Source of the DNA: Robiginitalea sediminis
GTDB taxonomy: Bacteria > Bacteroidota > Bacteroidia > Flavobacteriales > Flavobacteriaceae
DNA length: 64,000 bases
Direction of reading: 5' to 3'
Assembly (NCBI RefSeq): GCF_002198115.1
Contig: NZ_NGNR01000003.1
Location: 429,546 to 493,545 of the forward strand
Below are positions 1 to 64,000 of this stretch, in pieces; the first letter of the stretch is position 1, and each line of letters starts with the position of its first letter. A program made the position numbers and the translations under genes. Under the pieces are notes generated by a model. It did no database searches. It was not told where the DNA came from and was given only the letters and a program-made list of their open reading frames with translations.

Positions 1-300
1 ATTCAGGAAGTCGTAGACGTAGAGCATCCTCGGGTTTTCCTCGCTAAGCACCTGGGAAATGGTGGTATTGCCCATGCGCATGCCTTCGTCCTCGGACTCC
101 CGCATGTCGAAGAGGGGGATTTCCTCCTCCTGTTGCCAGTTCTCATCGCAGGTAAAGAAGGATGCCATTTCCTCACCCAAAAAACCGAACGACTGGGTAA
201 TGGCCATATGAAGGTCTTCCAGGCTGCTTGTTGCCTCAATTTCCAGGTCCCTGAAAATATCTTCCTGGGCATCGAGGATAACGCGGATTTTGTAAATCAT
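1..300 (-). CDS. pRiA4b ORF-3-like protein, C-terminus cut by window edge
   Basis: Partial gene that runs off the left end with no stop. Its first 100 residues begin MIYKIRVILDAQEDIFRDLE and continue with TQSFGF and FDMRESEDEGM, a pattern I associate with the plasmid pRiA4b ORF-3 family, also found as the passenger of IS1096-type elements. The biochemical role is not known to me. The ATG at 300 is backed by a -7 box (329-336) 28 bases upstream, so it probably has its own promoter inside the end of the heme A synthase gene. No transposase or inverted repeat is seen nearby, so in this genome it looks like a resident chromosomal gene. Confidence 0.75.
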   Translation of the reverse strand, partial: MIYKIRVILDAQEDIFRDLEIEATSSLEDLHMAITQSFGFLGEEMASFFTCDENWQQEEEIPLFDMRESEDEGMRMGNTTISQVLSEENPRMLYVYDFLN

Positions 301-328
301 GGAGTCTTCTTTGTAAAAAAGATTCCGG

Positions 329-336
329 CAAAGTTA
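329..336 (-). promoter_or_regulatory. -7 box of the pRiA4b-like gene
   Basis: Reads TAACTTTG on the minus strand, a full match to the Bacteroidota -7 element TAnnTTTG. It lies 28 bases before the ATG at 300. No clear -33 TTG is visible. Confidence 0.55.
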
Positions 337-1380
337 CGAAGAAAACCGCGTTCGGTGGGTATGCCGCATCTGCAACCACAGGAAACCCTGCATTCCGAAG
401 AGTACGGCTGCCATGACCAGGTGCAGGGGCTGGCTTCCCCAGGGGAAGGCCAGGTAATTCATAGCCACGCCGCTGACCAGGATGAGACCGATTACGATCA
501 GGATAGGGGTCATGCCCCCATATCCCAGTTGCTTCTTGCCAATGCGCCAGGCTACCCACAGGTGCAGCAGTACGATCAGGATGGAAAAAGACCTGTGTAC
601 CAGGAAAACGACCGAAGGATCTTGTAGCCAGAGGTCCCGGGTGCCTTCCCCGAGGGCCTCTGCCTGCTCGTCCACGAATTGCCTGACCTGTGTACCCATC
701 AGAATCTGCAGCAGAGAGGCCAGGACAGTGGCGGTCCAGACCCGGAAGGTCAGGGGGTCTGCCCGGTGTCCGGGATTGGTCTTGGTTTCCCGGAATACAA
801 TCCAGATAAGCATGCCCACGATGACCAGGGCCATAAACATATGCAGGGTAATCCGCACAGGTGCCAGTACGGAGTAGACCACGGTGGCTCCCAGCCAGGC
901 CTGGAAGCCTATGGCGATTACCGTGAGCCAGGCAAAGGCCACCCGGCCTTTTTTCTCGGGCCACCAGGCCAGGGAACAGAGGGCCATGGCCAGGATGGCC
1001 AGGCCGGAGAGCGCGCCCAGCAACCGGTTGATGTATTCCACCCAGGTATGGGCAGCGTTGAAAACAGCGTAATCGTGGCGGGTGTAGGGTTCCCAGTGAG
1101 AGGCTTCGAAGGCTTCGGCCGCAGTGAAATCCTCCCTTGCCAGCAAGAGTTGTTCGTCGCGGATTATGACCTGGCCCTTTAAGTATTCCCTTCCCGGGGT
1201 CCAGATTAATTCGGATTCCTGGGTAGGGGGGATGTAGTACCCAAAGCACTTGGGCCAGTCCGGGCACCCCATGCCGCTGCCGGTCATGCGGACCACGGCC
1301 CCTGCGAGGATTACCAGGTAAACCAGGATCAGGGCGGTGCGGGCCATGCGGTAATAATACGTTCTGAGTCGTGTTCTCAC
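334..1380 (-). CDS. ctaA: Heme A synthase, COX15/CtaA family
   Basis: A 348-residue polytopic membrane protein that should oxidise heme O to heme A for the aa3-type cytochrome oxidase. Residues 12-30 form the first membrane helix, followed by TGSGMGCPDWPKC with the Cys39/Cys45 pair, and several more helices follow. Histidines that could bind heme are seen in helices at H180 and in the later VHRSF and PLHLVM segments. The first conserved motif, usually EYxHR, reads EYINR at 115-119, so Asn118 stands where a heme-ligand histidine is expected. It lies 10 bases downstream of the nucleotidyltransferase gene on the same strand and is probably cotranscribed with it. Confidence 0.92.
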   Translation of the reverse strand: MRTRLRTYYYRMARTALILVYLVILAGAVVRMTGSGMGCPDWPKCFGYYIPPTQESELIWTPGREYLKGQVIIRDEQLLLAREDFTAAEAFEASHWEPYTRHDYAVFNAAHTWVEYINRLLGALSGLAILAMALCSLAWWPEKKGRVAFAWLTVIAIGFQAWLGATVVYSVLAPVRITLHMFMALVIVGMLIWIVFRETKTNPGHRADPLTFRVWTATVLASLLQILMGTQVRQFVDEQAEALGEGTRDLWLQDPSVVFLVHRSFSILIVLLHLWVAWRIGKKQLGYGGMTPILIVIGLILVSGVAMNYLAFPWGSQPLHLVMAAVLFGMQGFLWLQMRHTHRTRFSS

Positions 1381-1390
1381 AATGTGCCTG

Positions 1391-2830
1391 TTAGGGTTTG
1401 TTGGTATTGGGGCTCAGGCCCATGGCCCTGCCCTTTTCAAGCATAAAGTCCCTGGCGGGGCCGTGTTCGTTGGGGATTTCCCCCTCCAGGATGGCTTCCT
1501 TTATGGCTTCCTTGATCATGCCGATTTCCCACCCGGGTTTCAGGGAGAAGGCCTCCATGATTTCCTCCCCCGTAACCGGGGGTTGGAAGTTCCGGATCCG
1601 GTCCCGCTCCTCGACCTCGGTGATTTTTTCACGTACCAGTTGGAAATTTTTCAGGTAGCGTTTTTGTTTTTTCGGGTTTTTGGTGGTGATGTCCGCCTCG
1701 CACAGGGTCATCAGGTCTTCTACGTCATCCCCTGCATCGAATACCAGCCTTCTCACCGCAGAATCCGTCACATAATCGTTGGACAGGACTATGGGCCTGG
1801 AACTCATCATAACCAGTTTCTGGACGTATTTCATCCTGTCGTTCAGGGGCAGGCGCAACCTTTTAAAGAGTTTGTACACCATTTTGGATCCCACAAATTC
1901 ATGTCCGTGGAATGTCCAGCCCACCTTGGGGTCGAACCGTTTTGTGGGGGCCTTCCCGATATCGTGGAGCAAGGCGGCCCACCGCAGCCAAAGGTTATCG
2001 GTGGCCTGGGCAATATTATCCACTACCTCCAGGGTGTGCCAGAAGTTATCTTTATGCCGTTGGCCTTCCCGCTCTTCAATCCCCTGCAGGGCTACGAGTT
2101 CCGGAAGGATATACCCCAGCAGCCCGGTTTTGTGCAGCAACCCGAAACCTATGGAGGGTTTATCGGTTGCCATAATTTTATGTAACTCATCGGTAATGCG
2201 CTCCGGGGAAACAATTCGGATCCGGTCTTTCTGCACTCCTATGGCATTGAGCGAATCCCGTTCGATGCGGAAGTCGAGCTGGGCGGCAAACCGAATGGCG
2301 CGGATCATCCGCAGGGGGTCGTCGGAATACGTAGTGGCCGGTTCCAGAGGGGTTCGTATAATCCCTTTTTCCAGGTCATCCAGGCCCCCGAAAGGATCCA
2401 GGAGTTTCCCGAATTCCAAGGGATCCAGCGAAAGGGCCAGGGCATTGATGGTGAAATCCCTCCTGTTCTGGTCGTCCTGAAGGGTACCGTCTTCTACTAT
2501 GGGCTTGCGGCTGTCCCGGGAATAGCTTTCCCGCCGTGCCCCCACAAATTCGAGTTCCAGGTCCCCGTGGCGGACCATGGCCGTCCCGAAATTTTTAAAA
2601 ACCGTCACCTTTGGGTTTCCCGGGAGTTCGTTGGCCACTGCACGGGCCAGACCAATCCCGCTGCCTATGGCCACGATATCGATATCTTTTTTCTGGTCGC
2701 GGCCCAGGAAGAAATCCCGGACATACCCACCAATGACATACGCCTCCAGTCCAAGCTCCTGTGCTGCATGACTCAGGGTCTTGAAAACAGGGTGGGCCAG
2801 CGCCTCCTTATGGTATTTCTGGGTGGTCAT
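1391..2830 (-). CDS. CCA tRNA nucleotidyltransferase / poly(A) polymerase family with HD domain
   Basis: A 479-residue protein of the class II nucleotidyltransferase superfamily. GGYVRD at 34-39 and the metal-binding pair DID at 49-51 mark the catalytic head. The RNA-binding neck follows, and an HD phosphohydrolase-like domain carries LLHDIGK near residue 290. This domain order fits a tRNA CCA-adding enzyme that matures or repairs tRNA 3' ends, although a poly(A) polymerase role cannot be excluded from sequence alone. A promoter with both -33 and -7 elements lies 66 bases upstream of the ATG. The heme A synthase gene follows after 10 bases. Confidence 0.9.
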   Translation of the reverse strand: MTTQKYHKEALAHPVFKTLSHAAQELGLEAYVIGGYVRDFFLGRDQKKDIDIVAIGSGIGLARAVANELPGNPKVTVFKNFGTAMVRHGDLELEFVGARRESYSRDSRKPIVEDGTLQDDQNRRDFTINALALSLDPLEFGKLLDPFGGLDDLEKGIIRTPLEPATTYSDDPLRMIRAIRFAAQLDFRIERDSLNAIGVQKDRIRIVSPERITDELHKIMATDKPSIGFGLLHKTGLLGYILPELVALQGIEEREGQRHKDNFWHTLEVVDNIAQATDNLWLRWAALLHDIGKAPTKRFDPKVGWTFHGHEFVGSKMVYKLFKRLRLPLNDRMKYVQKLVMMSSRPIVLSNDYVTDSAVRRLVFDAGDDVEDLMTLCEADITTKNPKKQKRYLKNFQLVREKITEVEERDRIRNFQPPVTGEEIMEAFSLKPGWEIGMIKEAIKEAILEGEIPNEHGPARDFMLEKGRAMGLSPNTNKP

Positions 2831-2895
2831 CGCTCCAATTCCGGTTCGTACAGGGTCATCCCTGTCCGGGTTTCCCCAAGGGGACTACCGTCTGG

Positions 2896-2903
2896 CAAAG
2901 GTA
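2896..2903 (-). promoter_or_regulatory. Promoter of the CCA-adding enzyme gene
   Basis: Minus-strand TACCTTTG matches TAnnTTTG. A TTTG at 2927-2924 sits 20 bases upstream, a suitable -33 spacing. The predicted leader is about 60 bases. Confidence 0.6.
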
Positions 2904-3003
2904 CCACTTACACCAGAGCTGCTCAAATGGCCGGACCAGTTTTCGCATTCTGAATCATGGCCTTGAACTTCCTGCTTTACGATGGGGCAGGGGCAGCCGG
3001 CCC

Positions 3004-4836
3004 TCAAGGTTTGTTTATCCTGCTGAGGCATTTTAGTTCCTGGTAACGGGAGTATACCCCAAGGGCATTTAAGTATGAGACAACTACGCCCCTTGTACCG
3101 TCTAGAATACCTAGACGCAGGATAAAGTGGTTCAGGAATTTATAAGCGGGCCTCAGGACCATGGGCAGCCACCCGAAGCGTTTTCCCCTTGCGTATTCCT
3201 CCTGTGCCTTCATCTTTCCGTACCGCAGCATTTTCCCTTTATAGTCCTCATAGGAGCGGTAGGAATAGTGGATAAGCTTGTTGTCCAGAATGGCCGTAGA
3301 CCCATCCACATCCAGGGTTTCATGGACAATACGGTTGTTGGTGAACCTGCAGCGGCTTTTTCGGAACAGACGGTAATTCTTGTCGCTCTGCCAGCCGCTG
3401 AAGCGCAATACTTTGTCTTTGAACATAAACCGGCGCCTGAAAAAGAAGGCACTTACCGATTGTTCCGGGTTGTTTATGGTCCGGTAGATTTCATCGAGCA
3501 GGGTATCTGGGATGCGCTCATCTGCATCGGTGAATACCACCCAATCGTGGCTGGCCTGCTCCAGGGCATAGGATTTCTGGTCCGTATAGTTAAGAAAATC
3601 CCGCTGGATGAGCCTGGCCTTGGGATGGGCCCGTACCACTTCTGCCGTCCCGTCTGTACTGTGGGAATCCACCACGATAATCTCATCGGCAAATTTGAGG
3701 TTCTCCAGCACCTGCTCAATATGCAGGATTTCGTTATAGGTAATCAGCAACGCGGATATCGGGACCTTCCTGGGCCCCAGATAAGGCTCGTGGATATGTG
3801 GGCCAAACAGCCACCGGATTTTGGTACGCCGGTAAGGGGAGAGGCGACGGCCTTCAGGCACGCCATGGGTTCTGAGGTAGGCTTCGGTAGCCTGTAGCAT
3901 TCGGGATGCCGACTGCCCGTCTTCATACGGGTGGAAGGCGGCCTTGATCTCCGCCCGCTGCCGGGAGAAAGGGTCGTCCTGTAGGTTGGTTTCCACCAGG
4001 GCCCTGAGGTTGCGGTAATTCGCAGCGTTCTCCCATTGGATTCGCTCGGCAATACTCCTGTAGGATACCACGGGTTTGTCCAACAGCAGGAACTCGTAAA
4101 TCACGGAAGAGGTATCGCTGATCAGTAGGTCTGCCGCGAGCAGATACTGCACAATATTGCTCTCACGGACCACTTCTACCCGAGGGTGCTGGGAGGCAAG
4201 CCCCTCGTATTGCGCCACCACCCCCGGGTCCATCAGGTCGTGAAATTTGATCTGTATGAGATACTTCGGGTCTTCCGCCAGGTCCCGGATTTCGTCCAGC
4301 AGATAGGGGGCTGAGGTCAGGCTTGGGGAAAAGGTGGGGGCATAGAGCAATAAAGTCCCGGCCCCGGCCTGTTCCAGGAGTTGGGTCCTGTGTTGTACGC
4401 AGCGGGCCCGGAGTGTGGCATCCCAGAGGATATCGAGCTTGGGCCACCCGGTTTGCACCACCTCGAAATCCTGGTGCTTTTCCCTGAGGGCCAGAAACCG
4501 CTCAGTAAAATAGGGGCCCTGGGTGAGGTAAAGGTCAAAATAGTGACGGATCCGGAAGTGTCCCTTTTTCTCCCCGGCCAGGCCATGGAAAATCTGGACC
4601 TTTACCCCTTGCAGGTAGTGGGGGACTTCGTTTCCCGGAACAAAGATTGCATCCGGCAGGTAGTGCTGTAACTCCAGGATCCGGGTCGTAAACGGATCTT
4701 CTTTGAAAGGAAAGGACTTCAGCAGATTACCGGTCAGAAACCATATGTATTCATGTCCCTCGCTGCGCAGGGCATCGCGAAGGGGTGCCATGATCCCAAA
4801 GGCATAGGGGTTTTGGCAAAAAAGGACCGTCCTCAT
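3004..4836 (-). CDS. Fusion: CDP-glycerol glycerophosphotransferase-like domain plus family 2 glycosyltransferase
   Basis: A 610-residue two-domain protein. Residues 1 to about 340 resemble TagB/TagF-type polyol-phosphate transferases (VQIFHGLAGEKKGHFRIRHY, QTGWPKLD, then LLISDTSSVIYEF before the nucleotide-binding end). Residues from about 355 to the end are a WaaE/KdtX-like GT2 domain with PISALLITYNE, IIVVDSHSTDGT and VFTDADERI. Known families predict transfer of glycerol- or ribitol-phosphate from a CDP-activated donor together with addition of a sugar, in building a surface glycan. The GT2 half is clearly paralogous to the gene at 7015-7863. It overlaps the upstream nucleotidyltransferase gene by four bases, so the two are one operon. 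Confidence 0.85.
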   Translation of the reverse strand: MRTVLFCQNPYAFGIMAPLRDALRSEGHEYIWFLTGNLLKSFPFKEDPFTTRILELQHYLPDAIFVPGNEVPHYLQGVKVQIFHGLAGEKKGHFRIRHYFDLYLTQGPYFTERFLALREKHQDFEVVQTGWPKLDILWDATLRARCVQHRTQLLEQAGAGTLLLYAPTFSPSLTSAPYLLDEIRDLAEDPKYLIQIKFHDLMDPGVVAQYEGLASQHPRVEVVRESNIVQYLLAADLLISDTSSVIYEFLLLDKPVVSYRSIAERIQWENAANYRNLRALVETNLQDDPFSRQRAEIKAAFHPYEDGQSASRMLQATEAYLRTHGVPEGRRLSPYRRTKIRWLFGPHIHEPYLGPRKVPISALLITYNEILHIEQVLENLKFADEIIVVDSHSTDGTAEVVRAHPKARLIQRDFLNYTDQKSYALEQASHDWVVFTDADERIPDTLLDEIYRTINNPEQSVSAFFFRRRFMFKDKVLRFSGWQSDKNYRLFRKSRCRFTNNRIVHETLDVDGSTAILDNKLIHYSYRSYEDYKGKMLRYGKMKAQEEYARGKRFGWLPMVLRPAYKFLNHFILRLGILDGTRGVVVSYLNALGVYSRYQELKCLSRINKP

Positions 4837-5522
4837 TTACGGAGCATGGAGTTGGCCTTGTCCAGGTCTTGTTTGAAATCGACCTCCATACAATCGAACT
4901 GGGAGATATCCAGCGCCTGGATTTGGACCCCATCCTTCTCGATGGACCGCTCCAGGCCTTTTTCGAAATAATCGTTGTCCTCGCAGGCTTCCAGATGGCT
5001 GATAAATACCTCAAGGTCCTCGGCGGCGATAAAGTTGATGCCCACGGCCTCGCCCAGTCCGCCCTCTACTTCTTTGGACAGCGCTTTGATAGTTCCCTGA
5101 TCGCTCAGGGTGTATTTGACTTCTTCTTCCCCTACCTTACTGGTGTTCACGGCCACAAAGGAGGTTCTCACTTCAATGAAAGGTCGTATGGCTTCCAGGA
5201 GCCTGTGGTCGAAAACCACATCCCCGTTAAGCCAAAGCACATCTTCGCCACGGTTTTTCCGAAGGGCCATCAGGAGGCTTTTGGAGGTATTGGTCTGATC
5301 GAAAAACGGGTTGTAGATATAGGTCAGTTCCGGGAAACGCTCCATGATCAGGTCTTTTTTAAAACCCACCACCACCTGTATGGCATCCAAATGGAAATGG
5401 CGTGAGAGGTTCTCGACCTGCATTTGCATGATGCTCTTTTGGTTTGCCAGGGGTGTAAGAGGCTTCGGAAAAGGATTGCCGAGGCGGGAACCTATACCCG
5501 CGGCCAGGATAATTATTTTCAT
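4833..5522 (-). CDS. Sugar- or choline-phosphate nucleotidyltransferase (LicC-like fold)
   Basis: A 229-residue nucleotidyltransferase. The N-terminus carries the nucleotide-binding signature ILAAGIGSRLGNPFPKPLTP at residues 5-24, and DVLWLNGDVVFD near the middle supplies the metal-binding acidic residues. The compact length matches stand-alone LicC/RfbA-like enzymes that make CDP-choline, CDP-sugars or other NDP-sugars. The exact substrate is not readable from the sequence. It is the first gene of an operon with the CDP-polyol-transferase/GT2 fusion, which suggests it supplies an activated building block for the same polymer. A -7 box lies 63 bases upstream. Confidence 0.85.
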   Translation of the reverse strand: MKIIILAAGIGSRLGNPFPKPLTPLANQKSIMQMQVENLSRHFHLDAIQVVVGFKKDLIMERFPELTYIYNPFFDQTNTSKSLLMALRKNRGEDVLWLNGDVVFDHRLLEAIRPFIEVRTSFVAVNTSKVGEEEVKYTLSDQGTIKALSKEVEGGLGEAVGINFIAAEDLEVFISHLEACEDNDYFEKGLERSIEKDGVQIQALDISQFDCMEVDFKQDLDKANSMLRK

Positions 5523-5584
5523 GCTAAGGAGTCTTCTGGGCAGGCGGGGGAGCCCACTCCGGGAACTGCACCCGCCCGTGGGGT

Positions 5585-5592
5585 CAAAGGTA
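5585..5592 (-). promoter_or_regulatory. -7 box of the nucleotidyltransferase/fusion operon
   Basis: Minus-strand TACCTTTG, a full TAnnTTTG match, 62 bases before the ATG at 5522. It faces away from the divergent box at 5671-5678. Confidence 0.5.
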
Positions 5593-5670
5593 CTTTTTAT
5601 TGGGCAACTACTAAAATAGGCTATCCTAGCCGCTGTGGGTGACCTCCCTTCCCATTGTCACCGATTTGAC

Positions 5671-5678
5671 TACTTTTG
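5671..5678 (+). promoter_or_regulatory. -7 box of the TagD-like cytidylyltransferase gene
   Basis: TACTTTTG matches TAnnTTTG and lies 20 bases before the ATG at 5699. It falls inside the coding span that an upstream GTG (5639) would create, so it decides for the ATG start. Confidence 0.6.
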
Positions 5679-5698
5679 CACTTCAAACTAACGGCATT

Positions 5699-6322
5699 AT
5701 GGATGGTAAGGCAATGGAAGCGCTGGCAAAGCGTTTTCCGGGATGGGAGTTTGTAGTGGCAACGCCTTCGGGGTGGCGTATCTCGGCAACTGACGACCGG
5801 GCAGCCACTCAGGCTTCCGAACTGGTTGGGCAGCTGCGCGCCCTCAACCCTGAGGGCGACCTGGAGATCCGGATCCATGGCTCACAGCCCATTATCGACC
5901 TTTTGGAACGCAAGGCCAAAAAATACCGTCGGATGTACACCTCCGGGTGTTTTGATGTATTCCATTTCGGGCACTTGAATATCCTGGAGCAGTCTAAAGC
6001 CCTCTGCGAATACCTTATCGTAGGGGTTTCCACAGACGAACTCATCGAAAAGGAGAAAGGCCGCCGTCCTGTAATCCCCTATGAGGAACGCGCCCGCGTT
6101 CTGGAGGCCATATCCTATGTAGACCAGGTAATCCCACAGGTGGACAAGGACAAGCAAAAGGTCGTGGATGCCTACCGTATCGATGCCATTTCGGTGGGGG
6201 ATGACTGGAAGGGCCGATATCCCAAGGTGAGCTGCCAGATGGAGTACTTCCCCTATACCAAAAGTATAAGCAGTACCATCCTGAAAGATACCCTCAACCT
6301 CACCCTGCACCCCAAAGCTTAG
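5699..6322 (+). CDS. Glycerol-3-phosphate cytidylyltransferase-like protein (TagD family) with N-terminal extension
   Basis: A 207-residue protein. From residue 79 it is a nucleotidyltransferase of the TagD/ECT type: YTSGCFDVFHFGHLNILEQS contains the HxGH signature, and the end reads YTKSISSTIL, equivalent to the nucleotide-binding RTxGISTT segment. Known relatives make CDP-glycerol or CDP-ethanolamine from CTP and the phospho-alcohol. The first 78 residues are an extra, unassigned domain not present in classical 130-residue TagD proteins. A plausible role is to supply the CDP-activated alcohol for the fusion transferase at 3004-4836. Its stop overlaps the convergent licD-like gene by four bases. 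Confidence 0.85.
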   Translation: MDGKAMEALAKRFPGWEFVVATPSGWRISATDDRAATQASELVGQLRALNPEGDLEIRIHGSQPIIDLLERKAKKYRRMYTSGCFDVFHFGHLNILEQSKALCEYLIVGVSTDELIEKEKGRRPVIPYEERARVLEAISYVDQVIPQVDKDKQKVVDAYRIDAISVGDDWKGRYPKVSCQMEYFPYTKSISSTILKDTLNLTLHPKA

Positions 6323-6903
6323 GAAAGGGCCCGGTCGTCCGTGGTGGTATCCCAGTCTTTTTTAGGGGTTTCCCAATCCCCGTACCTGTAGGTTAGGTAG
6401 CCCTCCGTATCTACCGGAATGCTGTAGGAGTGGCCTCGAAACTCCACAGTGCGGAATTTCTGGTAATAGTTATAAGGCACAGATTTGGTCTTTCCCGCTA
6501 TCATCCAGTAGGCCAGATCATCTTGTCGGTATTTTACGAAGATATCCAGGGTGACCTTCCCTTTGAGCAACCCGAAAAAGCGGCGCTTTCGGATTTTAAC
6601 CATGCGAATGTCCCCTGGGGTAAAAGGAGGGTTACCCGCCTCGAAAGTCCGGATACGGATGCGCAAACCGGCGCCCCTGGCCAGGGAAAGAAAGGTGTCC
6701 AGTTTACCCAATTGGTCGGACATCATGGAGATATCCAGGTCATTGTCCCAGGGCAGCAGCCGGTTTTCCCGGCGGATTCCCAGTAAGGTACCGCCTTCCA
6801 GCCAGTAGGTAACCCCTGCCTGTTCCGCTATGCCGCAAACCTGTTGCAGGAGGGAGTGCGCCTCCTTGAGGTTTTTCCCTTCGAGTGTGATGTCATAGGC
6901 CAT
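6319..6903 (-). CDS. LicD-family phosphotransferase
   Basis: A 194-residue LicD/fukutin-family protein. The family signature is plain: WLEGGTLLGIRRE at 34-46 and PWDNDLDISM at 51-60, with the acidic pair Asp53/Asp55 for metal binding, and the C-terminus has YRYGDWETPKKDW. Family members transfer phosphocholine, glycerol-phosphate or another phospho-alcohol from a CDP donor onto a cell-surface sugar. Next to the CDP-alcohol-forming gene (5699-6322) this supports a phospho-alcohol decorated glycan. The -7 box ends four bases before the ATG, predicting a leaderless mRNA. Confidence 0.88.
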   Translation of the reverse strand: MAYDITLEGKNLKEAHSLLQQVCGIAEQAGVTYWLEGGTLLGIRRENRLLPWDNDLDISMMSDQLGKLDTFLSLARGAGLRIRIRTFEAGNPPFTPGDIRMVKIRKRRFFGLLKGKVTLDIFVKYRQDDLAYWMIAGKTKSVPYNYYQKFRTVEFRGHSYSIPVDTEGYLTYRYGDWETPKKDWDTTTDDRALS

Positions 6904-6907
6904 GCTG

Positions 6908-6915
6908 CAAAGCTA
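6908..6915 (-). promoter_or_regulatory. -7 box of the licD-like gene, four bases before the ATG
   Basis: Minus-strand TAGCTTTG matches TAnnTTTG. Only four bases separate it from the ATG at 6903, so transcription should begin at or within a base or two of the start codon. Confidence 0.55.
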
Positions 6916-7014
6916 CGCATAGCTAACCTAAAACCTGTAGGAATAGGGTATTATACCCGAATAAAGGGGGTCCGAAAACCGGGGATAGCATTAAAGTAGG
7001 TGCCTGTCGGGGTT

Positions 7015-7863
7015 TCAGGCAGCCGAAGAGGCTTCGCCGGCCTTGTAGATTTCCAGGGCGCGGGGTACCGGTTTGACCCAGGTACGTTCCGCCCTTCGGG
7101 CTTCCCGTTCCAGGCGGCGCAGGTACCGGTAACGCTCCACATCTTCCAGGGCACCCAGGTAACAGATGGTGATTCCGTTAATCCCGTCCAGAAAGCCCAG
7201 GCGTACCAGGTAGTTATAGCCGAATTTCCACGCGGGCTTCAGCAGTTGCAGGGCCCAGGAAAAGCGTTTTTCGGAGCGGAAGGCCTCCGCGGCCTTCAGC
7301 CGGCCGTACATGAGCATTTTCCGGCGGTAGTCTTTAAAGTTTTTGTAGCAATAATGGGTGAGGCGGGCCTTTAACGCTCCAGTCTTCCCCTTAACCTCCA
7401 GGCGTTCGTGAACCAGGCGGGATTCGCTGTATTTGGCCCCGGAACGCCGGAACAAACGGATATTCTTATCGGTTTGCCAGCCGCTGAACCTCAGGGGCCT
7501 TTCCCCGAACATAAAGTCGCGGTAAAACCAATAGGCATCCACGTCTGCCGGTGCTGCCGATAGGGTTCCCAGGATTTCGGCTTTCAAGGAATCGCCCACG
7601 ACCTCATCGGCATCTATAAAGAGGACCCAGTCGTTATTGGCGTGCCGGAGGGCAAAGTTTTTCTGGGCCGTAAAGTTCTGGAACGGATGCTGGATCACTT
7701 TGACCTGGGGCTGCCGGAGCAGGTACTCATAGGTGCCGTCTGTACTGTAGGAGTCTACCACGATGATCTCGGAGGCAAAGGCCACCGAGGCGAGGCAACG
7801 CTCGATGTTCTCACGCTCGTTGTAGGTGATAATTAGGGCGGTAACTGCAGTGCGATACGGCAT
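7015..7863 (-). CDS. Family 2 glycosyltransferase, WaaE/KdtX-like
   Basis: A 282-residue GT2 enzyme. TALIITYNERENIERCL, EIIVVDSYSTDGT and VLFIDADEVV are the A-fold donor-binding segments, with DAD as the metal-binding motif. The middle reads LRFSGWQTDKNIRLFRRS, closely matching LRFSGWQSDKNYRLFRKS in the C-terminal half of the fusion protein at 3004-4836, so the two are paralogues. WaaE/KdtX relatives add a glucose or heptose to LPS core. It is a single gene with no obvious strong -7 box upstream. Its acceptor is probably the lipid A-core or the glycan made by the neighbouring genes. Confidence 0.88.
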   Translation of the reverse strand: MPYRTAVTALIITYNERENIERCLASVAFASEIIVVDSYSTDGTYEYLLRQPQVKVIQHPFQNFTAQKNFALRHANNDWVLFIDADEVVGDSLKAEILGTLSAAPADVDAYWFYRDFMFGERPLRFSGWQTDKNIRLFRRSGAKYSESRLVHERLEVKGKTGALKARLTHYCYKNFKDYRRKMLMYGRLKAAEAFRSEKRFSWALQLLKPAWKFGYNYLVRLGFLDGINGITICYLGALEDVERYRYLRRLEREARRAERTWVKPVPRALEIYKAGEASSAA

Positions 7864-8063
7864 TATGGCGTTTTTCGAAACCCGAAATCGGGCATGGGTA
7901 TACCCTTGTAACGCACAAAAAGGGGGATTATTTTAAGCGAGCCTGCATACCTTACGAAAAAGGCAAAGGGTCCGTTTTATGGGGTTCCGTGACTTCCGAC
8001 CTACTTAGGAGCAGGGCTGTACAGGCCTAAGGACTGGTAAAAGAACATTAGAAAACCCCTATA

Positions 8064-8879
8064 CTAAACGGCCACATCGTATTCCCTGAGCGCATCGTTC
8101 AGGGAAGTCTTTTTGTCTGTACTTTCTTTACGCGTTCCGATAATGAGGGCACAGGAAACCTGGTAGTCGCCGGCCGGAAATGACTTGGTAAAGCTGCCCG
8201 GGATTACCACAGAACGGGCAGGTACCCGTCCCTTGTATTCCACGGGGGCGTCCCCGCTGACATCGATAATTTTGGTAGACGCTGTCAGGACCACATTGGC
8301 TCCCAGGACGGCCTCCCGCTCCACGCGCACCCCTTCTACCACAATACAGCGGCTCCCGATAAAGGCGTTGTCCTCCACAATAACCGGGGCGGCCTGCAGG
8401 GGTTCCAGGACCCCGCCAATGCCCACGCCCCCGCTCAGGTGCACGTTCTTGCCGATCTGGGCGCAGCTTCCTACGGTGGCCCAGGTATCGACCATAGTCC
8501 CCTCGTCCACATAAGCCCCGATGTTGACATAGCTCGGCATCAGGATGGTGCCCGGTGCAATATAGGCTCCGTGGCGGGCAACTGCATGGGGAACCACCCG
8601 TACCCCTTTCCCCGCGTATCCGCGTTTGAGGGGTATTTTATCGTGGTATTCGAAAATCCCGGCTTCCAGGGTTTCCATTTTCTGGATGGGGAAATACAGC
8701 ACTACGGCCTTTTTGACCCATTCCTCAATGTTCCACCCATTGGGGGTAGGGCTGGCGCAGCGCAGGGCGCCCTGGTCCAGCAGGTCCACTACTTCCCGGA
8801 TGGCTTTTTGGGTTTCTGGGTTTTTCAGGAGTCCGCGGTCTTCCCACGCGGCTTCGATGCTTTGGCGCAATGCTTCCAT
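8064..8879 (-). CDS. dapD: 2,3,4,5-tetrahydropyridine-2,6-dicarboxylate N-succinyltransferase
   Basis: A 271-residue enzyme of the succinylase branch of lysine and meso-diaminopimelate synthesis, transferring a succinyl group from succinyl-CoA. It has an N-terminal helical domain and a left-handed beta-helix made of hexapeptide repeats (VNIGAYVDEGTMVDTWATVG, then CAQIGKNVHLSGGVGIGG). I chose ATG 8879 over the open frame reaching 8972, because the protein then starts MEALRQSIEAAWEDRGLL like known DapD proteins and the -7 box at 8901-8908 would otherwise lie inside the gene. It is a monocistronic gene, divergent from ruvX. Confidence 0.95.
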   Translation of the reverse strand: MEALRQSIEAAWEDRGLLKNPETQKAIREVVDLLDQGALRCASPTPNGWNIEEWVKKAVVLYFPIQKMETLEAGIFEYHDKIPLKRGYAGKGVRVVPHAVARHGAYIAPGTILMPSYVNIGAYVDEGTMVDTWATVGSCAQIGKNVHLSGGVGIGGVLEPLQAAPVIVEDNAFIGSRCIVVEGVRVEREAVLGANVVLTASTKIIDVSGDAPVEYKGRVPARSVVIPGSFTKSFPAGDYQVSCALIIGTRKESTDKKTSLNDALREYDVAV

Positions 8880-8900
8880 GGTCTGGGTCTGTATTTTGGG

Positions 8901-8908
8901 CAAAGATA
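8901..8908 (-). promoter_or_regulatory. Promoter of dapD
   Basis: Minus-strand TATCTTTG matches TAnnTTTG, and TTTTG stands about 23 bases further upstream as a -33 candidate. It lies 21 bases before the ATG at 8879 and fixes that start. Confidence 0.6.
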
Positions 8909-8960
8909 GGACTACGGGGCGGGGCGGCCAGCAAAATTTAGAGCTGTAACGATTTATCCG

Positions 8961-8968
8961 TAATTTTG
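8961..8968 (+). promoter_or_regulatory. -7 box of ruvX-def
   Basis: TAATTTTG matches TAnnTTTG and lies 13 bases before the GTG start at 8982. A very short leader is predicted. Confidence 0.55.
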
Positions 8969-8981
8969 TCAAAAATTTCCG

Positions 8982-9398
8982 GTGGGCAGGATTCTGGCAA
9001 TGGACTTTGGGGAGAAACGGACCGGCCTGGCGGTAACAGACCCGCTCAGGATTATTGCCTCGGGCCTGGAAACCGTGGCTACGGAAGACCTGATGGCCTA
9101 CCTGGAATCCTACCTAAGTGCGGAAACCGTGGACCTTTTGGTTATTGGTCAGCCTCGTCGGATGGACAACACCCCCTCTCAGGTAGAACCGGCCATCCTG
9201 GCCTTTATAACGCGCCTGGAGAAGCGTTTCCCAGGGTTGGAGATTGTGAGGGAGGACGAGCGTTTCACCTCCAAAATGGCCGCGAGGTCTTTGGTAGCAG
9301 GGGGGATGAAAAAGAAAAAGCGCAGGGACAAGTCGGTGCTGGACAAGGTAAGCGCCACCCTGATCCTGCAATCCTATTTAAGCAGAAATAACTTATGA
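8982..9398 (+). CDS. ruvX: Putative Holliday junction resolvase / pre-16S rRNA nuclease, YqgF family
   Basis: A 138-residue RNase H-fold nuclease. It starts at GTG (GRILAMDFGEKRTGLAVTD), with the first catalytic Asp in AMDFG, then LLVIGQPRRMD, and DERFTS near the third acidic motif. The family processes the 5' end of pre-16S rRNA in Escherichia coli and was first proposed as a Holliday junction resolvase. The GTG start is supported by the family-typical N-terminus and by the -7 box just upstream. The stop overlaps the peptide deformylase ATG as ATGA, so the two genes are translationally coupled. Confidence 0.92.
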   Translation: MGRILAMDFGEKRTGLAVTDPLRIIASGLETVATEDLMAYLESYLSAETVDLLVIGQPRRMDNTPSQVEPAILAFITRLEKRFPGLEIVREDERFTSKMAARSLVAGGMKKKKRRDKSVLDKVSATLILQSYLSRNNL

Positions 9399-9985
9399 TT
9401 TTACCCATTGTGGCCTATGGAGACCCGGTGCTCCGGAAGAAATGCGAAGAGATCGATGCGGATTACCCCGGCCTGGAAAGCCTGATCCCCGATATGTGGG
9501 AAACCATGTACCAGGCCAGCGGGGTGGGCCTGGCGGCACCCCAGATTGGCAAGGCCATCCGCCTTTTCCTGGTAGACACCAGCCCCTTTGCCGAGGACGA
9601 CGAGCTGGAGGAGGCCGAAAGGGGGCAGTTAAAAGATTTCAAAAAGGTCTTTATCAATGCCCGTATGGAATCCGAAACCGGAAGTAAGTGGCCGTTTAAT
9701 GAGGGCTGCCTGAGCATCCCGGATATCCGGGAGGATGTTAACCGGATGGATACCATCACCCTGACCTATATGGACGAGGCGTTCGAGACGCACACCGAGA
9801 CCTTCAGCGGGTTACTGGCCCGGGTGATCCAGCACGAGTACGACCATATTGAAGGGGTGCTTTTTACAGACCACCTCTCGTCCCTTAAAAAGCGCCTGCT
9901 TAAAGGACGCCTGAGCAATATTTCCAAAGGAAAGGTGCAGGTCGATTACCGCATGCGGTTCCCAGACATGAAACGAAAGCGGTAG
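9395..9985 (+). CDS. def: Peptide deformylase
   Basis: A 196-residue cytosolic metalloenzyme that removes the formyl group from nascent proteins. All three active-site motifs are present: GVGLAAPQIG at 43-52, EGCLSIP near 108-114 with the metal-binding Cys, and HEYDH near 149-153 with the two His ligands and the catalytic Glu. The segment DTSPFAEDDELEEAERG is an acidic insertion found in Bacteroidota deformylases. It is cotranscribed with ruvX through the ATGA overlap and probably continues into the DUF5606 gene. Confidence 0.96.
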   Translation: MILPIVAYGDPVLRKKCEEIDADYPGLESLIPDMWETMYQASGVGLAAPQIGKAIRLFLVDTSPFAEDDELEEAERGQLKDFKKVFINARMESETGSKWPFNEGCLSIPDIREDVNRMDTITLTYMDEAFETHTETFSGLLARVIQHEYDHIEGVLFTDHLSSLKKRLLKGRLSNISKGKVQVDYRMRFPDMKRKR

Positions 9986-10042
9986 GACCCTGCCCGGAAA
10001 CCAACTTTTTTTACATCTTTGCAGCCAATTTCAACCCCTGCT

Positions 10043-10477
10043 ATGCAATTAGAAAAGATATTATCCATTGGGGGCAAGCCGGGACTTTTCCGGCTGGTTA
10101 CCCAGACCCGTACCGGATTTGTGGCGGAATCCCTGCTGGACGGCAAAAAAATCTCGGTAGGTATGACCGGAAATGTCAGTGTCCTCTCGGAAATTGCCAT
10201 CTATACCCTGGAAGAGGAACTTCCCTTAAGGGAGGTGTTTGCCAAAATCCAGAAGAAGGAAAAGGGGGGTAAAATCCCGCTAAGCCACAAGGCGGCCAGG
10301 GAAGACCTGGAAGCCTACTTCTTCGAGGTCCTCCCCAACTACGACGAGGACCGCGTTTATGCCAGCGACATCCGCAAGGTTATCCAATGGTATAACCTGC
10401 TGCAGGAGAATGGGGTGAACGATTTCACCCCGGACACTGAGCCTGAAAGCGGGGAGGATGCCGGCCAGGAGGCCTGA
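10043..10477 (+). CDS. DUF5606 family protein
   Basis: A 144-residue cytosolic protein found across Bacteroidota, of unknown function. It starts MQLEKILSIGGKPGLFRLVT, then SVLSEIAIYTLEEELPLREV, and a region predicted helical. The C-terminus is acidic. I chose ATG 10043 because upstream TTG 10019 lies within an imperfect -7 box (CATCTTTG, one mismatch to TAnnTTTG, ending at 10021). It follows def after 57 bases and is convergent with the hexosaminidase gene, four bases away. Confidence 0.85.
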   Translation: MQLEKILSIGGKPGLFRLVTQTRTGFVAESLLDGKKISVGMTGNVSVLSEIAIYTLEEELPLREVFAKIQKKEKGGKIPLSHKAAREDLEAYFFEVLPNYDEDRVYASDIRKVIQWYNLLQENGVNDFTPDTEPESGEDAGQEA

Positions 10478-10481
10478 TCCC

Positions 10482-12089
10482 TTAATCCGGGTTCTGAGGC
10501 TCCGGTAAGTCAGGGACTTCCCAGGGGACCAGGGCAGACGGGTAGTACCGGATGTCCATCCGTTTGAAATAAGGTGTCTGCGCTGCAAGCCGCAGTTTGT
10601 ATTCATCCCAGGAGCGTTTTGCTGCCGGGGTCCAGCCCAGTTCTGAATACCCCAACAGGCGGGGGAAGGCCAGGTATTCCAATTCTTCTATGGTACTGAT
10701 GGTCTCCGACCACAGGGGCGCTTCAATGCCCAGGATGTCTTTCGGGGCAATCCCCGCGGAGTAGGTGGATGGGTCCCAGATATAGGCGGTATCCACCGGG
10801 ATATACGCGGCCCAGTGCAACCCGTATTCTGATAAGGTGTCGTATTGCATATCCAGGTAGGCCTTGCGGGCGGGGGATAGGAGGACTTTCATCCCTTTAC
10901 CCACGGCCCTCGTGGCATTTTCCTCATCTGCCCAGAACTGGGCCACGGTGCTGCTGTCCAGGTCGGCATGGGCCACTTCATCCCAACCGATCACGCGTTT
11001 GCCGTATTTCTGCACAATGGGCTCCACCCGCTCAATGAAGTAGATATAGTCGTCTTTCCGGGTGACGTGGCTCTCGTCCCCTCCGATATGGAAGTAGGGG
11101 CCCGGGGTCAGGGCCGAGATTTCCCGTACCACATCATCGATAAAGGCGTAGACCGTGTCCTTGCGCGTGTCCCAGGTGCTGAATCCCACATGGGTCCCAG
11201 TGTACAGTTCCGGGGTCTTACCATTGCCATTTAGGATAGGGTAGGCTACCGAGGCAGCGTTTGTGTGCCCGGGCATATCCACCTCCGGTACAATGGTAAT
11301 ATGGCGCTCGGCCGCATAGCGTACGATTTCCGCATAGTCCTCCTGGGTATAGAATCCGCCGGGTCCGCCCCCTACCTCTGTACTGCCGCCCACTTCGGTG
11401 AGCTTGGGCCAGGACTTGATTTCAATACGCCACCCCTGGTCGTCAGTAAGGTGCAGGTGCAGTACATTGAGTTTGTAGTAGGCCATCACGTCCAGATATT
11501 TTTTGACGTCCTCCACCGAAAAGAAATGACGGGCGACATCCAGCATGGCTCCCCGGTACCCGAATTGGGGTACATCTCGGATTTCTCCTCCGGGGACGGG
11601 CCAGATGGGATATTCCGCCAGGGTGTCATTGGACGTCTCCGGAATGGCCTGGCGCAGGGTCTGGATGGCCAGGAATGCTCCCTGGGCCGATCCGGCGCTT
11701 ATGGTGACCGAATCCGGGCCTATGCGCAGGTGGTAGGCCTCCGGGTTATCCATTTCCGAGGTGCTCAGGTAAATCCCGCGGTGCACTTCTGTTTCCCCTT
11801 CGGCATTCACCGGGATCCGGAGCCCCGTCTTGGACTGTATTTTTTCCGACAAGAACCCGGCCACCCCTTCCAGGGCTTCCGTGCTGTAAATGGCGGTGAA
11901 ACGGTCCAGGCCAAAAGCGGTGCCGCTGGGTGCTACATCCAGGGGCTTGGGAATCATGGGGACTGCTGCCAGGTCGGTTTCGGGAAAAACAATCCTGGGG
12001 GCTTCCTGGGTACAGGCGGCTACTGCCGCCACGAGGCCGGCAATGGCAGCCCCACGGATCAGGAATCGGGAAAGGGAAGGAGTTTTCAT
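10482..12089 (-). CDS. Beta-N-acetylhexosaminidase, glycoside hydrolase family 20, lipoprotein
   Basis: A 535-residue predicted outer-membrane or periplasmic lipoprotein with a lipobox ending at Cys26 (AAVAAC). A GH20b-like N-terminal domain precedes the TIM barrel with GAMLDVARHFF and the catalytic pair in HIGGDESHV near residue 340. The enzyme removes terminal beta-linked GlcNAc or GalNAc. It is the last gene of a five-gene leftward operon of exported hydrolases and begins one base after the SGNH hydrolase stop. The neighbours suggest that its substrate is an acylated aminosugar glycan or peptidoglycan-like fragments. Confidence 0.93.
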   Translation of the reverse strand: MKTPSLSRFLIRGAAIAGLVAAVAACTQEAPRIVFPETDLAAVPMIPKPLDVAPSGTAFGLDRFTAIYSTEALEGVAGFLSEKIQSKTGLRIPVNAEGETEVHRGIYLSTSEMDNPEAYHLRIGPDSVTISAGSAQGAFLAIQTLRQAIPETSNDTLAEYPIWPVPGGEIRDVPQFGYRGAMLDVARHFFSVEDVKKYLDVMAYYKLNVLHLHLTDDQGWRIEIKSWPKLTEVGGSTEVGGGPGGFYTQEDYAEIVRYAAERHITIVPEVDMPGHTNAASVAYPILNGNGKTPELYTGTHVGFSTWDTRKDTVYAFIDDVVREISALTPGPYFHIGGDESHVTRKDDYIYFIERVEPIVQKYGKRVIGWDEVAHADLDSSTVAQFWADEENATRAVGKGMKVLLSPARKAYLDMQYDTLSEYGLHWAAYIPVDTAYIWDPSTYSAGIAPKDILGIEAPLWSETISTIEELEYLAFPRLLGYSELGWTPAAKRSWDEYKLRLAAQTPYFKRMDIRYYPSALVPWEVPDLPEPQNPD

Positions 12090-12090
12090 A

Positions 12091-12798
12091 TTAGTTTGTA
12101 CTATCGGTTGTTTTGAGTTTTAGGCCGATGACTTCCCGCCAGATGCGGTAGCCCTCGGCATTCATGTGCAGGCCATCTTCAATAAACAGCCCGGTTTTCA
12201 GACGGCGCCCATTAAGCATCGGGTGCCAGACATTTGCAAAATCTACGGCGGGGCTCTTTCGGGCCCGTCTCTCCAGCTTGCGGTTAAACCTCCGGTATTT
12301 CCCCCTAAGGTGCCAACGGCTTATGCTGGGTTTTGCCGCAATCCAGACCACCGGGGTCCGGGGATGCTCAGTTTGTATTTGCATTGTCAGGGTTTCCAGG
12401 GTTTTCAGGACCTGGCGGGGCCGCTTGCCTTCTGCCAGGTCATTGTCCCCTTCGTAAATGAACACCTGGGCCGGACTGTATTGCAGGACCAGGGCCTCCA
12501 GGTAATGGAGCAGGTCCGAGGCCTGGGAACCCCCAAAGCCGGTATTGAGTATTTGCACCCCGGGGAAATCCCGGGAGAGGGTATTCCACATCCGGATGCT
12601 GGAGCTCCCCGTAAAGACAATGGCGGGCTGTTGCCTGTTCCAAAGGCTGTCGGTTCGGGACAACAGGGCCGTCACTTCCTTTTCGAAACGCAAAGGGTCC
12701 TGCCCCCGGGCCTGTCGGGGCAGCAACAGCAGGCCCATGGCGCAAAAAGCCCAAAACAGGCCGTGGCCCGGACCGAAATTCTTGGGGGATATCTTCAT
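12091..12798 (-). CDS. SGNH/GDSL-type hydrolase, secreted
   Basis: A 235-residue exported esterase-like protein. An N-terminal hydrophobic stretch ends near LPRQARG. The blocks of the SGNH superfamily are seen: IVFTGSSSIRMW (block I, Ser nucleophile), GFGGSQASDLL (block II Gly), YEGDNDLAEG (block III Asn) and DGLHMNAEGYRIW (block V Asp and His). Such enzymes remove acyl groups from sugars or lipids. It is preceded by an alpha/beta hydrolase with a six-base gap and followed by GH20 after one base. A deacetylation step before GlcNAc release is a reasonable guess. Confidence 0.9.
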   Translation of the reverse strand: MKISPKNFGPGHGLFWAFCAMGLLLLPRQARGQDPLRFEKEVTALLSRTDSLWNRQQPAIVFTGSSSIRMWNTLSRDFPGVQILNTGFGGSQASDLLHYLEALVLQYSPAQVFIYEGDNDLAEGKRPRQVLKTLETLTMQIQTEHPRTPVVWIAAKPSISRWHLRGKYRRFNRKLERRARKSPAVDFANVWHPMLNGRRLKTGLFIEDGLHMNAEGYRIWREVIGLKLKTTDSTN

Positions 12799-12804
12799 AG
12801 GCGG

Positions 12805-13680
12805 TTAAGGAGCTAAAATATGGACTTTGGCCCAGTCGTAAAAGCGCTCGATCCAGGAATCCGAGGGCAACCCCTGCTGTTTCATGCCAAAGCCGTGCCC
12901 CCCTACGCTATATATGTGCAGAGCAGCGGTCTTCCCGGCAGCCAACCAGGCCTGGTAGAGTGCTGTGCTTCCGGCTGCCAGGCCAAGCGGGTCGTCCGAG
13001 GCGCATATCACCAGCATGGGTACGGCGTTGTCCGGGGCGGGCGCAACCGGGTAGGCTGTAGTCCAGGGGTAAACCGGGACGATAAAGTCGGCCGCAGTTT
13101 TGCCGGAGGCTTCATAGCCGACACCCATGGTTACGGCGCCCCCTGCCGAGAAGCCCATAAACCCGATTTTTCCGGGATCTAGCCCGTATTCGGCGGCATG
13201 GGCCCGGACATAGGCAACCGCCTGCTGCCCGTCCGAAATCGAGAAGGGGAGCACCCGGGCCACCTGGGCCATGAGTTCCCTGGGGTTTTCCGTCCCCAGG
13301 GTTGTAATTTCCTGTATCCCGTCCTTACCCGTGGGCACCAGGCGGTATTTCAGCACAAAGGCGGTAAAACCCTTTTCCGCCAGCCAGCTGGCTACCTGCC
13401 GCCCTTCGCTTTCGATGCTGAGGCCATATAGCCCGCCTCCAGGGGCAACCACCACAGCGGCCCCATTGCCCGTCCCTGCTGCTGGCAGGAAGACTTGCAG
13501 GCTTGGCGTGGAAACGTTGGTGACTACCTCATTGTCCCAGATGGGGGAGTAGTAGTGTTTTTCGCCCCCGGACCACATGACGTTTTCTGCCGGGGTGTGG
13601 GGCAGGGGGATACTGTCCTGGCTCCAGCCGGCCCCGGTGGTTAACAATAGCCCAGCAAGGGCGAGTATCGTATTTCGCAT
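12805..13680 (-). CDS. Alpha/beta hydrolase, acetyl esterase-like, secreted
   Basis: A 291-residue exported alpha/beta hydrolase. The signal peptide ends near TTGAGWSQ. The oxyanion segment VVAPGGGLYGL, the nucleophile elbow GFSAGGAV, the acidic residue in CASDDPLG and the His in VGGHGFGM complete a catalytic triad. The layout matches esterases that remove acetyl or other short acyl groups from xylan and similar glycans (BD-FAE-like). It is the third gene of the leftward hydrolase operon, between SMP-30 and the SGNH gene. Two different esterases in one operon point to a heavily acylated substrate. Confidence 0.88.
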   Translation of the reverse strand: MRNTILALAGLLLTTGAGWSQDSIPLPHTPAENVMWSGGEKHYYSPIWDNEVVTNVSTPSLQVFLPAAGTGNGAAVVVAPGGGLYGLSIESEGRQVASWLAEKGFTAFVLKYRLVPTGKDGIQEITTLGTENPRELMAQVARVLPFSISDGQQAVAYVRAHAAEYGLDPGKIGFMGFSAGGAVTMGVGYEASGKTAADFIVPVYPWTTAYPVAPAPDNAVPMLVICASDDPLGLAAGSTALYQAWLAAGKTAALHIYSVGGHGFGMKQQGLPSDSWIERFYDWAKVHILAP

Positions 13681-13712
13681 TCCGTTTTGTTTTAAGGTTT
13701 GTATTTCCGGGA

Positions 13713-14627
13713 TCAGGGATACATGCCTTTCACGTCCATTTTAAGGGTGTAAATGGCATCCATGGCGGTGATAAACAAGATATTCCCCTCGCGGCCACCG
13801 AAGGTGACATTGGCCGTCCAGTCTTCCGGGACTTCGATATGCCTGAGCAGATCGCCTTCCGGGCTGTAGACATGCACCCCGTCTCCGGTGAGGTAGAGGT
13901 TGCCCTCCGCATCCAGGGTCATCCCGTCCGATCCCATAGGAGCCACCAGGACGCGTTCCCCAAGTGTCCCGTCCGGACCTATGGTGTACCGGTAGGTCTT
14001 TTTATCCCCTATATCTGCGATGTACAGCCATGAGCCATCCTTGGTGCCGATAATCCCGTTGGGCTGCACAAAATCGGAAGCGGCCAGCACGATCTCCTCT
14101 GAACCGGGCCGGATCATATACACCTGTTCCTGCTCGATTTCCTTGGCCTTCCGGGTCCAGTAGGGCCGTTGGTAATAGGGGTCGGTAAAGTAGATGGTCC
14201 CGTCCCGGTGAACCCAGATGTCGTTGGGTCCGTTAAAGTGCTTGCCCTCGTACGTACTGGCCAGGACCTGCACTTCCTTCTGCGGCCCTATACGCCAGAG
14301 CTCGAATTTCTCATCGGCCGCAGCCAGCAGGTATCCCTCCTGGTCAAAATAAAGCCCGTTAGCCCGTCCGGCGGGTTCCATAAACAGCTCGATTTCCCCG
14401 GTTGCCCCGTCCCACCTGTAAATGCGGTCATTGGGCTGGTCGGTGAAGTAGACATCCCCGTTTGCCGCGGTGGCGGGGCCTTCCGTAAAACTAAAGGTTT
14501 CCGCCACCAATTGGAGTTGGGGGGCAGGGTCTGCAGCTTCGGCGGCCTGGGGTTCGGTTTTTTCCTTACAGGCCGTTGCAGCCATCAGCAGGGCAGTCCC
14601 GAGGACCGCTTTGATTTTGGGTTTCAT
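13713..14627 (-). CDS. SMP-30/gluconolactonase-type beta-propeller, lipoprotein
   Basis: A 304-residue protein with a lipobox MAATAC near residue 20, then a six-bladed beta-propeller of the SMP-30/strictosidine synthase family. Metal ligands are expected in FTEGPAT, GPNDIWVHRDG and DPYYQRPYW, and DSFVQPNGI also fits the family. Relatives hydrolyse sugar lactones. It belongs to the leftward operon, 32 bases upstream of the alpha/beta hydrolase and seven bases downstream of the amidohydrolase. The true substrate is unknown. A lactonase could act on an oxidised sugar released by the neighbouring enzymes. Confidence 0.88.
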   Translation of the reverse strand: MKPKIKAVLGTALLMAATACKEKTEPQAAEAADPAPQLQLVAETFSFTEGPATAANGDVYFTDQPNDRIYRWDGATGEIELFMEPAGRANGLYFDQEGYLLAAADEKFELWRIGPQKEVQVLASTYEGKHFNGPNDIWVHRDGTIYFTDPYYQRPYWTRKAKEIEQEQVYMIRPGSEEIVLAASDFVQPNGIIGTKDGSWLYIADIGDKKTYRYTIGPDGTLGERVLVAPMGSDGMTLDAEGNLYLTGDGVHVYSPEGDLLRHIEVPEDWTANVTFGGREGNILFITAMDAIYTLKMDVKGMYP

Positions 14628-14634
14628 AGGTGGT

Positions 14635-16275
14635 TTATTTGTTCATTCGGTAGCCCGGGCCTTTTACAAACCTGCCCGGGGTGGCTCCTGTATGTTCCCC
14701 TCCTGAAATCACTGCAACCCCGTTGACCCAAACATGGTCCACACCCGTTGCGTATTGGTGGGGGGATTCAAAGGTCGCGTTGTCCTGGATCCGCTCCGGG
14801 TCGAAGGCCACCACATCGGCGTAGTAGCCCACCTGAAGCATCCCGCGGCGGTCGAGTTTCAGGTTGGTAGCCGGCAGGGACGTCAGGCGGCGGACGGCTT
14901 CCTCCAGGGAGATCACCTTTTCTTCCCTGACATAATGGGCCAGTAACCGGGCAAAGGAACCATAGGCCCGGGGGTGGGTGCTCTGCTCCAGGAACACCCC
15001 CTCGTTGGTGTAGGACCCGGCATCCGAGCACACGGACATATAGGGAAGGGCCAGTTTCTTTTTGATGTTGTCCTCGCTCATGGAGAAGTAGACCACCTGA
15101 ATGCGGCTGTCATCCTCATAAATGAGCTGGGCTATGGCCTCGCGGGCCTCAATGCCCCGTTCCTGGGCAACATCGGCCAGTGTCTTCCCGATCAGGTGCC
15201 GCATCTCCCGGTTGCGGAACCCTACCAACAGGATATTTTCCGGCGGTACATGGAACTTGACTTCACGGATCATTCGTTCCCGCTGTGCAGGGTCTTCCAG
15301 GAATGCCATGGTCTGCTCGTGCCCCCCGTCTTTGGCCCAGGCCGGAAGCAGCACATTCAGGCCGGTAGAGCTGGCGTTGTACATATACATGTCGGTGGTG
15401 ACCTTAAGGCCCCTCCGGCGCGCGTCGTCCACCAGGGTAATGGCGCTGTCCAGCAGGTCCCAGTTGTCCTGCCCCGATGCCTTGAAGTGGTAGATTTCGG
15501 AACGGATACCGGTCGAGTCCGCAACGGTAATAAGCTCCTTTACAGCGTGCAGAAGGCTGTCTTCCTCGCTCCGGATATGGGAAATGTACATCCCGTCATA
15601 TTCGGCAGCAACACGGGCCAGATCTATGATTTCCGAGGTACTGGCATGACCGCTGGGGACGTAGATCAGCGAAGTGGAAAGCCCTACGGCCCCTTCTTCC
15701 ATTCCCTCGCGCAGCAGGCGTTTCATGGTATCCAGCTCTGCCGGGGTAGGGGCTCGTTTTTCATATCCCATAACGTATTGCCGCAACGTCCCGTTGCCTA
15801 CAAAGGAGGTAACGTTGGTCGAAACGCCTTTGGCTTCCAGATGGCTGAGGTATCCGCCCAGGGTGCGCCAGGGCACTTCGAATCGGAAATCGCCCTGGTC
15901 TGTGGCCATCTCCCGGTGCATTTCCGCATTGAGCGGGCCCATGGAGCGGCCTTCGCCCATCACTTCCAGGGTTACCCCCTGGCGGATATCGCTTTGGGAG
16001 CGGCCGTCCACCAATAGGGATACATTGGCCCAGCTAAGCATGTTTATAAACCCAGGGGAGACCACCAGCCCGGTGGCGTCGACCTCGGAATGGCCCACCT
16101 GGCCCGAAAGGTCTCCGATGGCGGCAATGGTATCGCCCCTGATCCCTATATCGGCGGGGTAGGCGGGCGCCCCGCTGCCATCGGCTACCGTTCCGCCGCG
16201 GATGATAACATCGTAGGCTGGCTCGGTAGTGCAGGACGCAAGTAGAAGCAAGAGTAACAGGGAGCGCAGGGCCAT
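14635..16275 (-). CDS. N-acyl-D-amino-acid deacylase family amidohydrolase, lipoprotein, lacking the HxH motif
   Basis: A 546-residue predicted lipoprotein (lipobox LLLASC near residue 15) of the D-aminoacylase branch of the amidohydrolase superfamily. The barrel begins at YDVIIRGGTVADGSG and the C-terminus has YADVVAFDPERI and VDHVWVNG. The usual metal motif HxH after strand 1 is replaced by PGFINMLSWANVSLL, while the later His (YISHIRSEE, IYHFKASG) and the Asp in VCSDAGSY are kept. It is therefore either a divergent enzyme or one with an altered metal site. It is the first gene of the five-gene hydrolase operon. No clear -7 box was found ahead of it. Confidence 0.87.
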   Translation of the reverse strand: MALRSLLLLLLLASCTTEPAYDVIIRGGTVADGSGAPAYPADIGIRGDTIAAIGDLSGQVGHSEVDATGLVVSPGFINMLSWANVSLLVDGRSQSDIRQGVTLEVMGEGRSMGPLNAEMHREMATDQGDFRFEVPWRTLGGYLSHLEAKGVSTNVTSFVGNGTLRQYVMGYEKRAPTPAELDTMKRLLREGMEEGAVGLSTSLIYVPSGHASTSEIIDLARVAAEYDGMYISHIRSEEDSLLHAVKELITVADSTGIRSEIYHFKASGQDNWDLLDSAITLVDDARRRGLKVTTDMYMYNASSTGLNVLLPAWAKDGGHEQTMAFLEDPAQRERMIREVKFHVPPENILLVGFRNREMRHLIGKTLADVAQERGIEAREAIAQLIYEDDSRIQVVYFSMSEDNIKKKLALPYMSVCSDAGSYTNEGVFLEQSTHPRAYGSFARLLAHYVREEKVISLEEAVRRLTSLPATNLKLDRRGMLQVGYYADVVAFDPERIQDNATFESPHQYATGVDHVWVNGVAVISGGEHTGATPGRFVKGPGYRMNK

Positions 16276-16344
16276 GGTGGTATCGGTTGGGTTATCTGTT
16301 AAATTTACGGGAATTTCCGTTCGCCGCCAAAATCTCCGAATCCG

Positions 16345-16352
16345 TACCTTTG
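16345..16352 (+). promoter_or_regulatory. -7 box of the mazG operon
   Basis: TACCTTTG matches TAnnTTTG and stands 15 bases before the ATG at 16368. It shows that an in-frame TTG further upstream is not the start. Confidence 0.55.
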
Positions 16353-16367
16353 CCGAAATTCTTAGCC

Positions 16368-17153
16368 ATGAATTCCCGAACCGAACAGCTCAAGGCCCTA
16401 GACCGACTGATTACTATTATGGATGAACTCCGCGAGGGTTGTCCCTGGGATCGGAAGCAAACCATGCAGACCCTCCGGCAGCTGACTATTGAGGAGACCT
16501 ATGAGCTGGGCGACGCCATCCTGGAGAACGACCTGGAAGAGGTCAAGAAGGAGCTCGGGGACCTCCTGCTCCATATTGTTTTTTACGCCCGCATCGGTTC
16601 AGAGACGGGGGATTTCGACCTGGCCGACGTGGCCAACGATATCTGCGAAAAACTGATCCGCCGCCATCCACATATCTACGGGGATACCGAGGTGGCCGAT
16701 GCCGAACAGGTAAAGGCCAACTGGGAGAAGATCAAGCTGCAGGAAGGCAAGAAAAGCGTCCTCCAGGGGGTGCCCCTTGGGTTGCCCGCTTTGGTCAAGG
16801 CGAACCGGGTACAGGAAAAGGTGGCCGGGGTGGGCTTCGACTGGGAAGCCCCCGAACAGGTCTTCGAAAAGGTGCGGGAAGAATTGGAAGAGCTCGAGGC
16901 TGCAAGGGCTGGGAAGGACCGCGACGCCCTGGAGGCCGAAATGGGGGATGTCTTTTTTTCCCTGGTCAACTATTCCCGGTTCCTCGGGATCAACCCGGAA
17001 GATGCCCTGGAGCGCACCAACAAAAAATTCATCCGTCGCTTCCAGTTCCTGGAGGAGCGCGCCCGGCAGGCTGGCCGCTCCCTCCACGAGATGACCCTGG
17101 CCGAGATGGACGTCCATTGGGAGGCGGCCAAGGCGCACGACCCTAAACCCTAA
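16368..17153 (+). CDS. mazG: Nucleoside triphosphate pyrophosphohydrolase MazG
   Basis: A 261-residue enzyme with two MazG domains in tandem, like the Escherichia coli protein. The first carries LREGCPWDRKQT and LTIEETYELGDAI with the metal-binding ExxE, and the second carries KVREELEELEAA and EMGDVFFSLVNYSRF with ExxD. It hydrolyses NTPs and dNTPs to NMP and pyrophosphate, which cleans nucleotide pools and may affect ppGpp levels. It is the first of five rightward genes (mazG, MATE, small protein, PAP2, GT39). Promoter support comes from the -7 box at 16345-16352. Confidence 0.95.
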   Translation: MNSRTEQLKALDRLITIMDELREGCPWDRKQTMQTLRQLTIEETYELGDAILENDLEEVKKELGDLLLHIVFYARIGSETGDFDLADVANDICEKLIRRHPHIYGDTEVADAEQVKANWEKIKLQEGKKSVLQGVPLGLPALVKANRVQEKVAGVGFDWEAPEQVFEKVREELEELEAARAGKDRDALEAEMGDVFFSLVNYSRFLGINPEDALERTNKKFIRRFQFLEERARQAGRSLHEMTLAEMDVHWEAAKAHDPKP

Positions 17154-17170
17154 CGCCGAAACCCTTTGTT

Positions 17171-18550
17171 TTGATCCGGCAATACACCCGAGAATTCCGA
17201 TATAATTTCCGCCTGGCTTCCCCTGTCATTCTGGGGATGCTCGGGCATACCTTCGTGGCCTTCGCGGACAACCTCATGGTGGGCCAGCTCGGGACAGCTG
17301 AACTGGCCGCGGTATCCCTGGGGAACAGTTTCTTGTTTATCGCCATGTCCCTGGGGATAGGGTTTTCCACCGCCATCACCCCTTTGGTAGCCGAAGCGGA
17401 TGCGGCCGGCAACCCCCGGCAGGGAAGGAAGGTTCTGCAGAATGGCCTGGTCCTTTGCCTGGGCATTGGCCTGGCCCTTTTCGGGGGTATCCTGCTGGGC
17501 AAGCCGCTCATGTACCTGATGGATCAGCCGGAAGAGGTGGTGGCCCTGGCCATGCCCTACCTGGACCTTATCGCGATTTCCCTGGTCCCTCTGGTGGTAT
17601 TCCAGGCCCTGAAGCAATTCTCCGAAGGGCTCTCCCGAACCCGGTACCCGATGTATGCCACCATTGTGGCCAATGTGGTCAATATCACCCTTAATTACCT
17701 CCTGATCTTCGGCTCTCTGGGCTTTCCCAAAATGGGGGTTGTAGGGGCAGGTGTGGGGACCCTGGCCTCCCGGGTGGTCATGGTCCTGTTCCTCTGGGCC
17801 CTGTTCCAGAGGCGTGCGTACTTCGAGCCTTATGTAAAGGCCCTGCGGTTCCGTCAGGTGGAGAAAAAAGTACTCCGAAAAATTGCTAGCCTGGGTCTGC
17901 CCTCGGCCCTGCAATTCTTCTTTGAGGTTGCCATTTTTACCGCGGCGATCTGGCTTAGCGGTGTTCTCGGGAAGAACCCGCAGGCGGCCAACCAGATCGC
18001 CCTGAACCTGAGCAGTATGACCTATATGTTCGGGATGGGCCTGGGCGTTACGGCCATGATCCGGGTGGGCAACCAGAAAGGGCTTCGGGACTATCCGGAG
18101 CTCAAGCGGATCGCCACTTCGATTTTTGTGATGTCTGCCATTCTCATGGTGGCCTTTGCCCTGTTGTTCCTAATTGGGCGGCACTGGCTCCCTACCCTGT
18201 ACCTGGACCTTTCAGACCCTGTGGGCCGGGCCGACGCCCTGGAGGTTATGCAAATCGCTTCCACCCTGCTGCTGGTGGCGGCTTTTTTCCAGATTTCCGA
18301 CGGGCTCCAGGTGGTCATCCTCGGGGCGCTGAGGGGGTTGCAGGATGTGCGCATCCCCACCCTGATCACCTTTGTGGCCTATTGGGTTATCGGTTTTCCG
18401 GTGAGTTATTACCTGGGCCTGAAAACCGACCTGAAAAGCACGGGGATATGGATCGGGCTTTTTGCAGGGCTCACGGCCTCTTCAATTATGTTGTATCTTC
18501 GATTCCGGAACCGGACGGCACGCCTGCTGTCCGGTCCCGGCCAACCGTAA
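17171..18550 (+). CDS. MATE family multidrug efflux transporter
   Basis: A 459-residue, 12-helix Na+- or H+-coupled exporter of the NorM/DinF type. The N-terminal half starts with RLASPVILGMLGHTFVAFADNLMVGQLG and the second half repeats the fold after about residue 230. The start shown is a TTG (LIRQYTREFRYN), because the conserved first helix begins directly after it and the first in-frame ATG would cut into that helix. It lies 17 bases after mazG and 13 bases before the next small gene. The transported compound is not predictable. Confidence 0.9.
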   Translation: MIRQYTREFRYNFRLASPVILGMLGHTFVAFADNLMVGQLGTAELAAVSLGNSFLFIAMSLGIGFSTAITPLVAEADAAGNPRQGRKVLQNGLVLCLGIGLALFGGILLGKPLMYLMDQPEEVVALAMPYLDLIAISLVPLVVFQALKQFSEGLSRTRYPMYATIVANVVNITLNYLLIFGSLGFPKMGVVGAGVGTLASRVVMVLFLWALFQRRAYFEPYVKALRFRQVEKKVLRKIASLGLPSALQFFFEVAIFTAAIWLSGVLGKNPQAANQIALNLSSMTYMFGMGLGVTAMIRVGNQKGLRDYPELKRIATSIFVMSAILMVAFALLFLIGRHWLPTLYLDLSDPVGRADALEVMQIASTLLLVAAFFQISDGLQVVILGALRGLQDVRIPTLITFVAYWVIGFPVSYYLGLKTDLKSTGIWIGLFAGLTASSIMLYLRFRNRTARLLSGPGQP

Positions 18551-18563
18551 AACCGCGACGACC

Positions 18564-18791
18564 ATGGACCTTCCTAAATTCCTGCTCGCAGACAATACCG
18601 ACTACCCTACCGCCATATTTGTACTCCATACCGAGTACCCGAGGTTTATCATCAACCTGGAGAACGACGAGGTGGAGTGGTTCGAGGAATTCTCCCCTGA
18701 GGACCGCAAAGACCTGGAGGAAGAAAGCACCCGTTTAATTTCAGAAGCCACGGATTTCTACGACAGGGAAGTGGCGCGCTATGAAGACTAA
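18564..18791 (+). CDS. Small conserved acidic protein
   Basis: A 75-residue soluble protein beginning MDLPKFLLADNTDYPTAIFV. It has no signal peptide or membrane helix, and is rich in acidic residues (ENDEVEWFEEFSPEDRKDLEEE). I recognise it as a type conserved in flavobacteria but know no function. The ATG at 18564 directly follows the MATE stop. An in-frame earlier start exists but would overlap the MATE gene heavily. It is embedded in the mazG operon, six bases before PAP2. Confidence 0.8.
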   Translation: MDLPKFLLADNTDYPTAIFVLHTEYPRFIINLENDEVEWFEEFSPEDRKDLEEESTRLISEATDFYDREVARYED

Positions 18792-18797
18792 AGCCGT

Positions 18798-19367
18798 ATG
18801 TGGGAAACGCTTTTGGAGTGGGACAGGGAAGCCCTCCTCGCGCTGAACGGCTGGGGCGGGGCCGGGTGGGACCGGCTCTGGCTGACGCTTTCCGATAAAT
18901 GGGCGGCAATCCCGCTCTATGCCCTGTTGCTGGTATACGCGTTTCGATCCCTGGGTTGGCGGCGGGCGTTGCTTTTCCTTGTTTTTATCGCCTTGCTCAT
19001 TACCGCCACAGACCAGATGGCCAACCTCTTTAAATATGGCGTAGGGCGGTTGCGGCCCTGCCATGACCCGGAACTGGACGGGCTGGTTCGCGTGGTGAAG
19101 GCCTCCTGCGGCGGTCGCTTCGGGTATTTCTCCGCCCATGCCGCCAATGCCATGGCCCTGGCCGTATTTTTCTTTGCCCATTGGGGGCGTTCCCGAAGTC
19201 TCTGGGGAAGCCTTCTGATCTTGTGGGCGCTACTGGTAGGCTACAGTCGGGTATATCTTGGGGTCCATTTTCCGACCGATGTGCTCACCGGCATCCTGAT
19301 AGGCGCTTTCTTCGGGTGGCTTTTCGCCCGCCTGCATTTTTTGGCGGACCAAAAATGGATGCGATGA
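18798..19367 (+). CDS. PAP2 family phosphatase, membrane-bound
   Basis: A 189-residue membrane phosphatase. The family motifs are present in order: KYGVGRLRPCHDP (KxxxxxxRP), GYFSAHAANAMA (PSGH-like, here FSAH) and GYSRVYLGVHFPTDV (SRxxxxxHxxxD). Relatives dephosphorylate undecaprenyl pyrophosphate, phosphatidic acid or lipid A. It is the fourth gene of the mazG operon. Its stop overlaps the GT39 start as ATGA. Its position next to a GT39 gene suggests a role in recycling a lipid carrier or modifying lipid A. Confidence 0.92.
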   Translation: MWETLLEWDREALLALNGWGGAGWDRLWLTLSDKWAAIPLYALLLVYAFRSLGWRRALLFLVFIALLITATDQMANLFKYGVGRLRPCHDPELDGLVRVVKASCGGRFGYFSAHAANAMALAVFFFAHWGRSRSLWGSLLILWALLVGYSRVYLGVHFPTDVLTGILIGAFFGWLFARLHFLADQKWMR

Positions 19368-21031
19368 TCGGGAACCGGTTGTACTGGCTTGGTGTTGCAG
19401 GGGTAGTCCTGGCCTATGCCGTAGGGCTACCTGCAACCCTTATGGAGAACGATTCCGCCCAGTTTGCCGTGATGGCGCAGCGCATGGTGGTGGAAAACGA
19501 CTGGCTTAATTTGTGGAAGGGCACCGAGGAATATCTGGATAAACCCCACCTGCATTACTGGCTGGCTGCCCTGTCCTATACGATCTTTGGGGTCAGCGAC
19601 TGGGCTTACCGCCTCCCGGCACTGCTGCTGACCCTGGTAGCGGCATGGAGTGTTAAGGGCCTGGGCAACCTGTTGTACGGCCAGCAGGCCGGACGGCTGG
19701 CTGCGCTGATTTTCCTGAGTGCCCAGACCATTGTCCTTTCCGTCATAGACGTACGGACCGATGCCGTCCTGACCGGCTTCACGGCCTTTGCGCTCTGGCA
19801 GCTGATGCGCTACCTCATGCAGGGTCGCCTTTCCGGTTTGTTATGGGGGGCTTTGGGGGCGGGTCTCGCCTTCTCCACCAAGGGGCAGATTGCCATCGTG
19901 GTCATCGGGCTTCCCGTATTGTGCCAGTTAATCGCTACCCGAACATGGCACCGGCTGTTTCACCCCAGGGTCCTGGTGGCCCTTGCCGTGTTTGCCCTGG
20001 TACTGGCCCCAGTACTGTATGCATATTACCACCAGTTTGACCTGCACCCGGAGAAGGTTATCCGGGGGCGGGACCACCGCAGCGGGGTCCTCTTTATCCT
20101 TTGGGAACAGAGTTTCGAGCGGCTCAGTGGGGAAGGCGTAGGCAAAAACAGCAGCGATTACTTTTTCTTTTTCCACACCTTTTTATGGGTCTTCCTGCCC
20201 TGGACCCTCATGGGACTGGCCGCATTTGGCCGCAGGGCTGCAGAAGCCTGGCGCCATTTCAGGGGGCGCGGGGGTGCCCTGCCCGAGTGGCTTACCCTGG
20301 GGGGCATTGGCCTGATATTCCTGCTGATCAGCTTTGCCCAGTTTAAACTGCCGCATTACCTGAATATCGTAATCCCGCTATTTGCCGTGCTGACGGCTGG
20401 GTTTCTGGACCAACAGGCACAGCAGGGCCGGGAAAACTGGCTCCGGAAGGCAGCCGTGGTACAGGCTGCTGTATTTGGTATTTTCCTCCTGGCTGTGGCC
20501 GGGATCCTGCTCTGGGTTTTTCCCCTGCCCTTTTGGGCTGCCGCCGGGTTGCTGTTGCTCTGGGGAGGGGTTGGTGTAGCCCTGTATCGCAGGGCGGATA
20601 GCCCGCTGGTCCGCCTGGCAGGCATCAGCCTTTTGGCGGCCATTGGCTTGAACCTGGTATTAAACGGATATTTTTACCCCCGACTGCTCAAGTACCAGGC
20701 CGGTTCCGAACTGGCGCGCTCCCTGACCGGGGAAGGCCTCGCCCCGGAGCGGATCTACAAGCTTGATGCGTCCCATACCTGGGCCTTCGACTTTTATTTC
20801 GGAAGGCCACTCGTGCAGGCCGATAAAGAATCCCTGAAGGAGGTTGCCTCTCCCTGGGTCTATGTCACCCAGGACCAATTGGATGCATTGCGGGCAGATG
20901 GCTGGGAGTGGGACAGGCAGTTTACAGCAGACCAGTTCCGGATATCCCGCCTACAGGCCCGGTTCCTCAACCCTGAAACCCGCGGAAAGGTGGTCCGGCA
21001 ACGGCATTTGGTACACCTTACCCGCCCGTAG
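19364..21031 (+). CDS. Glycosyltransferase family 39 / ArnT-like membrane protein
   Basis: A 555-residue polytopic protein with about 10-12 helices. The N-terminal periplasmic loop has NDSAQFAVMAQRMV and WKGTEEYLDKPHLHYW, typical of the PMT_2 family with its conserved acidic residue near the membrane. Family members transfer a sugar from a polyprenyl phosphate donor onto lipid A or proteins. The start at 19364 makes an ATGA overlap with the PAP2 gene, and ATG 19355 is a close alternative. The last 14 bases overlap the convergent gene at 21018-21908. The partner GT2 at 21892-22851 could supply the lipid-linked donor. Confidence 0.88.
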   Translation: MIGNRLYWLGVAGVVLAYAVGLPATLMENDSAQFAVMAQRMVVENDWLNLWKGTEEYLDKPHLHYWLAALSYTIFGVSDWAYRLPALLLTLVAAWSVKGLGNLLYGQQAGRLAALIFLSAQTIVLSVIDVRTDAVLTGFTAFALWQLMRYLMQGRLSGLLWGALGAGLAFSTKGQIAIVVIGLPVLCQLIATRTWHRLFHPRVLVALAVFALVLAPVLYAYYHQFDLHPEKVIRGRDHRSGVLFILWEQSFERLSGEGVGKNSSDYFFFFHTFLWVFLPWTLMGLAAFGRRAAEAWRHFRGRGGALPEWLTLGGIGLIFLLISFAQFKLPHYLNIVIPLFAVLTAGFLDQQAQQGRENWLRKAAVVQAAVFGIFLLAVAGILLWVFPLPFWAAAGLLLLWGGVGVALYRRADSPLVRLAGISLLAAIGLNLVLNGYFYPRLLKYQAGSELARSLTGEGLAPERIYKLDASHTWAFDFYFGRPLVQADKESLKEVASPWVYVTQDQLDALRADGWEWDRQFTADQFRISRLQARFLNPETRGKVVRQRHLVHLTRP

Positions 21032-21908
21032 GGTTCCCCCCATCTTCCAGAACCAGGACCGGTTTGCGGAAGTGGTAATAGATGCCACAGAGGGAAACCG
21101 CGGCTGTTATCAGGAAAAACAGCATACTGATTGCCACAGCGGTCCGTTCCTCCAGCAGGAACCACACCGCCCCGTAGTAAAAGACGAGTTCGCGACTCCC
21201 GATGCCCCCTATGGTAATGGGCAGTACGGCAGCTATACTACTGGCCAGGAACAGCAGGAGGTAGGGGAGGGCATCCCCGTGTATCCCGAGGGAGAGAAAG
21301 ATAAAGTAAGCGGCGCCAACCTGTGAGAGTTGTACCCCGGCGCTTTGGCCCAGGGCCTTCCAGAATACAGGGGTTATCTGCGGGAACAGGCGGCGGTGCA
21401 GGACAAAATAAAGCCCCAGCCCTACGGGAATGAGGGCTGCCAGAGCCCATCGAAAGGGCGCGATGGCTTCAGGTCCCGCCCAGATCAGTAACACCAGTGC
21501 AAAAGCAAAAAGGACGTAAAGGCCACTCAGGCGGTCCAGGAGGAGGACCGATACCAGCGGCTTAAGCGGATGCCCGAAGGCTTTTTTCAGTGCATATCCC
21601 TTGTAGGCATCCCCGCCTATGCCTCCCGGGAGAAACAGGTTGTAGAACATCCCCAGGGCATAGAGCCGGAGGTTGCTGCCCACCGATAGGGGCAGGCCCA
21701 CCTGATGGAAATACCCGTTGAGGCGAACGGCCGCAATACCTTTTGAGATTATGAACAGCAACAGGGCAGCCAGCAGGTAAACCGGGCTTGCACTTTTGGC
21801 TGCAGCCCATACCTCCCGGAAAGGGATACGGTCGAAAACCAGGTAAAGCAGAAGGAGGCTGAAGGAGATCTTCAGCACCGCCATTCCTTTTTTACGAAGG
21901 TTTTCCAC
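21018..21908 (-). CDS. Lysylphosphatidylglycerol synthase transmembrane region / UPF0104 protein
   Basis: A 296-residue membrane protein with about eight helices, resembling the flippase-like half of MprF (YJRPFR-region family). Seen features are a cytoplasmic N-terminus, GMFYNLFLPGGIGGDAYKGY near residue 95-115 and GGIGSRELVFYYG near 245. It lacks the soluble aminoacyl transferase domain, so it is the membrane module only. It overlaps the upstream GT2 gene by 17 bases and is convergent with GT39. Stand-alone proteins like this are often next to GT2 genes that handle polyprenyl sugars, so a lipid-carrier role is plausible. Confidence 0.85.
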   Translation of the reverse strand: MENLRKKGMAVLKISFSLLLLYLVFDRIPFREVWAAAKSASPVYLLAALLLFIISKGIAAVRLNGYFHQVGLPLSVGSNLRLYALGMFYNLFLPGGIGGDAYKGYALKKAFGHPLKPLVSVLLLDRLSGLYVLFAFALVLLIWAGPEAIAPFRWALAALIPVGLGLYFVLHRRLFPQITPVFWKALGQSAGVQLSQVGAAYFIFLSLGIHGDALPYLLLFLASSIAAVLPITIGGIGSRELVFYYGAVWFLLEERTAVAISMLFFLITAAVSLCGIYYHFRKPVLVLEDGGNPTGG

Positions 21909-22851
21909 CGATCAGCACATTTTTGACCCGGTAAGGCCGTTTGCTCTGGGATTCGTAGTACGTGCGGATCAGGAGTTCCATGACAATCCCGATGGTAAAC
22001 AGCTGGATGCCCCCCAGGATAAACATCATCCCGAAAATGAGCAGGGGCCGGGTACCGATATCCTGCCCGAACCCGAATTTAACGATCAGCAGGTAGGCAT
22101 TTATGGCTATACCCAGCATAATAAGCAGGACCCCGAAAATCCCGAAGAGGTGGATGGGGCGCTGGAAATACTTGCGGATAAACAGCAGCAGCATCAGGTC
22201 TGCGATGACTTTGAAGACCCGCTCCAGGCCATATTTGGAAACCCCGGCATTGCGGGCGTGGTGGCGTACAGGCACCTGTTTGATCTGGGCGCCCTCCAGG
22301 TAGGCCAGCAGGGTGATAAACCGGTGCATTTCCCCATAGAGGTTCAGATCCTTGGCAATGGTGCGGGTAAAGACCTTCAGGGCGCAGCCGTTGTCCTTTA
22401 TATCGAGCTTGGTGGCCCGGCGGACAAGGAAATTCGCGATTTTGGACGGGATTTTCTTCACCAGGGAATCCTTGCGTTTCTGGCGGATGCCCGTTACCAC
22501 ATCCGCACTGCCGTCCAGGACGTGGGGCAGCATCATGGGGATATCCCCCGGGTCGTTTTGCAGGTCCCCGTCCATGGTTATGATGTATTCCCCTTCCGCG
22601 TAGTCTATCCCCGCGGCCAGGGCAAGGCTCTGTCCGTAATTCTTTTTCAGGCAAACCAGGTGTACCTTCGGGTCTGCCATATCGGCGACCACCTTGCGGG
22701 TAGCGTCTGTGGAAAAATCGTCCACATAGATAATCTGGTAGGTGTATCCTTTGAGGCTCTCGTGTATCTTTTCGGTGAGCAGGGTCACGTTATCCTCCTC
22801 ATTGTACAGGGGGATGACGATTGAAAGCAGGGAGTGGGTCAGCACCTCCAT
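21892..22851 (-). CDS. Family 2 glycosyltransferase of the ArnC/DPM type with C-terminal membrane helices
   Basis: A 319-residue enzyme. Residues 1-230 are a GT2 catalytic domain with SIVIPLYNEEDNVTLL, IIYVDDFSTDAT, YIITMDGDLQNDPGD and VVTGIRQKRKDS. Two C-terminal helices (about 232-255 and 268-290) follow, ending near ENVLIGGKPS. This layout matches polyprenyl-phosphate sugar transferases such as ArnC, which make lipid-linked sugars from an NDP-sugar. It is part of a leftward run DUF2911, meaB-like, GT2, UPF0104. The divergent GT39 gene nearby could use the product. Confidence 0.92.
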   Translation of the reverse strand: MEVLTHSLLSIVIPLYNEEDNVTLLTEKIHESLKGYTYQIIYVDDFSTDATRKVVADMADPKVHLVCLKKNYGQSLALAAGIDYAEGEYIITMDGDLQNDPGDIPMMLPHVLDGSADVVTGIRQKRKDSLVKKIPSKIANFLVRRATKLDIKDNGCALKVFTRTIAKDLNLYGEMHRFITLLAYLEGAQIKQVPVRHHARNAGVSKYGLERVFKVIADLMLLLFIRKYFQRPIHLFGIFGVLLIMLGIAINAYLLIVKFGFGQDIGTRPLLIFGMMFILGGIQLFTIGIVMELLIRTYYESQSKRPYRVKNVLIGGKPS

Positions 22852-22891
22852 GGATGTTGCGGGTTTGGGGCCAAAGGTAATTCTTTTCGGC

Positions 22892-23917
22892 TTAAGGGGT
22901 GGGAGAACCGGTCTGCGGGTTTTGCGAAAACCGCGCTACCAAAGACTGGGCTGCCCGGAAGGGGCTTACCTGCATTTCTGCCACTGCCTTGCGCCCGGCC
23001 TCCAGGGCTTCCCGGAAGGCGGGGTCGCGGTAAAACTGTTCCAGCATGGCATCTTCCAGGGCCCTTTGGAACCATTGCAGGTTTTGCTCCCTGCGCTTGG
23101 CCTGAAAAACCCCGGCGGTTTTCATACGTTCGGTGTAGGCCAGGATCATGGACCAGATTTCAGGAATACCCGTTCCTTCGGTGGCCGAGCATAACTGTAC
23201 CTCCGGGGTCCAGCCCCCGGGTTTCGGGGGGTAGAGATGCAGGGCTTGTCGAAAACGGGCTGCGGCCCGCTCGGCTGCGGGGACGTTTTCCCCATCGGCT
23301 TTGTTGATCGCTATGGCATCGGCCATTTCCACAATCCCCCTTTTTATGCCCTGCAATTCGTCGCCGGCACCTGCAATCTTCAGTAGCAGGAAAAAGTCCG
23401 CCATCCCGTGGACGGCGGTTTCACTCTGACCGACACCTACGGTCTCAATTAGGATAATCCGGTACCCGGCGGCCTCGCAAAGGCTTATGGTTTCCCGGGT
23501 CCTTCGGGTAACCCCCCCGAGGGACTGCCCGGCAGGGGAGGGGCGGATAAAGGCATTCGGGTGGCGGCTGAGCTGCTGCATCCGGGTTTTGTCGCCCAGG
23601 ATACTTCCCTTGCTGACACTGCTGCTGGGGTCTACAGCCAGGACGGCTACTTTCTCCCCCTGCCCGGTCAGCAATAGACCAAGGGCTTCTATAAAGGTGC
23701 TTTTTCCAGCCCCCGGGACTCCGGTAATACCCACGCGAATACTGTCGGTCCCGCTGCCCAGGCAGGCCTCCACCAGTTGCCGGGCGTCGGGTACATCTGC
23801 AGGGAGGGTGCTTTCCACCAGGGTAATGGCCCGCGCCAGGGCGCCCCGGTCTCCGTTTTGCAATTCCCGGAGGAGGGCATCAATATCCCTTGGTTTTCGC
23901 GTTTTGGAAAGGGCCAT
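22892..23917 (-). CDS. meaB: Methylmalonyl-CoA mutase-associated GTPase MeaB/ArgK family
   Basis: A 341-residue P-loop GTPase of the G3E family. VGITGVPGAGKSTFIEALG is Walker A, VDPSSSVSKGSILGDKTRM follows, and LIETVGVGQSETAV is the switch region. NKAD provides guanine specificity. MeaB loads and protects adenosylcobalamin-dependent mutases. I chose ATG 23917 because the earlier in-frame start would overlap the DUF2911 gene by almost its full length. No mutase subunit is in this window, though a cobalamin adenosyltransferase gene lies at 48725-49294. Confidence 0.93.
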   Translation of the reverse strand: MALSKTRKPRDIDALLRELQNGDRGALARAITLVESTLPADVPDARQLVEACLGSGTDSIRVGITGVPGAGKSTFIEALGLLLTGQGEKVAVLAVDPSSSVSKGSILGDKTRMQQLSRHPNAFIRPSPAGQSLGGVTRRTRETISLCEAAGYRIILIETVGVGQSETAVHGMADFFLLLKIAGAGDELQGIKRGIVEMADAIAINKADGENVPAAERAAARFRQALHLYPPKPGGWTPEVQLCSATEGTGIPEIWSMILAYTERMKTAGVFQAKRREQNLQWFQRALEDAMLEQFYRDPAFREALEAGRKAVAEMQVSPFRAAQSLVARFSQNPQTGSPTP

Positions 23918-23928
23918 GGGTTTGGGGC

Positions 23929-24498
23929 TTAGGCGACAGGCTTTACAGGTACCATGATCTGGGTCTGGTCCCAGGAGAGTACCAGCACCACCTCGCCCCG
24001 GACAATCTGGAATTCGATAAGGAGCTGCTCCACCGGCTGAGGGAGGCCCAGGGCGGGAACGGCAACCTGCAATACGTCCATATCCGGGTTCCGGGTTGTC
24101 TTTGCACCCCCGCTGAGCAGGGTAACGCCCCAGTCCGGGACTTCCTGGTTCAGGATCAGGGACCAGACGTCCTTGCCCGGGATAGTCCAAAGGGAGTAGG
24201 TACCTGCCGGCAGGTCCTTTCCCCCAACGGTAATGTCGTGTGTTGTGGAGAAGGTGGTTGGTTCATTGGCGCCCGTCCGCCAGACCTCTCCATAGGGGAC
24301 CAGGTCGCCGAAAATAACCCGGTTCTTTTTGAACGGGGCACAATAGTTCACCTTAAGGGTGATGCCCGAGGCTTCATAGACCACTTCCTTTTCCGGGCTG
24401 TGCTTCTTGGTTTGTTCCCTCAGGTAGGGCATCCCGATAAAATAACCCAGCAGCAGCACTACGGCCAGGATAATTCCAATCCACTTAACGATTTTCAT
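23929..24498 (-). CDS. DUF2911 domain protein, membrane-anchored
   Basis: A 189-residue protein with an N-terminal membrane anchor (residues 5-24) and the DUF2911 domain: LKVNYCAPFKKNRVIFGDLVP, VWRTGANEPTTFSTTHD and AGTYSLWTIPG. The domain is a beta-rich fold common in Bacteroidota lipoproteins and often linked to enzymes that act in the periplasm. Its activity is unknown. It is the first gene of the leftward run continuing through meaB, GT2 and UPF0104, separated from meaB by only 11 bases. It is divergent from the ECF sigma gene. Confidence 0.9.
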   Translation of the reverse strand: MKIVKWIGIILAVVLLLGYFIGMPYLREQTKKHSPEKEVVYEASGITLKVNYCAPFKKNRVIFGDLVPYGEVWRTGANEPTTFSTTHDITVGGKDLPAGTYSLWTIPGKDVWSLILNQEVPDWGVTLLSGGAKTTRNPDMDVLQVAVPALGLPQPVEQLLIEFQIVRGEVVLVLSWDQTQIMVPVKPVA

Positions 24499-24621
24499 AG
24501 GTCGGCAGTTATTTGGTTAAAAATACGAATTCGGCCCGAACCGCAGCCCGGTTCCGTCTGCCCCTCGCGGATTCGCCTTACCTTTTGGATGGGAATTCCT
24601 AAAATTTCACAAAAAATCAGC

Positions 24622-24629
24622 TGTTTTTG
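24622..24629 (+). promoter_or_regulatory. Candidate -7 box of the ECF sigma factor gene
   Basis: TGTTTTTG differs from TAnnTTTG at one position. It lies 54 bases before the non-standard CTG start candidate at 24683, and about 150 bases before the first ATG of the sigma gene. Confidence 0.35.
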
Positions 24630-24781
24630 AAACGCAGCCGGAAAGCTCCCGTCCTTTAGGCAGCAACAAAAATCAACCCGAACTGGAATCGTCGACCGCT
24701 ATAGTATCCGACCTGATCCAGCAGTGCAGGAAGCAGGACCGCAAGGCACAACTGGCCCTCTACCGGAAATATGCCCATGGC

Positions 24782-25240
24782 ATGTTCTGTGTGGCCATGC
24801 GACTGGTGCAGAACGAGGCGGATGCCGAAGACCTGGTCCAGGAGGCCTTTATCAAAGCTTTCCGGAAGATGGACCAGTACAGGGGGGAGGTCGCTTTCGG
24901 GGCCTGGCTTAAGCGGATTGTAATTAACCGTTGCATCGATTTCCTCAAAGCGCGCCGGCAGCACTTTGTGGAACTCGAGGAACACCGGTTGGCTGTGGCG
25001 GAAACCGAAAATTGGGAAGTGTCCTTCCCGGTGGGGGTTCAGCAGGTGTACCAGGCCATTGAGGACCTGCCGGATAAATACCGCTATGTGGTGCAGCTCT
25101 ACCTGGTGGAAGGCTACGACCACAGTGAAATATCGGGAATCCTCGGCCTGCGCGAAGCCACGTGCAGGACCCGCCTGATGCGGGGGAAAGGGTATCTGAA
25201 GGAACTTTTAAAAGAGAAACGACATGTCGCAGGATCTTAG
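24782..25240 (+). CDS. RNA polymerase sigma factor, ECF subfamily; start uncertain and coding extends upstream
   Basis: The ORF from the ATG encodes 152 residues: region 2 (NEADAEDLVQEAFIKAFRKM, AWLKRIVINRCID) and region 4 (AIEDLPDKYRYVVQLYLVEG, SGILGLREATCRTRLMRGK). The same frame continues upstream of the ATG with good sigma-like sequence (SDLIQQCRKQDRKAQLALYRKYAHG), which supplies the missing part of region 2.1, but no ATG, GTG or TTG exists there down to the -7 candidate. The likely real start is CTG 24683 or another unusual codon. The gene overlaps the anti-sigma-like gene by 17 bases. It should control an envelope-stress regulon. Confidence 0.85.
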   Translation: MFCVAMRLVQNEADAEDLVQEAFIKAFRKMDQYRGEVAFGAWLKRIVINRCIDFLKARRQHFVELEEHRLAVAETENWEVSFPVGVQQVYQAIEDLPDKYRYVVQLYLVEGYDHSEISGILGLREATCRTRLMRGKGYLKELLKEKRHVAGS

Positions 25241-25802
25241 AAACCTATTTGAAAAGGAACGGCAGCAAGCCCCGCCCATGCCCGACGGCCACGAGGCGCG
25301 GTTCCTGGAGCGGCTCGATGCCGAATTCCCCAGGAAACGGAACAAACCCTATCTGTGGCTGGGTTTAGCGGCCTGCGTGGTGGGCCTGCTCGGTCTCGGG
25401 ATTTGGCTCTATCCACCCCGCGACCCCTCGGTTCCTGTGCAACCCCAGGTGGTGTTGCAGGATAGCACTGCAGTGGAAGAAGGCCTCTCCCTGGGGGACC
25501 TCTCGCCCGACCTGAAAAAGCTGGAGCAGTACTATGCGGCGAACATCAGTATGGAATTGGCCAGTTTGGATATCTCCGATGGGAACAAGGCCGTGGCCGA
25601 CGGGTACCTGGAGCGGCTGCGGCAGCTCGATGCCGAATACAAAAGCCTCAGCCGGGAGCTCAACGAGATTGGCCCCAACGAAGAAACCATAACGGCTATG
25701 ATCCGGAATTTCCAGCTGCGGTTGGACCTGTTGCAAAAACTAAAAGCGAAGTTGAACGAATTAAAACAATCGAAAAATGAAACAGTTATCAGCAGTGTGT
25801 AA
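25224..25802 (+). CDS. Membrane protein, probable anti-sigma factor partner
   Basis: A 192-residue protein with a cytosolic N-terminus (about 1-42, MSQDLRNLFEKERQQAPP), one membrane helix (about 45-66) and a mostly helical extracytoplasmic part with repeated coiled-coil-like residues (LKKLEQYYAANISMELASLD, RLRQLDAEYKSLSRELNEIG). It starts within the sigma gene, so the two are translationally coupled, and such placement is typical for an anti-sigma factor. No recognised zinc anti-sigma motif is present. The stop overlaps the next gene by 26 bases. Confidence 0.75.
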   Translation: MSQDLRNLFEKERQQAPPMPDGHEARFLERLDAEFPRKRNKPYLWLGLAACVVGLLGLGIWLYPPRDPSVPVQPQVVLQDSTAVEEGLSLGDLSPDLKKLEQYYAANISMELASLDISDGNKAVADGYLERLRQLDAEYKSLSRELNEIGPNEETITAMIRNFQLRLDLLQKLKAKLNELKQSKNETVISSV

Positions 25803-27216
25803 GGGCCTGCTCCTTATGGTCCTCGGCCTGGGCACCGCCCTGGGCCAGCAATCCAGGACCTACAAGGAAACCTTCAAGGTGGCTCCCGATGTCTCGGTAT
25901 CCCTCAATACCACCCATGCCGACATCGAATTTGAAACCTGGAACCGCAATGAGGTGGTAGTGGAGGCCGAGATTACCCTGGAAGGGGCTACTGAGGAAGA
26001 GGCCCGGGCCTATTTCGAAAACGGGGGAATGAAAATCCTGGGCAACAGTTCGGAGGTGGAAATCAGCACCCGCGCCGACCAGGCCTGGACCTACCGTTTT
26101 GCTGCTCCTGATGTGGCCGATTTTGATTTTGTGATGCCGGACATCGAAATCCCGGACATCGCTCCAATCCTGGAAGGCATAGAAGTCCCCGGATTTTATA
26201 TGCCTGAATTGCCACCCATGCCGCCCGTTCCCAATTTCGATTACGAAGCCTATTCCAAGGACGGGGAAGCCTACATGAAACGTTGGCAGTCCGAATTCAA
26301 GGAGAAATTCACCCCGGAGTACGAAGAGCGGATGAAGGAGTGGTCCGAGCGGATGGAAGCGCGGGGCGAAGAGCTCGCCGCACGCATGGAGGAGCGTCAG
26401 GCTCGGATGGAAGAACGGCAGGCCGAGATGGAAGAACGTATGGCCCGGCGGATGGAAGAGCGGGAGGCCCGGATGGAGCTGCGGGCACAGGAACGCGAAA
26501 AAGCTGCTAAGGCTCGTGTAGAGGCCCGCGAAATGGGACTGAGGGCCCGGAAGGATGCGGATAGGTCCAGGGTGTTTTTTATGCGCGGTAACGATGGGAA
26601 CCGCAAGTTCAACATCAAGAAGACCATCCGGGTTAAGATGCCGAAAGATGCCCGGCTCAAACTCAACGTGCGCCACGGGGAGGTGAAACTCGCTGGGAAT
26701 ACCCACAATATGCAGGCAACCTTGTCCTATTCAAGGTTGCTTGCCTCCACCATAGACGGGGATCAAACGGACGTAAGCGTCCGTTATTCCCCCGTGGCGG
26801 TAAAGTCATGGAATAACGGGAAGCTCCAGGCAGACTTTTCTGACGAGGTCCTTCTGGACCAGGTAGGACGCCTGCGGCTTTCGGCCAATGCCTCGGAGGT
26901 GACTATTGAAAGGCTCCTAAGGGAGGTATCCATTCACAATAACCTTGGGGTACTGAACATCGGCACCATTGCGTCCGACTTCAGCCGGATGGAGGTTCAG
27001 GTGCAAAACGGACAAATCCGGGCCGTTTTACCGGACAGCCCCTATGGGATCCGGGTGGCCAACCACGCCTCGAATGTGTCCCTGCCCGGACAGATCGTTT
27101 GGGAGGGCCCTGCAAAAGCCTACGGGAGCGAAAGGAAAGGCTACCATCAGAAACGAGATTCGGGCCGTTCTGTGGTCATTAATGCCTCTTACAGCGATGT
27201 AACCTTAAAAGAGTAG
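25777..27216 (+). CDS. DUF4097-like exported protein with a long charged coiled helix
   Basis: A 479-residue protein with a signal peptide ending near TALGQQ. Residues about 25-125 and 285-479 form beta-rich adhesin-like DUF4097 segments (VSVSLNTTHADIEFETWNRNEV, LNVRHGEVKLAGN, VRVANHASNVSLPGQ). Between them lies a proline-rich stretch (PELPPMPPVPNFD) and about 90 residues dominated by E, R and M with an irregular near-seven repeat (MEERQARMEERQAEMEER), which should form a single charged alpha helix. It is the third gene of the sigma operon, hence a likely target or sensor of the sigma factor. Function unknown. Confidence 0.8.
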   Translation: MKQLSAVCKGLLLMVLGLGTALGQQSRTYKETFKVAPDVSVSLNTTHADIEFETWNRNEVVVEAEITLEGATEEEARAYFENGGMKILGNSSEVEISTRADQAWTYRFAAPDVADFDFVMPDIEIPDIAPILEGIEVPGFYMPELPPMPPVPNFDYEAYSKDGEAYMKRWQSEFKEKFTPEYEERMKEWSERMEARGEELAARMEERQARMEERQAEMEERMARRMEEREARMELRAQEREKAAKARVEAREMGLRARKDADRSRVFFMRGNDGNRKFNIKKTIRVKMPKDARLKLNVRHGEVKLAGNTHNMQATLSYSRLLASTIDGDQTDVSVRYSPVAVKSWNNGKLQADFSDEVLLDQVGRLRLSANASEVTIERLLREVSIHNNLGVLNIGTIASDFSRMEVQVQNGQIRAVLPDSPYGIRVANHASNVSLPGQIVWEGPAKAYGSERKGYHQKRDSGRSVVINASYSDVTLKE

Positions 27217-27256
27217 CAACAGCCTTCACGCCATCCCAAATCCCTACTGCCTTCTA

Positions 27257-27275
27257 TTGGGCCGTCCTGGCCCAG
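27257..27275. terminator. GC-rich hairpin between convergent genes
   Basis: TTGGGCC (27257-27263) and GGCCCAG (27269-27275) pair with a five-base loop between the end of the DUF4097-like gene and the end of msrA. There is no T tract, so intrinsic termination is uncertain. Confidence 0.3.
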
Positions 27276-27298
27276 CGACCTACTCACCTACGAGGCGC

Positions 27299-27982
27299 TC
27301 AATGCGCATTCTCCTTGAGATACTCCTTGAAATTGGCCTTGAATCGGTTTAACCTGGGAATGGAAACATTCTGGATATACGGGTTATTCGGGTTACGGCG
27401 CTCATAATCCTGGTGGTAGTACTCCGCCTTGTAGAAAAGGGTAAAAGGGGTCACCTCGGTTACAATGGGCTGGTCGTAGACCTGGTTTTCCTCCAGGGCC
27501 TCTATATACGCAGTTATGATTTTTTGCTCCTCCGGAGACTTATAAAAGGCGATGGAGCGGTACTGCGCCCCCCTGTCCGGTCCCTGGCGGTTCAGGGTAG
27601 TGGGGTCGTGGGAGCCGAAAAAGACCTGGACCAATTCAAAGAAGCTGATCTGCTCCGGGTCATAGTAGACCTCCACGGCCTCGGCATGCCCGGTTCGCCC
27701 GTAACTGACCTGTTCATAGGTCGGGTCTTTTTCCAGGCCGCCGGCATAGCCCGAGATGACCTCTTTTACTCCCCTGACACTTTCAAAAATGGCCTCCACA
27801 CACCAGAAACAACCGCTGGCGAAATAGGCGGTTTCATACCCGGACAGGTCCTGGGGGGTATCTGCTGCCATGGGGGTGGGCAGGGGCTCCTCCTTGGAGG
27901 CATCCGATTTGGCATGGGACTGGCAGCAGACCAGCAGGAGCAGGACCGCGGCCCCGTACAGACTTTTTCCAATTGTGCGCAT
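27299..27982 (-). CDS. msrA: Peptide methionine-S-sulfoxide reductase, lipoprotein
   Basis: A 227-residue protein with an N-terminal lipobox-like signal (LLVCCQS) followed by the MsrA domain. The catalytic cysteine is in GCFWCVEA near residue 58, followed by GYAGG and HAEAVEVYYD, and the substrate-binding segment GSHDPTTLNRQGPDRGAQYR. It repairs oxidised methionine in exported or periplasmic proteins. It is a single gene, convergent with the sigma operon. The near-consensus -7 box CGAAGATA (minus: TATCTTCG) at 28003-28010 is one base short of a full match. Confidence 0.95.
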   Translation of the reverse strand: MRTIGKSLYGAAVLLLLVCCQSHAKSDASKEEPLPTPMAADTPQDLSGYETAYFASGCFWCVEAIFESVRGVKEVISGYAGGLEKDPTYEQVSYGRTGHAEAVEVYYDPEQISFFELVQVFFGSHDPTTLNRQGPDRGAQYRSIAFYKSPEEQKIITAYIEALEENQVYDQPIVTEVTPFTLFYKAEYYHQDYERRNPNNPYIQNVSIPRLNRFKANFKEYLKENAH

Positions 27983-28137
27983 GGCGATTCTTTTTTTGTT
28001 TTCGAAGATACAAAGGGACGGGCAGACCGCTTCCCTAAAGGGTGTTAAAGCCTGGGTGCCCGGTACCGGGGATAGGGTCGCCGCGGGTGGGAGATACTTA
28101 CAACCCCGCTTGTGAAATCCGGAAGAATTAACCGAAA

Positions 28138-28758
28138 TTGGCTCCTGTGAAACCCTTGCTGCAAATCCCCTATTCCCCGAAGGACTATATCCCGATAGAC
28201 CTGGAAGGCCTCGACCTTCAAGCCTGTGGGGTTCGGGTGTTGACTCATTTGGATGACCATCAGGCGCAGGTGGCGTATGGGGGATATTTGGAGCGTCGGG
28301 GGATTTATGCGGGCTTCGGCCATTTTGGAGGGCAGGAAAATGTGCCCCGCAACATCCACCTGGGGGTGGATTTCTGGGCCCCGGCCGGAACCCCTGTCCT
28401 GGCCCCGGTTTCGGGAAAGGTCCACAGCCTGGCGCATCGCCTCACCCCAGGGGACTATGGCCCGGTGATCCTCCTGGAGCACGATATGCCGAATGGGCAG
28501 CGCCTCTTTTCCCTCTACGGACACCTGAGTCCTGAAAGCCTTACCGGACTTTACCCGGGTCGGGCGATTGGCGCCGGGGAAGTGCTGGGTAGCCTGGGGT
28601 TGGAGGCCGACAATGGCGGGTATCCGCCCCACCTGCATTTTCAGCTTATCCGGGATCTTGAAGGGTATAGTGGCGACTACCCGGGGGTTTGCAGTCCCGA
28701 AGAGCTGGATTTTTATCGCCAAAATTGCCCGGACCCGCTTCCCTTCCTCAAAATCTGA
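28138..28758 (+). CDS. M23 family metallopeptidase
   Basis: A 206-residue peptidase. Metal and catalytic residues are seen: H74 and D78 in NIHLGVDFW (HxxxD), H129 in YGHLS and H165/H167 in HLHFQL. Such LytM/M23 enzymes cut glycyl or DD-crosslinks in peptidoglycan, or act on peptides. There is no clear signal peptide in the open frame, so it may be cytosolic or exported another way. The start shown is TTG 28138, and GTG 28147 is equally plausible. It is rightward and precedes the tandem small-protein genes. Confidence 0.88.
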   Translation: MAPVKPLLQIPYSPKDYIPIDLEGLDLQACGVRVLTHLDDHQAQVAYGGYLERRGIYAGFGHFGGQENVPRNIHLGVDFWAPAGTPVLAPVSGKVHSLAHRLTPGDYGPVILLEHDMPNGQRLFSLYGHLSPESLTGLYPGRAIGAGEVLGSLGLEADNGGYPPHLHFQLIRDLEGYSGDYPGVCSPEELDFYRQNCPDPLPFLKI

Positions 28759-28916
28759 GGCCCAAAACCATCGGTTAACGGCTTGTTTTCCCGGTATGCG
28801 GTTTACGGAGTGGAATCCGTTCACCGATGCTTTTGAGCACTTAAGCGCCGTTTTTGTCGCATACCGAAAAATAAGGGGGTTTGGCCGATTTCACCCCCCC
28901 TTGACCCCTCATCGGG

Positions 28917-28938
28917 CTGTTATTTTATCAAATAACAG
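28917..28938 (+). promoter_or_regulatory. Perfect 9-bp hairpin just before the first small secreted-protein gene
   Basis: CTGTTATTT (28917-28925), loop TATC, AAATAACAG (28930-28938), ending eight bases before the ATG at 28947. It is A/T-rich and has no T tract, so it resembles an operator or leader hairpin rather than a terminator. The second copy (ATG 29431) lacks it. Confidence 0.4.
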
Positions 28939-28946
28939 TTCGAATT

Positions 28947-29183
28947 ATGAAAGCCATTGTAACCCTTGTTTTTGTCCTTTTGATCGGAGTAGCCGCCCAG
29001 GCTCAGGAGCGCACTGCCGAAGTAAAAGTGGAAGGTGTAAAAATGGAGCTGGTACAGGTTAGCGAAATCCAGCAGCACATCGCCAGGAAGGAGCAACAGG
29101 TAGCCCGCCTGTACCGCCGCAGCGGCTCCCGCGTAAAGAAAGCGCTCTCCTTCAGCACGAAATACGACAAGGGAATCGCTTAA
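28947..29183 (+). CDS. Small secreted protein, copy 1
   Basis: A 78-residue protein with a signal peptide cleaved near AAQA-Q (residues 1-19). The mature part of about 58 residues is basic and polar: RTAEVKVEGVKMELVQVSEI, KEQQVARLYRRSGSRVKKAL and SFSTKYDKGIA. I recognise no family. Seven residues differ from copy 2 (4, 5, 7, 12, 23, 45 and 47 or close), mostly in the signal peptide. The hairpin at 28917-28938 sits just upstream. It could be an exported regulatory or structural peptide, but no function is shown. Confidence 0.85.
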   Translation: MKAIVTLVFVLLIGVAAQAQERTAEVKVEGVKMELVQVSEIQQHIARKEQQVARLYRRSGSRVKKALSFSTKYDKGIA

Positions 29184-29430
29184 GATTCGCCCCGCGCCTT
29201 TCCTGATTTCTGATAAATACCGAAAATACCTCCCTGAAAAACCCGGGACCCTACCGATAAACGACCACTTCTTTCGATAAGCGGAAACGGGCATCTGATC
29301 CGTTCACCGGGATTTTGATACCGCTTATCCGGGATTTTGCCAGATACCGGGAATAAAGGGTTCTTCGACGAAATGCAAGGGCCTGTACACCCCTTTGCCC
29401 CGTTCAGATTACAGATAAAGACCCCAAATC

Positions 29431-29667
29431 ATGAAAGCTGTAATCACCATCGTTTTTGTCCTTTTCATCGGAGTAGCTGCCCAGGCCCAGGAGCGCATTG
29501 CCGAAGTAAAAGTAGAAGGTGTAAAAATGGAGCTGGTTCAGGTCAGCGAGATCCAGCAGCATATGGCCCAGAAGGAGCAGCAGGTAGCCCGCCTGTACCG
29601 CCGCAGCGGCTCCCGGGTAAAGAAGGCACTTTCCTTCAGTACCAAATACGACAAGGGGATCGCTTAA
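29431..29667 (+). CDS. Small secreted protein, copy 2
   Basis: A 78-residue paralogue of the gene at 28947, starting MKAVITIVFVLFIGVAAQ. The mature region is nearly identical (SEIQQHMAQKEQQVARLYRR), which indicates purifying selection or very recent duplication. Both copies keep a start, signal peptide and stop, and neither looks broken. They are separated by 247 bases of intergenic DNA with a direct repeat of CCGGGATTTTG. It is possibly expressed differently from copy 1, because the upstream hairpin is missing. Confidence 0.85.
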   Translation: MKAVITIVFVLFIGVAAQAQERIAEVKVEGVKMELVQVSEIQQHMAQKEQQVARLYRRSGSRVKKALSFSTKYDKGIA

Positions 29668-29867
29668 GATTCGGACAGGGTTTGATGCCGGAGCTTTCCG
29701 GATAGGGTGTTGATCTGACTCGGGGTATTGCCCCCGCCCCCAACCATCAATGTAACCATGCAGGATGCAACCGCCTTGCAGGCCTATGGCCCCCCGGGGG
29801 TATAATTAGCCCATACCCCTGCAGCCTCCCATCGGGGATTCCCAAATCAAAATTCGGGTTCGAGAAC

Positions 29868-30566
29868 TTAGGACGGATTCTTGTTTAAAAGCGGCTCTAA
29901 TACCGCCCAGACGTTTTCGGCCAGGATTTTATGGCCTTCTGCCGTGGGGTGGATGCCATCCTGTTGGTTGAGCTCCGGAATGCCCCCAACTCCTTTCAGC
30001 AGAAACGGGATCAGCGCCACGCCTTCCTCTGCAGCGATCTCGGGAAAGAGCGCGCGGAATTCTGCGGTGTAATCCGGTCCCATATTGGGCGGGAGCTGCA
30101 TACCGGCAAGAACGATTTCCGCCTCGGGGTAGCGCGACCTCACCCCCTGGATAATAGCTGTGAGGTTGGCACGGGTCTCACTTAAGGGAATCCCGCGCAG
30201 CCCATCGTTGGCCCCGAGTTCCAGGACAAAAACAGCTACCTCCTGCCTGAGGATCCAGTCCAGGCGGTTACGCCCCCCGGCGGTTGTTTCCCCGCTGAGC
30301 CCGGCATTGACTACCCGGTAGGGATACGCCAGGGAATCCAGGCGTTGCCCCAGGAGGGCAGGGAAGGCCTGTTCGGTTTCCAGGCCGTAACCCGCCGTGA
30401 GGGAATCGCCGAAAAAGAGGATGACGTTCCCGGCAGAGGTAGTGGGTTGTTCAGCTGTTTGTTCCTCCTCTGCAGGAGCCTGGGAAGATGTTTGAGCCGT
30501 CCGGTCCCCACAGGAGATCAACAGGGCAAGCAGCAAAAAATAACGAAATTTTAAGAAGGCAGACAT
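29868..30566 (-). CDS. Arylesterase / acyl-CoA thioesterase I-like SGNH hydrolase, lipoprotein
   Basis: A 232-residue lipoprotein (lipobox ALLISC) related to TesA. GDSL blocks are intact: LFFGDSLTAGYGLE (I), SGETTAGG (II), LGANDGLRG (III) and DGIHPTAEGHKIL (V). TesA hydrolyses thioesters and lysophospholipids in the periplasm. I chose ATG 30566 because a longer in-frame version begins with a non-signal sequence and would reach past the divergent ABC gene start. The divergent partner genes are an ABC ATPase and a large permease, the same neighbourhood as tesA-ybbA-ybbP in Escherichia coli. Confidence 0.9.
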   Translation of the reverse strand: MSAFLKFRYFLLLALLISCGDRTAQTSSQAPAEEEQTAEQPTTSAGNVILFFGDSLTAGYGLETEQAFPALLGQRLDSLAYPYRVVNAGLSGETTAGGRNRLDWILRQEVAVFVLELGANDGLRGIPLSETRANLTAIIQGVRSRYPEAEIVLAGMQLPPNMGPDYTAEFRALFPEIAAEEGVALIPFLLKGVGGIPELNQQDGIHPTAEGHKILAENVWAVLEPLLNKNPS

Positions 30567-30627
30567 AGCGCGCGCTCTGGGTTTTCGAGGTGGTTTGTGT
30601 ATTTTCAGCCCTTCGAACCACGGGCTC

Positions 30628-31296
30628 ATGTCAAATATATTAAACGTAACGCAGCTACGGAAAAGCTACCATAGCGGGGAAAAAACCCTAACCGTCCTGG
30701 ATGATATTACCTTCTCGGTAGAGGCCGGAACCCGGTTTGCCATTGTGGGGCCTTCCGGGAGCGGAAAGACAACCTTACTGGGCTTATGTGCGGGCCTGGA
30801 CCAACCCGATTCCGGGGGTGTGAGCCTATGTGGGGAGGACCTGGGAACCCTAGATGAGGACCAGTGTGCAGCCCTGCGCAACCGGGAGGTCGGGTTCATC
30901 TTCCAGAATTTTCAGTTGCTGCCCACCCTGACGGCGCTGGAGAACGTGAGCCTGCCACTGGAACTCAGGGGAGACAAGGCTGCTGCAACCACGGCAAAAG
31001 AACTCCTCACCAAGGTAGGCCTGGCCGAGCGCATGGACCATTACCCCAGCCAGTTGTCTGGGGGCGAGCAGCAGCGGGTGGCCATGGCCCGGGCATTTTC
31101 CAACAGTCCCAGCCTCCTTTTTGCGGACGAACCCACGGGGAACCTGGATGAGGATACCGGAAGCCGTGTTATAGACCTGCTTTTTAACCTCAATGCAGAA
31201 GCCGGGACCACATTGGTGATTGTAACCCACGATATGGACCTGGCCCGGCAGTGCGACCGGATCCTCAGGCTTAAAGGAGGAAGAATCCTGGAATAG
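30628..31296 (+). CDS. ABC transporter ATP-binding protein, YbbA/LolD-like
   Basis: A 222-residue ABC ATPase. Walker A is GPSGSGKTTLLGL, the signature is LSGGEQQRVAMARAF, and Walker B is LLFADEPTGNLD. The start ATG 30628 gives MSNILNVTQLRKSYHSGEKT, the usual N-terminus. It belongs to the MacB/LolD/YbbA class that works with FtsX-like permeases, taking lipids, lipoproteins or peptides out of the membrane. The permease gene starts four bases after its stop, so the two form a transporter. Its divergent partner is the tesA-like gene. Confidence 0.93.
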   Translation: MSNILNVTQLRKSYHSGEKTLTVLDDITFSVEAGTRFAIVGPSGSGKTTLLGLCAGLDQPDSGGVSLCGEDLGTLDEDQCAALRNREVGFIFQNFQLLPTLTALENVSLPLELRGDKAAATTAKELLTKVGLAERMDHYPSQLSGGEQQRVAMARAFSNSPSLLFADEPTGNLDEDTGSRVIDLLFNLNAEAGTTLVIVTHDMDLARQCDRILRLKGGRILE

Positions 31297-31300
31297 GCAA

Positions 31301-33865
31301 ATGGGAAGCAGGCATTCAGATCAAATACCGAAGAACCAGGCAGGGCTTTTATGGCTCCTGCAGATGGCCTGGCGCGATGGGCGGGCCAGCCTCAGGCGCT
31401 TATTGCTCTTTATGAGCTCCATCGTGCTGGGTATCGCTGCCCTGGTGGCCATCCAGAATTTCGGGATGACCCTGGAGGAAAACATCGCCGGCCAGTCCCG
31501 CGAGCTCATGGGTGCCGACTTCCTGGTAGATATGGAATCCGAACCCGATGAAGCCCTCCGCGATACCATAGCCCTTATTCCAGGGACCTATCTCAGGGAA
31601 GTGAATTTTGCCTCCATGCTCTCCTTCCCGGACAGGGAAGGGACCCGCCTGGTGCGCATCCGGGGGGTGGAACCCGGTTTCCCCTTTTATGGGGAACTAA
31701 CCACAAGACCGGAAGCTGCTGCCGGTGCCTTCGGGAAGGCCCCTGGGGCGCTGGTGGATGCCACGGTCATGACCCAGTATGCCCTTCGGCCGGGAGATTC
31801 CGTGACCATCGGAAACCTGACCCTTCCCATAGCGGCGAGCCTTGTGGATGCCCCGGGAAATACGCAGGTTTCCACTTCGGTGGCCCCTGCCATCTGGATC
31901 CCTTATGACCAGATTGCAGCTACCGGGCTCATCCAGGTGGGCAGCCGGGTGGAGTACAATTACTATTTTCAAGTTCCCGAGGGAACGGACCTGGGCGCCA
32001 TTTACGACCGCTGGGATGCCGTGCTGGACGACGCCAATGCGGATATGGACCTGCATACCGACACCAGCGACCGGCTTGGCAGGCGCTACCAAAACGTGGG
32101 GCGATTCCTGAAGCTGGTGGCCTTTATCGCCCTTTTGCTGGGGTGTTTAGGGATTGCCAGTTCCGTACACATCTACATGAAGGAGAAGCGGGCTTCCATA
32201 GCTATTCTGAAGTGCCTGGGCGCTTCCCGCAGGCAAAGTCTTCTGATTTTCCTTTTCCAGATCGCGGGGATCGGGCTCCTGGGAGGAATAGTCGGTACAG
32301 GTCTCGGGTTGGTATTGCAAGCGGTATTCCCCCAACTCATAGGCGGGTTGCTACCGGTGGAACTCCAATGGAGCACACACTGGGAACCGGTAGCTCTGGG
32401 GCTTGTCCTTGGTGTGGGGATGGCACTCCTATTTGGACTGCTGCCCTTGCTGGGCAGCTGGTTTGTGAGTCCGTTGGCCGTATTGCGGGTAGCAGAGCGT
32501 ACCCCGGCCATGTCCAATAGGATTACCACCGCAGTTCTCCTGCTCATTTTTGGGGTCTTGTGGGGGGTGTCCGTCTTGCTTCTGGAGCGACCCCTGCGCG
32601 CTCTGTGGTTTGTACTTGGTCTTGCCGCGGTCTTCCTGGTCCTGGCGTTAATCGCCTGGGGTATTATGTGGGGGGTGCGCCGGTATTTTCCCCACGGATG
32701 GGGGTTCGAGGCCCGGCAGGGACTCCTTAACCTGTTCCGTCCCAACAACCAGACCCTGGTCCTGATCCTGGCCATCGGGATTGGAACTTTTTTAATCAGT
32801 ACGCTTTATTTTACGCAGGACATGCTTTTAGCCCGGGCCAGGATGGAGGATGACCGGCCTGCTGCCAACCTGATTTTACTGGATGTCCAGGCCGGGCAGC
32901 AAGAGTCGGTGGCAGCCCAGATACGGCCCACGGGTATGGAAGTGCTTGAGAATATCCCCATTGTAACCATGCGGCTGGCCTCCATTGCGGGCCGCACGGT
33001 GGAGGCAATCCGTGCCGATTCCACTTCAACGATCAACCAATGGATTCTAAGCCACGAATTCCGGGTCACATACAGGGATAGCCTGATTCCCTCCGAAGTC
33101 CTTCAGGAGGGGGAATGGGCCTCCAGTTACGCAGGGACCGGCCCGGTGCCCGTCTCCCTCTCCGACAACGTGGCCCGCGATGCCCGGGTAACCATTGGGG
33201 ATACCCTGGTCTTTAATGTGCAGGGCGTCTTGATGGACACCTATGTGGCCAGTATCCGCCAGGTGGACTGGGGGCGGATGCAGCTCAACTTCTCCGTGGT
33301 TTTCCCGCCGGGAGTCCTGGAGGACGCCCCTCGGTTCCATGTGATGACCACCTATGCCCCGGATACCGATTCCTCAGCCCGCCTGCAACAGGCCCTGGTC
33401 CGGAATTTCCCCAATATTACCGTACTGGACATCCGCCAGATCCTGGATGTGATTACCGATATACTGGATAAAATTGGCTGGGTGATCCGGTTTATGGCCT
33501 TTTTCAGTATCCTTACAGGACTCATCGTATTGCTGGGCGCAGTCCGTACCAGCAAATACCAGCGCATACGGGAAAGTGTGCTGTTGCGTACCCTGGGGGC
33601 TCAGGGCCGGCAGATCCTGAGGATTTCGGCCATGGAATACTTTTTCCTTGGGGCTATAGGTGGGCTGATGGGCGCCGTACTGGCCCTACTGGCTACGGAA
33701 CTGCTGGCCTATGGGGTTTTCGAGGTTCCCTTTACCCCCTCCTGGGTCCCCTTCGGGGTAGTCTTCCCGGTGATTACCCTGCTGGTACTGGGTATCGGCC
33801 TTGCGAACAGCCGTGGGGTTATTAAGAGCCCGCCCTTGGAAGTGCTCCGAAAAGAGGGGGTTTAG
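31301..33865 (+). CDS. ABC transporter permease with FtsX-like domains, YbbP-like
   Basis: An 854-residue permease. The N-terminal membrane helix (residues 32-55, RLLLFMSSIVLGIAALVAI) is followed by a MacB-like periplasmic domain, then three helices of the first FtsX-like core (LLGCLGIASSVHIYMKEKRA, ILKCLGASRRQS), a second periplasmic domain and a second FtsX core near the end (LLGAVRTSKYQRIRESVLLR, TLGAQGRQILRIS). The two-core layout and size match YbbP. It is the partner of the ATPase at 30628. With a tesA-like thioesterase divergently encoded, the system may export or remodel lipids. Confidence 0.9.
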   Translation: MGSRHSDQIPKNQAGLLWLLQMAWRDGRASLRRLLLFMSSIVLGIAALVAIQNFGMTLEENIAGQSRELMGADFLVDMESEPDEALRDTIALIPGTYLREVNFASMLSFPDREGTRLVRIRGVEPGFPFYGELTTRPEAAAGAFGKAPGALVDATVMTQYALRPGDSVTIGNLTLPIAASLVDAPGNTQVSTSVAPAIWIPYDQIAATGLIQVGSRVEYNYYFQVPEGTDLGAIYDRWDAVLDDANADMDLHTDTSDRLGRRYQNVGRFLKLVAFIALLLGCLGIASSVHIYMKEKRASIAILKCLGASRRQSLLIFLFQIAGIGLLGGIVGTGLGLVLQAVFPQLIGGLLPVELQWSTHWEPVALGLVLGVGMALLFGLLPLLGSWFVSPLAVLRVAERTPAMSNRITTAVLLLIFGVLWGVSVLLLERPLRALWFVLGLAAVFLVLALIAWGIMWGVRRYFPHGWGFEARQGLLNLFRPNNQTLVLILAIGIGTFLISTLYFTQDMLLARARMEDDRPAANLILLDVQAGQQESVAAQIRPTGMEVLENIPIVTMRLASIAGRTVEAIRADSTSTINQWILSHEFRVTYRDSLIPSEVLQEGEWASSYAGTGPVPVSLSDNVARDARVTIGDTLVFNVQGVLMDTYVASIRQVDWGRMQLNFSVVFPPGVLEDAPRFHVMTTYAPDTDSSARLQQALVRNFPNITVLDIRQILDVITDILDKIGWVIRFMAFFSILTGLIVLLGAVRTSKYQRIRESVLLRTLGAQGRQILRISAMEYFFLGAIGGLMGAVLALLATELLAYGVFEVPFTPSWVPFGVVFPVITLLVLGIGLANSRGVIKSPPLEVLRKEGV

Positions 33866-34072
33866 AGGGGGTAGGGGAGGTTGCCGTTCAGGGACCCACC
33901 CGCCCGCCCGGGAACAAGTTCGCCCTTTTCCCTGCAAACCCCTTGCAGTCAGCCACTACCAGAAATGATTTTTTTTTCTTCCCAAACCAAAAAAAAACCC
34001 GAAAAAAGTGAAACAAATCCCGGGAATTCGCTACTTATGCTAAGAACCATTAATTCTAAAATTCGGAAATCT

Positions 34073-34840
34073 ATGAAAACACTTCGCTTCACCGTTCTCG
34101 CGCTGGCGCTGGCATTGGGGACTTCCCTGCAGGCCCAGACAGCCGACGAGATCCTCGACAACTATTTTGAAAATATCGGGGGTCGGGAGAACCTTAAAGC
34201 CGTTACAGGGATGAAAATGACTGCCAAAGTCAATCAGCAGGGCATGGAGATCCCATTAGAGATTTACCAGCTCAGCGACGGACGGCAGATGACTGTCATA
34301 AAGTTTCAGGGCAAGGAAATCAAACAAGGGGTCTTCGATGGGGAAACCCTTTGGAGCACCAACTTCATGACCATGAAGGCAGAAAAAAGCGATGCGGAAG
34401 CCACCGCCAATTTTAAGCTGAACACCAACGATTTTCCGGATTCCTTCCTGGATTATAAGGACAAGGGGTATACGGTAGAATATGTGGGTGAAGAATCGGT
34501 AGAAGGTACCCCGGCCTATAAAATTAAGCTCGTAAAGGAGCCACTCACCATAGATGGGGAAACCAAGGAAGATGTGGCATTTTACTACTTCGACACTGAA
34601 AATTACGTGCCCATCGCCATGGAGTCAGAAATCCATATGGGTCCCATGAAGGGCCAGATGTCCTGGGTCACCTTCAGCGATTACCAGGAAGTGGATGGCC
34701 TGTACTTTCCCTTCTCCATGAGCCAGGGGGTTAAGAACGGAGGTTCCCAGCCCATTACCATGGAGACCATCGAACTCAACCCGGAGGTAGATGCCGCTGC
34801 GTTTGCCTTCCCGGAAGAAGTAGCTGAGACCAAAGAATAA
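34073..34840 (+). CDS. Outer-membrane lipoprotein-sorting-like exported protein
   Basis: A 255-residue protein with a signal peptide ending LQAQ (residues 1-22) and a LolA/LolB-like half-barrel region: DEILDNYFENIGGRENLKAV, DGRQMTVIKFQGKEIKQGVF and LVKEPLTIDGETKEDVAFYY. I assigned it to the outer membrane lipoprotein-sorting class by this pattern, without certainty. The start at 34073 is the ATG with a signal peptide, whereas the longer frame from 33881 has no signal. It has a clear terminator right after it at 34853-34885, so it is a single-gene unit. Substrate unknown. Confidence 0.8.
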   Translation: MKTLRFTVLALALALGTSLQAQTADEILDNYFENIGGRENLKAVTGMKMTAKVNQQGMEIPLEIYQLSDGRQMTVIKFQGKEIKQGVFDGETLWSTNFMTMKAEKSDAEATANFKLNTNDFPDSFLDYKDKGYTVEYVGEESVEGTPAYKIKLVKEPLTIDGETKEDVAFYYFDTENYVPIAMESEIHMGPMKGQMSWVTFSDYQEVDGLYFPFSMSQGVKNGGSQPITMETIELNPEVDAAAFAFPEEVAETKE

Positions 34841-34852
34841 CTCACCCATTAT

Positions 34853-34885
34853 AAAGGCCGGTATTGTACCGGCCTTTTATTTTTA
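34853..34885 (+). terminator. Intrinsic terminator after the 34073-34840 gene
   Basis: AAAGGCCGGTA (34853-34863), loop TTG, TACCGGCCTTT (34867-34877), then TATTTTT. It is a perfect 11-bp stem with a T-rich tail and is the strongest terminator in the window. Confidence 0.9.
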
Positions 34886-34898
34886 ATCAACCTGTAAT

Positions 34899-37800
34899 AT
34901 GAGAACTTTTATATGGCTCATGTTGCTGGCGGTGGCATTTCCACAAGCCGTTGCCGGACAACAAAAAGACACCTTGCGCGCAGACAATGTCTTCGGCGAC
35001 TTGCGTGCACGCCACATTGGCCCGGCCCTGATGAGCGGCCGAATCAACGACCTGGAGGTCCACCCTGCCAACAACCGGATTATGTATGTTGCATCCGCAG
35101 GGGGTGGCGTCTGGAAGTCCGGCGATGCCGGGACTACCTTTGCCCCGATCTTCGACGAGTATTGCCAGAGCATCGGGGTAGTGACCCTGGATCCGAGCGA
35201 TCCAGACAATACCATCTATGTAGGCACAGGAGAAACCTGGACGCGAAACAGCGTATCTGTGGGATGCGGTTTGTTTCGCTCCCGAGATGCCGGTGCGACA
35301 TGGGAAAAACTCGGGTTCGACAACAGCGAGCGCATAGCCAATGTACTGGTCCATCCGGAAGACCCCAACATCATCTATGTGGGCGTTTTGGGTGCCCTCT
35401 GGAGCGACAGTGAGGAACGCGGGGTTTACAAATCCACCGACGGGGGTGCTACCTGGGACCGTATCCTCTATACGGATGCCCGGACGGGGGTGGCTGATAT
35501 GGCCATGGACCCCTCCGACCCCAACACCCTTTATGCTTCCATGTGGGAATTCCGCCGTACCGGCTGGTCCTTTGAGTCTGGCGGCGGGAACAGTGCCCTT
35601 TTTAAATCGACCGATGGCGGTGCTACCTGGAACAAGATTCATAACGGATTCCCGGGTGGGGCCCTCGGACGCCTGGCGATTGCCGTAGCGCCTTCCAACC
35701 CACAGGTACTCTATACTGTAATTGAGGCCGAGCAGGACGAACGCAAAGGACTTTACCGCAGCGACGATGCCGGGGCATCCTGGGAACAGCTCAACAACGA
35801 TTTTGAGATTACAGTACGCCCCTTCTACTTCTCCCGTATTGTGGTAGACCCGCGCAACGAGGATGTGGTGGTTAAAGGCGGTCTCAGCGGCAGTATTTCC
35901 CGGGATGGTGGAAAAACCTTCCGCAGCCTGGGCAATATGCACTCGGACATCCACGACATCGCCTTCAGCATTGTCGATTCCGATATCATGTATGTAGGTA
36001 CCGATGGCGGGCTGTATCGGAGCTGGGACGGGGGTAGCACCCTGGAAATCTGCGAAGACCTTCCGCTATCCCAGTTTTACCACGTTAGCGTGGACGACGC
36101 GGAGCCCTACAACGTTTATGGCGGATTGCAGGACAATGGATCCTGGTATGGGCCTTCCTCTTCCCCGGGCGGCATTACCGCCCGAGACTGGAATTCCATT
36201 GGCCAGGGCGACGGGTTCCGGGTGTTGAAGCACCCCACCAAACCCATTATTTACAGCGAAATGCAGGGTGCCGAGAATGTCTGGCGTACCGATACGGAAA
36301 AGCGACTGATCAAGACCATCCAGCCCCAACCCACAGCTCAGGCGCCTGACCTGCGTTTTAACTGGAATGCCCCTATGGCCACCAGCGTCCACCAGCCGGA
36401 CCGGTTTTATATGGGAAGCCAATACCTACACAAATCCGAGGATATGGGGGAAACCTGGTCAATCATCAGCCCGGACCTTACCACCAACGATCCGGCCAAG
36501 CAAAACCAGGAAGACTCCGGTGGGCTTTCCATGGACAATTCCGGGGCGGAAAACCATACTACCATCTTTACCATAGCCGAATCGCCTTTGGATGAGAACA
36601 TCATCTGGGTGGGGACAGACGACGGAAATGTGCAGGTCACCCGCGATGGGGGCAAGACCTGGACCAATACCGTTGCCAATATCTCAGGACTCCCGGCCAA
36701 TACCTGGGTCTACCACATTGAGGCCAGTGTGCACGACAAGGGTACGGCCTATGCCGTATTCGACGGCCACACCCGCGGGGATATGGCTCCCTACGCTTAC
36801 AAAACAGAGGATTTCGGAGCTACCTGGAAATCCATCATTACCGATGAGGTGGAAGGTTTTGCCCGCTCCCTCCAGGAAGATTACGAGAACCCGGATCTGC
36901 TCTTTCTGGGTACAGAATTCGGCCTGTTTATTACCCTGGATGGTGGCCTGAGCTGGGCTCCCTTCCGCAATAACATGCCTCCTGTAGCCGTCCATTACCT
37001 GGAATTGCACAAGGGAACCAACGACCTGGTTATGGGGACCCATGGCCGCGGGGTGATTATCCTGGACGATATTTCCCCTTTACGCGAACTCAATGCCGGG
37101 GTTATGGATGCCACCCTGCACTTTTTCGATTCCAAACCGATGGAAATCAACGAGCGCAGCAGTTTTGGCAATTCCACGGTAGAGACCGAGTTTGTGGGGG
37201 CCAACCGGAGCACCCAGGGTCAGCTGAAGTATTATATGAAACGGCGTCACACCTTCGGGAAGATGACCATGCAGATCCAGGATATGGATGGCAATAAGGT
37301 TGTCGACGTAGAACCTGGGAAATCTGCTGGGATCAATGTGGTTTCCTGGGGCTTTACCCGGAAGATACCTAAAGTGGCCAAGGGCAAGACGTTCTCCTTC
37401 GGAGGGTTTACCGCCCCTACTGTGCCGGCAGGGATGTACAAGGCTGTCATCCAGAAGGGACGTGAGACCTATGAGCATCCCTTCGAGGTAGTCTACCAGG
37501 ACAATGGTATTTCCCTGGAAGACCGCAAGGCCAAGGAGAAGACCACCATGGAGCTCTTCGACATGACGGAATCCCTGGCCTACCTGGTATACCAGGTGGA
37601 CGCCTATATGGCACAGGCAGAGGCGGCCGGTGACAAACGCGATCTGGAACGCCTCCAGACCCTTAAAGAGGGCCTGGTGATTACCACGGGAGACAATTAT
37701 GTGGCCTCGGCAGAACCGCAGCTTCGCGAGAAGATGGCAGACCTATACAGTAAGGTGGCCAGCAGCTACGGGGCACCTTCCGGAGCCGATATGGAGAACT

Positions 37801-37922
37801 TTAAACTGATCTCTGACCGTTTTGCCACCGCCAAAGCCGAGTTTGAGAAACTAAAGCCCAGGGTGAAGGGCGGGGAAACCCTTCAACTGGCGAGTTTCGA
37901 AGAATTCCTGGAAATGGATTAA
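34899..37922 (+). CDS. VPS10/sortilin-type BNR-repeat exported protein
   Basis: A 1007-residue exported protein with a signal peptide ending VAGQQ (residues 1-22). It has a long beta-propeller region with many Asp-box (BNR) motifs such as STDGGATWDRI, SRDGGKTFRSL and TRDGGKTWTNT, and recurring short DPSDPN or DPRNED segments. The C-terminal about 300 residues, with TFGKMTMQIQDM and PAGMYKAVI, are beta-rich and probably extracytoplasmic. Relatives are annotated as glycosyl hydrolases or sortilin-like, but no catalytic residues can be named. It starts 59 bases after the previous gene, behind its terminator. Confidence 0.9.
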   Translation: MRTFIWLMLLAVAFPQAVAGQQKDTLRADNVFGDLRARHIGPALMSGRINDLEVHPANNRIMYVASAGGGVWKSGDAGTTFAPIFDEYCQSIGVVTLDPSDPDNTIYVGTGETWTRNSVSVGCGLFRSRDAGATWEKLGFDNSERIANVLVHPEDPNIIYVGVLGALWSDSEERGVYKSTDGGATWDRILYTDARTGVADMAMDPSDPNTLYASMWEFRRTGWSFESGGGNSALFKSTDGGATWNKIHNGFPGGALGRLAIAVAPSNPQVLYTVIEAEQDERKGLYRSDDAGASWEQLNNDFEITVRPFYFSRIVVDPRNEDVVVKGGLSGSISRDGGKTFRSLGNMHSDIHDIAFSIVDSDIMYVGTDGGLYRSWDGGSTLEICEDLPLSQFYHVSVDDAEPYNVYGGLQDNGSWYGPSSSPGGITARDWNSIGQGDGFRVLKHPTKPIIYSEMQGAENVWRTDTEKRLIKTIQPQPTAQAPDLRFNWNAPMATSVHQPDRFYMGSQYLHKSEDMGETWSIISPDLTTNDPAKQNQEDSGGLSMDNSGAENHTTIFTIAESPLDENIIWVGTDDGNVQVTRDGGKTWTNTVANISGLPANTWVYHIEASVHDKGTAYAVFDGHTRGDMAPYAYKTEDFGATWKSIITDEVEGFARSLQEDYENPDLLFLGTEFGLFITLDGGLSWAPFRNNMPPVAVHYLELHKGTNDLVMGTHGRGVIILDDISPLRELNAGVMDATLHFFDSKPMEINERSSFGNSTVETEFVGANRSTQGQLKYYMKRRHTFGKMTMQIQDMDGNKVVDVEPGKSAGINVVSWGFTRKIPKVAKGKTFSFGGFTAPTVPAGMYKAVIQKGRETYEHPFEVVYQDNGISLEDRKAKEKTTMELFDMTESLAYLVYQVDAYMAQAEAAGDKRDLERLQTLKEGLVITTGDNYVASAEPQLREKMADLYSKVASSYGAPSGADMENFKLISDRFATAKAEFEKLKPRVKGGETLQLASFEEFLEMD

Positions 37923-37944
37923 GCCGTTTAATTGGAATAGGAAT

Positions 37945-37975
37945 AAAACCACTGCCGCAAGGCGGTGGTTTTTTT
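37945..37975. terminator. Intrinsic terminator, probably bidirectional
   Basis: ACCACTGCC, loop GCAA, GGCGGTGGT, followed by TTTTTTT (to 37975). It ends the VPS10-like gene and overlaps the end of the convergent gene at 37974. Confidence 0.8.
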
Positions 37976-38897
37976 ATGGCAGACTGATAGCCATGGGGAA
38001 CCGCCGGAAAACCCATTGGGTTTCCTCGGGGGAAAGTCCGGAGAGGGATTTTCCGAAGACCCGTTGGGCGTATTGGAGGCGAGCTTCGGTGATGGCAAGG
38101 GCAATCTGGTCTTTTAGCCGGGTATAACTGCTGAATTTGACGTCGGGTTCCGGTTCAATTATATAGCGGGCATCGTCCCCAAACCTGCGGGCATGCTCAT
38201 AAACCAGGGGTTTAAGCCGTTCCCAGGGCAGGAGTTGGTCCGCCACCACCAGTTGGTCGCGTTTGTTGAGGAAGACCCGCAGCAGGTTGGCCCCTAAGGT
38301 TTGCATCCCGGCAGGAGGGGGCAGGGGTTGCCTCAGGCGGGTGGCTTCTGCTTCGGATTCCCGGCTCTGTGCTTCCAGCAGAAAGTAGGTTTCTACTCTG
38401 TAGAAGGGATCTTCAAGAGCATCTGCATCCAACAGTTCCAGCAGGGAGGCAGCCTGAAGACTTGCGGGGATCTCCTCAGCGCGCAGGATATCGCGCCGGT
38501 CCAGAAACCGGGAGGGAAGATCTTCTTGTTCCTGATCCGTAATGCCGGGGCTTAGAGCCGTACACGTTGTTCGGGCTTCACTGGAAAGTTTTTCGGGACT
38601 GGCCGGGGGGGTGAATGATGGGATATCCCGGGTCTCCAGGCGGATGCCGGAGGCTATTTGCTGCAACATTTCGCGATAGGCTGTGCCTGTTCTGTCCGAC
38701 AGGACACCTGCCTGGATGAGGTCGGTTTCAAAACGAGTCGCCAGACTGTCAAGGTTCGCTCCTGCCCGCTGGTATACCTCCTGCAGGCAACCGTAGTAGG
38801 ACACTGGGGCCTCCTGAGCCCGGATAGTCAGAAAGGTGAAGGCCAGCAGGGCCAGGGGTAATACGCGTGAGGGTATGGGAAGCAGGGGCAGGGCCAT
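37974..38897 (-). CDS. Secreted protein with an ExbD C-terminal-like region
   Basis: A 307-residue exported protein with an N-terminal signal peptide (MALPLLPIPSRVLPLALLAF, ending RAQ). The middle has no recognised domain. The last about 100 residues resemble the C-terminal extension of Bacteroidota ExbD/TolR: LRVFLNKRDQLVVADQLLPW, then LKPLVYEH, YTRLKDQIALAI, ARLQYAQRVFGKSLSGLSPEE and a terminal RFPMAISLP. In normal ExbD this part follows one membrane helix, but here it is attached to an exported protein. No ExbB or TonB gene is next to it. It is convergent with the VPS10-like gene. Confidence 0.6.
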   Translation of the reverse strand: MALPLLPIPSRVLPLALLAFTFLTIRAQEAPVSYYGCLQEVYQRAGANLDSLATRFETDLIQAGVLSDRTGTAYREMLQQIASGIRLETRDIPSFTPPASPEKLSSEARTTCTALSPGITDQEQEDLPSRFLDRRDILRAEEIPASLQAASLLELLDADALEDPFYRVETYFLLEAQSRESEAEATRLRQPLPPPAGMQTLGANLLRVFLNKRDQLVVADQLLPWERLKPLVYEHARRFGDDARYIIEPEPDVKFSSYTRLKDQIALAITEARLQYAQRVFGKSLSGLSPEETQWVFRRFPMAISLP

Positions 38898-39081
38898 TTT
38901 TTTAGGCTTAAGATACGGAAAAACCCAGGTATTGGGCTGCCGCAGAGGTGGTCTGGTTTCTCAAGCGGCTACGCCGATTGGGGTAATTTAACGGATATTC
39001 GGGCTGCTGGTCTGGTATACCGCAGAATCCCGCCCAAAACGCGTTACTTTACTATAATACCCGTACTAAAGGGTATGCGTT

Positions 39082-39177
39082 ATGGAACTGATACTGCTCA
39101 TTACCGGCCTTGCCGGGACCCTGGTCCTGGTACTCGCCAGCCGGCGCGCCCTTCGCCCCGTTAAGGTTCGTAAATAA
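39082..39177 (+). CDS. Possible 31-residue membrane peptide
   Basis: An ATG-TAA frame encoding MELILLITGLAGTLVLVLAS followed by RRALRPVKVRK. It has a single membrane helix of about 18 residues and a basic C-terminus. It is alone on the + strand in a gap of about 285 bases between two leftward genes, five bases before the end of the amidohydrolase gene. TTACTTTAC upstream at about 39044-39052 is only a weak -7-like element. Real expression is unproven. Confidence 0.4.
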   Translation: MELILLITGLAGTLVLVLASRRALRPVKVRK

Positions 39178-39182
39178 AGAGG

Positions 39183-40748
39183 TTATTCTTTAACCCCGGG
39201 CTGCAGGAGTTGGAAACCTTCTGCTTCCTTGGCCTGACGGACTTGTTGGCGTACATCTGCCAACAGGGCTTTTGCATCGTATAAAATCCCGTCCTTGATG
39301 GTGTATTTCACACCGCCTACCCGGACGACCTCATTGTTTTCGGTTAGCTTCACCGCTCCTGTTCCATAAAGGGATTTCAGGTTCTGAAGGGGGTTTTCCT
39401 CTACTACCACCAGGTCGGCCAGCTTCCCTACTTCCACCGTGCCGATTTGTTGCTCCATCCCCAGTGCCTCAGCCCCGTTGAGGGTTGCTGCGCGTATAAT
39501 CTCGAGCGGGTGGAACCCGGCCTCCCGCAGCAGTTCCATTTCACGGATATAGGCAAAGCCGTACAGCTGGTAGATAAACCCGGAATCGGACCCTACCGTT
39601 ACGCGGCCGCCCCGGTTTTTATATTCGTTCACAAAGGTCATCCAAAGCTGGTAGTTCTTTTTCCAGGCCACTTCCTGTTCGGTGCCCCAGTAATGCCAGT
39701 AGGAGCCGTGGGAGACCATACTGGGCTCGTAGAAACGCCACAGGGAGGGCAGGGTATAGGCCTCATGCCACTCGGCGCGTCTGGCCCGGTGCAGGTCCCG
39801 GCTGGCTTCGTAGATATTGAAGGTGGGGTCCAGGGTAAAATCCAGTTGTAACAGCTCCTCCATGACCGCATTCCAATGGTCGGAATAGGGAGGGGCTGCC
39901 TGCTGCCAGAGTTTCCCGGCCTCCTCGAAGCGGTGCTGTTCGTTGTTGTAGTTGTAATCCAGCGGATAGTCCTGTACGGTCCGGTCGGCAAATAAGGCCT
40001 CCGGCAAGCCATACCAATGCTCCATACTGGTGAGACCGGCCCTGGCAGAGTGCAGGACATTCCACCGCGCCACTGCCAGTTGGGCATGGTGGCAGGCGGA
40101 GCGCAACCCGAGTTTTTTGTTTTCGTCCAATGCGGCGGTCATAATATCGGGCGCAGCCCCGAAGAACTTGATGCCGTCGGCTCCTTTTTTGGCGTTATTG
40201 CGGACCCATTCCCGCGCCTGTGCCGGAGTGCTTATAGGGGTGTCGCTGCCCTGGCCGAATCCGGTATAGATATGCAGGCGGGGGGCAACGATGCTGTTTT
40301 GGGCACTCTTGCGTTTGAGGTCCATGGAAAAGTCCACCCCTCTGCCGCTGGGTTCCCTGACTGTGGTAATCCCGTGGCCCATCCAGAGTTTAAATACATA
40401 ATCCGGCTCAGCTCCCTGGGGTTTTCCACCGATATGCCCATGCATGTCGATAAACCCGGGGAGGACATACATGCCGGCTGCCTGGATTTCTTTTCCTCCT
40501 GGTTTCAGTGCTGGGCGGTCCTTGGGGTCGATGGCCACCCCGGGATACCCGACGGTTTCCACCCGTGTGATGCGGTTGCCCTCCACTACGATGTCTACCG
40601 GACCCAAGGGAGGTGCCCCGTTTCCATTGATCAGGGTTGCACCACGGATAATGAGTTGGTCAAACGGACCCTCGGAGAGGGATTGCTGGCCCAGGGCCGT
40701 TGCGGTAAGCATAATGGCCGCACTCAGGCAAAACAGGAATTTTCGCAT
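39183..40748 (-). CDS. Exported amidohydrolase family protein
   Basis: A 521-residue protein with a signal peptide ending ALGQQ and an amidohydrolase barrel. The metal motif is intact, VLPGFIDMHGHIGG, and further expected ligands lie in SACHHAQLAV and GSDSGFIYQLYG. The C-terminal composite domain reads VGKLADLVVVEENPL. Family members act on imidazolonepropionate-like or cyclic amide substrates, or on dipeptides. The substrate here is unknown. It is a leftward gene, with the M14 peptidase gene about 100 bases upstream, and the two may be cotranscribed. Confidence 0.9.
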   Translation of the reverse strand: MRKFLFCLSAAIMLTATALGQQSLSEGPFDQLIIRGATLINGNGAPPLGPVDIVVEGNRITRVETVGYPGVAIDPKDRPALKPGGKEIQAAGMYVLPGFIDMHGHIGGKPQGAEPDYVFKLWMGHGITTVREPSGRGVDFSMDLKRKSAQNSIVAPRLHIYTGFGQGSDTPISTPAQAREWVRNNAKKGADGIKFFGAAPDIMTAALDENKKLGLRSACHHAQLAVARWNVLHSARAGLTSMEHWYGLPEALFADRTVQDYPLDYNYNNEQHRFEEAGKLWQQAAPPYSDHWNAVMEELLQLDFTLDPTFNIYEASRDLHRARRAEWHEAYTLPSLWRFYEPSMVSHGSYWHYWGTEQEVAWKKNYQLWMTFVNEYKNRGGRVTVGSDSGFIYQLYGFAYIREMELLREAGFHPLEIIRAATLNGAEALGMEQQIGTVEVGKLADLVVVEENPLQNLKSLYGTGAVKLTENNEVVRVGGVKYTIKDGILYDAKALLADVRQQVRQAKEAEGFQLLQPGVKE

Positions 40749-40848
40749 AGGATTTGGTATTTATTCGCGGTTCCAGGGGGGCGCCCCCCCCGGCACCAAA
40801 ATAGCTGATTGCCCTGCAATCTGCCGGCAAGCTGGTTTAAAACACTTT

Positions 40849-43365
40849 CTACTGGGGCACCCGGATATGATTCCCCAGGAACAACGCGTTGAGGAACAGC
40901 CGGTTGGTTCCATACCAACTCCCCCTGAAATTCGGGTTGTCGGCAAAAAGGACAATACGCCCTCCCCCGGCCGGGCTTACCAGCAGGGAGGCCGATTTCC
41001 GCGCGAATTGCTCCAGGTTTTCCGGGCTGATGTATCCGTCCACATGTGGGTTCTGGGTGTATTTTGCCACAGTGGCATATGGGTTTTTACTCGGTGCCAG
41101 CCAGACCTGGTTGTTTTTGTAGACCGGGATTTCCCGACCCGAATATCCAAATGCCAGCGGATGGGTGAGATCCAGGTCTGCCCTGAGGATGATCCCGCCC
41201 ACTTCTTCCCGTCCGATGTTTTCCGGGGCGTCTGCATAGGGCTTTCGGGTAGCGGGTTTGGTACTGTCCTTTTCGGCTTCGGTCAGCGTTTCCTTAGCCC
41301 ATCCCTGCTTGACTGCATAGGAGGAAGCGCTTCCAATGGTGATCAGGGTATTGCCCTTGCGGACCCAGGCGTTTATTTTCTCCCGCTGTTTTTCATCCAG
41401 GTCATACCGGCCGCTGACCAGGACCAGGGTATTGTACCCGTCCAGGCGGATCCTGTCAAAATCCCGTAGCGGCAGTTTGGTAATGGGCATACCCACCCGG
41501 GTATCCAATAGGTGCCAGACTTCCCCGGCTTCATAGGAGCGAATCCCTTCCCCTATAAGCATGGCGGCCTTCGGCTTGCGTAGGGGCTGTACATACCGGC
41601 TTCCCAGGTCTATCCCCTTCAGGTGGTAGCCGGAGTGCACCGCGTAGGCGGGGACGCCCAGCTCCTGATGAGCCGCCTGTAGTACCTCGTACACCTTTTC
41701 GGGAGGGTGGGATTGTTGGCGGACCGGGATTACCAGGGTTCCGGCGTCAAAGGCCATTTCCATGTCGTCCACGCGGGTGGTAAAGGGTTTAAAGGCGCTG
41801 GCCAGGACCAGGCCCTCAGACTGCAGGCGGTGGAGCAGGGCGGGGGCATTATAATCGTTCCAGTCAATCAGGTAGGCGTACTCGGAACGGGCCACCGGGG
41901 CCACAGGGAACAGGTTGTTTAGGTCCTTGACCTCCTCGCCCAGGGATGCAGATCGCAGCGGACGGTAATCGATATTGTAAAAATGGGCTACCGACCAGGC
42001 GGAGGCATCGTAAAAAACACTGTCCCGGTACCGCCGATAGGTCTCAAAAAAGGTCTGGACCATCCGGTACTGGGGTTGCCCGGTGGGCACCAGGAAATCT
42101 CCGTTGGACCCCCGGTACACCTTAACCCTGTGGATCAGGAGTTTGTCAAGCAGGGCCTTCAGGCGGTTGCGGTCTTTGCTTTCGCGGATGCGGTATGCAC
42201 CAACCCTCGACGCAGCGGCATTGCGCAGGGCGCTGGTAAAGAAGTTCTTCTGATAGCGGCGCAGGTAATCCTTGTTTTCCACTGCGGCCTTTACCGTTGC
42301 CATGGTCGAAACCAGTTGGTTCCGGATGGTAAAGGCAAAGGTGATTTTACCGTATGCCGTATTCTGTACGTGACCTCTGGAACTGGCCTGTTCGAAGAGC
42401 AGGCCCAGGCCGCCCTGCAGGTCCGGGTAAGAGGAGCCGTAGCCCGGATAGGTGCCATCGAAGACCTCCTTGGTAAAATACAGTGACCCGATACTGTCCA
42501 GGGCCTCGGAAAAGTATTCCGCAAACCGGTCGTTGAGGTCAACGTAATTCTCACGGGGCATGATCGGGTCCAGGGAGCCATTGGCCTTCATGGGTTCGAA
42601 GAAATGCGTGCTCTGGGTTCCCATTTCGTGGAAGTCGGTGACTACATTCGGGTACCACTGGTGGTACCAGTTCAGCTTGCCGCGGCTTTCCGGGTGGATG
42701 GCCAGCAGCCAGTCCCGGTTCAGGTCAAACCAGTAATGGTTGGTCCGGCCTCCGGGGAAGTATTCGTTGTGTTCGGCATCCTGGGGGTCGCTTACCTGGG
42801 GCTCTCCCCGGTAGGAATTGGCCCATTGGGTATGCCTGTCGCGTCCGTCCGGGTTGATGGTGGGATCCACAAATACCACGGCCTGCTCCCGGTACTGCGC
42901 GATGCGCGGGTGCTCCGAGGCAACCAGGATATATGCCGCCAGCATAGCAGCCTCTGAACTGGAGGGTTCATTCCCGTGGACGTTGTACCCCAGGTTGATA
43001 AAGACCGGCAGCTCCGGGTCTGCGCGGAAAGGCGTGTCCGGGTTGGTGAAAGCCAGGTGGCGCTCCTGGAGTTCCGGTAAATTTGCCAGGTGCTGGGAAC
43101 TGCTGATACGCAGGATCACCAGGGGCCGTTTCTCGTGGGTATACCCGTACACCTCCAATTGGGCCCGGTCCGACTTCTCGGCCAGGGTCTGGAGGTAGTG
43201 TACAATCCGGTCGTGACGGGTGTGGTATTCCCCTATGCCATATCCCAGAAAGGCTTCCGGGGAGGGTACCTCCTCGCGGTAGGGTTCAAATTGCTCGAGG
43301 AAATAGTCCTGGGAATACCCCAGGAAGGCGCTGCAGCAAAGCAGCAACAGGAAAAGTGTACGCAT
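40849..43365 (-). CDS. M14 family zinc carboxypeptidase, exported
   Basis: An 838-residue exported protein. The signal peptide ends FLGYSQD. The M14 domain has FINLGYNVHGNEPSSSEAAM (HxxE zinc ligands), NPDGRDRHTQ, and DFHEMGTQ with the third His near residue 250. The C-terminal half beyond about residue 420 holds a class I glutamine amidotransferase-like fold (YNTLVLVSGRYDL, ADNPNFRGSWYG) of unknown use, as is common in Bacteroidota members. It releases amino acids from peptides. A TAAAGATA box upstream at 43393-43400 (minus: TATCTTTA) is a near match to the -7 consensus. Confidence 0.92.
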   Translation of the reverse strand: MRTLFLLLLCCSAFLGYSQDYFLEQFEPYREEVPSPEAFLGYGIGEYHTRHDRIVHYLQTLAEKSDRAQLEVYGYTHEKRPLVILRISSSQHLANLPELQERHLAFTNPDTPFRADPELPVFINLGYNVHGNEPSSSEAAMLAAYILVASEHPRIAQYREQAVVFVDPTINPDGRDRHTQWANSYRGEPQVSDPQDAEHNEYFPGGRTNHYWFDLNRDWLLAIHPESRGKLNWYHQWYPNVVTDFHEMGTQSTHFFEPMKANGSLDPIMPRENYVDLNDRFAEYFSEALDSIGSLYFTKEVFDGTYPGYGSSYPDLQGGLGLLFEQASSRGHVQNTAYGKITFAFTIRNQLVSTMATVKAAVENKDYLRRYQKNFFTSALRNAAASRVGAYRIRESKDRNRLKALLDKLLIHRVKVYRGSNGDFLVPTGQPQYRMVQTFFETYRRYRDSVFYDASAWSVAHFYNIDYRPLRSASLGEEVKDLNNLFPVAPVARSEYAYLIDWNDYNAPALLHRLQSEGLVLASAFKPFTTRVDDMEMAFDAGTLVIPVRQQSHPPEKVYEVLQAAHQELGVPAYAVHSGYHLKGIDLGSRYVQPLRKPKAAMLIGEGIRSYEAGEVWHLLDTRVGMPITKLPLRDFDRIRLDGYNTLVLVSGRYDLDEKQREKINAWVRKGNTLITIGSASSYAVKQGWAKETLTEAEKDSTKPATRKPYADAPENIGREEVGGIILRADLDLTHPLAFGYSGREIPVYKNNQVWLAPSKNPYATVAKYTQNPHVDGYISPENLEQFARKSASLLVSPAGGGRIVLFADNPNFRGSWYGTNRLFLNALFLGNHIRVPQ

Positions 43366-43427
43366 GGGTTGGTCTCGTTAGTCAGGTGGAACTAAAGATA
43401 ACAATAAAAGGCATAAACCCCGAGGGG

Positions 43428-44672
43428 TCAGGCCATGGTGTGGAATGGGGCCTGGCTGATTTCCTGGAAACGGATAATGTAGTTGGTGCCCTGTTTGGAC
43501 AGGTCGCGGATCACGGAGCCTTTCAGCTGCCGGCTCAGGTTGTGGATGAGTTTGAGTCCCAGGGATTTGCTGGTCTTGTGGGTCAGGGCCTCCGGGAAGC
43601 CTACCCCATTGTCGCCAATGCGCAGCACATACTCCTTCTGGTCCTCTTGTTCCAGGACGATGCTGATTTCACCCTGGTCCTGGTTCTGGAAACCGTATTT
43701 CAGTGCGTTGGTGACCGCCTCATTGATGAGAAGCCCCAGGGGGATGGCCGTATCGATTCCCAGTTCAATCTCGGGAATGTCCAGGTTTAGCTTGATCTTG
43801 CTCTCGGTTCCCTTGATGGATTTGATGAGGTATTCGCCCAGGTCCTGCACATAGGTCCGGTACTCGATTTTGGCCAGATCGTCCCGCATATAAAGCATTT
43901 CATGCACCATAGCCATGCAGACCACGCGGTTCTGGCTGCTTTGGAACAGGTTGCGGATATAGCTGTCCTCCACCTCCCGGCTCTGCATGCGCAGCAGGCT
44001 CGAAACGGTCTGGAGGTTGTTTTTCACCCGGTGGTGCACCTCCTTGAGTAACATTTCCTTTTCCTTCATCCGGGCCTCCATTTCCCCTTTGGTCCGGTAA
44101 AGCCGATGCTGGGTATGCATCACCTGGTACCCGAAAACACCGCCCAGCAGGTATAAGGCCAGCAGGATACTCAAAAAGGCGAAGGCGTCCCTGGAGGCTT
44201 CCGGGACGAGGTTGGTGGCAATGCTGTATTCCGCCAGGCTCTGGGAATAGATCCCTACGAGGATCAGCAGGCTTAGGGTCAGGTAGAACCGCCCGAAACG
44301 CGGGGCGGTCACATAGCCGGAAAACACCACAATAGCCAGGGTAAAGATAAAGGGGCTGTTAATCCCGCCGCTGTACAGGACAATGGTCACAGCACCCATC
44401 AGGGCCATGGTGGCCGCTATATGGAAGGTGGTTTTCAGGCTACTGTGAAACCGGTAGAGCAGCAGGTTGGCACCGTTGAGCAGGGCAAACCCAGCGAGGA
44501 CCCAGGGAATAAGCTGCCGGATATCCAGCAGGGTCCAACAAATTAAAGCCAGCAGCAGGCAACAGGCCGTGGCCGTAAGGCTTACCTTAAAGAAGAGGGC
44601 GGTTTTATCCTGGATTTGCTCCAGGTGCCGCTCGTTCTTCTTCATTCTTATGAAAATCGGCTTTTCAGACAT
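43428..44672 (-). CDS. Sensor histidine kinase, HisKA_2 type, orphan
   Basis: A 414-residue sensor kinase. Residues about 25-195 hold six or so membrane helices that act as the sensor. A cytosolic coil (RTKGEMEARMKEKEMLLKEV) leads to the HisKA_2 box VHHRVKNNLQTVSSLLRMQS near residue 210-230. The ATPase domain has NEAVTNALKYGF (N box) and IGDNGVGFP (G1). No response regulator is seen next to it. No periplasmic ligand-binding domain is seen, so the membrane helices themselves may sense the signal. It is separated from secA by a terminator. Confidence 0.9.
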   Translation of the reverse strand: MSEKPIFIRMKKNERHLEQIQDKTALFFKVSLTATACCLLLALICWTLLDIRQLIPWVLAGFALLNGANLLLYRFHSSLKTTFHIAATMALMGAVTIVLYSGGINSPFIFTLAIVVFSGYVTAPRFGRFYLTLSLLILVGIYSQSLAEYSIATNLVPEASRDAFAFLSILLALYLLGGVFGYQVMHTQHRLYRTKGEMEARMKEKEMLLKEVHHRVKNNLQTVSSLLRMQSREVEDSYIRNLFQSSQNRVVCMAMVHEMLYMRDDLAKIEYRTYVQDLGEYLIKSIKGTESKIKLNLDIPEIELGIDTAIPLGLLINEAVTNALKYGFQNQDQGEISIVLEQEDQKEYVLRIGDNGVGFPEALTHKTSKSLGLKLIHNLSRQLKGSVIRDLSKQGTNYIIRFQEISQAPFHTMA

Positions 44673-44754
44673 GCTGGCAGGTTACCTCCGGCAAAACACT
44701 TTCCCCGCAGGCACTGTAAAGCTATGCCTATTTCTGCATAAAATCAAAAAACAA

Positions 44755-44780
44755 AAAAGCGATCCTTCGGGATCGCTTTT
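44755..44780 (-). terminator. Intrinsic terminator of secA
   Basis: AAAAGCGATCC, loop TTCG, GGATCGCTTTT, with a long T run on the minus strand (read as CGCTTTTTTG). It lies between the secA stop (44803) and the start of the histidine kinase gene. Confidence 0.85.
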
Positions 44781-44802
44781 ATCGTATGGGCGCACGGGTC
44801 GG

Positions 44803-47800
44803 TTACTCGTCTACCAGCACCCATTCCCCCTTGGCCAGCAGGGGTTCGGCCTGTTTGAATTTCATGGTTTTGTTCTGTCCGGACATCACGTTTTTGATGG
44901 TAACCCGTTCATTACGCCCAATTTTCGGCTTTTCGCGCACGATGGTTTCCGTTACCTGGGGCCGGCCACCCTGTTGCTGCCCGGCGGCCCGGTTGCGGGC
45001 TGCCAGCTCGTCGCTGTTCGGGATTTCCTCCTTGCTGGTCTGCAGGTTTTCCTTGGGGCGCCGCACCTGCCGGGCCTCCTGTATGGGTTGGGAATTGGCA
45101 GCCGGCAGCTCCCCTTTGAAAAGGAAAGAGACCACGTCCTTGTTCACCTTCTCAATCATGGCTTTGAAGAGCTCAAAGGCCTCGAACTTATAGATGAGCA
45201 AGGGATCCTTCTGCTCGTGGACTGCCAGCTGTACGGACTGCTTGAGTTCGTCCATCTTGCGCAGGTGGGTCTTCCAGGCCTCATCGATAATGGCCAGGGT
45301 GATGTTCTTCTCAAAGTCCGCAATGAGTTGTTTCCCTTCACTTTCGTAAGCCCGCTTCAGGTCTGTGACCACATTCAGGGTCTTGATCCCATCGGTGAAG
45401 GGCACCACGATGCGCTCGAACTTGTTGGCCTGGTCCTCAAAGACCTTCTTGATGACCGGGAAGGCCACCTGGGCTGAGCGTCCCATTTTTTCCTGGTAGT
45501 GCCTGTATGTGGCATCGTACACCTTCTGGGCCAGTTCCTGGAAGCCGGTCTTGTTGAATTCGGCTTCCTCTACCGGGCTGGTGATGGAAAAATACTTGAT
45601 GAGCTCGAACTCGAAATTCTTGAAGTCGCTGGCAGCTTTATTGGTATCGGCAATGACCTCACAGGTATCGTAGATCATGTTTGCGATATCCACCTTCAGG
45701 CGGTCGCCCTGCAGGGCGTGGCGCCGGCGCTTGTAAACCACCTCGCGCTGGGCATTCATCACGTCGTCGTATTCCAGGAGGCGCTTGCGGATCCCGAAGT
45801 TGTTTTCCTCCACCTTCTTCTGGGCGCGCTCAATGGATTTGGTCATCATGCTGTGCTGGATGACTTCCCCCTCTTTAAGGCCCATGCGGTCCATCATCTT
45901 AGCTACGCGTTCCGAGCCGAAAAGACGCATCAGGTTGTCTTCGAGGGACACGTAGAACTGGGAACTTCCCGGATCGCCCTGGCGTCCGGAACGCCCGCGC
46001 AGCTGCCGGTCTACCCGGCGAGAATCGTGGCGCTCGGTGCCGATAATGGCCAGACCCCCGGCGGCTTTGACCTCCGCAGTCAGTTTGATGTCCGTACCCC
46101 GGCCCGCCATGTTGGTGGCAATGGTTACCACCCCGGGGTTCCCGGCCTCGGCCACAATGTCGGCCTCCTTTTTATGGAGCTTGGCATTGAGCACGTTATG
46201 CGGGATTTTCCGGATGTTGAGCATGCGGGAAAGCAATTCCGAAATTTCCACAGAGGTGGTTCCGATCAGCACCGGCCTTCCCTGTTCGGACAGGGTAGTA
46301 ACCTCCTCGATAATGGCGTTGTATTTTTCCCGTTTTGTTTTGTAGATCAGATCGTTGCGGTCATCCCGGGCAATGGGCCTGTTGGTGGGGATTTCCACCA
46401 CATCCAGCTTGTAGATTTCCCAGAATTCCCCGGCCTCGGTTACGGCGGTACCCGTCATCCCCGCCAGTTTCCGGTACATCCGGAAATAGTTTTGCAGGGT
46501 AATGGTCGCAAAGGTCTGTGTCATGGCCTCGATCTTCACGTTCTCCTTTGCCTCAATGGCCTGGTGGAGTCCGTCGGAATAGCGGCGGCCTTCCATGATC
46601 CGACCCGTTTGCTCATCCACAATCATCACTTTGTTGTCGATAACCACGTATTCCACGTCCTTTTCAAAAAGGGCATAGGCTTTCAGCAGTTGGGTCATGG
46701 TGTGGATGCGCTCGCTCTTTACGGCAAAATCCTTGAAGAGCTCGTCCTTGAGTTCGGCCTCCTTTTCAATTTCGAGATCCTGGCTTTCTATGGCAGCGAT
46801 TTCACCGCCGATGTCGGGCAAAATAAAAAAGTCCTTTTCCTGGTCCCCGGAAATCACTTCGATCCCCTTATCGGTCAGCTCGATCTGGTTGTTTTTCTCG
46901 TCGATGACAAACAGGAGCTCGGCATCTACCTGGGGCATTTCCCGGTTGTTGTCCTGCATGTAGAAGTTCTCGGTCTTCTGCAGCAGTTGCTTGATGCCCT
47001 CCTCGCTGAGGTACTTGATCAACGCCTTGTTCTTGGGCAGGCCGCGGTGGACCCGAAGCAGGAGGAACCCGCCTTCTTTTAGGTCGCCCTCGGCGATTTT
47101 CTTTTTGGCGTCGGCCAGGACCCCGGTCAGGTAACGCTGCTGGCGCTGTACCAGTTCCGAGACCTTCGGCCGGAGTTCGTTGAATTCATGGCGATCCCCT
47201 TCCGGAACGGGCCCGGAGATGATTAGCGGCGTCCGCGCATCGTCGATAAGCACGGAATCCACCTCGTCCACAATGGCGTAGTGATGGGGACGCTGTACCA
47301 GGTCGCCCGGGGTATGTGCCATATTGTCGCGCAGGTAGTCGAAGCCGAATTCGTTGTTGGTCCCATAGGTGATGTCCGCATTATAAGCGGCCCGTCGGGC
47401 GTCGCTGTTGGGCTGGTGCTTGTCGATACAATCCACCGACATCCCGTGGAATTCAAAAAGGGGCCCCATCCAGGCGCTGTCCCGCTTGGCCAGGTAGTCG
47501 TTAACTGTAACCAGGTGTACCCCGTGGCCGGCCAGGGCATTGAGGTAGACCGGGAGGGTGGCAACCAGGGTTTTCCCTTCCCCCGTCTGCATTTCGGCGA
47601 TTTTTCCCTGGTGGAGGACAATCCCCCCAATCAGCTGGACGTCGTAGTGGACCATATCCCAGGTAACGGGTTTCCCCGCAGCGTCCCAGGAGTTGCTCCA
47701 AATGGCCTTGTCGCCATCCAGGGTCACGTAATCTGCCCGCCCGGAAAGGAGGCGGTCGAATTCCGAGGCCGTTACCTCCAGGGTGGTATTCTCGGCAAAG

Positions 47801-48165
47801 CGGCGCGCCGTTTCCTTTACCACGGCAAAAGCCTCCGGCAGGATCTCATCCAGAGTTTCTGCGGTGCGCTGGTGGGCCGCGTCCATCAGCTCATCGATTT
47901 TGGCGTAGAGCTGTTCGTTTTTGTCGATATCGTCCGAGGCGTTTACCTCTTCCTGAAGCTGGCTTATTTCGGCCTTAAAGCCTTCTATCCGCTCTGCTAT
48001 AAGGGCCTTGAAGGTTAGGGTTTTCTGGCGAAGGGCATCGTGGGTAAGCCCCTGCATCTCGCCTTCGAAGGATTTGATCTTCTCCACGAGGGGTTCCAGG
48101 GCCTTAACGTCTTTCTTGGCCTTGTCGCCGACAAATGCCTTTAAGACTGAATTGATAAAACTCAT
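44803..48165 (-). CDS. secA: Protein translocase subunit SecA
   Basis: A 1120-residue preprotein-translocating ATPase, larger than the roughly 900-residue Escherichia coli protein because of an insertion after nucleotide-binding domain 1 that is common in Bacteroidota. Walker A is in GEGKTLVATLPVYLNAL, DEVDSVLIDDARTPLIIS is the DEAD-type box, and IATNMAGRGTDIKL is motif V. The C-terminus ends AEPLLAKGEWVLVDE without the zinc-binding tail. I chose ATG 48165, which gives MSFINSVLKAFVGDKAKKDV. The -7 box lies about 150 bases upstream, leaving a long leader. The hairpin at 44755-44780 terminates it. Confidence 0.97.
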   Translation of the reverse strand: MSFINSVLKAFVGDKAKKDVKALEPLVEKIKSFEGEMQGLTHDALRQKTLTFKALIAERIEGFKAEISQLQEEVNASDDIDKNEQLYAKIDELMDAAHQRTAETLDEILPEAFAVVKETARRFAENTTLEVTASEFDRLLSGRADYVTLDGDKAIWSNSWDAAGKPVTWDMVHYDVQLIGGIVLHQGKIAEMQTGEGKTLVATLPVYLNALAGHGVHLVTVNDYLAKRDSAWMGPLFEFHGMSVDCIDKHQPNSDARRAAYNADITYGTNNEFGFDYLRDNMAHTPGDLVQRPHHYAIVDEVDSVLIDDARTPLIISGPVPEGDRHEFNELRPKVSELVQRQQRYLTGVLADAKKKIAEGDLKEGGFLLLRVHRGLPKNKALIKYLSEEGIKQLLQKTENFYMQDNNREMPQVDAELLFVIDEKNNQIELTDKGIEVISGDQEKDFFILPDIGGEIAAIESQDLEIEKEAELKDELFKDFAVKSERIHTMTQLLKAYALFEKDVEYVVIDNKVMIVDEQTGRIMEGRRYSDGLHQAIEAKENVKIEAMTQTFATITLQNYFRMYRKLAGMTGTAVTEAGEFWEIYKLDVVEIPTNRPIARDDRNDLIYKTKREKYNAIIEEVTTLSEQGRPVLIGTTSVEISELLSRMLNIRKIPHNVLNAKLHKKEADIVAEAGNPGVVTIATNMAGRGTDIKLTAEVKAAGGLAIIGTERHDSRRVDRQLRGRSGRQGDPGSSQFYVSLEDNLMRLFGSERVAKMMDRMGLKEGEVIQHSMMTKSIERAQKKVEENNFGIRKRLLEYDDVMNAQREVVYKRRRHALQGDRLKVDIANMIYDTCEVIADTNKAASDFKNFEFELIKYFSITSPVEEAEFNKTGFQELAQKVYDATYRHYQEKMGRSAQVAFPVIKKVFEDQANKFERIVVPFTDGIKTLNVVTDLKRAYESEGKQLIADFEKNITLAIIDEAWKTHLRKMDELKQSVQLAVHEQKDPLLIYKFEAFELFKAMIEKVNKDVVSFLFKGELPAANSQPIQEARQVRRPKENLQTSKEEIPNSDELAARNRAAGQQQGGRPQVTETIVREKPKIGRNERVTIKNVMSGQNKTMKFKQAEPLLAKGEWVLVDE

Positions 48166-48316
48166 AGTATGCTGTATTTGAACCGCCTTTCCGGTGTAGC
48201 TTGACGGACGGTAACCGGAAGCGGTGGCTGTTGGCTGCGGGTTACATCCCGCACGGCCTGCGGTGCAAAAGGTGTTCCAGTTTTTTCGCAACCCCCGTAT
48301 AGGGTCCGCGGACTGC

Positions 48317-48324
48317 CAAAATTA
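48317..48324 (-). promoter_or_regulatory. -7 box of secA with a long leader
   Basis: Minus-strand TAATTTTG matches TAnnTTTG. It is about 151 bases before the secA ATG, so the mRNA has an unusually long 5' leader for this window. It follows a terminator at 48330-48354 belonging to the DUF2795 gene. Confidence 0.5.
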
Positions 48325-48329
48325 CATAA

Positions 48330-48354
48330 AAAAAAGCCTCAACGGAGGCTTTTT
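48330..48354 (-). terminator. Intrinsic terminator after the DUF2795 gene
   Basis: AAAAAGCCTC, loop AACG, GAGGCTTTTT, with a long T run on the minus strand after the hairpin. It ends the gene at 48379-48603. Confidence 0.85.
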
Positions 48355-48378
48355 AGTGGAATCTTAACCGATTCGGTA

Positions 48379-48603
48379 TTAATATTCATCCTCGTTCCAG
48401 AGGTAGTCTTCTTCAGTTGGGTAATCCGGCCAGATCTCCTCGATGGATTCGTAGATCTCACCGCCTTCTTCCTCCATAGACTGGAGGTTCTCCACGACTT
48501 CGAGGGGTGCCCCCGTACGGATCGCGTAATCGATCAGTTCATCCTTGGTAGCCGGCCAGGGGGCGTCGCTCAGATAGGATGCCAATTCTAGTGTCCAGTA
48601 CAT
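48379..48603 (-). CDS. DUF2795 family protein
   Basis: A 74-residue acidic protein beginning MYWTLELASYLSDAPWPATKDELIDYAIRTGAPLEVVENL, a compact helical domain of the DUF2795 family, with an acidic tail (YPTEEDYLWNEDEY). No enzyme activity is known to me. It is conserved in Bacteroidota and is flanked by its own promoter (48620-48627, with TTG 19 bases further upstream) and its own terminator, so it is a single-gene unit transcribed just ahead of secA. Confidence 0.92.
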   Translation of the reverse strand: MYWTLELASYLSDAPWPATKDELIDYAIRTGAPLEVVENLQSMEEEGGEIYESIEEIWPDYPTEEDYLWNEDEY

Positions 48604-48619
48604 CGTTTTAAAATTTTTG

Positions 48620-48627
48620 CAAAAATA
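48620..48627 (-). promoter_or_regulatory. Promoter of the DUF2795 gene
   Basis: Minus-strand TATTTTTG matches TAnnTTTG, with TTG (48649-48647) 19 bases upstream as the -33 element. It is 16 bases before the ATG at 48603, the cleanest promoter in the window. Confidence 0.75.
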
Positions 48628-48724
48628 ATTTTTAATGCTAATTGTCCAAGTAAATCATAACATATTTACCGGACATGCCCAAATTTTGCGATTTGAGCAA
48701 AAACATAACGAAGGAATTGCGGAA

Positions 48725-49294
48725 TTATTCCGTTTCGGGCGTGGGAATCCATTTTATCTCATCAGCCCCGAGTTCGGCAGACCACTTTCGCGCCAGGACA
48801 AAGAGGTAATCGGAGAGCCGGTTCAGGTAGGCCAGCAGGATTTCGTCCACCGGGCTTTGTTCGTGCAACAGGACGGTCATGCGTTCGGCACGACGGCAGA
48901 CGGTTCTGGCAATATGGCAGTAGGACACCGATGCGTGCCCTCCCGGCAGGATAAAATGGGTCATGGGGGGCAGTTCCTCGTTGAGCCGGTCAATTTCGTC
49001 TTCGAGGTCCGTAATATCGACAGCTTTCAGTTTCGGGGTCGAAAAACGTGAGGAGTTTCGTTTTTTTTCGGGTTCGGTAGCCAGCATGGCTCCCGCGGTA
49101 AACAGGCGGTCCTGGATTTTCCGGAGGAAGGCCTGGTGTTTCCCATCTACCGGTTGGTCCGCCAACAACCCCAGCCAGGAGTTCAGTTCATCTACCGTGC
49201 CGTAGCTCTGGATACGGATATGGTGTTTTGGGACACGGGTGCCCCCAAAAAGGCCGGTGGTCCCGGCGTCGCCGGTTTTTGTATAAATCTTCAT
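48725..49294 (-). CDS. Cob(I)alamin adenosyltransferase, PduO type
   Basis: A 189-residue enzyme that transfers adenosine from ATP to cobalamin to make adenosylcobalamin. It starts MKIYTKTGDAGTTGLFGGTR, the ATP-binding signature of PduO-type enzymes, and has SRFSTPKLKAVD and RTVCRRAERMTV near residue 135. Adenosylcobalamin would be needed by mutases that meaB (22892-23917) assists. The gene lies four bases downstream of the 54-residue membrane protein, which shares its promoter. Confidence 0.94.
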   Translation of the reverse strand: MKIYTKTGDAGTTGLFGGTRVPKHHIRIQSYGTVDELNSWLGLLADQPVDGKHQAFLRKIQDRLFTAGAMLATEPEKKRNSSRFSTPKLKAVDITDLEDEIDRLNEELPPMTHFILPGGHASVSYCHIARTVCRRAERMTVLLHEQSPVDEILLAYLNRLSDYLFVLARKWSAELGADEIKWIPTPETE

Positions 49295-49298
49295 GAGG

Positions 49299-49463
49299 TC
49301 AGGGGGTGTCTTTATCGGCCGTATCCGAACGCCGGTCCTTCAGGCGCTGCCCTTCCATAAAGCTGCGCGACTTCCACCGTTTCCCCTGTTTTTTGTTAAA
49401 GGTGGCAATCAGGAAGTACACCAGGAGTAACCCGCCGAGGATGTAGTAGATCGACTGATTCAT
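49299..49463 (-). CDS. Small membrane protein upstream of the adenosyltransferase
   Basis: A 54-residue protein, MNQSIYYILGGLLLVYFLIA at the start, one membrane helix (about residues 5-22) and a very basic or polar C-terminus (NKKQGKRWKSRSFMEGQRLK). No family is recognised. A -7 box lies nine bases before its ATG, and the adenosyltransferase gene starts four bases after its stop, so the two are one transcription unit. A membrane adaptor role is possible but not shown. Confidence 0.6.
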   Translation of the reverse strand: MNQSIYYILGGLLLVYFLIATFNKKQGKRWKSRSFMEGQRLKDRRSDTADKDTP

Positions 49464-49471
49464 AATTGCGT

Positions 49472-49479
49472 CAAAAATA
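49472..49479 (-). promoter_or_regulatory. -7 box of the small membrane protein/adenosyltransferase operon
   Basis: Minus-strand TATTTTTG matches TAnnTTTG, nine bases before the ATG at 49463. It supports the 54-residue gene as genuine. Confidence 0.55.
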
Positions 49480-49484
49480 GGGGT

Positions 49485-49955
49485 TTAAATCCGTATTCTA
49501 AAATGCTCCCGGGCCTGCTGGGGCCTGAAAAAGAGCAAGGCGGCGGCATGGGTTTCCACAACGACGCGGAAGGTGCCGCCGGCCAGCAGGACCTGCCACT
49601 TTTCCCTCTTTTCGGAAGCGTGTTGTCCTCCGGCATAGAGGAAGCCGTCAGGGTGCCAGGTGCCGGGCCCGGGGATGTCTTCCAGGGTTTGGGAGAGGAA
49701 CAGGTCATAAGGGGGGCCTTCCCACAGGATGCCGGGCCGCTCCCTGGCCAGCCACTGTGCAAGTCCGGAATGGGGCTCCGGTCCGGCCCGTTGTACCCGG
49801 AAGTGATCTGCCGCGGCCAGCAGGAGTTTTTTATCAGGAGGGAGCCCCTTGTATGACTTGGTATACAGGGCCTTGTCCAGAAAACGGTAAACGAAGGGCG
49901 AATGGGTGCCATGGCGGTTTCGGGCCCTTAGGTTGAAAAGCAGTCGGTGCAGCAT
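49485..49955 (-). CDS. Shortened relative of flavobacterial class I methyltransferases, likely inactive
   Basis: A 156-residue protein with the N-terminal signature LRARNRHGTHSPFVYRFLDKALY and a C-terminus ending LLFFRPQQAREHFRIRI, both of which I know from about 260-residue flavobacterial SAM-dependent methyltransferases. The central SAM-binding Gly-rich loop is missing, and only YDLFLSQTLED-like remains are seen. It therefore looks like an internally deleted paralogue or a pseudogene in the making. I chose ATG 49955 because the longer frame (TTG 49973) overlaps the -7 box at 49971-49978. Its frame is intact, with no internal stop. Confidence 0.6.
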   Translation of the reverse strand: MLHRLLFNLRARNRHGTHSPFVYRFLDKALYTKSYKGLPPDKKLLLAAADHFRVQRAGPEPHSGLAQWLARERPGILWEGPPYDLFLSQTLEDIPGPGTWHPDGFLYAGGQHASEKREKWQVLLAGGTFRVVVETHAAALLFFRPQQAREHFRIRI

Positions 49956-49970
49956 GGCGGGAAATTTTGG

Positions 49971-49978
49971 CAAAGATA
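49971..49978 (-). promoter_or_regulatory. -7 box of the shortened methyltransferase gene
   Basis: Minus-strand TATCTTTG matches TAnnTTTG and ends 15 bases before ATG 49955. It overlaps the alternative TTG start, which it therefore excludes. Confidence 0.55.
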
Positions 49979-49997
49979 CGCCTCCGGAAGGGTTCGG

Positions 49998-51878
49998 TTA
50001 GCCTTCCTCAATGGCGGCCAGCTCAAACCAGCGCTCTGTCTTGGTTTCCAGGTCGGACAGGATGGCGGCCAGTTCAATGGAGAGGGCGTCCATCCGGTTG
50101 CCCTCTTCCTCAGGGTTGGCAAACGCCGCTTCTATTTCTTTTTTCCGTTCCTCGAGGGCAGCGATTTCCTTTTCCAGCCCTTCGTATTCCCGCTGCTCCC
50201 GGTAGGAGCGTTTTCCCTTGCGCATGCCCGATCCTGTCGGCTGGGCTTCGGTTTTACCCGGGGAGGATGGGCGGGTGGGTGCTGCAGCCTCCTGATCCTC
50301 CGGGAACCCTGTCTGGCGGTAGTCGGAATAGTTGCCGGGAAAATCCCGGATACCGCCTTCCCCATCGAACACGAAGAGGTGGTCGGTGATCTTGTCCATA
50401 AAATAACGGTCGTGAGAAACGATGAGCAGGGTGCCCGGATACTCCTGCAGGAAAGCTTCCAGGACATTGAGGGTAACAATGTCCAGATCGTTGGTGGGTT
50501 CGTCCAGGATGAGGAAATTCGGGTTCTGGATCAGTACCGTACACAGCATAAGCCGCTTTTGTTCACCCCCGCTGAGTTTTTCGATAAAGTCGTACTGGGC
50601 CTTGCGGTCGAAGAGGAAGCGCTCCAGGAGTTGCTGGGCCGAGAGTTGGCGTCCTTTTTTCAGGGGGATGTAGTCGCCAAATTCCCTCACGGCGTCAATG
50701 ACCCGCTTCCCGGGGTCTGCCTGTTTGCCCTGCTGGGTGTAATAGCCCAGGTGTACCGTCTCGCCCCGGACCACCTTCCCAGCCGTGGGTTCCAGAAGCC
50801 CGGCCACCAGATTCAGGAAGCTGGTCTTGCCGCTCCCGTTGGGACCGATAAGCCCGATGCGTTCCCCCCTTTTGAAATGGTAGGTAAAGTGCTCAAAAAG
50901 GGGTTGCTCCCCAAACTGTACTGCTGCGTTATGGAGTTCGATCACCTTGGTCCCCAGCCGCTCCATATTGATCTCCAGCTCCAGCTCCCGTGCATCCGAT
51001 TTTCGGGACACGCGCTGTTTGAGGGCATGGAAGTCGTCTATGCGCGACTTGGATTTGGTGGTTCGGGCCTTGGGTTGCTTTCGCATCCACTCCAATTCCC
51101 TTCGGTAGAGGGACCGGGCCTTCTTCTCCGTGGTTGCGGCCACGGCCTCCCGCTCGGCCTTTTCCCGGAGGTAGTCCTCGTACTGCCCGGGGTAAGGCTG
51201 CAGCGCCCCGTCTTCCAGTTCCAGGATCTGGTTGCATACGCGGTCCAGGAAATACCGGTCGTGGGTAACCATCAGCAGGCTGGTGTCCTGCGTCCTGAAA
51301 TAGTTCTCCAGCCACTCGATCATTTCCAGGTCCAGGTGGTTGGTGGGCTCGTCCAGCAGCAGGAGATCCGGGTCTTCGATGAGGGCGTGGGCCAGTGCAA
51401 GGCGGCGTTTCTGCCCCCCGGAGAGTGAACCTACGAGGGCCTTCGGGTTATCCAGGCGGAGGCGCGACAGGATTTGGTTAAAGCGAGTTTCCAGGTCCCA
51501 TGCACCGGCCCGCTCCATGGCTTCGTAAGCCTTCTGGTAGGCTTTGGTGTCTTCCGGGTTTTGCAGGGCCGCTTCATATGCCCCCAGGGTGCGGACCAGG
51601 TGGTTGTCCGAGGCGAAAAGGGTATCGCGAACGGTGAGCCCGGGGTCCAGGTAAGGTTCCTGTTCCAGGTAGGCCATCCGGATCCCTTTGCGGTAGGTTA
51701 CCGTCCCGGTATCTGGCGGGTGCTTGCCGGCCAGGATATCGAGCAGGGTCGATTTTCCGCTTCCGTTGCGGGCTACCAGGGCAATTTTCTGCCCCTGGTT
51801 TACCCCCAGGGTAAGCCCGGAAAACAGTTCCCGTTCCCCATAGGATTTCGATAGGTTGTCGGCGCTGAGCAGGTTCAC
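49998..51878 (-). CDS. ABC-F family ATP-binding protein, Uup-like
   Basis: A 626-residue protein with two ABC domains. Walker A motifs are ARNGSGKSTLLDI and GPNGSGKTSFLNL, and the signatures are LSGGQKRRLALAHAL and LSGGEQKRLMLCTVL. Walker B motifs are LLLDEPTNHLD and LILDEPTNDLD. The C-terminal coil, with YEGLEKEIAALEERKKEIEAAF, resembles the Uup DNA-binding tail. ABC-F proteins act on ribosomes or branched DNA, not as transporters. The GTG start at 51878 is supported by a four-base GTGA overlap with the upstream gene stop and the family-typical NLLSADNLSKSYGE N-terminus. Confidence 0.93.
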   Translation of the reverse strand: MNLLSADNLSKSYGERELFSGLTLGVNQGQKIALVARNGSGKSTLLDILAGKHPPDTGTVTYRKGIRMAYLEQEPYLDPGLTVRDTLFASDNHLVRTLGAYEAALQNPEDTKAYQKAYEAMERAGAWDLETRFNQILSRLRLDNPKALVGSLSGGQKRRLALAHALIEDPDLLLLDEPTNHLDLEMIEWLENYFRTQDTSLLMVTHDRYFLDRVCNQILELEDGALQPYPGQYEDYLREKAEREAVAATTEKKARSLYRRELEWMRKQPKARTTKSKSRIDDFHALKQRVSRKSDARELELEINMERLGTKVIELHNAAVQFGEQPLFEHFTYHFKRGERIGLIGPNGSGKTSFLNLVAGLLEPTAGKVVRGETVHLGYYTQQGKQADPGKRVIDAVREFGDYIPLKKGRQLSAQQLLERFLFDRKAQYDFIEKLSGGEQKRLMLCTVLIQNPNFLILDEPTNDLDIVTLNVLEAFLQEYPGTLLIVSHDRYFMDKITDHLFVFDGEGGIRDFPGNYSDYRQTGFPEDQEAAAPTRPSSPGKTEAQPTGSGMRKGKRSYREQREYEGLEKEIAALEERKKEIEAAFANPEEEGNRMDALSIELAAILSDLETKTERWFELAAIEEG

Positions 51879-53047
51879 GATGCAGCTTTCAGGTAACGGA
51901 CCAGGTAGGCATAACGGATCCCCAGGGCCGCCCAGGCGACCACCAGCAAGGGAGAGAAGGCCTGTACCCCGGCAATCCAGAGGGGAAAACAAAGCCCCAG
52001 CAGCCCCAGCAAGAGGTAGAGGTATTTCCTGGTTTGGGCTCCGGGCCGCTTCTTTCTCAGGAGCAGGAATGCCCAGACGAGGTTGGGCGGGAACGCCCAA
52101 AGCAGGTTGGCATTCCATACCGTGGTGCTGTGGTCGGTAAAAAACCAAAGGAAAAACAAGACTACACCACTGCCGCCACTCAGCAGGAAGAGGGTAAAAT
52201 CCATCCACCGGCTACGGGTGTCGTTCCGGAAATCGATGGTGGTAATGGCCAGGGTAAAGCCCAGCAGTAGCAGGAGCCAGAACAGGGGGGTAGCCGTAAA
52301 ATACAAGGGGTTTTCCGGGTTAGGCAGGTCCAGGATGGTACGCTCGCGCAGCACCAGGGGCTGCCCGGAGAGGGTGGTGTTGTCCATCTGTTCCCGCACG
52401 TAATGCGGCAGGAACATATAGCCTTCCGTCGGGGCTTCCCGGTCTATTTTGGCCCCCAGGGCCAGGTCTATCCCAAAACTGGACCAGCTGTTTCGCTCCA
52501 GGTTTAGTTGGATCAGGTCCCTGTAGGTCCGGTTTCCCGCCAGGTGGTCCGGCCGGAATTCGAGCCCGGGCCCGAGTACCTCCTTCAGCACGTCGGGGAT
52601 TTTGGTCGCGCAGTTTTCGAAGAGGAAATCGTAGGCGTAATAGCGGTTTTCCGGGCGGTTGTTCTCTTCCAGAAAGGCCAGCAGACTGGCGTTCTGCCCG
52701 GCATCCAGGTCCAGCAATTGTTCCTTCACCCACCGGCGCTCCAGCTGGTAGGTATACAGGAAATCCGCAAAGTCTGACTTGCTCAGGGCATACGGGAGCT
52801 TTCCCCTGGCGAATTTCACATAGAAATTGGGGGTGTTGAAATCGAAGGTCCCGTAATTATACACCCAATCGATACCCAGTGCCGGGTCGCGAAGGCGGAA
52901 TGCACTATGCCCGAAGCCGGCATACAGGTCCGTGCCCGGGCCGCAGGTGACCACGCTAAACTGGGCTTGGGGGCTGAGTTGTTGCCCGTACGCTGCCCGG
53001 CTAACCAGGGAGAGGAGCAACAACAGCAGGATTCGGATGTGTTTCAT
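51875..53047 (-). CDS. DUF4105 / Lnb-type membrane protein
   Basis: A 390-residue exported and membrane-anchored protein. The signal ends AAYGQQ, then FSVVTCGPGTDLYAGFGHSAFRL and DPALGIDWVYNYGTFDF, the DUF4105 signature. The N-terminal domain holds the candidate active residues Cys and His in this segment. About five helices follow from about residue 250. Family members were recently linked to lipoprotein N-acylation in Bacteroides (Lnb), where no Lnt exists. If so it would complete triacylation of the many lipoproteins in this window. It overlaps the ABC-F gene (GTGA). Confidence 0.8.
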   Translation of the reverse strand: MKHIRILLLLLLSLVSRAAYGQQLSPQAQFSVVTCGPGTDLYAGFGHSAFRLRDPALGIDWVYNYGTFDFNTPNFYVKFARGKLPYALSKSDFADFLYTYQLERRWVKEQLLDLDAGQNASLLAFLEENNRPENRYYAYDFLFENCATKIPDVLKEVLGPGLEFRPDHLAGNRTYRDLIQLNLERNSWSSFGIDLALGAKIDREAPTEGYMFLPHYVREQMDNTTLSGQPLVLRERTILDLPNPENPLYFTATPLFWLLLLLGFTLAITTIDFRNDTRSRWMDFTLFLLSGGSGVVLFFLWFFTDHSTTVWNANLLWAFPPNLVWAFLLLRKKRPGAQTRKYLYLLLGLLGLCFPLWIAGVQAFSPLLVVAWAALGIRYAYLVRYLKAAS

Positions 53048-53182
53048 AGTGGGATGGCGTCGCCGGGTCAGGGCAAATATCCTAATAATTTAGCAATGCG
53101 CAAGGTGGTACCTTCTGGCAGTACCGGGTAGTCCCAAACCCGGATTTTGTTACATTTACGCTGGTAACCAACTGCCATTCCG

Positions 53183-53917
53183 ATGAGACACCTGCCCAAC
53201 CTTCTGACCCTGCTGAACTTGTTTTTCGGCTCTATAGCTGCCGTTCTTGCGGTGTTAAACCGCCTGGAATGGGCTGCGCTGTTTTTCCTGCTCGGGGTTG
53301 TCTGCGATTTTCTGGATGGGTGGATGGCCCGTATGCTCGGGGTCCAATCCGAACTGGGGGTGCAGCTGGATTCCCTGGCCGACATGGTTACCAGCGGCCT
53401 GGTGCCCGGGTTGGTCATGTGCCAGCTCCTGGGGATGTCCATGAGCGGTGGGTGGAACAACGATGGTTTTTTCCACGCCTTCCCGGACCCCTCCGGGTGG
53501 CTTCCGTTTGGAGGATTGCTCATTACCCTCGGCACCGCCTGGCGCCTGGCGCGGTTCAATATAGACGAGAACCAGGTGAGTTCCTTTATAGGCCTGCCCT
53601 CCCCGGCCAATGCCCTGTGGGTAATTTCCCTCCCCCTCATCCTGATGTATAATGGAAGCGAGGGGACCAATGCCCTGATCCTCAATACCTGGGTGCTGCT
53701 GGGTCTCACGGTCCTCTCTACATTTATGCTCAATGCGCCCATCCGCCTCTTTGCGCTGAAGTTCAAAAGCTGGGGGTTCCGCGAAAATGCAGGCCGCTAC
53801 CTGTTCCTCCTGCTCAGTGCCGTATTGCTGCTGACCCTGCAGTACCTGGCGGTACCGCTGGTCATCATCACTTACGTCTTGTTTTCGCTGGGGATGCGGG
53901 AGAAGGCCGAAGGCTGA
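53183..53917 (+). CDS. pssA: CDP-diacylglycerol--serine O-phosphatidyltransferase
   Basis: A 244-residue polytopic enzyme for the first step of phosphatidylethanolamine synthesis, transferring phosphatidyl from CDP-diacylglycerol to serine. The CDP-alcohol phosphotransferase motif D-x2-D-G-x2-A-R-x8-G-x3-D-x3-D is clear in DFLDGWMARMLGV and GVQLDSLADMV. About seven or eight helices are present. The near-consensus box TACATTTA at 53151-53158 lies 24 bases before the ATG. It is convergent with lptB, with eight bases between stops. Confidence 0.94.
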   Translation: MRHLPNLLTLLNLFFGSIAAVLAVLNRLEWAALFFLLGVVCDFLDGWMARMLGVQSELGVQLDSLADMVTSGLVPGLVMCQLLGMSMSGGWNNDGFFHAFPDPSGWLPFGGLLITLGTAWRLARFNIDENQVSSFIGLPSPANALWVISLPLILMYNGSEGTNALILNTWVLLGLTVLSTFMLNAPIRLFALKFKSWGFRENAGRYLFLLLSAVLLLTLQYLAVPLVIITYVLFSLGMREKAEG

Positions 53918-53925
53918 GCCACCGG

Positions 53926-54666
53926 TCAGGTGAATAGTTTTTTCTTGCGCAGCTCGAAGTTCTGCCCCAGGTACACCTTGCGGACCATTTCGTCCTCGGC
54001 CAGTTCCTCCGGGATGCCGGATTTGAGGATGCCTCCCTCAAACATGAGATAGGAGCGCTCGGTAATAGCCAGGGTCTCCTGCACGTTGTGGTCGGTAATC
54101 AGGATCCCGATATTGCGGTTTTTCAGCTGGGCTACAATGCGCTGGATGTCTTCCACGGCTACCGGGTCTACCCCTGCAAAGGGCTCATCGAGCAGGATGA
54201 ATTTGGGGTCTGTTGCCAGGGCCCGGGCAATTTCGGTCCGCCGGCGTTCGCCCCCGGAGAGCAGGTCCCCCCGGTTTTTTCGGATGTGGCCGATGCCGAA
54301 CTCCTCCAGAAGGCTTTCCATGCGCATATGCTGTTCCTTCTTGCTGAGGTTGGTGAGTTGAAGTACGCTCAGGATATTCTTTTCCACGCTGAGTTTGCGG
54401 AACACCGAGGCCTCCTGTGCAAGGTACCCGATCCCGTGCTGGGCCCTTTTGTACATGGGGAAGGTGGTGATCTCCGTGGTGTCCAGGAAGATGCGTCCGC
54501 CATTGGGTTTTATCAGCCCCACAATCATGTAGAAGGAGGTGGTTTTCCCAGCCCCGTTAGGCCCGAGCAGGCCAACGATTTCGCCCTGGTTTACTTCCAG
54601 GGAAATCCCCTTGACCACTTTGCGGCCCCGGTAGGATTTCATGATATTTTCAGCTCTCAGCTTCAT
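53926..54666 (-). CDS. lptB: Lipopolysaccharide export ABC transporter ATP-binding protein LptB
   Basis: A 246-residue ABC ATPase for LPS transport. Walker A is [14 protein letters not shown], the signature is [16 protein letters not shown], and Walker B is [13 protein letters not shown]. The start gives [19 protein letters not shown] -7 box lies right before the ATG. It should pair with LptF/LptG and LptC encoded elsewhere. It stands downstream of the kdsD-tatC-AhpD-like operon, a common Bacteroidota arrangement that links KDO synthesis to LPS export. Confidence 0.95.
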
Positions 54667-54676
54667 GGAAACAGCC

Positions 54677-54684
54677 CAAACTTA
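54677..54684 (-). promoter_or_regulatory. -7 box of lptB
   Basis: Minus-strand TAAGTTTG matches TAnnTTTG and lies ten bases before the lptB ATG at 54666, so lptB can be transcribed on its own. Confidence 0.55.
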
Positions 54685-54719
54685 CATTTTTTTACCACCC
54701 CGCCCTTAGGGGTTGTGAA

Positions 54720-55073
54720 TTATTTAACCCCCTCTGCCTCCAGGGCTTCCCAGAACTCATAGGCCCTCCTGAGGTGGGGGATGACGATGGTCCCGCCCAC
54801 CAGGGTGGCGATCCCCAGGGATTCCATGACCTCCTCTTTGGAGGCCCCTGCCTGGTGCAGGGTCTGGAGGTGGTAGCGGACGCAGTCGTCGCAGCGCAGG
54901 ACGGCCGAGGCCACCAGGCCCAGCAATTCCTTGGTCTTCACATCCAGGGCCCCCGGTGCATAGGCATTGGTGTCCAGGTTGAAGATACGCTTGATGAGTT
55001 TGTTGTTGCCCTCCAGGAGTTTCTCATTCATCCGCTCCCGGTAGGCGTTAAACTGGTCAACGGGGTTGCTCAT
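54720..55073 (-). CDS. Carboxymuconolactone decarboxylase / AhpD-like protein
   Basis: A 117-residue helical protein with the CxxCxxxH motif of AhpD-type peroxidase partners: RCDDCVRYHLQTL near residue 55, followed by GASKEEVMESLGIATLVGG. It is a candidate peroxidase or disulfide-linked redox protein. It overlaps tatC by 17 bases, so it belongs to the kdsD-tatC operon. Its actual substrate is unknown. Confidence 0.92.
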   Translation of the reverse strand: MSNPVDQFNAYRERMNEKLLEGNNKLIKRIFNLDTNAYAPGALDVKTKELLGLVASAVLRCDDCVRYHLQTLHQAGASKEEVMESLGIATLVGGTIVIPHLRRAYEFWEALEAEGVK

Positions 55074-55896
55074 GTGCTTTCTTGGATTTGGCCTCCCGCT
55101 TCAGGACGTAGGAGGAAATGTAAATACTCACCTGGTAGAGGATCAGTACCGGCACGGCCACGATGATCTGGCTGGCCACATCCGGCGGGGTAATCACTGC
55201 GGAGAGGATCAGCACCAGTACCAGGGCAATCTTGCGGTATTTCCGGAGGATTACCGGTGTCACCAGGCCCACCTTCGTAAGGAAGAAGATGATAATGGGC
55301 AGTTCAAACATGATCCCACAGGCGATGACCGAGGCCCGGACCGTGGAGATAAATGAGCTGATGTCGATCTCGTTCTGCACTTCCTGGCTTACCTGGTAGG
55401 TTCCCAGGAAATTGATGGACAGAGGGGCGACCACGTAGTACCCGAAAAGCACCCCCATGAAAAACAGCAAGGAGGCCACCAGGATAAACCCTTTGGAATA
55501 CTTGCGCTCCTTTTCATAAAGCCCCGGGCTTATAAAGCGCCATACTTCCCACAGTACATAAGGGAAGCCCACGATGAATCCTGCCCAGATGGAGGTCCAG
55601 ATGTGGGCGGAAAACTGCCCAGCCATGGTCCTGTTCTGGATGGTGAAGGGCAGGGAATCCGCGCAGAAGGCAGATTCAAAGCCCAGGTTGGTGGCAATCC
55701 GGCAGAACAGGCGGTACGTGGGGAAATCCATCTTCTTGGGTCCGAAGATGATGGTGTCGAATATAAAATCCTTCATCAGGAACGCCACAAGGCCCACGAT
55801 AACCACGGCCATGGTAGAGCGGATCAGGTGCCACCGGAGTTCTTCCAAGTGGTCCAGGAAGGACATTTCATTGGGGTCCTGCGTTCTTCGTGCCAT
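55057..55896 (-). CDS. tatC: Sec-independent protein translocase TatC
   Basis: A 279-residue membrane protein with six predicted helices. The N-terminus has EMSFLDHLEELRWHLIRS (E/D and FxxHLxELR motif), and later come WEVWRFISPGLYEKERKY and FELPIIIFFLTKVGLV, which are classic TatC segments. It forms the Tat receptor with TatA/TatB homologues. It exports folded proteins. Its start overlaps kdsD by one base, and the AhpD-like gene overlaps its end. Confidence 0.96.
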   Translation of the reverse strand: MARRTQDPNEMSFLDHLEELRWHLIRSTMAVVIVGLVAFLMKDFIFDTIIFGPKKMDFPTYRLFCRIATNLGFESAFCADSLPFTIQNRTMAGQFSAHIWTSIWAGFIVGFPYVLWEVWRFISPGLYEKERKYSKGFILVASLLFFMGVLFGYYVVAPLSINFLGTYQVSQEVQNEIDISSFISTVRASVIACGIMFELPIIIFFLTKVGLVTPVILRKYRKIALVLVLILSAVITPPDVASQIIVAVPVLILYQVSIYISSYVLKREAKSKKAHEQPR

Positions 55897-56861
55897 CAGA
55901 GTATGCCTTCCTTAATGAGGTTGTGGATGTGGACAACCCCCACATAGGTCCCGTTTTCGGTGGCCAGGAGCTGGGAGATGTCGTTTTCGCGCATTTGCTT
56001 GAGGGCTTTTACCGCCAGGATGTCTGTTTCCACGGTCTTGGGCGAGGCCGTCATGATATCGCGGGCGCGCAGCTCCCCGATATTGTCGTATTTGTTGAGC
56101 ATCCGCCGGATATCCCCGTCGGTGATGATCCCGGCAATCGCTTCCCCATCCAGGACGGCCGTTACCCCGAGCATCTTGGCGGAAATCTCAAGGATGGCAT
56201 CCTTTACCGGGGTTTCCGGGCTTACCCGGGGCACCTGGTTCTGTGCCACAATATCCGCCACGCGCAGGTAGAGTTTTTTGCCCAGCGTCCCCCCGGGGTG
56301 GTAGCGGGCAAAGTCGCTGCTGCTGAAACCCCTCAGGTCCAGCAGGCATATGGCCAGGGCATCGCCCAGGACCAATTGGGCCGTGGTGCTGGTGGTTGGG
56401 GCCAGGTTGTTGGGGCAGGCTTCCTTCTCCACCTCGGTGTGCAGTACGAAATCGGCCTGCTGGGCCAGGTAGGAATCCTTGTTCCCCGTCATCCCGATCA
56501 GGGGGTTGCCGCCCTGTTTGATCAGGGGGACCAGCATTTTGATTTCCGGGGTGTTCCCGCTTTTGGAGATGCAGATAACCACATCGTCCTGCTGGATGTT
56601 GCCCAGGTCCCCATGGATGGCGTCGGCAGCGTGCATAAAGATGGCCGGCGTGCCCGTGGAGTTCAGGGTTGCCACAATTTTCGAGGCGATGATGGCGCTT
56701 TTGCCAATCCCGCTGATCACCACCCGGCCTTTGGATTTTAGAATGCACCGGACCGCTTCGGCAAAGTCCGCATCCAGTTGGTCCGAAAGGTTCTCCACGG
56801 CTTTGGCTTCCAGGGCGATGGTCTGCCGCGCCATCTCGAGTATTGCCTTGCTGTCCTTCAA
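55896..56861 (-). CDS. kdsD: Arabinose-5-phosphate isomerase, KpsF/GutQ/KdsD family
   Basis: A 321-residue enzyme making D-arabinose 5-phosphate for KDO in LPS. The SIS domain begins near residue 30 with GKGRVVISGIGKSAIIASKI and has MHAADAIHGDLG and CISKSGNTPE. Two CBS domains occupy the C-terminal half (VKDAILEISAKMLGVTAVLD and DILAVKALKQMRENDISQLL). It is the first gene of the leftward kdsD-tatC-AhpD-like operon, with two -7 boxes ahead of it. Confidence 0.95.
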   Translation of the reverse strand: MKDSKAILEMARQTIALEAKAVENLSDQLDADFAEAVRCILKSKGRVVISGIGKSAIIASKIVATLNSTGTPAIFMHAADAIHGDLGNIQQDDVVICISKSGNTPEIKMLVPLIKQGGNPLIGMTGNKDSYLAQQADFVLHTEVEKEACPNNLAPTTSTTAQLVLGDALAICLLDLRGFSSSDFARYHPGGTLGKKLYLRVADIVAQNQVPRVSPETPVKDAILEISAKMLGVTAVLDGEAIAGIITDGDIRRMLNKYDNIGELRARDIMTASPKTVETDILAVKALKQMRENDISQLLATENGTYVGVVHIHNLIKEGIL

Positions 56862-56952
56862 GTTTTTAAGCGCTGATTAGGGTCTGTGTCACCTTCCCAA
56901 AAAGTCCTTAAAAAAAAGCCTTTTTGTAAAAGAATGTTCTATATTTAAGGAA

Positions 56953-56970
56953 CAAAAGTACACAAACTTA
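56953..56970 (-). promoter_or_regulatory. Two overlapping -7 boxes for kdsD-tatC
   Basis: Minus-strand TACTTTTG (56960-56953) and TAAGTTTG (56970-56963), both full TAnnTTTG matches, 10 bases apart and about 92 bases before the kdsD ATG. A TTG at 56997-56995 is 24 bases upstream of the second. This suggests two start sites. Confidence 0.5.
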
Positions 56971-57106
56971 TCAGAAACATTTCCTGGCGATCTGCAATTC
57001 ACATAACCCCACTGCCGCGCAGTTGAAAACCTCCTGTGCCTTGTCTTTTTAGGGGCAATAATCTTCCGGAACTTTCAGGGTTGCAGACCCTATTTCGTAC
57101 TACGCT

Positions 57107-59302
57107 ATGAATGATATTGACCTGAGGGCATCGCTGAAGCGGTATTTTGGCTTTTCACAATTCAAGGGACTACAGGAAGACGTTATCAGCAACGTCGTCC
57201 AGGGGAAGAACACCTTTGTCATTATGCCTACCGGAGGGGGGAAGTCCATGTGCTACCAGCTCCCGGCGCTGATCAAGGAGGGGACCGCTATCGTGGTTTC
57301 CCCCCTTATTGCCCTGATGAAGAACCAGGTGGATGCCATCCGGGGCGTGTCCGATGAAAACGGGATAGCCCATGTGCTGAATTCCTCCCTGACAAAGGGG
57401 GAGGTCAAACAGGTGATGTCGGATATCCGCAACGGGGTCACCAAACTGCTTTATGTGGCGCCGGAGTCTCTCACCAAGGAGGAATATGTGAAATTCCTGC
57501 AGGGGATTACCCTGTCCTTTGTGGCGGTGGACGAAGCCCACTGCATCTCGGAGTGGGGGCACGATTTCCGGCCGGAATACCGGAACCTTAGGGCCATTAT
57601 CAACCGCCTTGGCGATAACATCCCGATGATTGCCCTGACGGCCACCGCAACCCCGAAGGTACAGGAGGACATCCTCAAGAACCTGAACATTACCGATGCC
57701 AAGGTATTCAAAGCCTCCTTTAACCGGCCCAACCTTTTTTACGAGGTGCGGCCCAAGACCAAGAACGTAGATGCGGACATCATCCGCTTTGTAAAGAAAA
57801 ATGCAGGGAAGTCCGGTATAATTTACTGTTTGAGCCGCAAGCGGGTGGAAGAACTCGCGCAGGTACTGCAGGTAAACGGGGTGAGTGCAGTCCCGTACCA
57901 CGCGGGCTTCGATGCCAAGACCCGGGCCAAGTACCAGGATATGTTCCTCATGGAGGAGGTAGACGTGGTGGTGGCCACCATCGCTTTTGGCATGGGGATA
58001 GACAAGCCCGATGTGCGTTATGTAATCCACCACGACATCCCCAAGAGCATCGAGAGCTATTACCAGGAAACCGGGCGTGCCGGCCGGGACGGGGGAGAGG
58101 GCCACTGCCTGGCTTTTTACTCCTATAAGGATGTGGAAAAACTGGAAAAATTTATGGCCGGAAAACCGGTTGCGGAACAGGAAATCGGGAATGCCCTGCT
58201 GCAGGAAATCGTAGCCTATGCCGAAACGTCCATTTCCCGCAGGAAATTCATCCTCCATTATTTCGGGGAGGAATTCGACGAGGTGAACGGGGAAGGGGCC
58301 GATATGGACGACAACGTCCGCAACCCCAAGCCCAAGGAGGAGGCCCGGGACCAGGTGGTCAAAATCCTCAAGGTGGTGCAGCAGACCAAGGAAAAATTCA
58401 AGGCCAAGGAAATCGTGAAAACCCTGGTGGGTTCCACCAACGCGCTTATTGCCTCCCACAAAACCGATGAAAAGGACATCTTCGGGATTGGTGCAGACCA
58501 CGAGAAGGGCTACTGGATGGCCCTTATCCGGCAGCTGCTGGTGGCTCGCCTGCTCCACAAGGAAATCGAACAATACGGCATCCTCCACCTGACCGATGCC
58601 GGCCGGGCGTTCCTGGAATCGCCTGCCTCCTTTATGATGACCAAGGACCATGACTACAGCGGGGAGGAAGAAGCCGCTACCGGGGCCGTGGTCCGGCCCA
58701 AAGCCGGCTCCGGAGACGATACCCTGTTGAAGATGCTCAAGGACCTCAGGCGGAAGGAAGCCCAGAAGCACGGGGTGCCGCCTTATGTGATTTTCCAGGA
58801 CCCCTCACTCGAGGACATGGCCCTGAAATACCCCATCCAGATGGAAGAACTGGTCGGGATTCACGGGGTGGGAGACGGGAAGGCCCGCAAATACGGGAAG
58901 CCCTTTGTGGAGCTTATCCTCCGGTATGTGGAGGACAACAACATCAGCCGCCCGGACGATTTGGTGGTCCGCAGTACCGGGGCCAATTCCGCTTTGAAGC
59001 TCTATATCATCCAGAACATAGACCGCAAGTTACCCCTGGACGATATTGCCGCGGCCAAGGGCCTGGAACTGGACGAACTGGTTAAGGCCATGGAACAGAT
59101 TGTCTTCAGCGGTACCCGCCTGGACCTGGGGTACTATATAGACGAGATCCTGGACGAAGACCAGCAGGAAGAAATCCACGAGTACTTCCTGGAGGCCGAG
59201 ACAGATAATATCGAAGCGGCCGTTAAGGAGTTCGACGGGGAATACGAAGACGAGGAACTCCGCCTCTACCGCCTGAAATTCATGAGCGAAGTAGCCAACT
59301 GA
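57107..59302 (+). CDS. recQ: ATP-dependent DNA helicase RecQ, lacking zinc-binding cysteines
   Basis: A 731-residue helicase. Walker A is MPTGGGKSMCYQLPAL, the DEAH box is VAVDEAHCISEWGHDFRPEYR, motif III is ALTATATPKV, and motif VI is YQETGRAGRDGGEG. The RQC region and a C-terminal HRDC-like domain follow. In the RecQ zinc site, where Escherichia coli has four cysteines, this protein reads ETSISRRKFILHYFGEEF and NGEGADMDDNVR, without cysteines. The same loss is typical, to my knowledge, of flavobacterial RecQ. It acts in DNA recombination and repair. It is divergent from kdsD. Confidence 0.95.
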   Translation: MNDIDLRASLKRYFGFSQFKGLQEDVISNVVQGKNTFVIMPTGGGKSMCYQLPALIKEGTAIVVSPLIALMKNQVDAIRGVSDENGIAHVLNSSLTKGEVKQVMSDIRNGVTKLLYVAPESLTKEEYVKFLQGITLSFVAVDEAHCISEWGHDFRPEYRNLRAIINRLGDNIPMIALTATATPKVQEDILKNLNITDAKVFKASFNRPNLFYEVRPKTKNVDADIIRFVKKNAGKSGIIYCLSRKRVEELAQVLQVNGVSAVPYHAGFDAKTRAKYQDMFLMEEVDVVVATIAFGMGIDKPDVRYVIHHDIPKSIESYYQETGRAGRDGGEGHCLAFYSYKDVEKLEKFMAGKPVAEQEIGNALLQEIVAYAETSISRRKFILHYFGEEFDEVNGEGADMDDNVRNPKPKEEARDQVVKILKVVQQTKEKFKAKEIVKTLVGSTNALIASHKTDEKDIFGIGADHEKGYWMALIRQLLVARLLHKEIEQYGILHLTDAGRAFLESPASFMMTKDHDYSGEEEAATGAVVRPKAGSGDDTLLKMLKDLRRKEAQKHGVPPYVIFQDPSLEDMALKYPIQMEELVGIHGVGDGKARKYGKPFVELILRYVEDNNISRPDDLVVRSTGANSALKLYIIQNIDRKLPLDDIAAAKGLELDELVKAMEQIVFSGTRLDLGYYIDEILDEDQQEEIHEYFLEAETDNIEAAVKEFDGEYEDEELRLYRLKFMSEVAN

Positions 59303-59307
59303 CCCGC

Positions 59308-59709
59308 CTACGGAGCCAGGAACTGAAAGGGGTCCCAGGGCAGGTTTCGCGCCAGGGTAAAAATCCCGATTACCATAAGGATATATCGCGGGGCCCGGGT
59401 GGCCCCCAGGGGGCTTTTGGCCTTTGGGCCTACCCCGGCCAGGTGGGCGCCATGCCAGGCTACCAGGACCAGTGCGGGTAGCAGCAGCAGGTTGTGCCCC
59501 AGGCTTTCGAGCAGGTTCAGGTGGAGCAGGTCGTGCAGGGCCCGCTGGCTCCCGCAGCCGGTGCAGAACCACCCGGTAAGTTGGTAGAACGGGCAGGCGG
59601 GGAAGGCGCCTTGGTGCGGGTCGAAAAAGTAATACAGGGACAGCAGGCCCAGAAGGCCTGCTGTCCCTGCAAGTAGAAAGGACTTCTTTGGAAGGCTAGT
59701 AGCCTGCAT
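59308..59709 (-). CDS. DUF2752 membrane protein
   Basis: A 133-residue protein with about three helices. The DUF2752 signature is FPACPFYQLTGWFCTGCGSQRALHDLLH, with a CxxC-type cysteine group (C-P-F, CTGC). Start ATG 59709 is the one closest to the usual N-terminus (MQATSLPKKSFLLAG). An earlier in-frame ATG at 59751 exists. It overlaps the dispanin gene end (59696) by 14 bases. Function unknown. A second DUF2752 gene stands at 60353-60661, so the family is duplicated within a five-gene block. Confidence 0.85.
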   Translation of the reverse strand: MQATSLPKKSFLLAGTAGLLGLLSLYYFFDPHQGAFPACPFYQLTGWFCTGCGSQRALHDLLHLNLLESLGHNLLLLPALVLVAWHGAHLAGVGPKAKSPLGATRAPRYILMVIGIFTLARNLPWDPFQFLAP

Positions 59710-59983
59710 TTTCCATGATTCCGGCAAAGACCCCGAACCCGATAAGGGCAATATAGAGGATGACCCCGATACCGCCTACCACCAGGCCCACAATCCCCCA
59801 GGTACGGGCATTGCTGGAGTATTTTTCGGCCAGGTCGTATTCTCCCCTCGCGTAGGTCTCGTTTACCTTGGCGGCATAGACGATACTCACTACCCCTGCA
59901 GGGAGGCAACAACAAACGGTACACAGGATGGCCAACACCAGGTAATTATTGGGTTTGGCCGGTTGGTTGCTCAGGTCACTCAT
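59696..59983 (-). CDS. CD225/dispanin-type small membrane protein
   Basis: A 95-residue protein with two predicted helices. The first carries the dispanin-like cysteine group LCTVCCCLPAGVVSIVYAAKV at residues 20-40. The second helix covers about residues 66-90. The family includes eukaryotic IFITM proteins, and bacterial homologues are membrane proteins of unknown function. It sits between the DUF2752 gene and the CCC-motif gene on the same strand, and the gene order suggests a joint role. Confidence 0.85.
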   Translation of the reverse strand: MSDLSNQPAKPNNYLVLAILCTVCCCLPAGVVSIVYAAKVNETYARGEYDLAEKYSSNARTWGIVGLVVGGIGVILYIALIGFGVFAGIMENAGY

Positions 59984-60010
59984 GGTAAAGGTTTACTCGG
60001 GTTTGGGGGA

Positions 60011-60340
60011 TTATTCCATTCCCCATTGCTCTGTCATATTGCGCACTTGTTCCATATAGGCTTCCCACCCGCCCATGCTGTAAATCTGGTAGAGGGCGAA
60101 GAGGAAATACAAGCTTCCGATGGCCACGGCAATGATACAGAGGATCCGGGCGGTTTTCCAGCCACTGTAGTTGGAGTACCCCTCGGGGTTTTCCGCGTAT
60201 TTTTTGGCGTCCGAACGCAGCAGCAACAGGCCTATACCGCCGAAAAGGACGGCCGGGAGGCCCCAGATGCAGCAGCACAGGTAACCGAGGATGGCCAGGA
60301 CGATGGCGATCGTTACATTGGGTAATTTTTGTTGTTCCAT
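60011..60340 (-). CDS. CCC-motif membrane protein
   Basis: A 109-residue protein starting MEQQKLPNVTIAIVLAILGY with LCCCIWGLPAVLFGG at about residues 21-35, two membrane helices, and a third region near 63-87. This matches what is called CCC-motif membrane protein in flavobacteria. It shares the triple-cysteine feature with the dispanin-like neighbour, so it probably has a related origin or is a co-acting subunit. No function known. It lies 27 bases upstream of the dispanin gene and 12 bases downstream of the second DUF2752 gene. Confidence 0.88.
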   Translation of the reverse strand: MEQQKLPNVTIAIVLAILGYLCCCIWGLPAVLFGGIGLLLLRSDAKKYAENPEGYSNYSGWKTARILCIIAVAIGSLYFLFALYQIYSMGGWEAYMEQVRNMTEQWGME

Positions 60341-60352
60341 CAGATTGGGTAT

Positions 60353-60661
60353 TTAGTTGAGGAGTTTAAGTGCAAAATTGATCAGGATGGCACTCACGGT
60401 AAGTATTGCCAGCCAGGAGGTAATACGGGTCCCGTTGGGTACCCTGAAAACCCTGTCTGCCCCCATGAACCCGAAGAGCAGCAACATGGGCAGCAGGCCC
60501 GGGTACATGAGGAAAGATTCCACCACTTCCCCCCGCAGCAGCAGGGCGACGGCCCGCTGTAACCCGCATCCGGGACACTCCATACCCAGGAGCTGCTTGC
60601 TCATACAGGGCAGCATATCGGCTTCGGAGAGGGTGGGTATCGCAAGGGCGTAGAAAGCCAT
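60353..60661 (-). CDS. DUF2752 membrane protein, second copy
   Basis: A 102-residue protein with two or three helices and the DUF2752 signature MSKQLLGMECPGCGLQRAVA at about residues 21-40 (CxxC). It is only loosely similar to the copy at 59308-59709. It is the first gene of the cluster, with the box TAATTTTC (minus strand, 60688-60681, one mismatch to the -7 consensus) just 19 bases before the ATG. The order DUF2752, CCC, dispanin, DUF2752 suggests an operon. Confidence 0.88.
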   Translation of the reverse strand: MAFYALAIPTLSEADMLPCMSKQLLGMECPGCGLQRAVALLLRGEVVESFLMYPGLLPMLLLFGFMGADRVFRVPNGTRITSWLAILTVSAILINFALKLLN

Positions 60662-60692
60662 GGTAAAGCGTTAGTGCTCCGAAAATTACTAT

Positions 60693-60700
60693 TATTTTTG
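60693..60700 (+). promoter_or_regulatory. -7 box of the 63-residue membrane protein gene, four bases before the ATG
   Basis: TATTTTTG matches TAnnTTTG. Four bases separate it from the ATG at 60705, which predicts a leaderless transcript. Confidence 0.55.
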
Positions 60701-60704
60701 AGCA

Positions 60705-60896
60705 ATGAAAATAAAAGCCTCCATTTATTTTGCGGCTGCCCTGGCAGGGGTGGCGGCCCTTTTCCTGGCCCCAGGATGGCTGGGGCAAGAGCTCGGGCTG
60801 GCCCTGGGTTTTGCCTTGTTGCTCTTTGGCCTCTACGGTATGACCCGGAGTATCCCCTCGGGCCAGGACGAAACCCTGGAAGACGATGAGTTATAG
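60705..60896 (+). CDS. Small membrane protein
   Basis: A 63-residue protein starting MKIKASIYFAAALAGVAALF, with two hydrophobic segments (about 5-24 and 29-48) and an acidic tail (SIPSGQDETLEDDEL). No family recognised. It overlaps the Smr-domain gene by 11 bases, so both are one unit. The start at 60705 is confirmed by the -7 box at 60693-60700, which leaves no room for an earlier start. Confidence 0.8.
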   Translation: MKIKASIYFAAALAGVAALFLAPGWLGQELGLALGFALLLFGLYGMTRSIPSGQDETLEDDEL

Positions 60897-61428
60897 GCCC
60901 GGACAACGCGTACAGCTATTGGACGAGGCACTGGAAGGCCGTGTGGAATCGGTTTCGGCAGACCGCATTACCGTGGTGACCCAGGACGGTTTTCCCATGG
61001 TGCTGAAACCCTCCCAACTGGTGGCCCTCCCGGAGCAGGACGCCCTGGAAATGGTCGTGCCCGGGGGTACGGTCAAGGAACTCGACACAAAGCCCGGCCC
61101 TACCCACAAGAAAGGGAAGAAGGCCCGGAAAGGCCCTGTCCTGGAGGTGGACCTGCACATTGAAAAACTGGTAGACAAGCCCGGTACCCTGGAACCCTTC
61201 GAAGCCCTGGACCTGCAATTGGATACGGCACGGGGGCAACTCGAATTCGCCATGCGCAAACGCCTGCAGCAGGTGGTTTTCATCCACGGGGTTGGGGAAG
61301 GGGTGCTCAAGGCAGAGTTGCATACCCTGCTGAGGCGCTATGACGGGATTCGTTTCTCGGATGCGGACTACCGGGAATACGGCCAGGGAGCCACTCAGGT
61401 CTGGATTACCCAGGAGGCCCTGCGTTAA
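60886..61428 (+). CDS. Smr domain protein with N-terminal DUF2027-like region
   Basis: A 180-residue protein. Residues 1-60 form a beta-barrel-like part (YRPGQRVQLLDEALEGRVES). A charged linker of lysines (HKKGKKARKGPVLE) leads to the Smr domain with VDLHIEKL, ALDLQLDTARGQLEFAMRKR and the HGxGxG-like HGVGEGVLKAEL. Smr domains nick branched or structured DNA or RNA, and MutS2 carries one. The Smr gene follows the small membrane protein. Its TAA stop shares TTAA with the convergent lipoprotein gene. Confidence 0.9.
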   Translation: MSYRPGQRVQLLDEALEGRVESVSADRITVVTQDGFPMVLKPSQLVALPEQDALEMVVPGGTVKELDTKPGPTHKKGKKARKGPVLEVDLHIEKLVDKPGTLEPFEALDLQLDTARGQLEFAMRKRLQQVVFIHGVGEGVLKAELHTLLRRYDGIRFSDADYREYGQGATQVWITQEALR

Positions 61429-61931
61429 TTGGACGTTGTGGTAATGCTACCGAAGGCTTCTACGGCCAGGTTGGTCAGCCGTTCCCCCTTTTCATTCACA
61501 AAGGTAACCCCGCTGAGGTCTATGGTGTGGGTAAAGCGGGTGGTGTCCTGGGCATCCTGTACCGTGGTCACCAGGACGGTCCCGGCCTCGGCGAGTACAT
61601 CTTCCAGGACCGAGGGCTGGGCCGGCGGGATGGCATCGCAGAAATACCCTGTGGTAACATTGCCGTCGAAAATCCGGTAGGTGAGCTGGGACTGGCCGGG
61701 GATGTTGCTTTCCCGGGCACCATCCGAAGCCTCGTTCAGTAGCAGCCCGGATTGCAGCTCCAGGATAAGGGCTTCCTGGCTGTTGAGTTTAAACAGGAGC
61801 TGGGTGCTGGTGGTGGCCGTACCGCAAAACTGCACGGAGGCCGAATCGAAATCGATGGTCTCGATCTGTAAATCCCCCGTAGAACAAGCCGACAGGGCCA
61901 TCAGGAGCAAAAGGCTAAACACGTTCCGCAT
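61425..61931 (-). CDS. Hypothetical lipoprotein
   Basis: A 168-residue lipoprotein with lipobox ALSAC (Cys16). The mature part is beta-rich, with two cysteines (VQFCGTATTS, TGYFCDAIPP) and no recognised domain: LSGVTFVNEKGERLTNLAVE. Function unknown. The -7 box TATCTTTG ends four bases before the ATG at 61931, so translation may start from a leaderless mRNA. It is convergent with the Smr gene and ends on the shared palindrome TTAA. Confidence 0.8.
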   Translation of the reverse strand: MRNVFSLLLLMALSACSTGDLQIETIDFDSASVQFCGTATTSTQLLFKLNSQEALILELQSGLLLNEASDGARESNIPGQSQLTYRIFDGNVTTGYFCDAIPPAQPSVLEDVLAEAGTVLVTTVQDAQDTTRFTHTIDLSGVTFVNEKGERLTNLAVEAFGSITTTSN

Positions 61932-61935
61932 GGCT

Positions 61936-61943
61936 CAAAGATA
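61936..61943 (-). promoter_or_regulatory. -7 box of the lipoprotein gene, four bases before the ATG
   Basis: Minus-strand TATCTTTG matches TAnnTTTG, with TTG (61968-61966) 22 bases upstream. Exactly four bases separate it from the ATG at 61931. Confidence 0.65.
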
Positions 61944-62007
61944 GGAGAAATCCGTACTTTCTTCCCAACCAGGGGCGTGCTTTTTAGGAGGTTTTAACGG
62001 AAATCGA

Positions 62008-62015
62008 TACTTTTG
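62008..62015 (+). promoter_or_regulatory. -7 box of the cysteine desulfurase gene
   Basis: TACTTTTG matches TAnnTTTG and lies 25 bases before ATG 62041. Confidence 0.55.
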
Positions 62016-62040
62016 GCCACTGCCTGTAAAACCATTGTCT

Positions 62041-63198
62041 ATGTCCCAGGTTTACCTCGATAACGCCGCTACCACGCCTATTCGCGAAGAAGTCGTTTCC
62101 TGCATGAGCCAGGCGCTCACCGAGTGCTTTGGCAACCCGTCTTCCACCCATGCCTTTGGCCGGATGGCCAAAAGCGGACTGGAGAAGGCGCGTAAGGCCA
62201 TTGCGGCCCAGTTGGGGGCCAAACCCGGGGAAATCATCTTCACCTCCGGGGGTACGGAGGCAGACAACATGATCCTGCGCTGTGCGGTGCGGGACCTGGG
62301 CGTAAAAACCCTGATCACCTCCCGCATTGAGCACCATGCCGTGTTGCATACCGCAGAGGCACTTGCCGAGGAATGCGGCATCCGACTGGAATTCGTAGAC
62401 CTCGATGCAGACGGCAACCCGGACCTGGAAAGCCTGCGCGCTTTGCTGGGTTCTGACGAGTCTAAAAAACTGGTCAGCCTCATGCATGTGAATAATGAGA
62501 TCGGCAACCTGATCGATATCGAAGCCGTTGGTACGCTTTGTCGGGAACACGGGGCACTTTTCCATTCGGATACGGTACAGTCCATCGGGCATTTTCCCTG
62601 GGATTTCAGTACCGCCCCGGTGGACTTTGCGACGGCTGCTGCCCATAAGTTCCATGGCCCCAAAGGGGTGGGGTTTGCCTATATCCGGAAAAACACGGGC
62701 CTTGGGGGGTTAATCCTCGGGGGTGCCCAGGAGCGGGGCCAGCGGGCCGGTACCGAGCCGTACCACAACATCCTGGGGCTGGAAACCGCATTTACCTCGG
62801 CCTATCGCGAACTCGAAAAGGAGCGGGCTTACGTGGCCGGGTTGAAACAATACCTTATAGACCAGCTCCGGGAAGCTATCCCCGGGGTGGCTTTTAACGG
62901 TTTGTCTGCCGACCCTCAGCGCAGTACATATACCCTGGTAAGCGTCCGTTTGCCCCTTTCCGAAGACCAGGCGCAGCTCCTGCTGTTCCACCTGGACCTG
63001 AAAGGTATCGCGTGCTCCCGGGGGAGTGCCTGCCAGAGCGGTGCAGACAGCGGCTCGCACGTACTCAACGAGATCCTGGATGCCGAGCAGCGCCGCCAGC
63101 CTTCCCTGAGGCTGTCACTGTCGCATTACAATACGCGGGAGGAGGTAGATTATACGGTTGCCGTACTGAAGGAGTTCGTGGAAGGTCAAAAGGGATAA
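62041..63198 (+). CDS. Cysteine desulfurase, NifS/IscS family
   Basis: A 385-residue PLP enzyme that takes sulfur from cysteine. The Schiff-base lysine lies in ATAAAHKFHGPKGVGF (His-Lys), and the catalytic cysteine is in the loop GIACSRGSACQSGADSG. It starts at ATG 62041 (MSQVYLDNAATTPIREEVV). An in-frame TTG six bases upstream is less likely. IscS-type enzymes feed iron-sulfur cluster assembly or tRNA thiolation. No iscU or suf gene lies beside it, so its partner must be elsewhere. It is convergent with the secreted-protein gene at 63203. Confidence 0.95.
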   Translation: MSQVYLDNAATTPIREEVVSCMSQALTECFGNPSSTHAFGRMAKSGLEKARKAIAAQLGAKPGEIIFTSGGTEADNMILRCAVRDLGVKTLITSRIEHHAVLHTAEALAEECGIRLEFVDLDADGNPDLESLRALLGSDESKKLVSLMHVNNEIGNLIDIEAVGTLCREHGALFHSDTVQSIGHFPWDFSTAPVDFATAAAHKFHGPKGVGFAYIRKNTGLGGLILGGAQERGQRAGTEPYHNILGLETAFTSAYRELEKERAYVAGLKQYLIDQLREAIPGVAFNGLSADPQRSTYTLVSVRLPLSEDQAQLLLFHLDLKGIACSRGSACQSGADSGSHVLNEILDAEQRRQPSLRLSLSHYNTREEVDYTVAVLKEFVEGQKG

Positions 63199-63202
63199 CA
63201 GC

Positions 63203-63850
63203 CTAACTTCCGGACTGCCGGCGGCTCTCCTTGTCGTAGGGGAATTTACGGGCCGCTTTTTTCATCATCTTGTCGATGAGATCTGCCGTATTTTTCCCGG
63301 ATTTTCGGCTGATCACCTGCTCGTATTTCCACAGGAGCTTTCCGGAGTCCCCATCACTGATCTTTATCCCGATCCGGCCATAGTCGGCTTCCCCCATAAA
63401 GTAGTCCAGCAGGCTGAAGTCCGCCGGCACCCCCTGTGAAAGCAGGACGTTTACGTCCAGATTCCCGCTGATGATGCCGTCCACACCCAATATCCCGGCC
63501 AGTTCCTTGATGGTGTAGCGGTCTATATTCCCAAAGGTGATTTCATTTTGGGCCAGCAGGGCATTAGTCTCCTGGGTATTCTGGAAATCGACGGTGAATT
63601 TCTTTTTCTTCCGCCCGCGCCCGAAATACATCTCGAGGGCATCCTGTACGGCATAGCCTTCCTTTTCTTCCAGGGGCTCCCGCTCGGCCGGGCGTATATC
63701 GTCCAGGTCCAGGTGGGTAAAAAAAGGCAGGATAGCCAAAACGCGGTGGTCCTTGCTCAGCTCCTCAAAGCGGTTGCTCTGGTAGATGTCCTTCTGGGCG
63801 CTGACACCCAGCGAAACCGATAGGAAAAGAAGGAATAATGCTTTTTTCAT
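63203..63850 (-). CDS. CsgG/LpoB-like exported protein of unknown function
   Basis: A 215-residue exported protein with a signal peptide ending GVSAQ. The mature part has RVLAILPFFTHLDLDDIRP, LLAQNEITFGNIDRYTIKEL and AGILGVDGIISGNLDV, a pattern like nucleotide-sensing or CsgG/LpoB-type domains (variable, GDSGKLLWKYEQV). The start at 63850 (MKKALFLLFLSVS) gives a standard signal, and an upstream ATG adds only MPP. A -7 box lies at 63879-63886 with a -33 TTG, and a short hairpin (GCAGC, TTTTG, GCTGC) sits between it and the start. Confidence 0.7.
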   Translation of the reverse strand: MKKALFLLFLSVSLGVSAQKDIYQSNRFEELSKDHRVLAILPFFTHLDLDDIRPAEREPLEEKEGYAVQDALEMYFGRGRKKKKFTVDFQNTQETNALLAQNEITFGNIDRYTIKELAGILGVDGIISGNLDVNVLLSQGVPADFSLLDYFMGEADYGRIGIKISDGDSGKLLWKYEQVISRKSGKNTADLIDKMMKKAARKFPYDKESRRQSGS

Positions 63851-63878
63851 GGGCGGCATCTGCAGCTTTTGGCTGCTG

Positions 63879-63886
63879 CAAAAGTA
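63879..63886 (-). promoter_or_regulatory. Promoter of the CsgG/LpoB-like gene
   Basis: Minus-strand TACTTTTG matches TAnnTTTG with TTG (63908-63906) 19 bases upstream. A hairpin GCAGC-TTTTG-GCTGC lies between it and the ATG at 63850. Confidence 0.65.
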
Positions 63887-63945
63887 CGCCAAAATGCCGT
63901 CAGGGCAAGGGTGAGAATTCCCAAAGCGGCGTTAAAGGCGGGGGT

Positions 63946-64000
63946 TTAGCGCCTGAAGACGGTGGCTTCGTACCGGCTGGTGTTCCCCACATTGTCGGTG
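63946..64000 (-). CDS. C-terminal end of a leftward gene cut by the window edge
   Basis: The last 17 codons are open and end in TAA at 63946: TDNVGNTSRYEATVFRR. Nothing more can be said. The sequence hints at a beta-rich exported protein but is too short to assign. Confidence 0.4.
   Translation of the reverse strand, partial: TDNVGNTSRYEATVFRR

Follow-up and report, generated by a model that had tools for sequence, protein, structure and literature searches.

The window analysed here is a stretch of 64,000 nucleotides from the flavobacterium Robiginitalea sediminis, in which five intact open reading frames occupy positions 3004-7863 between two conserved anchor genes: one for a pcnB-like tRNA nucleotidyltransferase/poly(A) polymerase (1391..2830, minus strand; PF01743) on one flank and dapD (8064..8972, minus strand; PF14805) on the other. 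The first of the five (3004..4836, minus strand) encodes a TagB/F-like GT-B transferase (residues 1-340; PF04464, 2.9e-17) fused to a GT2 glycosyltransferase (residues 341-610; PF00535, 2e-16), and the same fusion is found in 36 of 80 related loci. The start of this gene overlaps by 4 bp a gene (4833..5522, minus strand; PF12804 NTP_transf_3, 5.2e-14) for a LicC/PntC/IPCT-like cytidylyltransferase, hereafter NTP. The third encodes a TagD-like cytidylyltransferase (5699..6322; PF01467, 2.8e-20); its reading frame opens at 5639, and alignment indicates that translation probably starts at the ATG at 5699, giving 207 amino acids. It is followed by the gene for a LicD-family phosphotransferase of 194 amino acids (6319..6903, minus strand; PF04991, 1e-17), whose stop overlaps that of the TagD-like gene by 2 bases, and by a stand-alone GT2 glycosyltransferase gene (7015..7863, minus strand; PF00535, 6.7e-22), a relative of the fused GT2 domain that itself has relatives in the same locus elsewhere. 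All domain matches of the five genes lie above the curated cut-offs, and the five genes and family assignments of the first-pass annotation stand. Its description of both GT2 modules as WaaE/KdtX-like can be upheld only at the level of GT2. Two further details are corrected here: the TagD-like gene lies on the plus strand, opposite to the other four, and LicD is of the short form. A search of the genome revealed no further genes of the LicD or Glyphos_transf families.

Many Flavobacteriaceae, including Arenibacter, Maribacter, Winogradskyella, Cellulophaga and Flavobacterium, have the same genes in the interval from dapD to pcnB, and among the 80 related loci dapD is present in 73 and pcnB in 66. 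The set is kept in dozens of genomes, far above chance. Comparison of gene neighbourhoods thus showed that the homologues co-occur and stay together, and the scattering that would have told against a common function was not seen. Of the 80 loci, 14 belong to Arenibacter, and LicD and TagD-like genes are present in 12 of these. The GC content of the cassette (54.0%, against 56.4% for the window), together with the strict synteny, speaks against a recent foreign island; the stretch, at first called an island, is a resident, syntenic locus. Elsewhere the dapD-pcnB slot is filled with genes for GT9 (heptosyltransferase-like), Stealth, TupA and WaaE-like GT2 proteins, and neither Wzx nor Wzy was found in it. 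Because of this content, we favour the view that the slot is a variable glycosyltransferase locus of LPS/LOS-core type. The original proposal of a polyol-phosphate modified LPS or capsule is thereby narrowed: a surface-glycan modification of phospho-alcohol type is retained and, of the two, LPS is favoured.

Where a single shared pathway had been proposed, the cassette resolves into two separable modules: NTP-TagB/F, which is obligatory, and TagD-LicD, which is optional and changes position. NTP directly precedes the TagB/F-like gene in all 79 readable loci (the 80th ends at a contig edge). When orthologues of the two were searched separately in 149 genomes of the family, both were detected in the identical 13, a distribution with a chance of about 6e-19 if relatedness is ignored. 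The exceptions, with TagB/F and no NTP, are genome G149 and two incomplete genomes. G149 lacks NTP and has, in the same row as GT2 and TagB/F, a glycerol-3-phosphate cytidylyltransferase of the classical kind (168.8 bits, above the cut-off); this enzyme may serve LicD and not TagB/F. The best PDB profile match of NTP was PntC (1.7e-7), with LicC next, and a Foldseek search with its predicted structure (pLDDT 87) returned only CTP-dependent LicC, PntC or IPCT chains at ranks 1-14, which places the fold nearest LicC/PntC/IPCT within NTP_transferase. In an alignment only about 20% identical, the invariant residues N99 and E191 fall on D105 and D192, the acidic pair that holds the amine in LicC. 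The GT-B domain falls within the TagB/TagF CDP-glycerol transferase family (PF04464, 63.1 bits against a cut-off of 22.1) and H84 and H199, which correspond to both TagF-type catalytic His positions, are invariant; scores for the TagB, TarF and TarL NCBIfam equivalogs did not exceed 35.9 bits against cut-offs of 500-1000.

In 30 of 30 loci, the TagD-like and LicD genes are immediate neighbours in convergent orientation. Most loci have the pair upstream of NTP and five have it downstream of TagB/F, so that it has moved as a unit. The TagD-like gene is absent from more than half of the loci that contain NTP-TagB/F. LicD occurs without a TagD-like gene in G024, L089, L136 and L146; these cases, together with those of TagB/F without NTP, show that both pairings have exceptions outside the main group. 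The TagD-like protein has an N-terminal extension of about 75 residues and contains the HxGH motif as HFGH or HYGH, with H89 and H92 invariant. In place of RTxGISTT it has YTxxxSST, so that a Tyr occupies the position of Arg113, a residue essential in glycerol-3-phosphate cytidylyltransferase (PMC8262930), in all 18 rows of the alignment, the window's included. The protein scores 103.7 bits against the TIGR01518 equivalog cut-off of 165.4, which is passed by the G149 enzyme described above and by that of G076 (177.3 bits). LicD (PF04991, 65.4 bits against a cut-off of 22.6) conserves the core GGTLLG...PWDNDxDxS, in which GGTLLG and D53, D55 and D57 are invariant, and its only confident solved relative is fukutin-related protein (3.1e-10).

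In partial distance correlations, given DapD and calculated over the same 28 loci, LicD-TagD reached 0.85 and NTP-TagB/F 0.73, against 0.43-0.50 for the cross pairs, and pairing by neighbour exceeded pairing by family in 2000 of 2000 resamples. The observed pairing is the reverse of the family expectation (TagD with TagB/F, LicC with LicD), and the enzymes thus appear to have other partners than their well-known relatives do, with the proviso that adjacent genes are co-inherited and tight co-evolution need not imply a common substrate. In the family-canonical arrangement, the TagD-like enzyme would make CDP-glycerol for TagB/F, and NTP would supply LicD with CDP-choline or a comparable donor. 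The characterised Gram-positive relatives work in that way, the solved structures nearest the TagD-like enzyme and NTP include GCT and LicC, respectively, G024 retains NTP and LicD with no TagD-like match, and in Cyclobacteriaceae loci LicD adjoins a second NTP-family gene. We nevertheless consider this arrangement unlikely, given the constant company of TagB/F and NTP, the frequent loss of the TagD-like gene, the weaker co-evolution of the cross pairs, the missing Arg and sub-threshold GCT score of the TagD-like enzyme, and the lack of an above-cut-off choline kinase match in the window's genome. The Gram-positive-style donors first suggested are not upheld: the residue essential in the classical enzyme (PMC8262930) is replaced, and nothing convincing points to activation of choline or inositol.

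The comparison with known systems follows the same lines. The lic pathway, in which LicC and LicD decorate Haemophilus LPS and the teichoic acid of pneumococci with phosphocholine, shares with the cassette a LicC-like fold, a LicD-family transferase, the CDP-donor logic and an LPS-core-like setting; it differs in that the cassette has no LicA or LicB alongside, pairs LicD with a TagD-like enzyme and NTP with TagB/F, and has in NTP an invariant Asn (N99) aligned, at about 20% identity, to the acidic amine ligand of LicC/PntC (PMC6697681). The teichoic-acid system TagD/TagB/TagF and the TagF-like capsule polymerases Cps3D and Cps7D of Gram-negative bacteria likewise combine a GT-B CDP-alcohol transferase with both His residues and a GCT-like cytidylyltransferase, whereas here TagB/F is obligately associated with a LicC-type and not a TagD-type synthase, the TagD-like enzyme lacks the Arg of RTxGISTT, polymer export genes are absent and TagB/F is fused to GT2.

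Candidate donors were narrowed by genome content. PntC, of phosphonate tailoring (PMC6697681), is the closest profile match to NTP; however, PEP mutase has no match in the window's genome, which makes aminoethylphosphonate unlikely there, and reached the cut-off in only 2 of 19 carriers, away from the locus. Inositol-phosphate is unlikely, since its synthase is absent from the window's genome and occurs in 1 of 17 carriers. A dedicated choline kinase was not found in the window's genome, the sole kinase-like match being below the cut-off; a scavenging route leaves choline with some residual probability. Glycerol-3-phosphate dehydrogenase is present in 17 of 17 carriers, the classical enzyme of G149 also points towards glycerol-3-phosphate, and glycerol-phosphate or phosphoglycerate is a plausible donor alcohol for the NTP-TagB/F module. 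There is precedent in Caulobacter, whose CpgD, a member of the NTP family, makes CDP-glycerate for ceramide diphosphoglycerate (PMC12275187): by its description, CpgD is likewise a Gram-negative cytidylyltransferase acting on a three-carbon phosphate of central metabolism, and differs in that its acceptor is a lipid and not a glycan. Fukutin-related protein, a LicD-family ribitol-phosphate transferase that uses CDP-ribitol (PMC11982090), is a precedent for LicD folds acting on CDP-polyols, although it is eukaryotic, larger and has another acceptor.

Alternatively, NTP could activate a sugar-1-phosphate and the GT-B domain could be an ordinary nucleotide-sugar glycosyltransferase, so that this module would add a sugar and not a phospho-alcohol. 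In the AlphaFold model of TagB/F-GT2 (pLDDT 88), the GT-B part matched TagF at Z 22.7, TarL at Z 21.7 and UDP-GlcNAc 2-epimerases at Z 24, a ranking that fails to separate TagF from the equally close epimerases. In the fold comparisons, GlmU-type enzymes and these epimerases come out shortly behind or above. At the sequence level, Epimerase_2 (PF02350) gave a weak match (7.8e-7) below its cut-off, against 2.9e-17, above cut-off, for Glyphos_transf. With the CTP alcohol-phosphate branch favoured for NTP by sequence and Foldseek, and both TagF-type His positions retained, we regard the addition of a sugar as quite improbable. It is about as improbable that the two donors serve a capsule or a polymer resembling teichoic acid and not the LPS core. 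Gram-negative bacteria do have TagF-like capsule polymerases (PMC8262930) and the capsule polymerase Cps3D is among the structural matches of the GT-B part, but, as had been noted for the window, the related loci read showed no recognisable flippase or polymerase next to the cassette, nor a gene for capsule export. The TagB/F domain, moreover, consists of a GT-B unit of 340 residues and nothing else, like single-step transferases, and the other genes of the slot (GT9, Stealth, TupA and WaaE-like GT2) fit a core locus.

Overall, we give slightly better than even weight to an LPS/LOS-core type locus in which each of two separate CDP-donor modules adds a small group through a phosphodiester, so that two phosphate-linked small groups are probably attached to inner sugars of the outer membrane. 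From the observed gene content, synteny, co-occurrence, co-evolution, folds and conserved or lost motifs we infer LPS core as the acceptor, CTP as the co-substrate, the donor-acceptor pairings and the nature of the alcohols. The GT2 enzymes would assemble a part of the sugar chain of the core. NTP would couple CTP to a common three-carbon phosphate, with glycerol-phosphate or phosphoglycerate favoured, and the TagB/F-like domain would move the phospho-group onto the core glycan as a single decoration and not a polymer; in the window's genome the GT2 fused to this domain would make the acceptor. In the optional module, whose place in the locus varies, a second phosphorylated small molecule would be activated by the TagD-like enzyme and transferred to a sugar by LicD. 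In favour of this reading, phosphodiester bonds are reported to join monosaccharides in the LOS core of Arenibacter certesii (PMC3210612); the Arenibacter loci compared here are from other genomes.

In marine Bacteroidota, the genetics of the LPS core has been mapped only sparsely. Work naming the dapD-pcnB cassette was not found in the open papers searched, where the Capnocytophaga capsule literature gave no gene link and a Cellulophaga lipid A paper no core data. It is tentatively possible that the cassette represents a widespread, re-wired form of marine flavobacterial LPS-core tailoring, in which a LicC-type enzyme obligately feeds a TagB/F-type transferase, a TagD-type enzyme with an Arg-to-Tyr exchange feeds LicD with an undescribed CDP-donor, and one core receives two phosphodiester decorations. 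The conserved address makes core-modifying genes easy to locate throughout a large marine family, and makes testable the phosphodiester-linked residues of the Arenibacter LOS core, a reported feature whose genes are not known. Should the exchange of partners prove real, names such as TagD, LicC, LicD and TagF are no guide to which CDP-donor is paired with which transferase, although much annotation assumes that they are.

The first-pass annotation had described five genes at 3004-7863 as a glycan island, and the set stands as described, with all reading frames intact and Pfam matches above curated cut-offs. It comprises a TagB/F-like protein whose GT-B part is fused to a GT2 module (3004..4836, minus strand), NTP, a LicC/PntC-like cytidylyltransferase (4833..5522, minus), a TagD-like gene (5699..6322, probably starting at 5699), LicD (6319..6903, minus, 194 aa) and a stand-alone GT2 (7015..7863, minus). 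The TagD-like gene lies on the plus strand, opposite to the other four, and its stop codon overlaps that of LicD. A search of the 3.3 Mb genome recovered no LicD or Glyphos_transf genes beyond those of the cassette. By Pfam, it is bordered by pcnB and a ctaA/COX15 gene at its pcnB end and by dapD, ruvX and def at the opposite end; the Sua5/YciO-like gene that in relatives usually separates cassette and pcnB is absent at this spot (2831-3003).

The term 'island' did not survive comparison with relatives, in which the cassette is a resident locus keeping the same dapD/pcnB address. LicD adjoins dapD in every LicD-bearing genome of a 149-genome family sample, and in each contig that reaches far enough pcnB is found at the other end. 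A set of 80 loci was collected by a scan with the NTP alignment and is thus biased toward NTP; it spans Arenibacter, Maribacter, Winogradskyella, Cellulophaga, Flavobacterium, Salinimicrobium, Muriicola and others (2 of the 80 are from Cyclobacteriaceae), with dapD present in 73/80 and pcnB in 66/80. Genomes that lack the NTP cassette fill this slot with GT9 heptosyltransferase-like, Stealth, TupA, GT2 and GT4 genes, along with TagB/F-like proteins of a more distant kind. Because of these gene types, and because flippase and polymerase are missing, the earlier choice between LPS and capsule tips towards the former, and the locus is probably of an LPS/LOS core type.

The distant TagB/F-like subfamily (28-33% identity) occurs in 13 family genomes (e.g. 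L074:8064-9131 and L076:9010-10098, stretches from relatives), and in 5/5 genomes whose surroundings were read (L074-L078) it occupies the dapD-pcnB slot without NTP. Its motifs deviate (HGF...KRPE, VLHPKLP, DTTSAIQEF), hinting that it may use another donor. A conserved protein of ~250 aa without a Pfam match recurs in the locus on the opposite strand (L010:13503-14255 and relatives), and in one LicD-less locus a YrbL-like protein (PF10707; L066:5431-6030) lies directly upstream of NTP, where other loci have similar-sized genes. In two Cyclobacteriaceae MAG loci (L147, L148) the NTP-TagB/F pair adjoins a LicD having its own second LicC-like gene, accompanied by NeuA- and NeuB-looking genes and a polysialyltransferase-like GT52; L147 also has a second LicD.

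In known systems TagD pairs with TagB/F and LicC with LicD, whereas here neighbourhood and co-evolution give the opposite pairing. In place of the single shared pathway first proposed, two modules are seen. A TagB/F-like gene directly follows NTP in 79/80 loci, the remaining locus ending at a contig end. In an unbiased test on the 149 family genomes, NTP orthologues and close TagB/F orthologues, sought separately, fell in the same 13. The TagD-like gene and LicD are convergent neighbours in 30/30 cases among the 80 loci, the pair lying downstream of TagB/F rather than upstream of NTP in 5. LicD occurs in 6/149 family genomes and the extended TagD-like gene in 5/149, all 5 with LicD; on the LicD tree, TagD-like presence switches 2 times, against 10 with shuffled labels. 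Across 28 loci, distance correlations controlled for DapD were 0.85 for LicD/TagD-like and 0.73 for NTP/TagB/F, with the four cross pairs at 0.43 to 0.50; the neighbour pairing beat the alternative in all resamples, although linkage alone can raise such values. The evidence is therefore strong that the modules are two units of inheritance and, given the linkage effect, moderate that they are two biochemical units. Beyond the main group, the pairing rule is looser: one relative (G024) has LicD and NTP with no TagD-like match, and another (G149) combines LicD and TagB/F with a classical glycerol-3-phosphate cytidylyltransferase and lacks NTP. In 17 loci, and nowhere else in the loci, a small HAD-like gene stands ahead of the TagD-like/LicD pair; its product, of 125 residues with an unusual DAWNT motif, always immediately precedes the pair (L082:3469-3849 and 16 other loci), and the gene is absent from the window.

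Profile searches with NTP returned PntC first and LicC next, and for its structural model (pLDDT 87) ranks 1 to 14 were LicC, PntC and inositol-phosphate cytidylyltransferases. The amine-contacting acidic residue is E104 in PntC and D105 in LicC (PMC6697681); in an alignment of ~20% identity the invariant N99 of NTP occupies this position, which would fit a non-cationic substrate. The TagB/F-like protein has a GT-B fold, to which UDP-GlcNAc 2-epimerases are equally close, and both TagF-type His positions are invariant. LicD is short with a complete active-site core, and its only confident solved relative is fukutin-related protein, a CDP-ribitol enzyme. The TagD-like protein retains HxGH, and RTxGISTT has become YTxxxSST in all alignment rows reaching the motif. 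Given that B. subtilis TagD cannot work without Arg113 of this motif (PMC8262930), and that the TagD-like protein scores below the GCT equivalog cut-off, the name glycerol-3-phosphate cytidylyltransferase is not warranted. This Tyr variant is also present in O-antigen-type clusters and in cytidylyltransferase-PEP mutase fusions (L183:1513-2811, L179:490-1788). Elsewhere, a polysaccharide cluster (G075, L073:4412-11099) places an NTP relative (33% identical) beside a full-length Glyphos_transf gene and genes for a class II aldolase, an FGGY kinase and an iron alcohol dehydrogenase, which together may form an entire, uncharacterised CDP-polyol pathway. In G076 a glycerol-3-phosphate dehydrogenase and a classical glycerol-3-phosphate cytidylyltransferase are combined in one polypeptide (L168:535-1896), which appears to make CDP-glycerol on its own.

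As the locus holds no dedicated alcohol-phosphate synthase, the substrates should be common metabolites, with glycerol-phosphate, or phosphoglycerate by the precedent of the Caulobacter CDP-glycerate synthase CpgD (PMC12275187), as candidates. Among carrier genomes, inositol-phosphate synthase was found in 1/17 and PEP mutase over cut-off in 2/19; choline-kinase-like matches were weak, exceeding the cut-off in 2/17, the window's genome not among them. Glycerol-3-phosphate dehydrogenase was present in 17/17, weak evidence as the enzyme is nearly universal. For module 1 (NTP and TagB/F-like) we tentatively favour glycerol, at somewhat less than an even chance, because in G149 the true glycerol-3-phosphate cytidylyltransferase adjoins TagB/F in place of NTP.

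According to a review, the core of Arenibacter certesii contains monosaccharides linked via phosphodiester bonds (PMC3210612). The NTP-TagB/F pair is found in 14 Arenibacter loci, 12 of which also carry the TagD-LicD pair, a suggestive link drawn at genus level, the A. certesii locus not being among them. The bridges in that species lead to sugars, and Stealth-type enzymes could make them too. Overall, the cassette is real and conserved in these bacteria, its parts ordinary and their partnering unusual.
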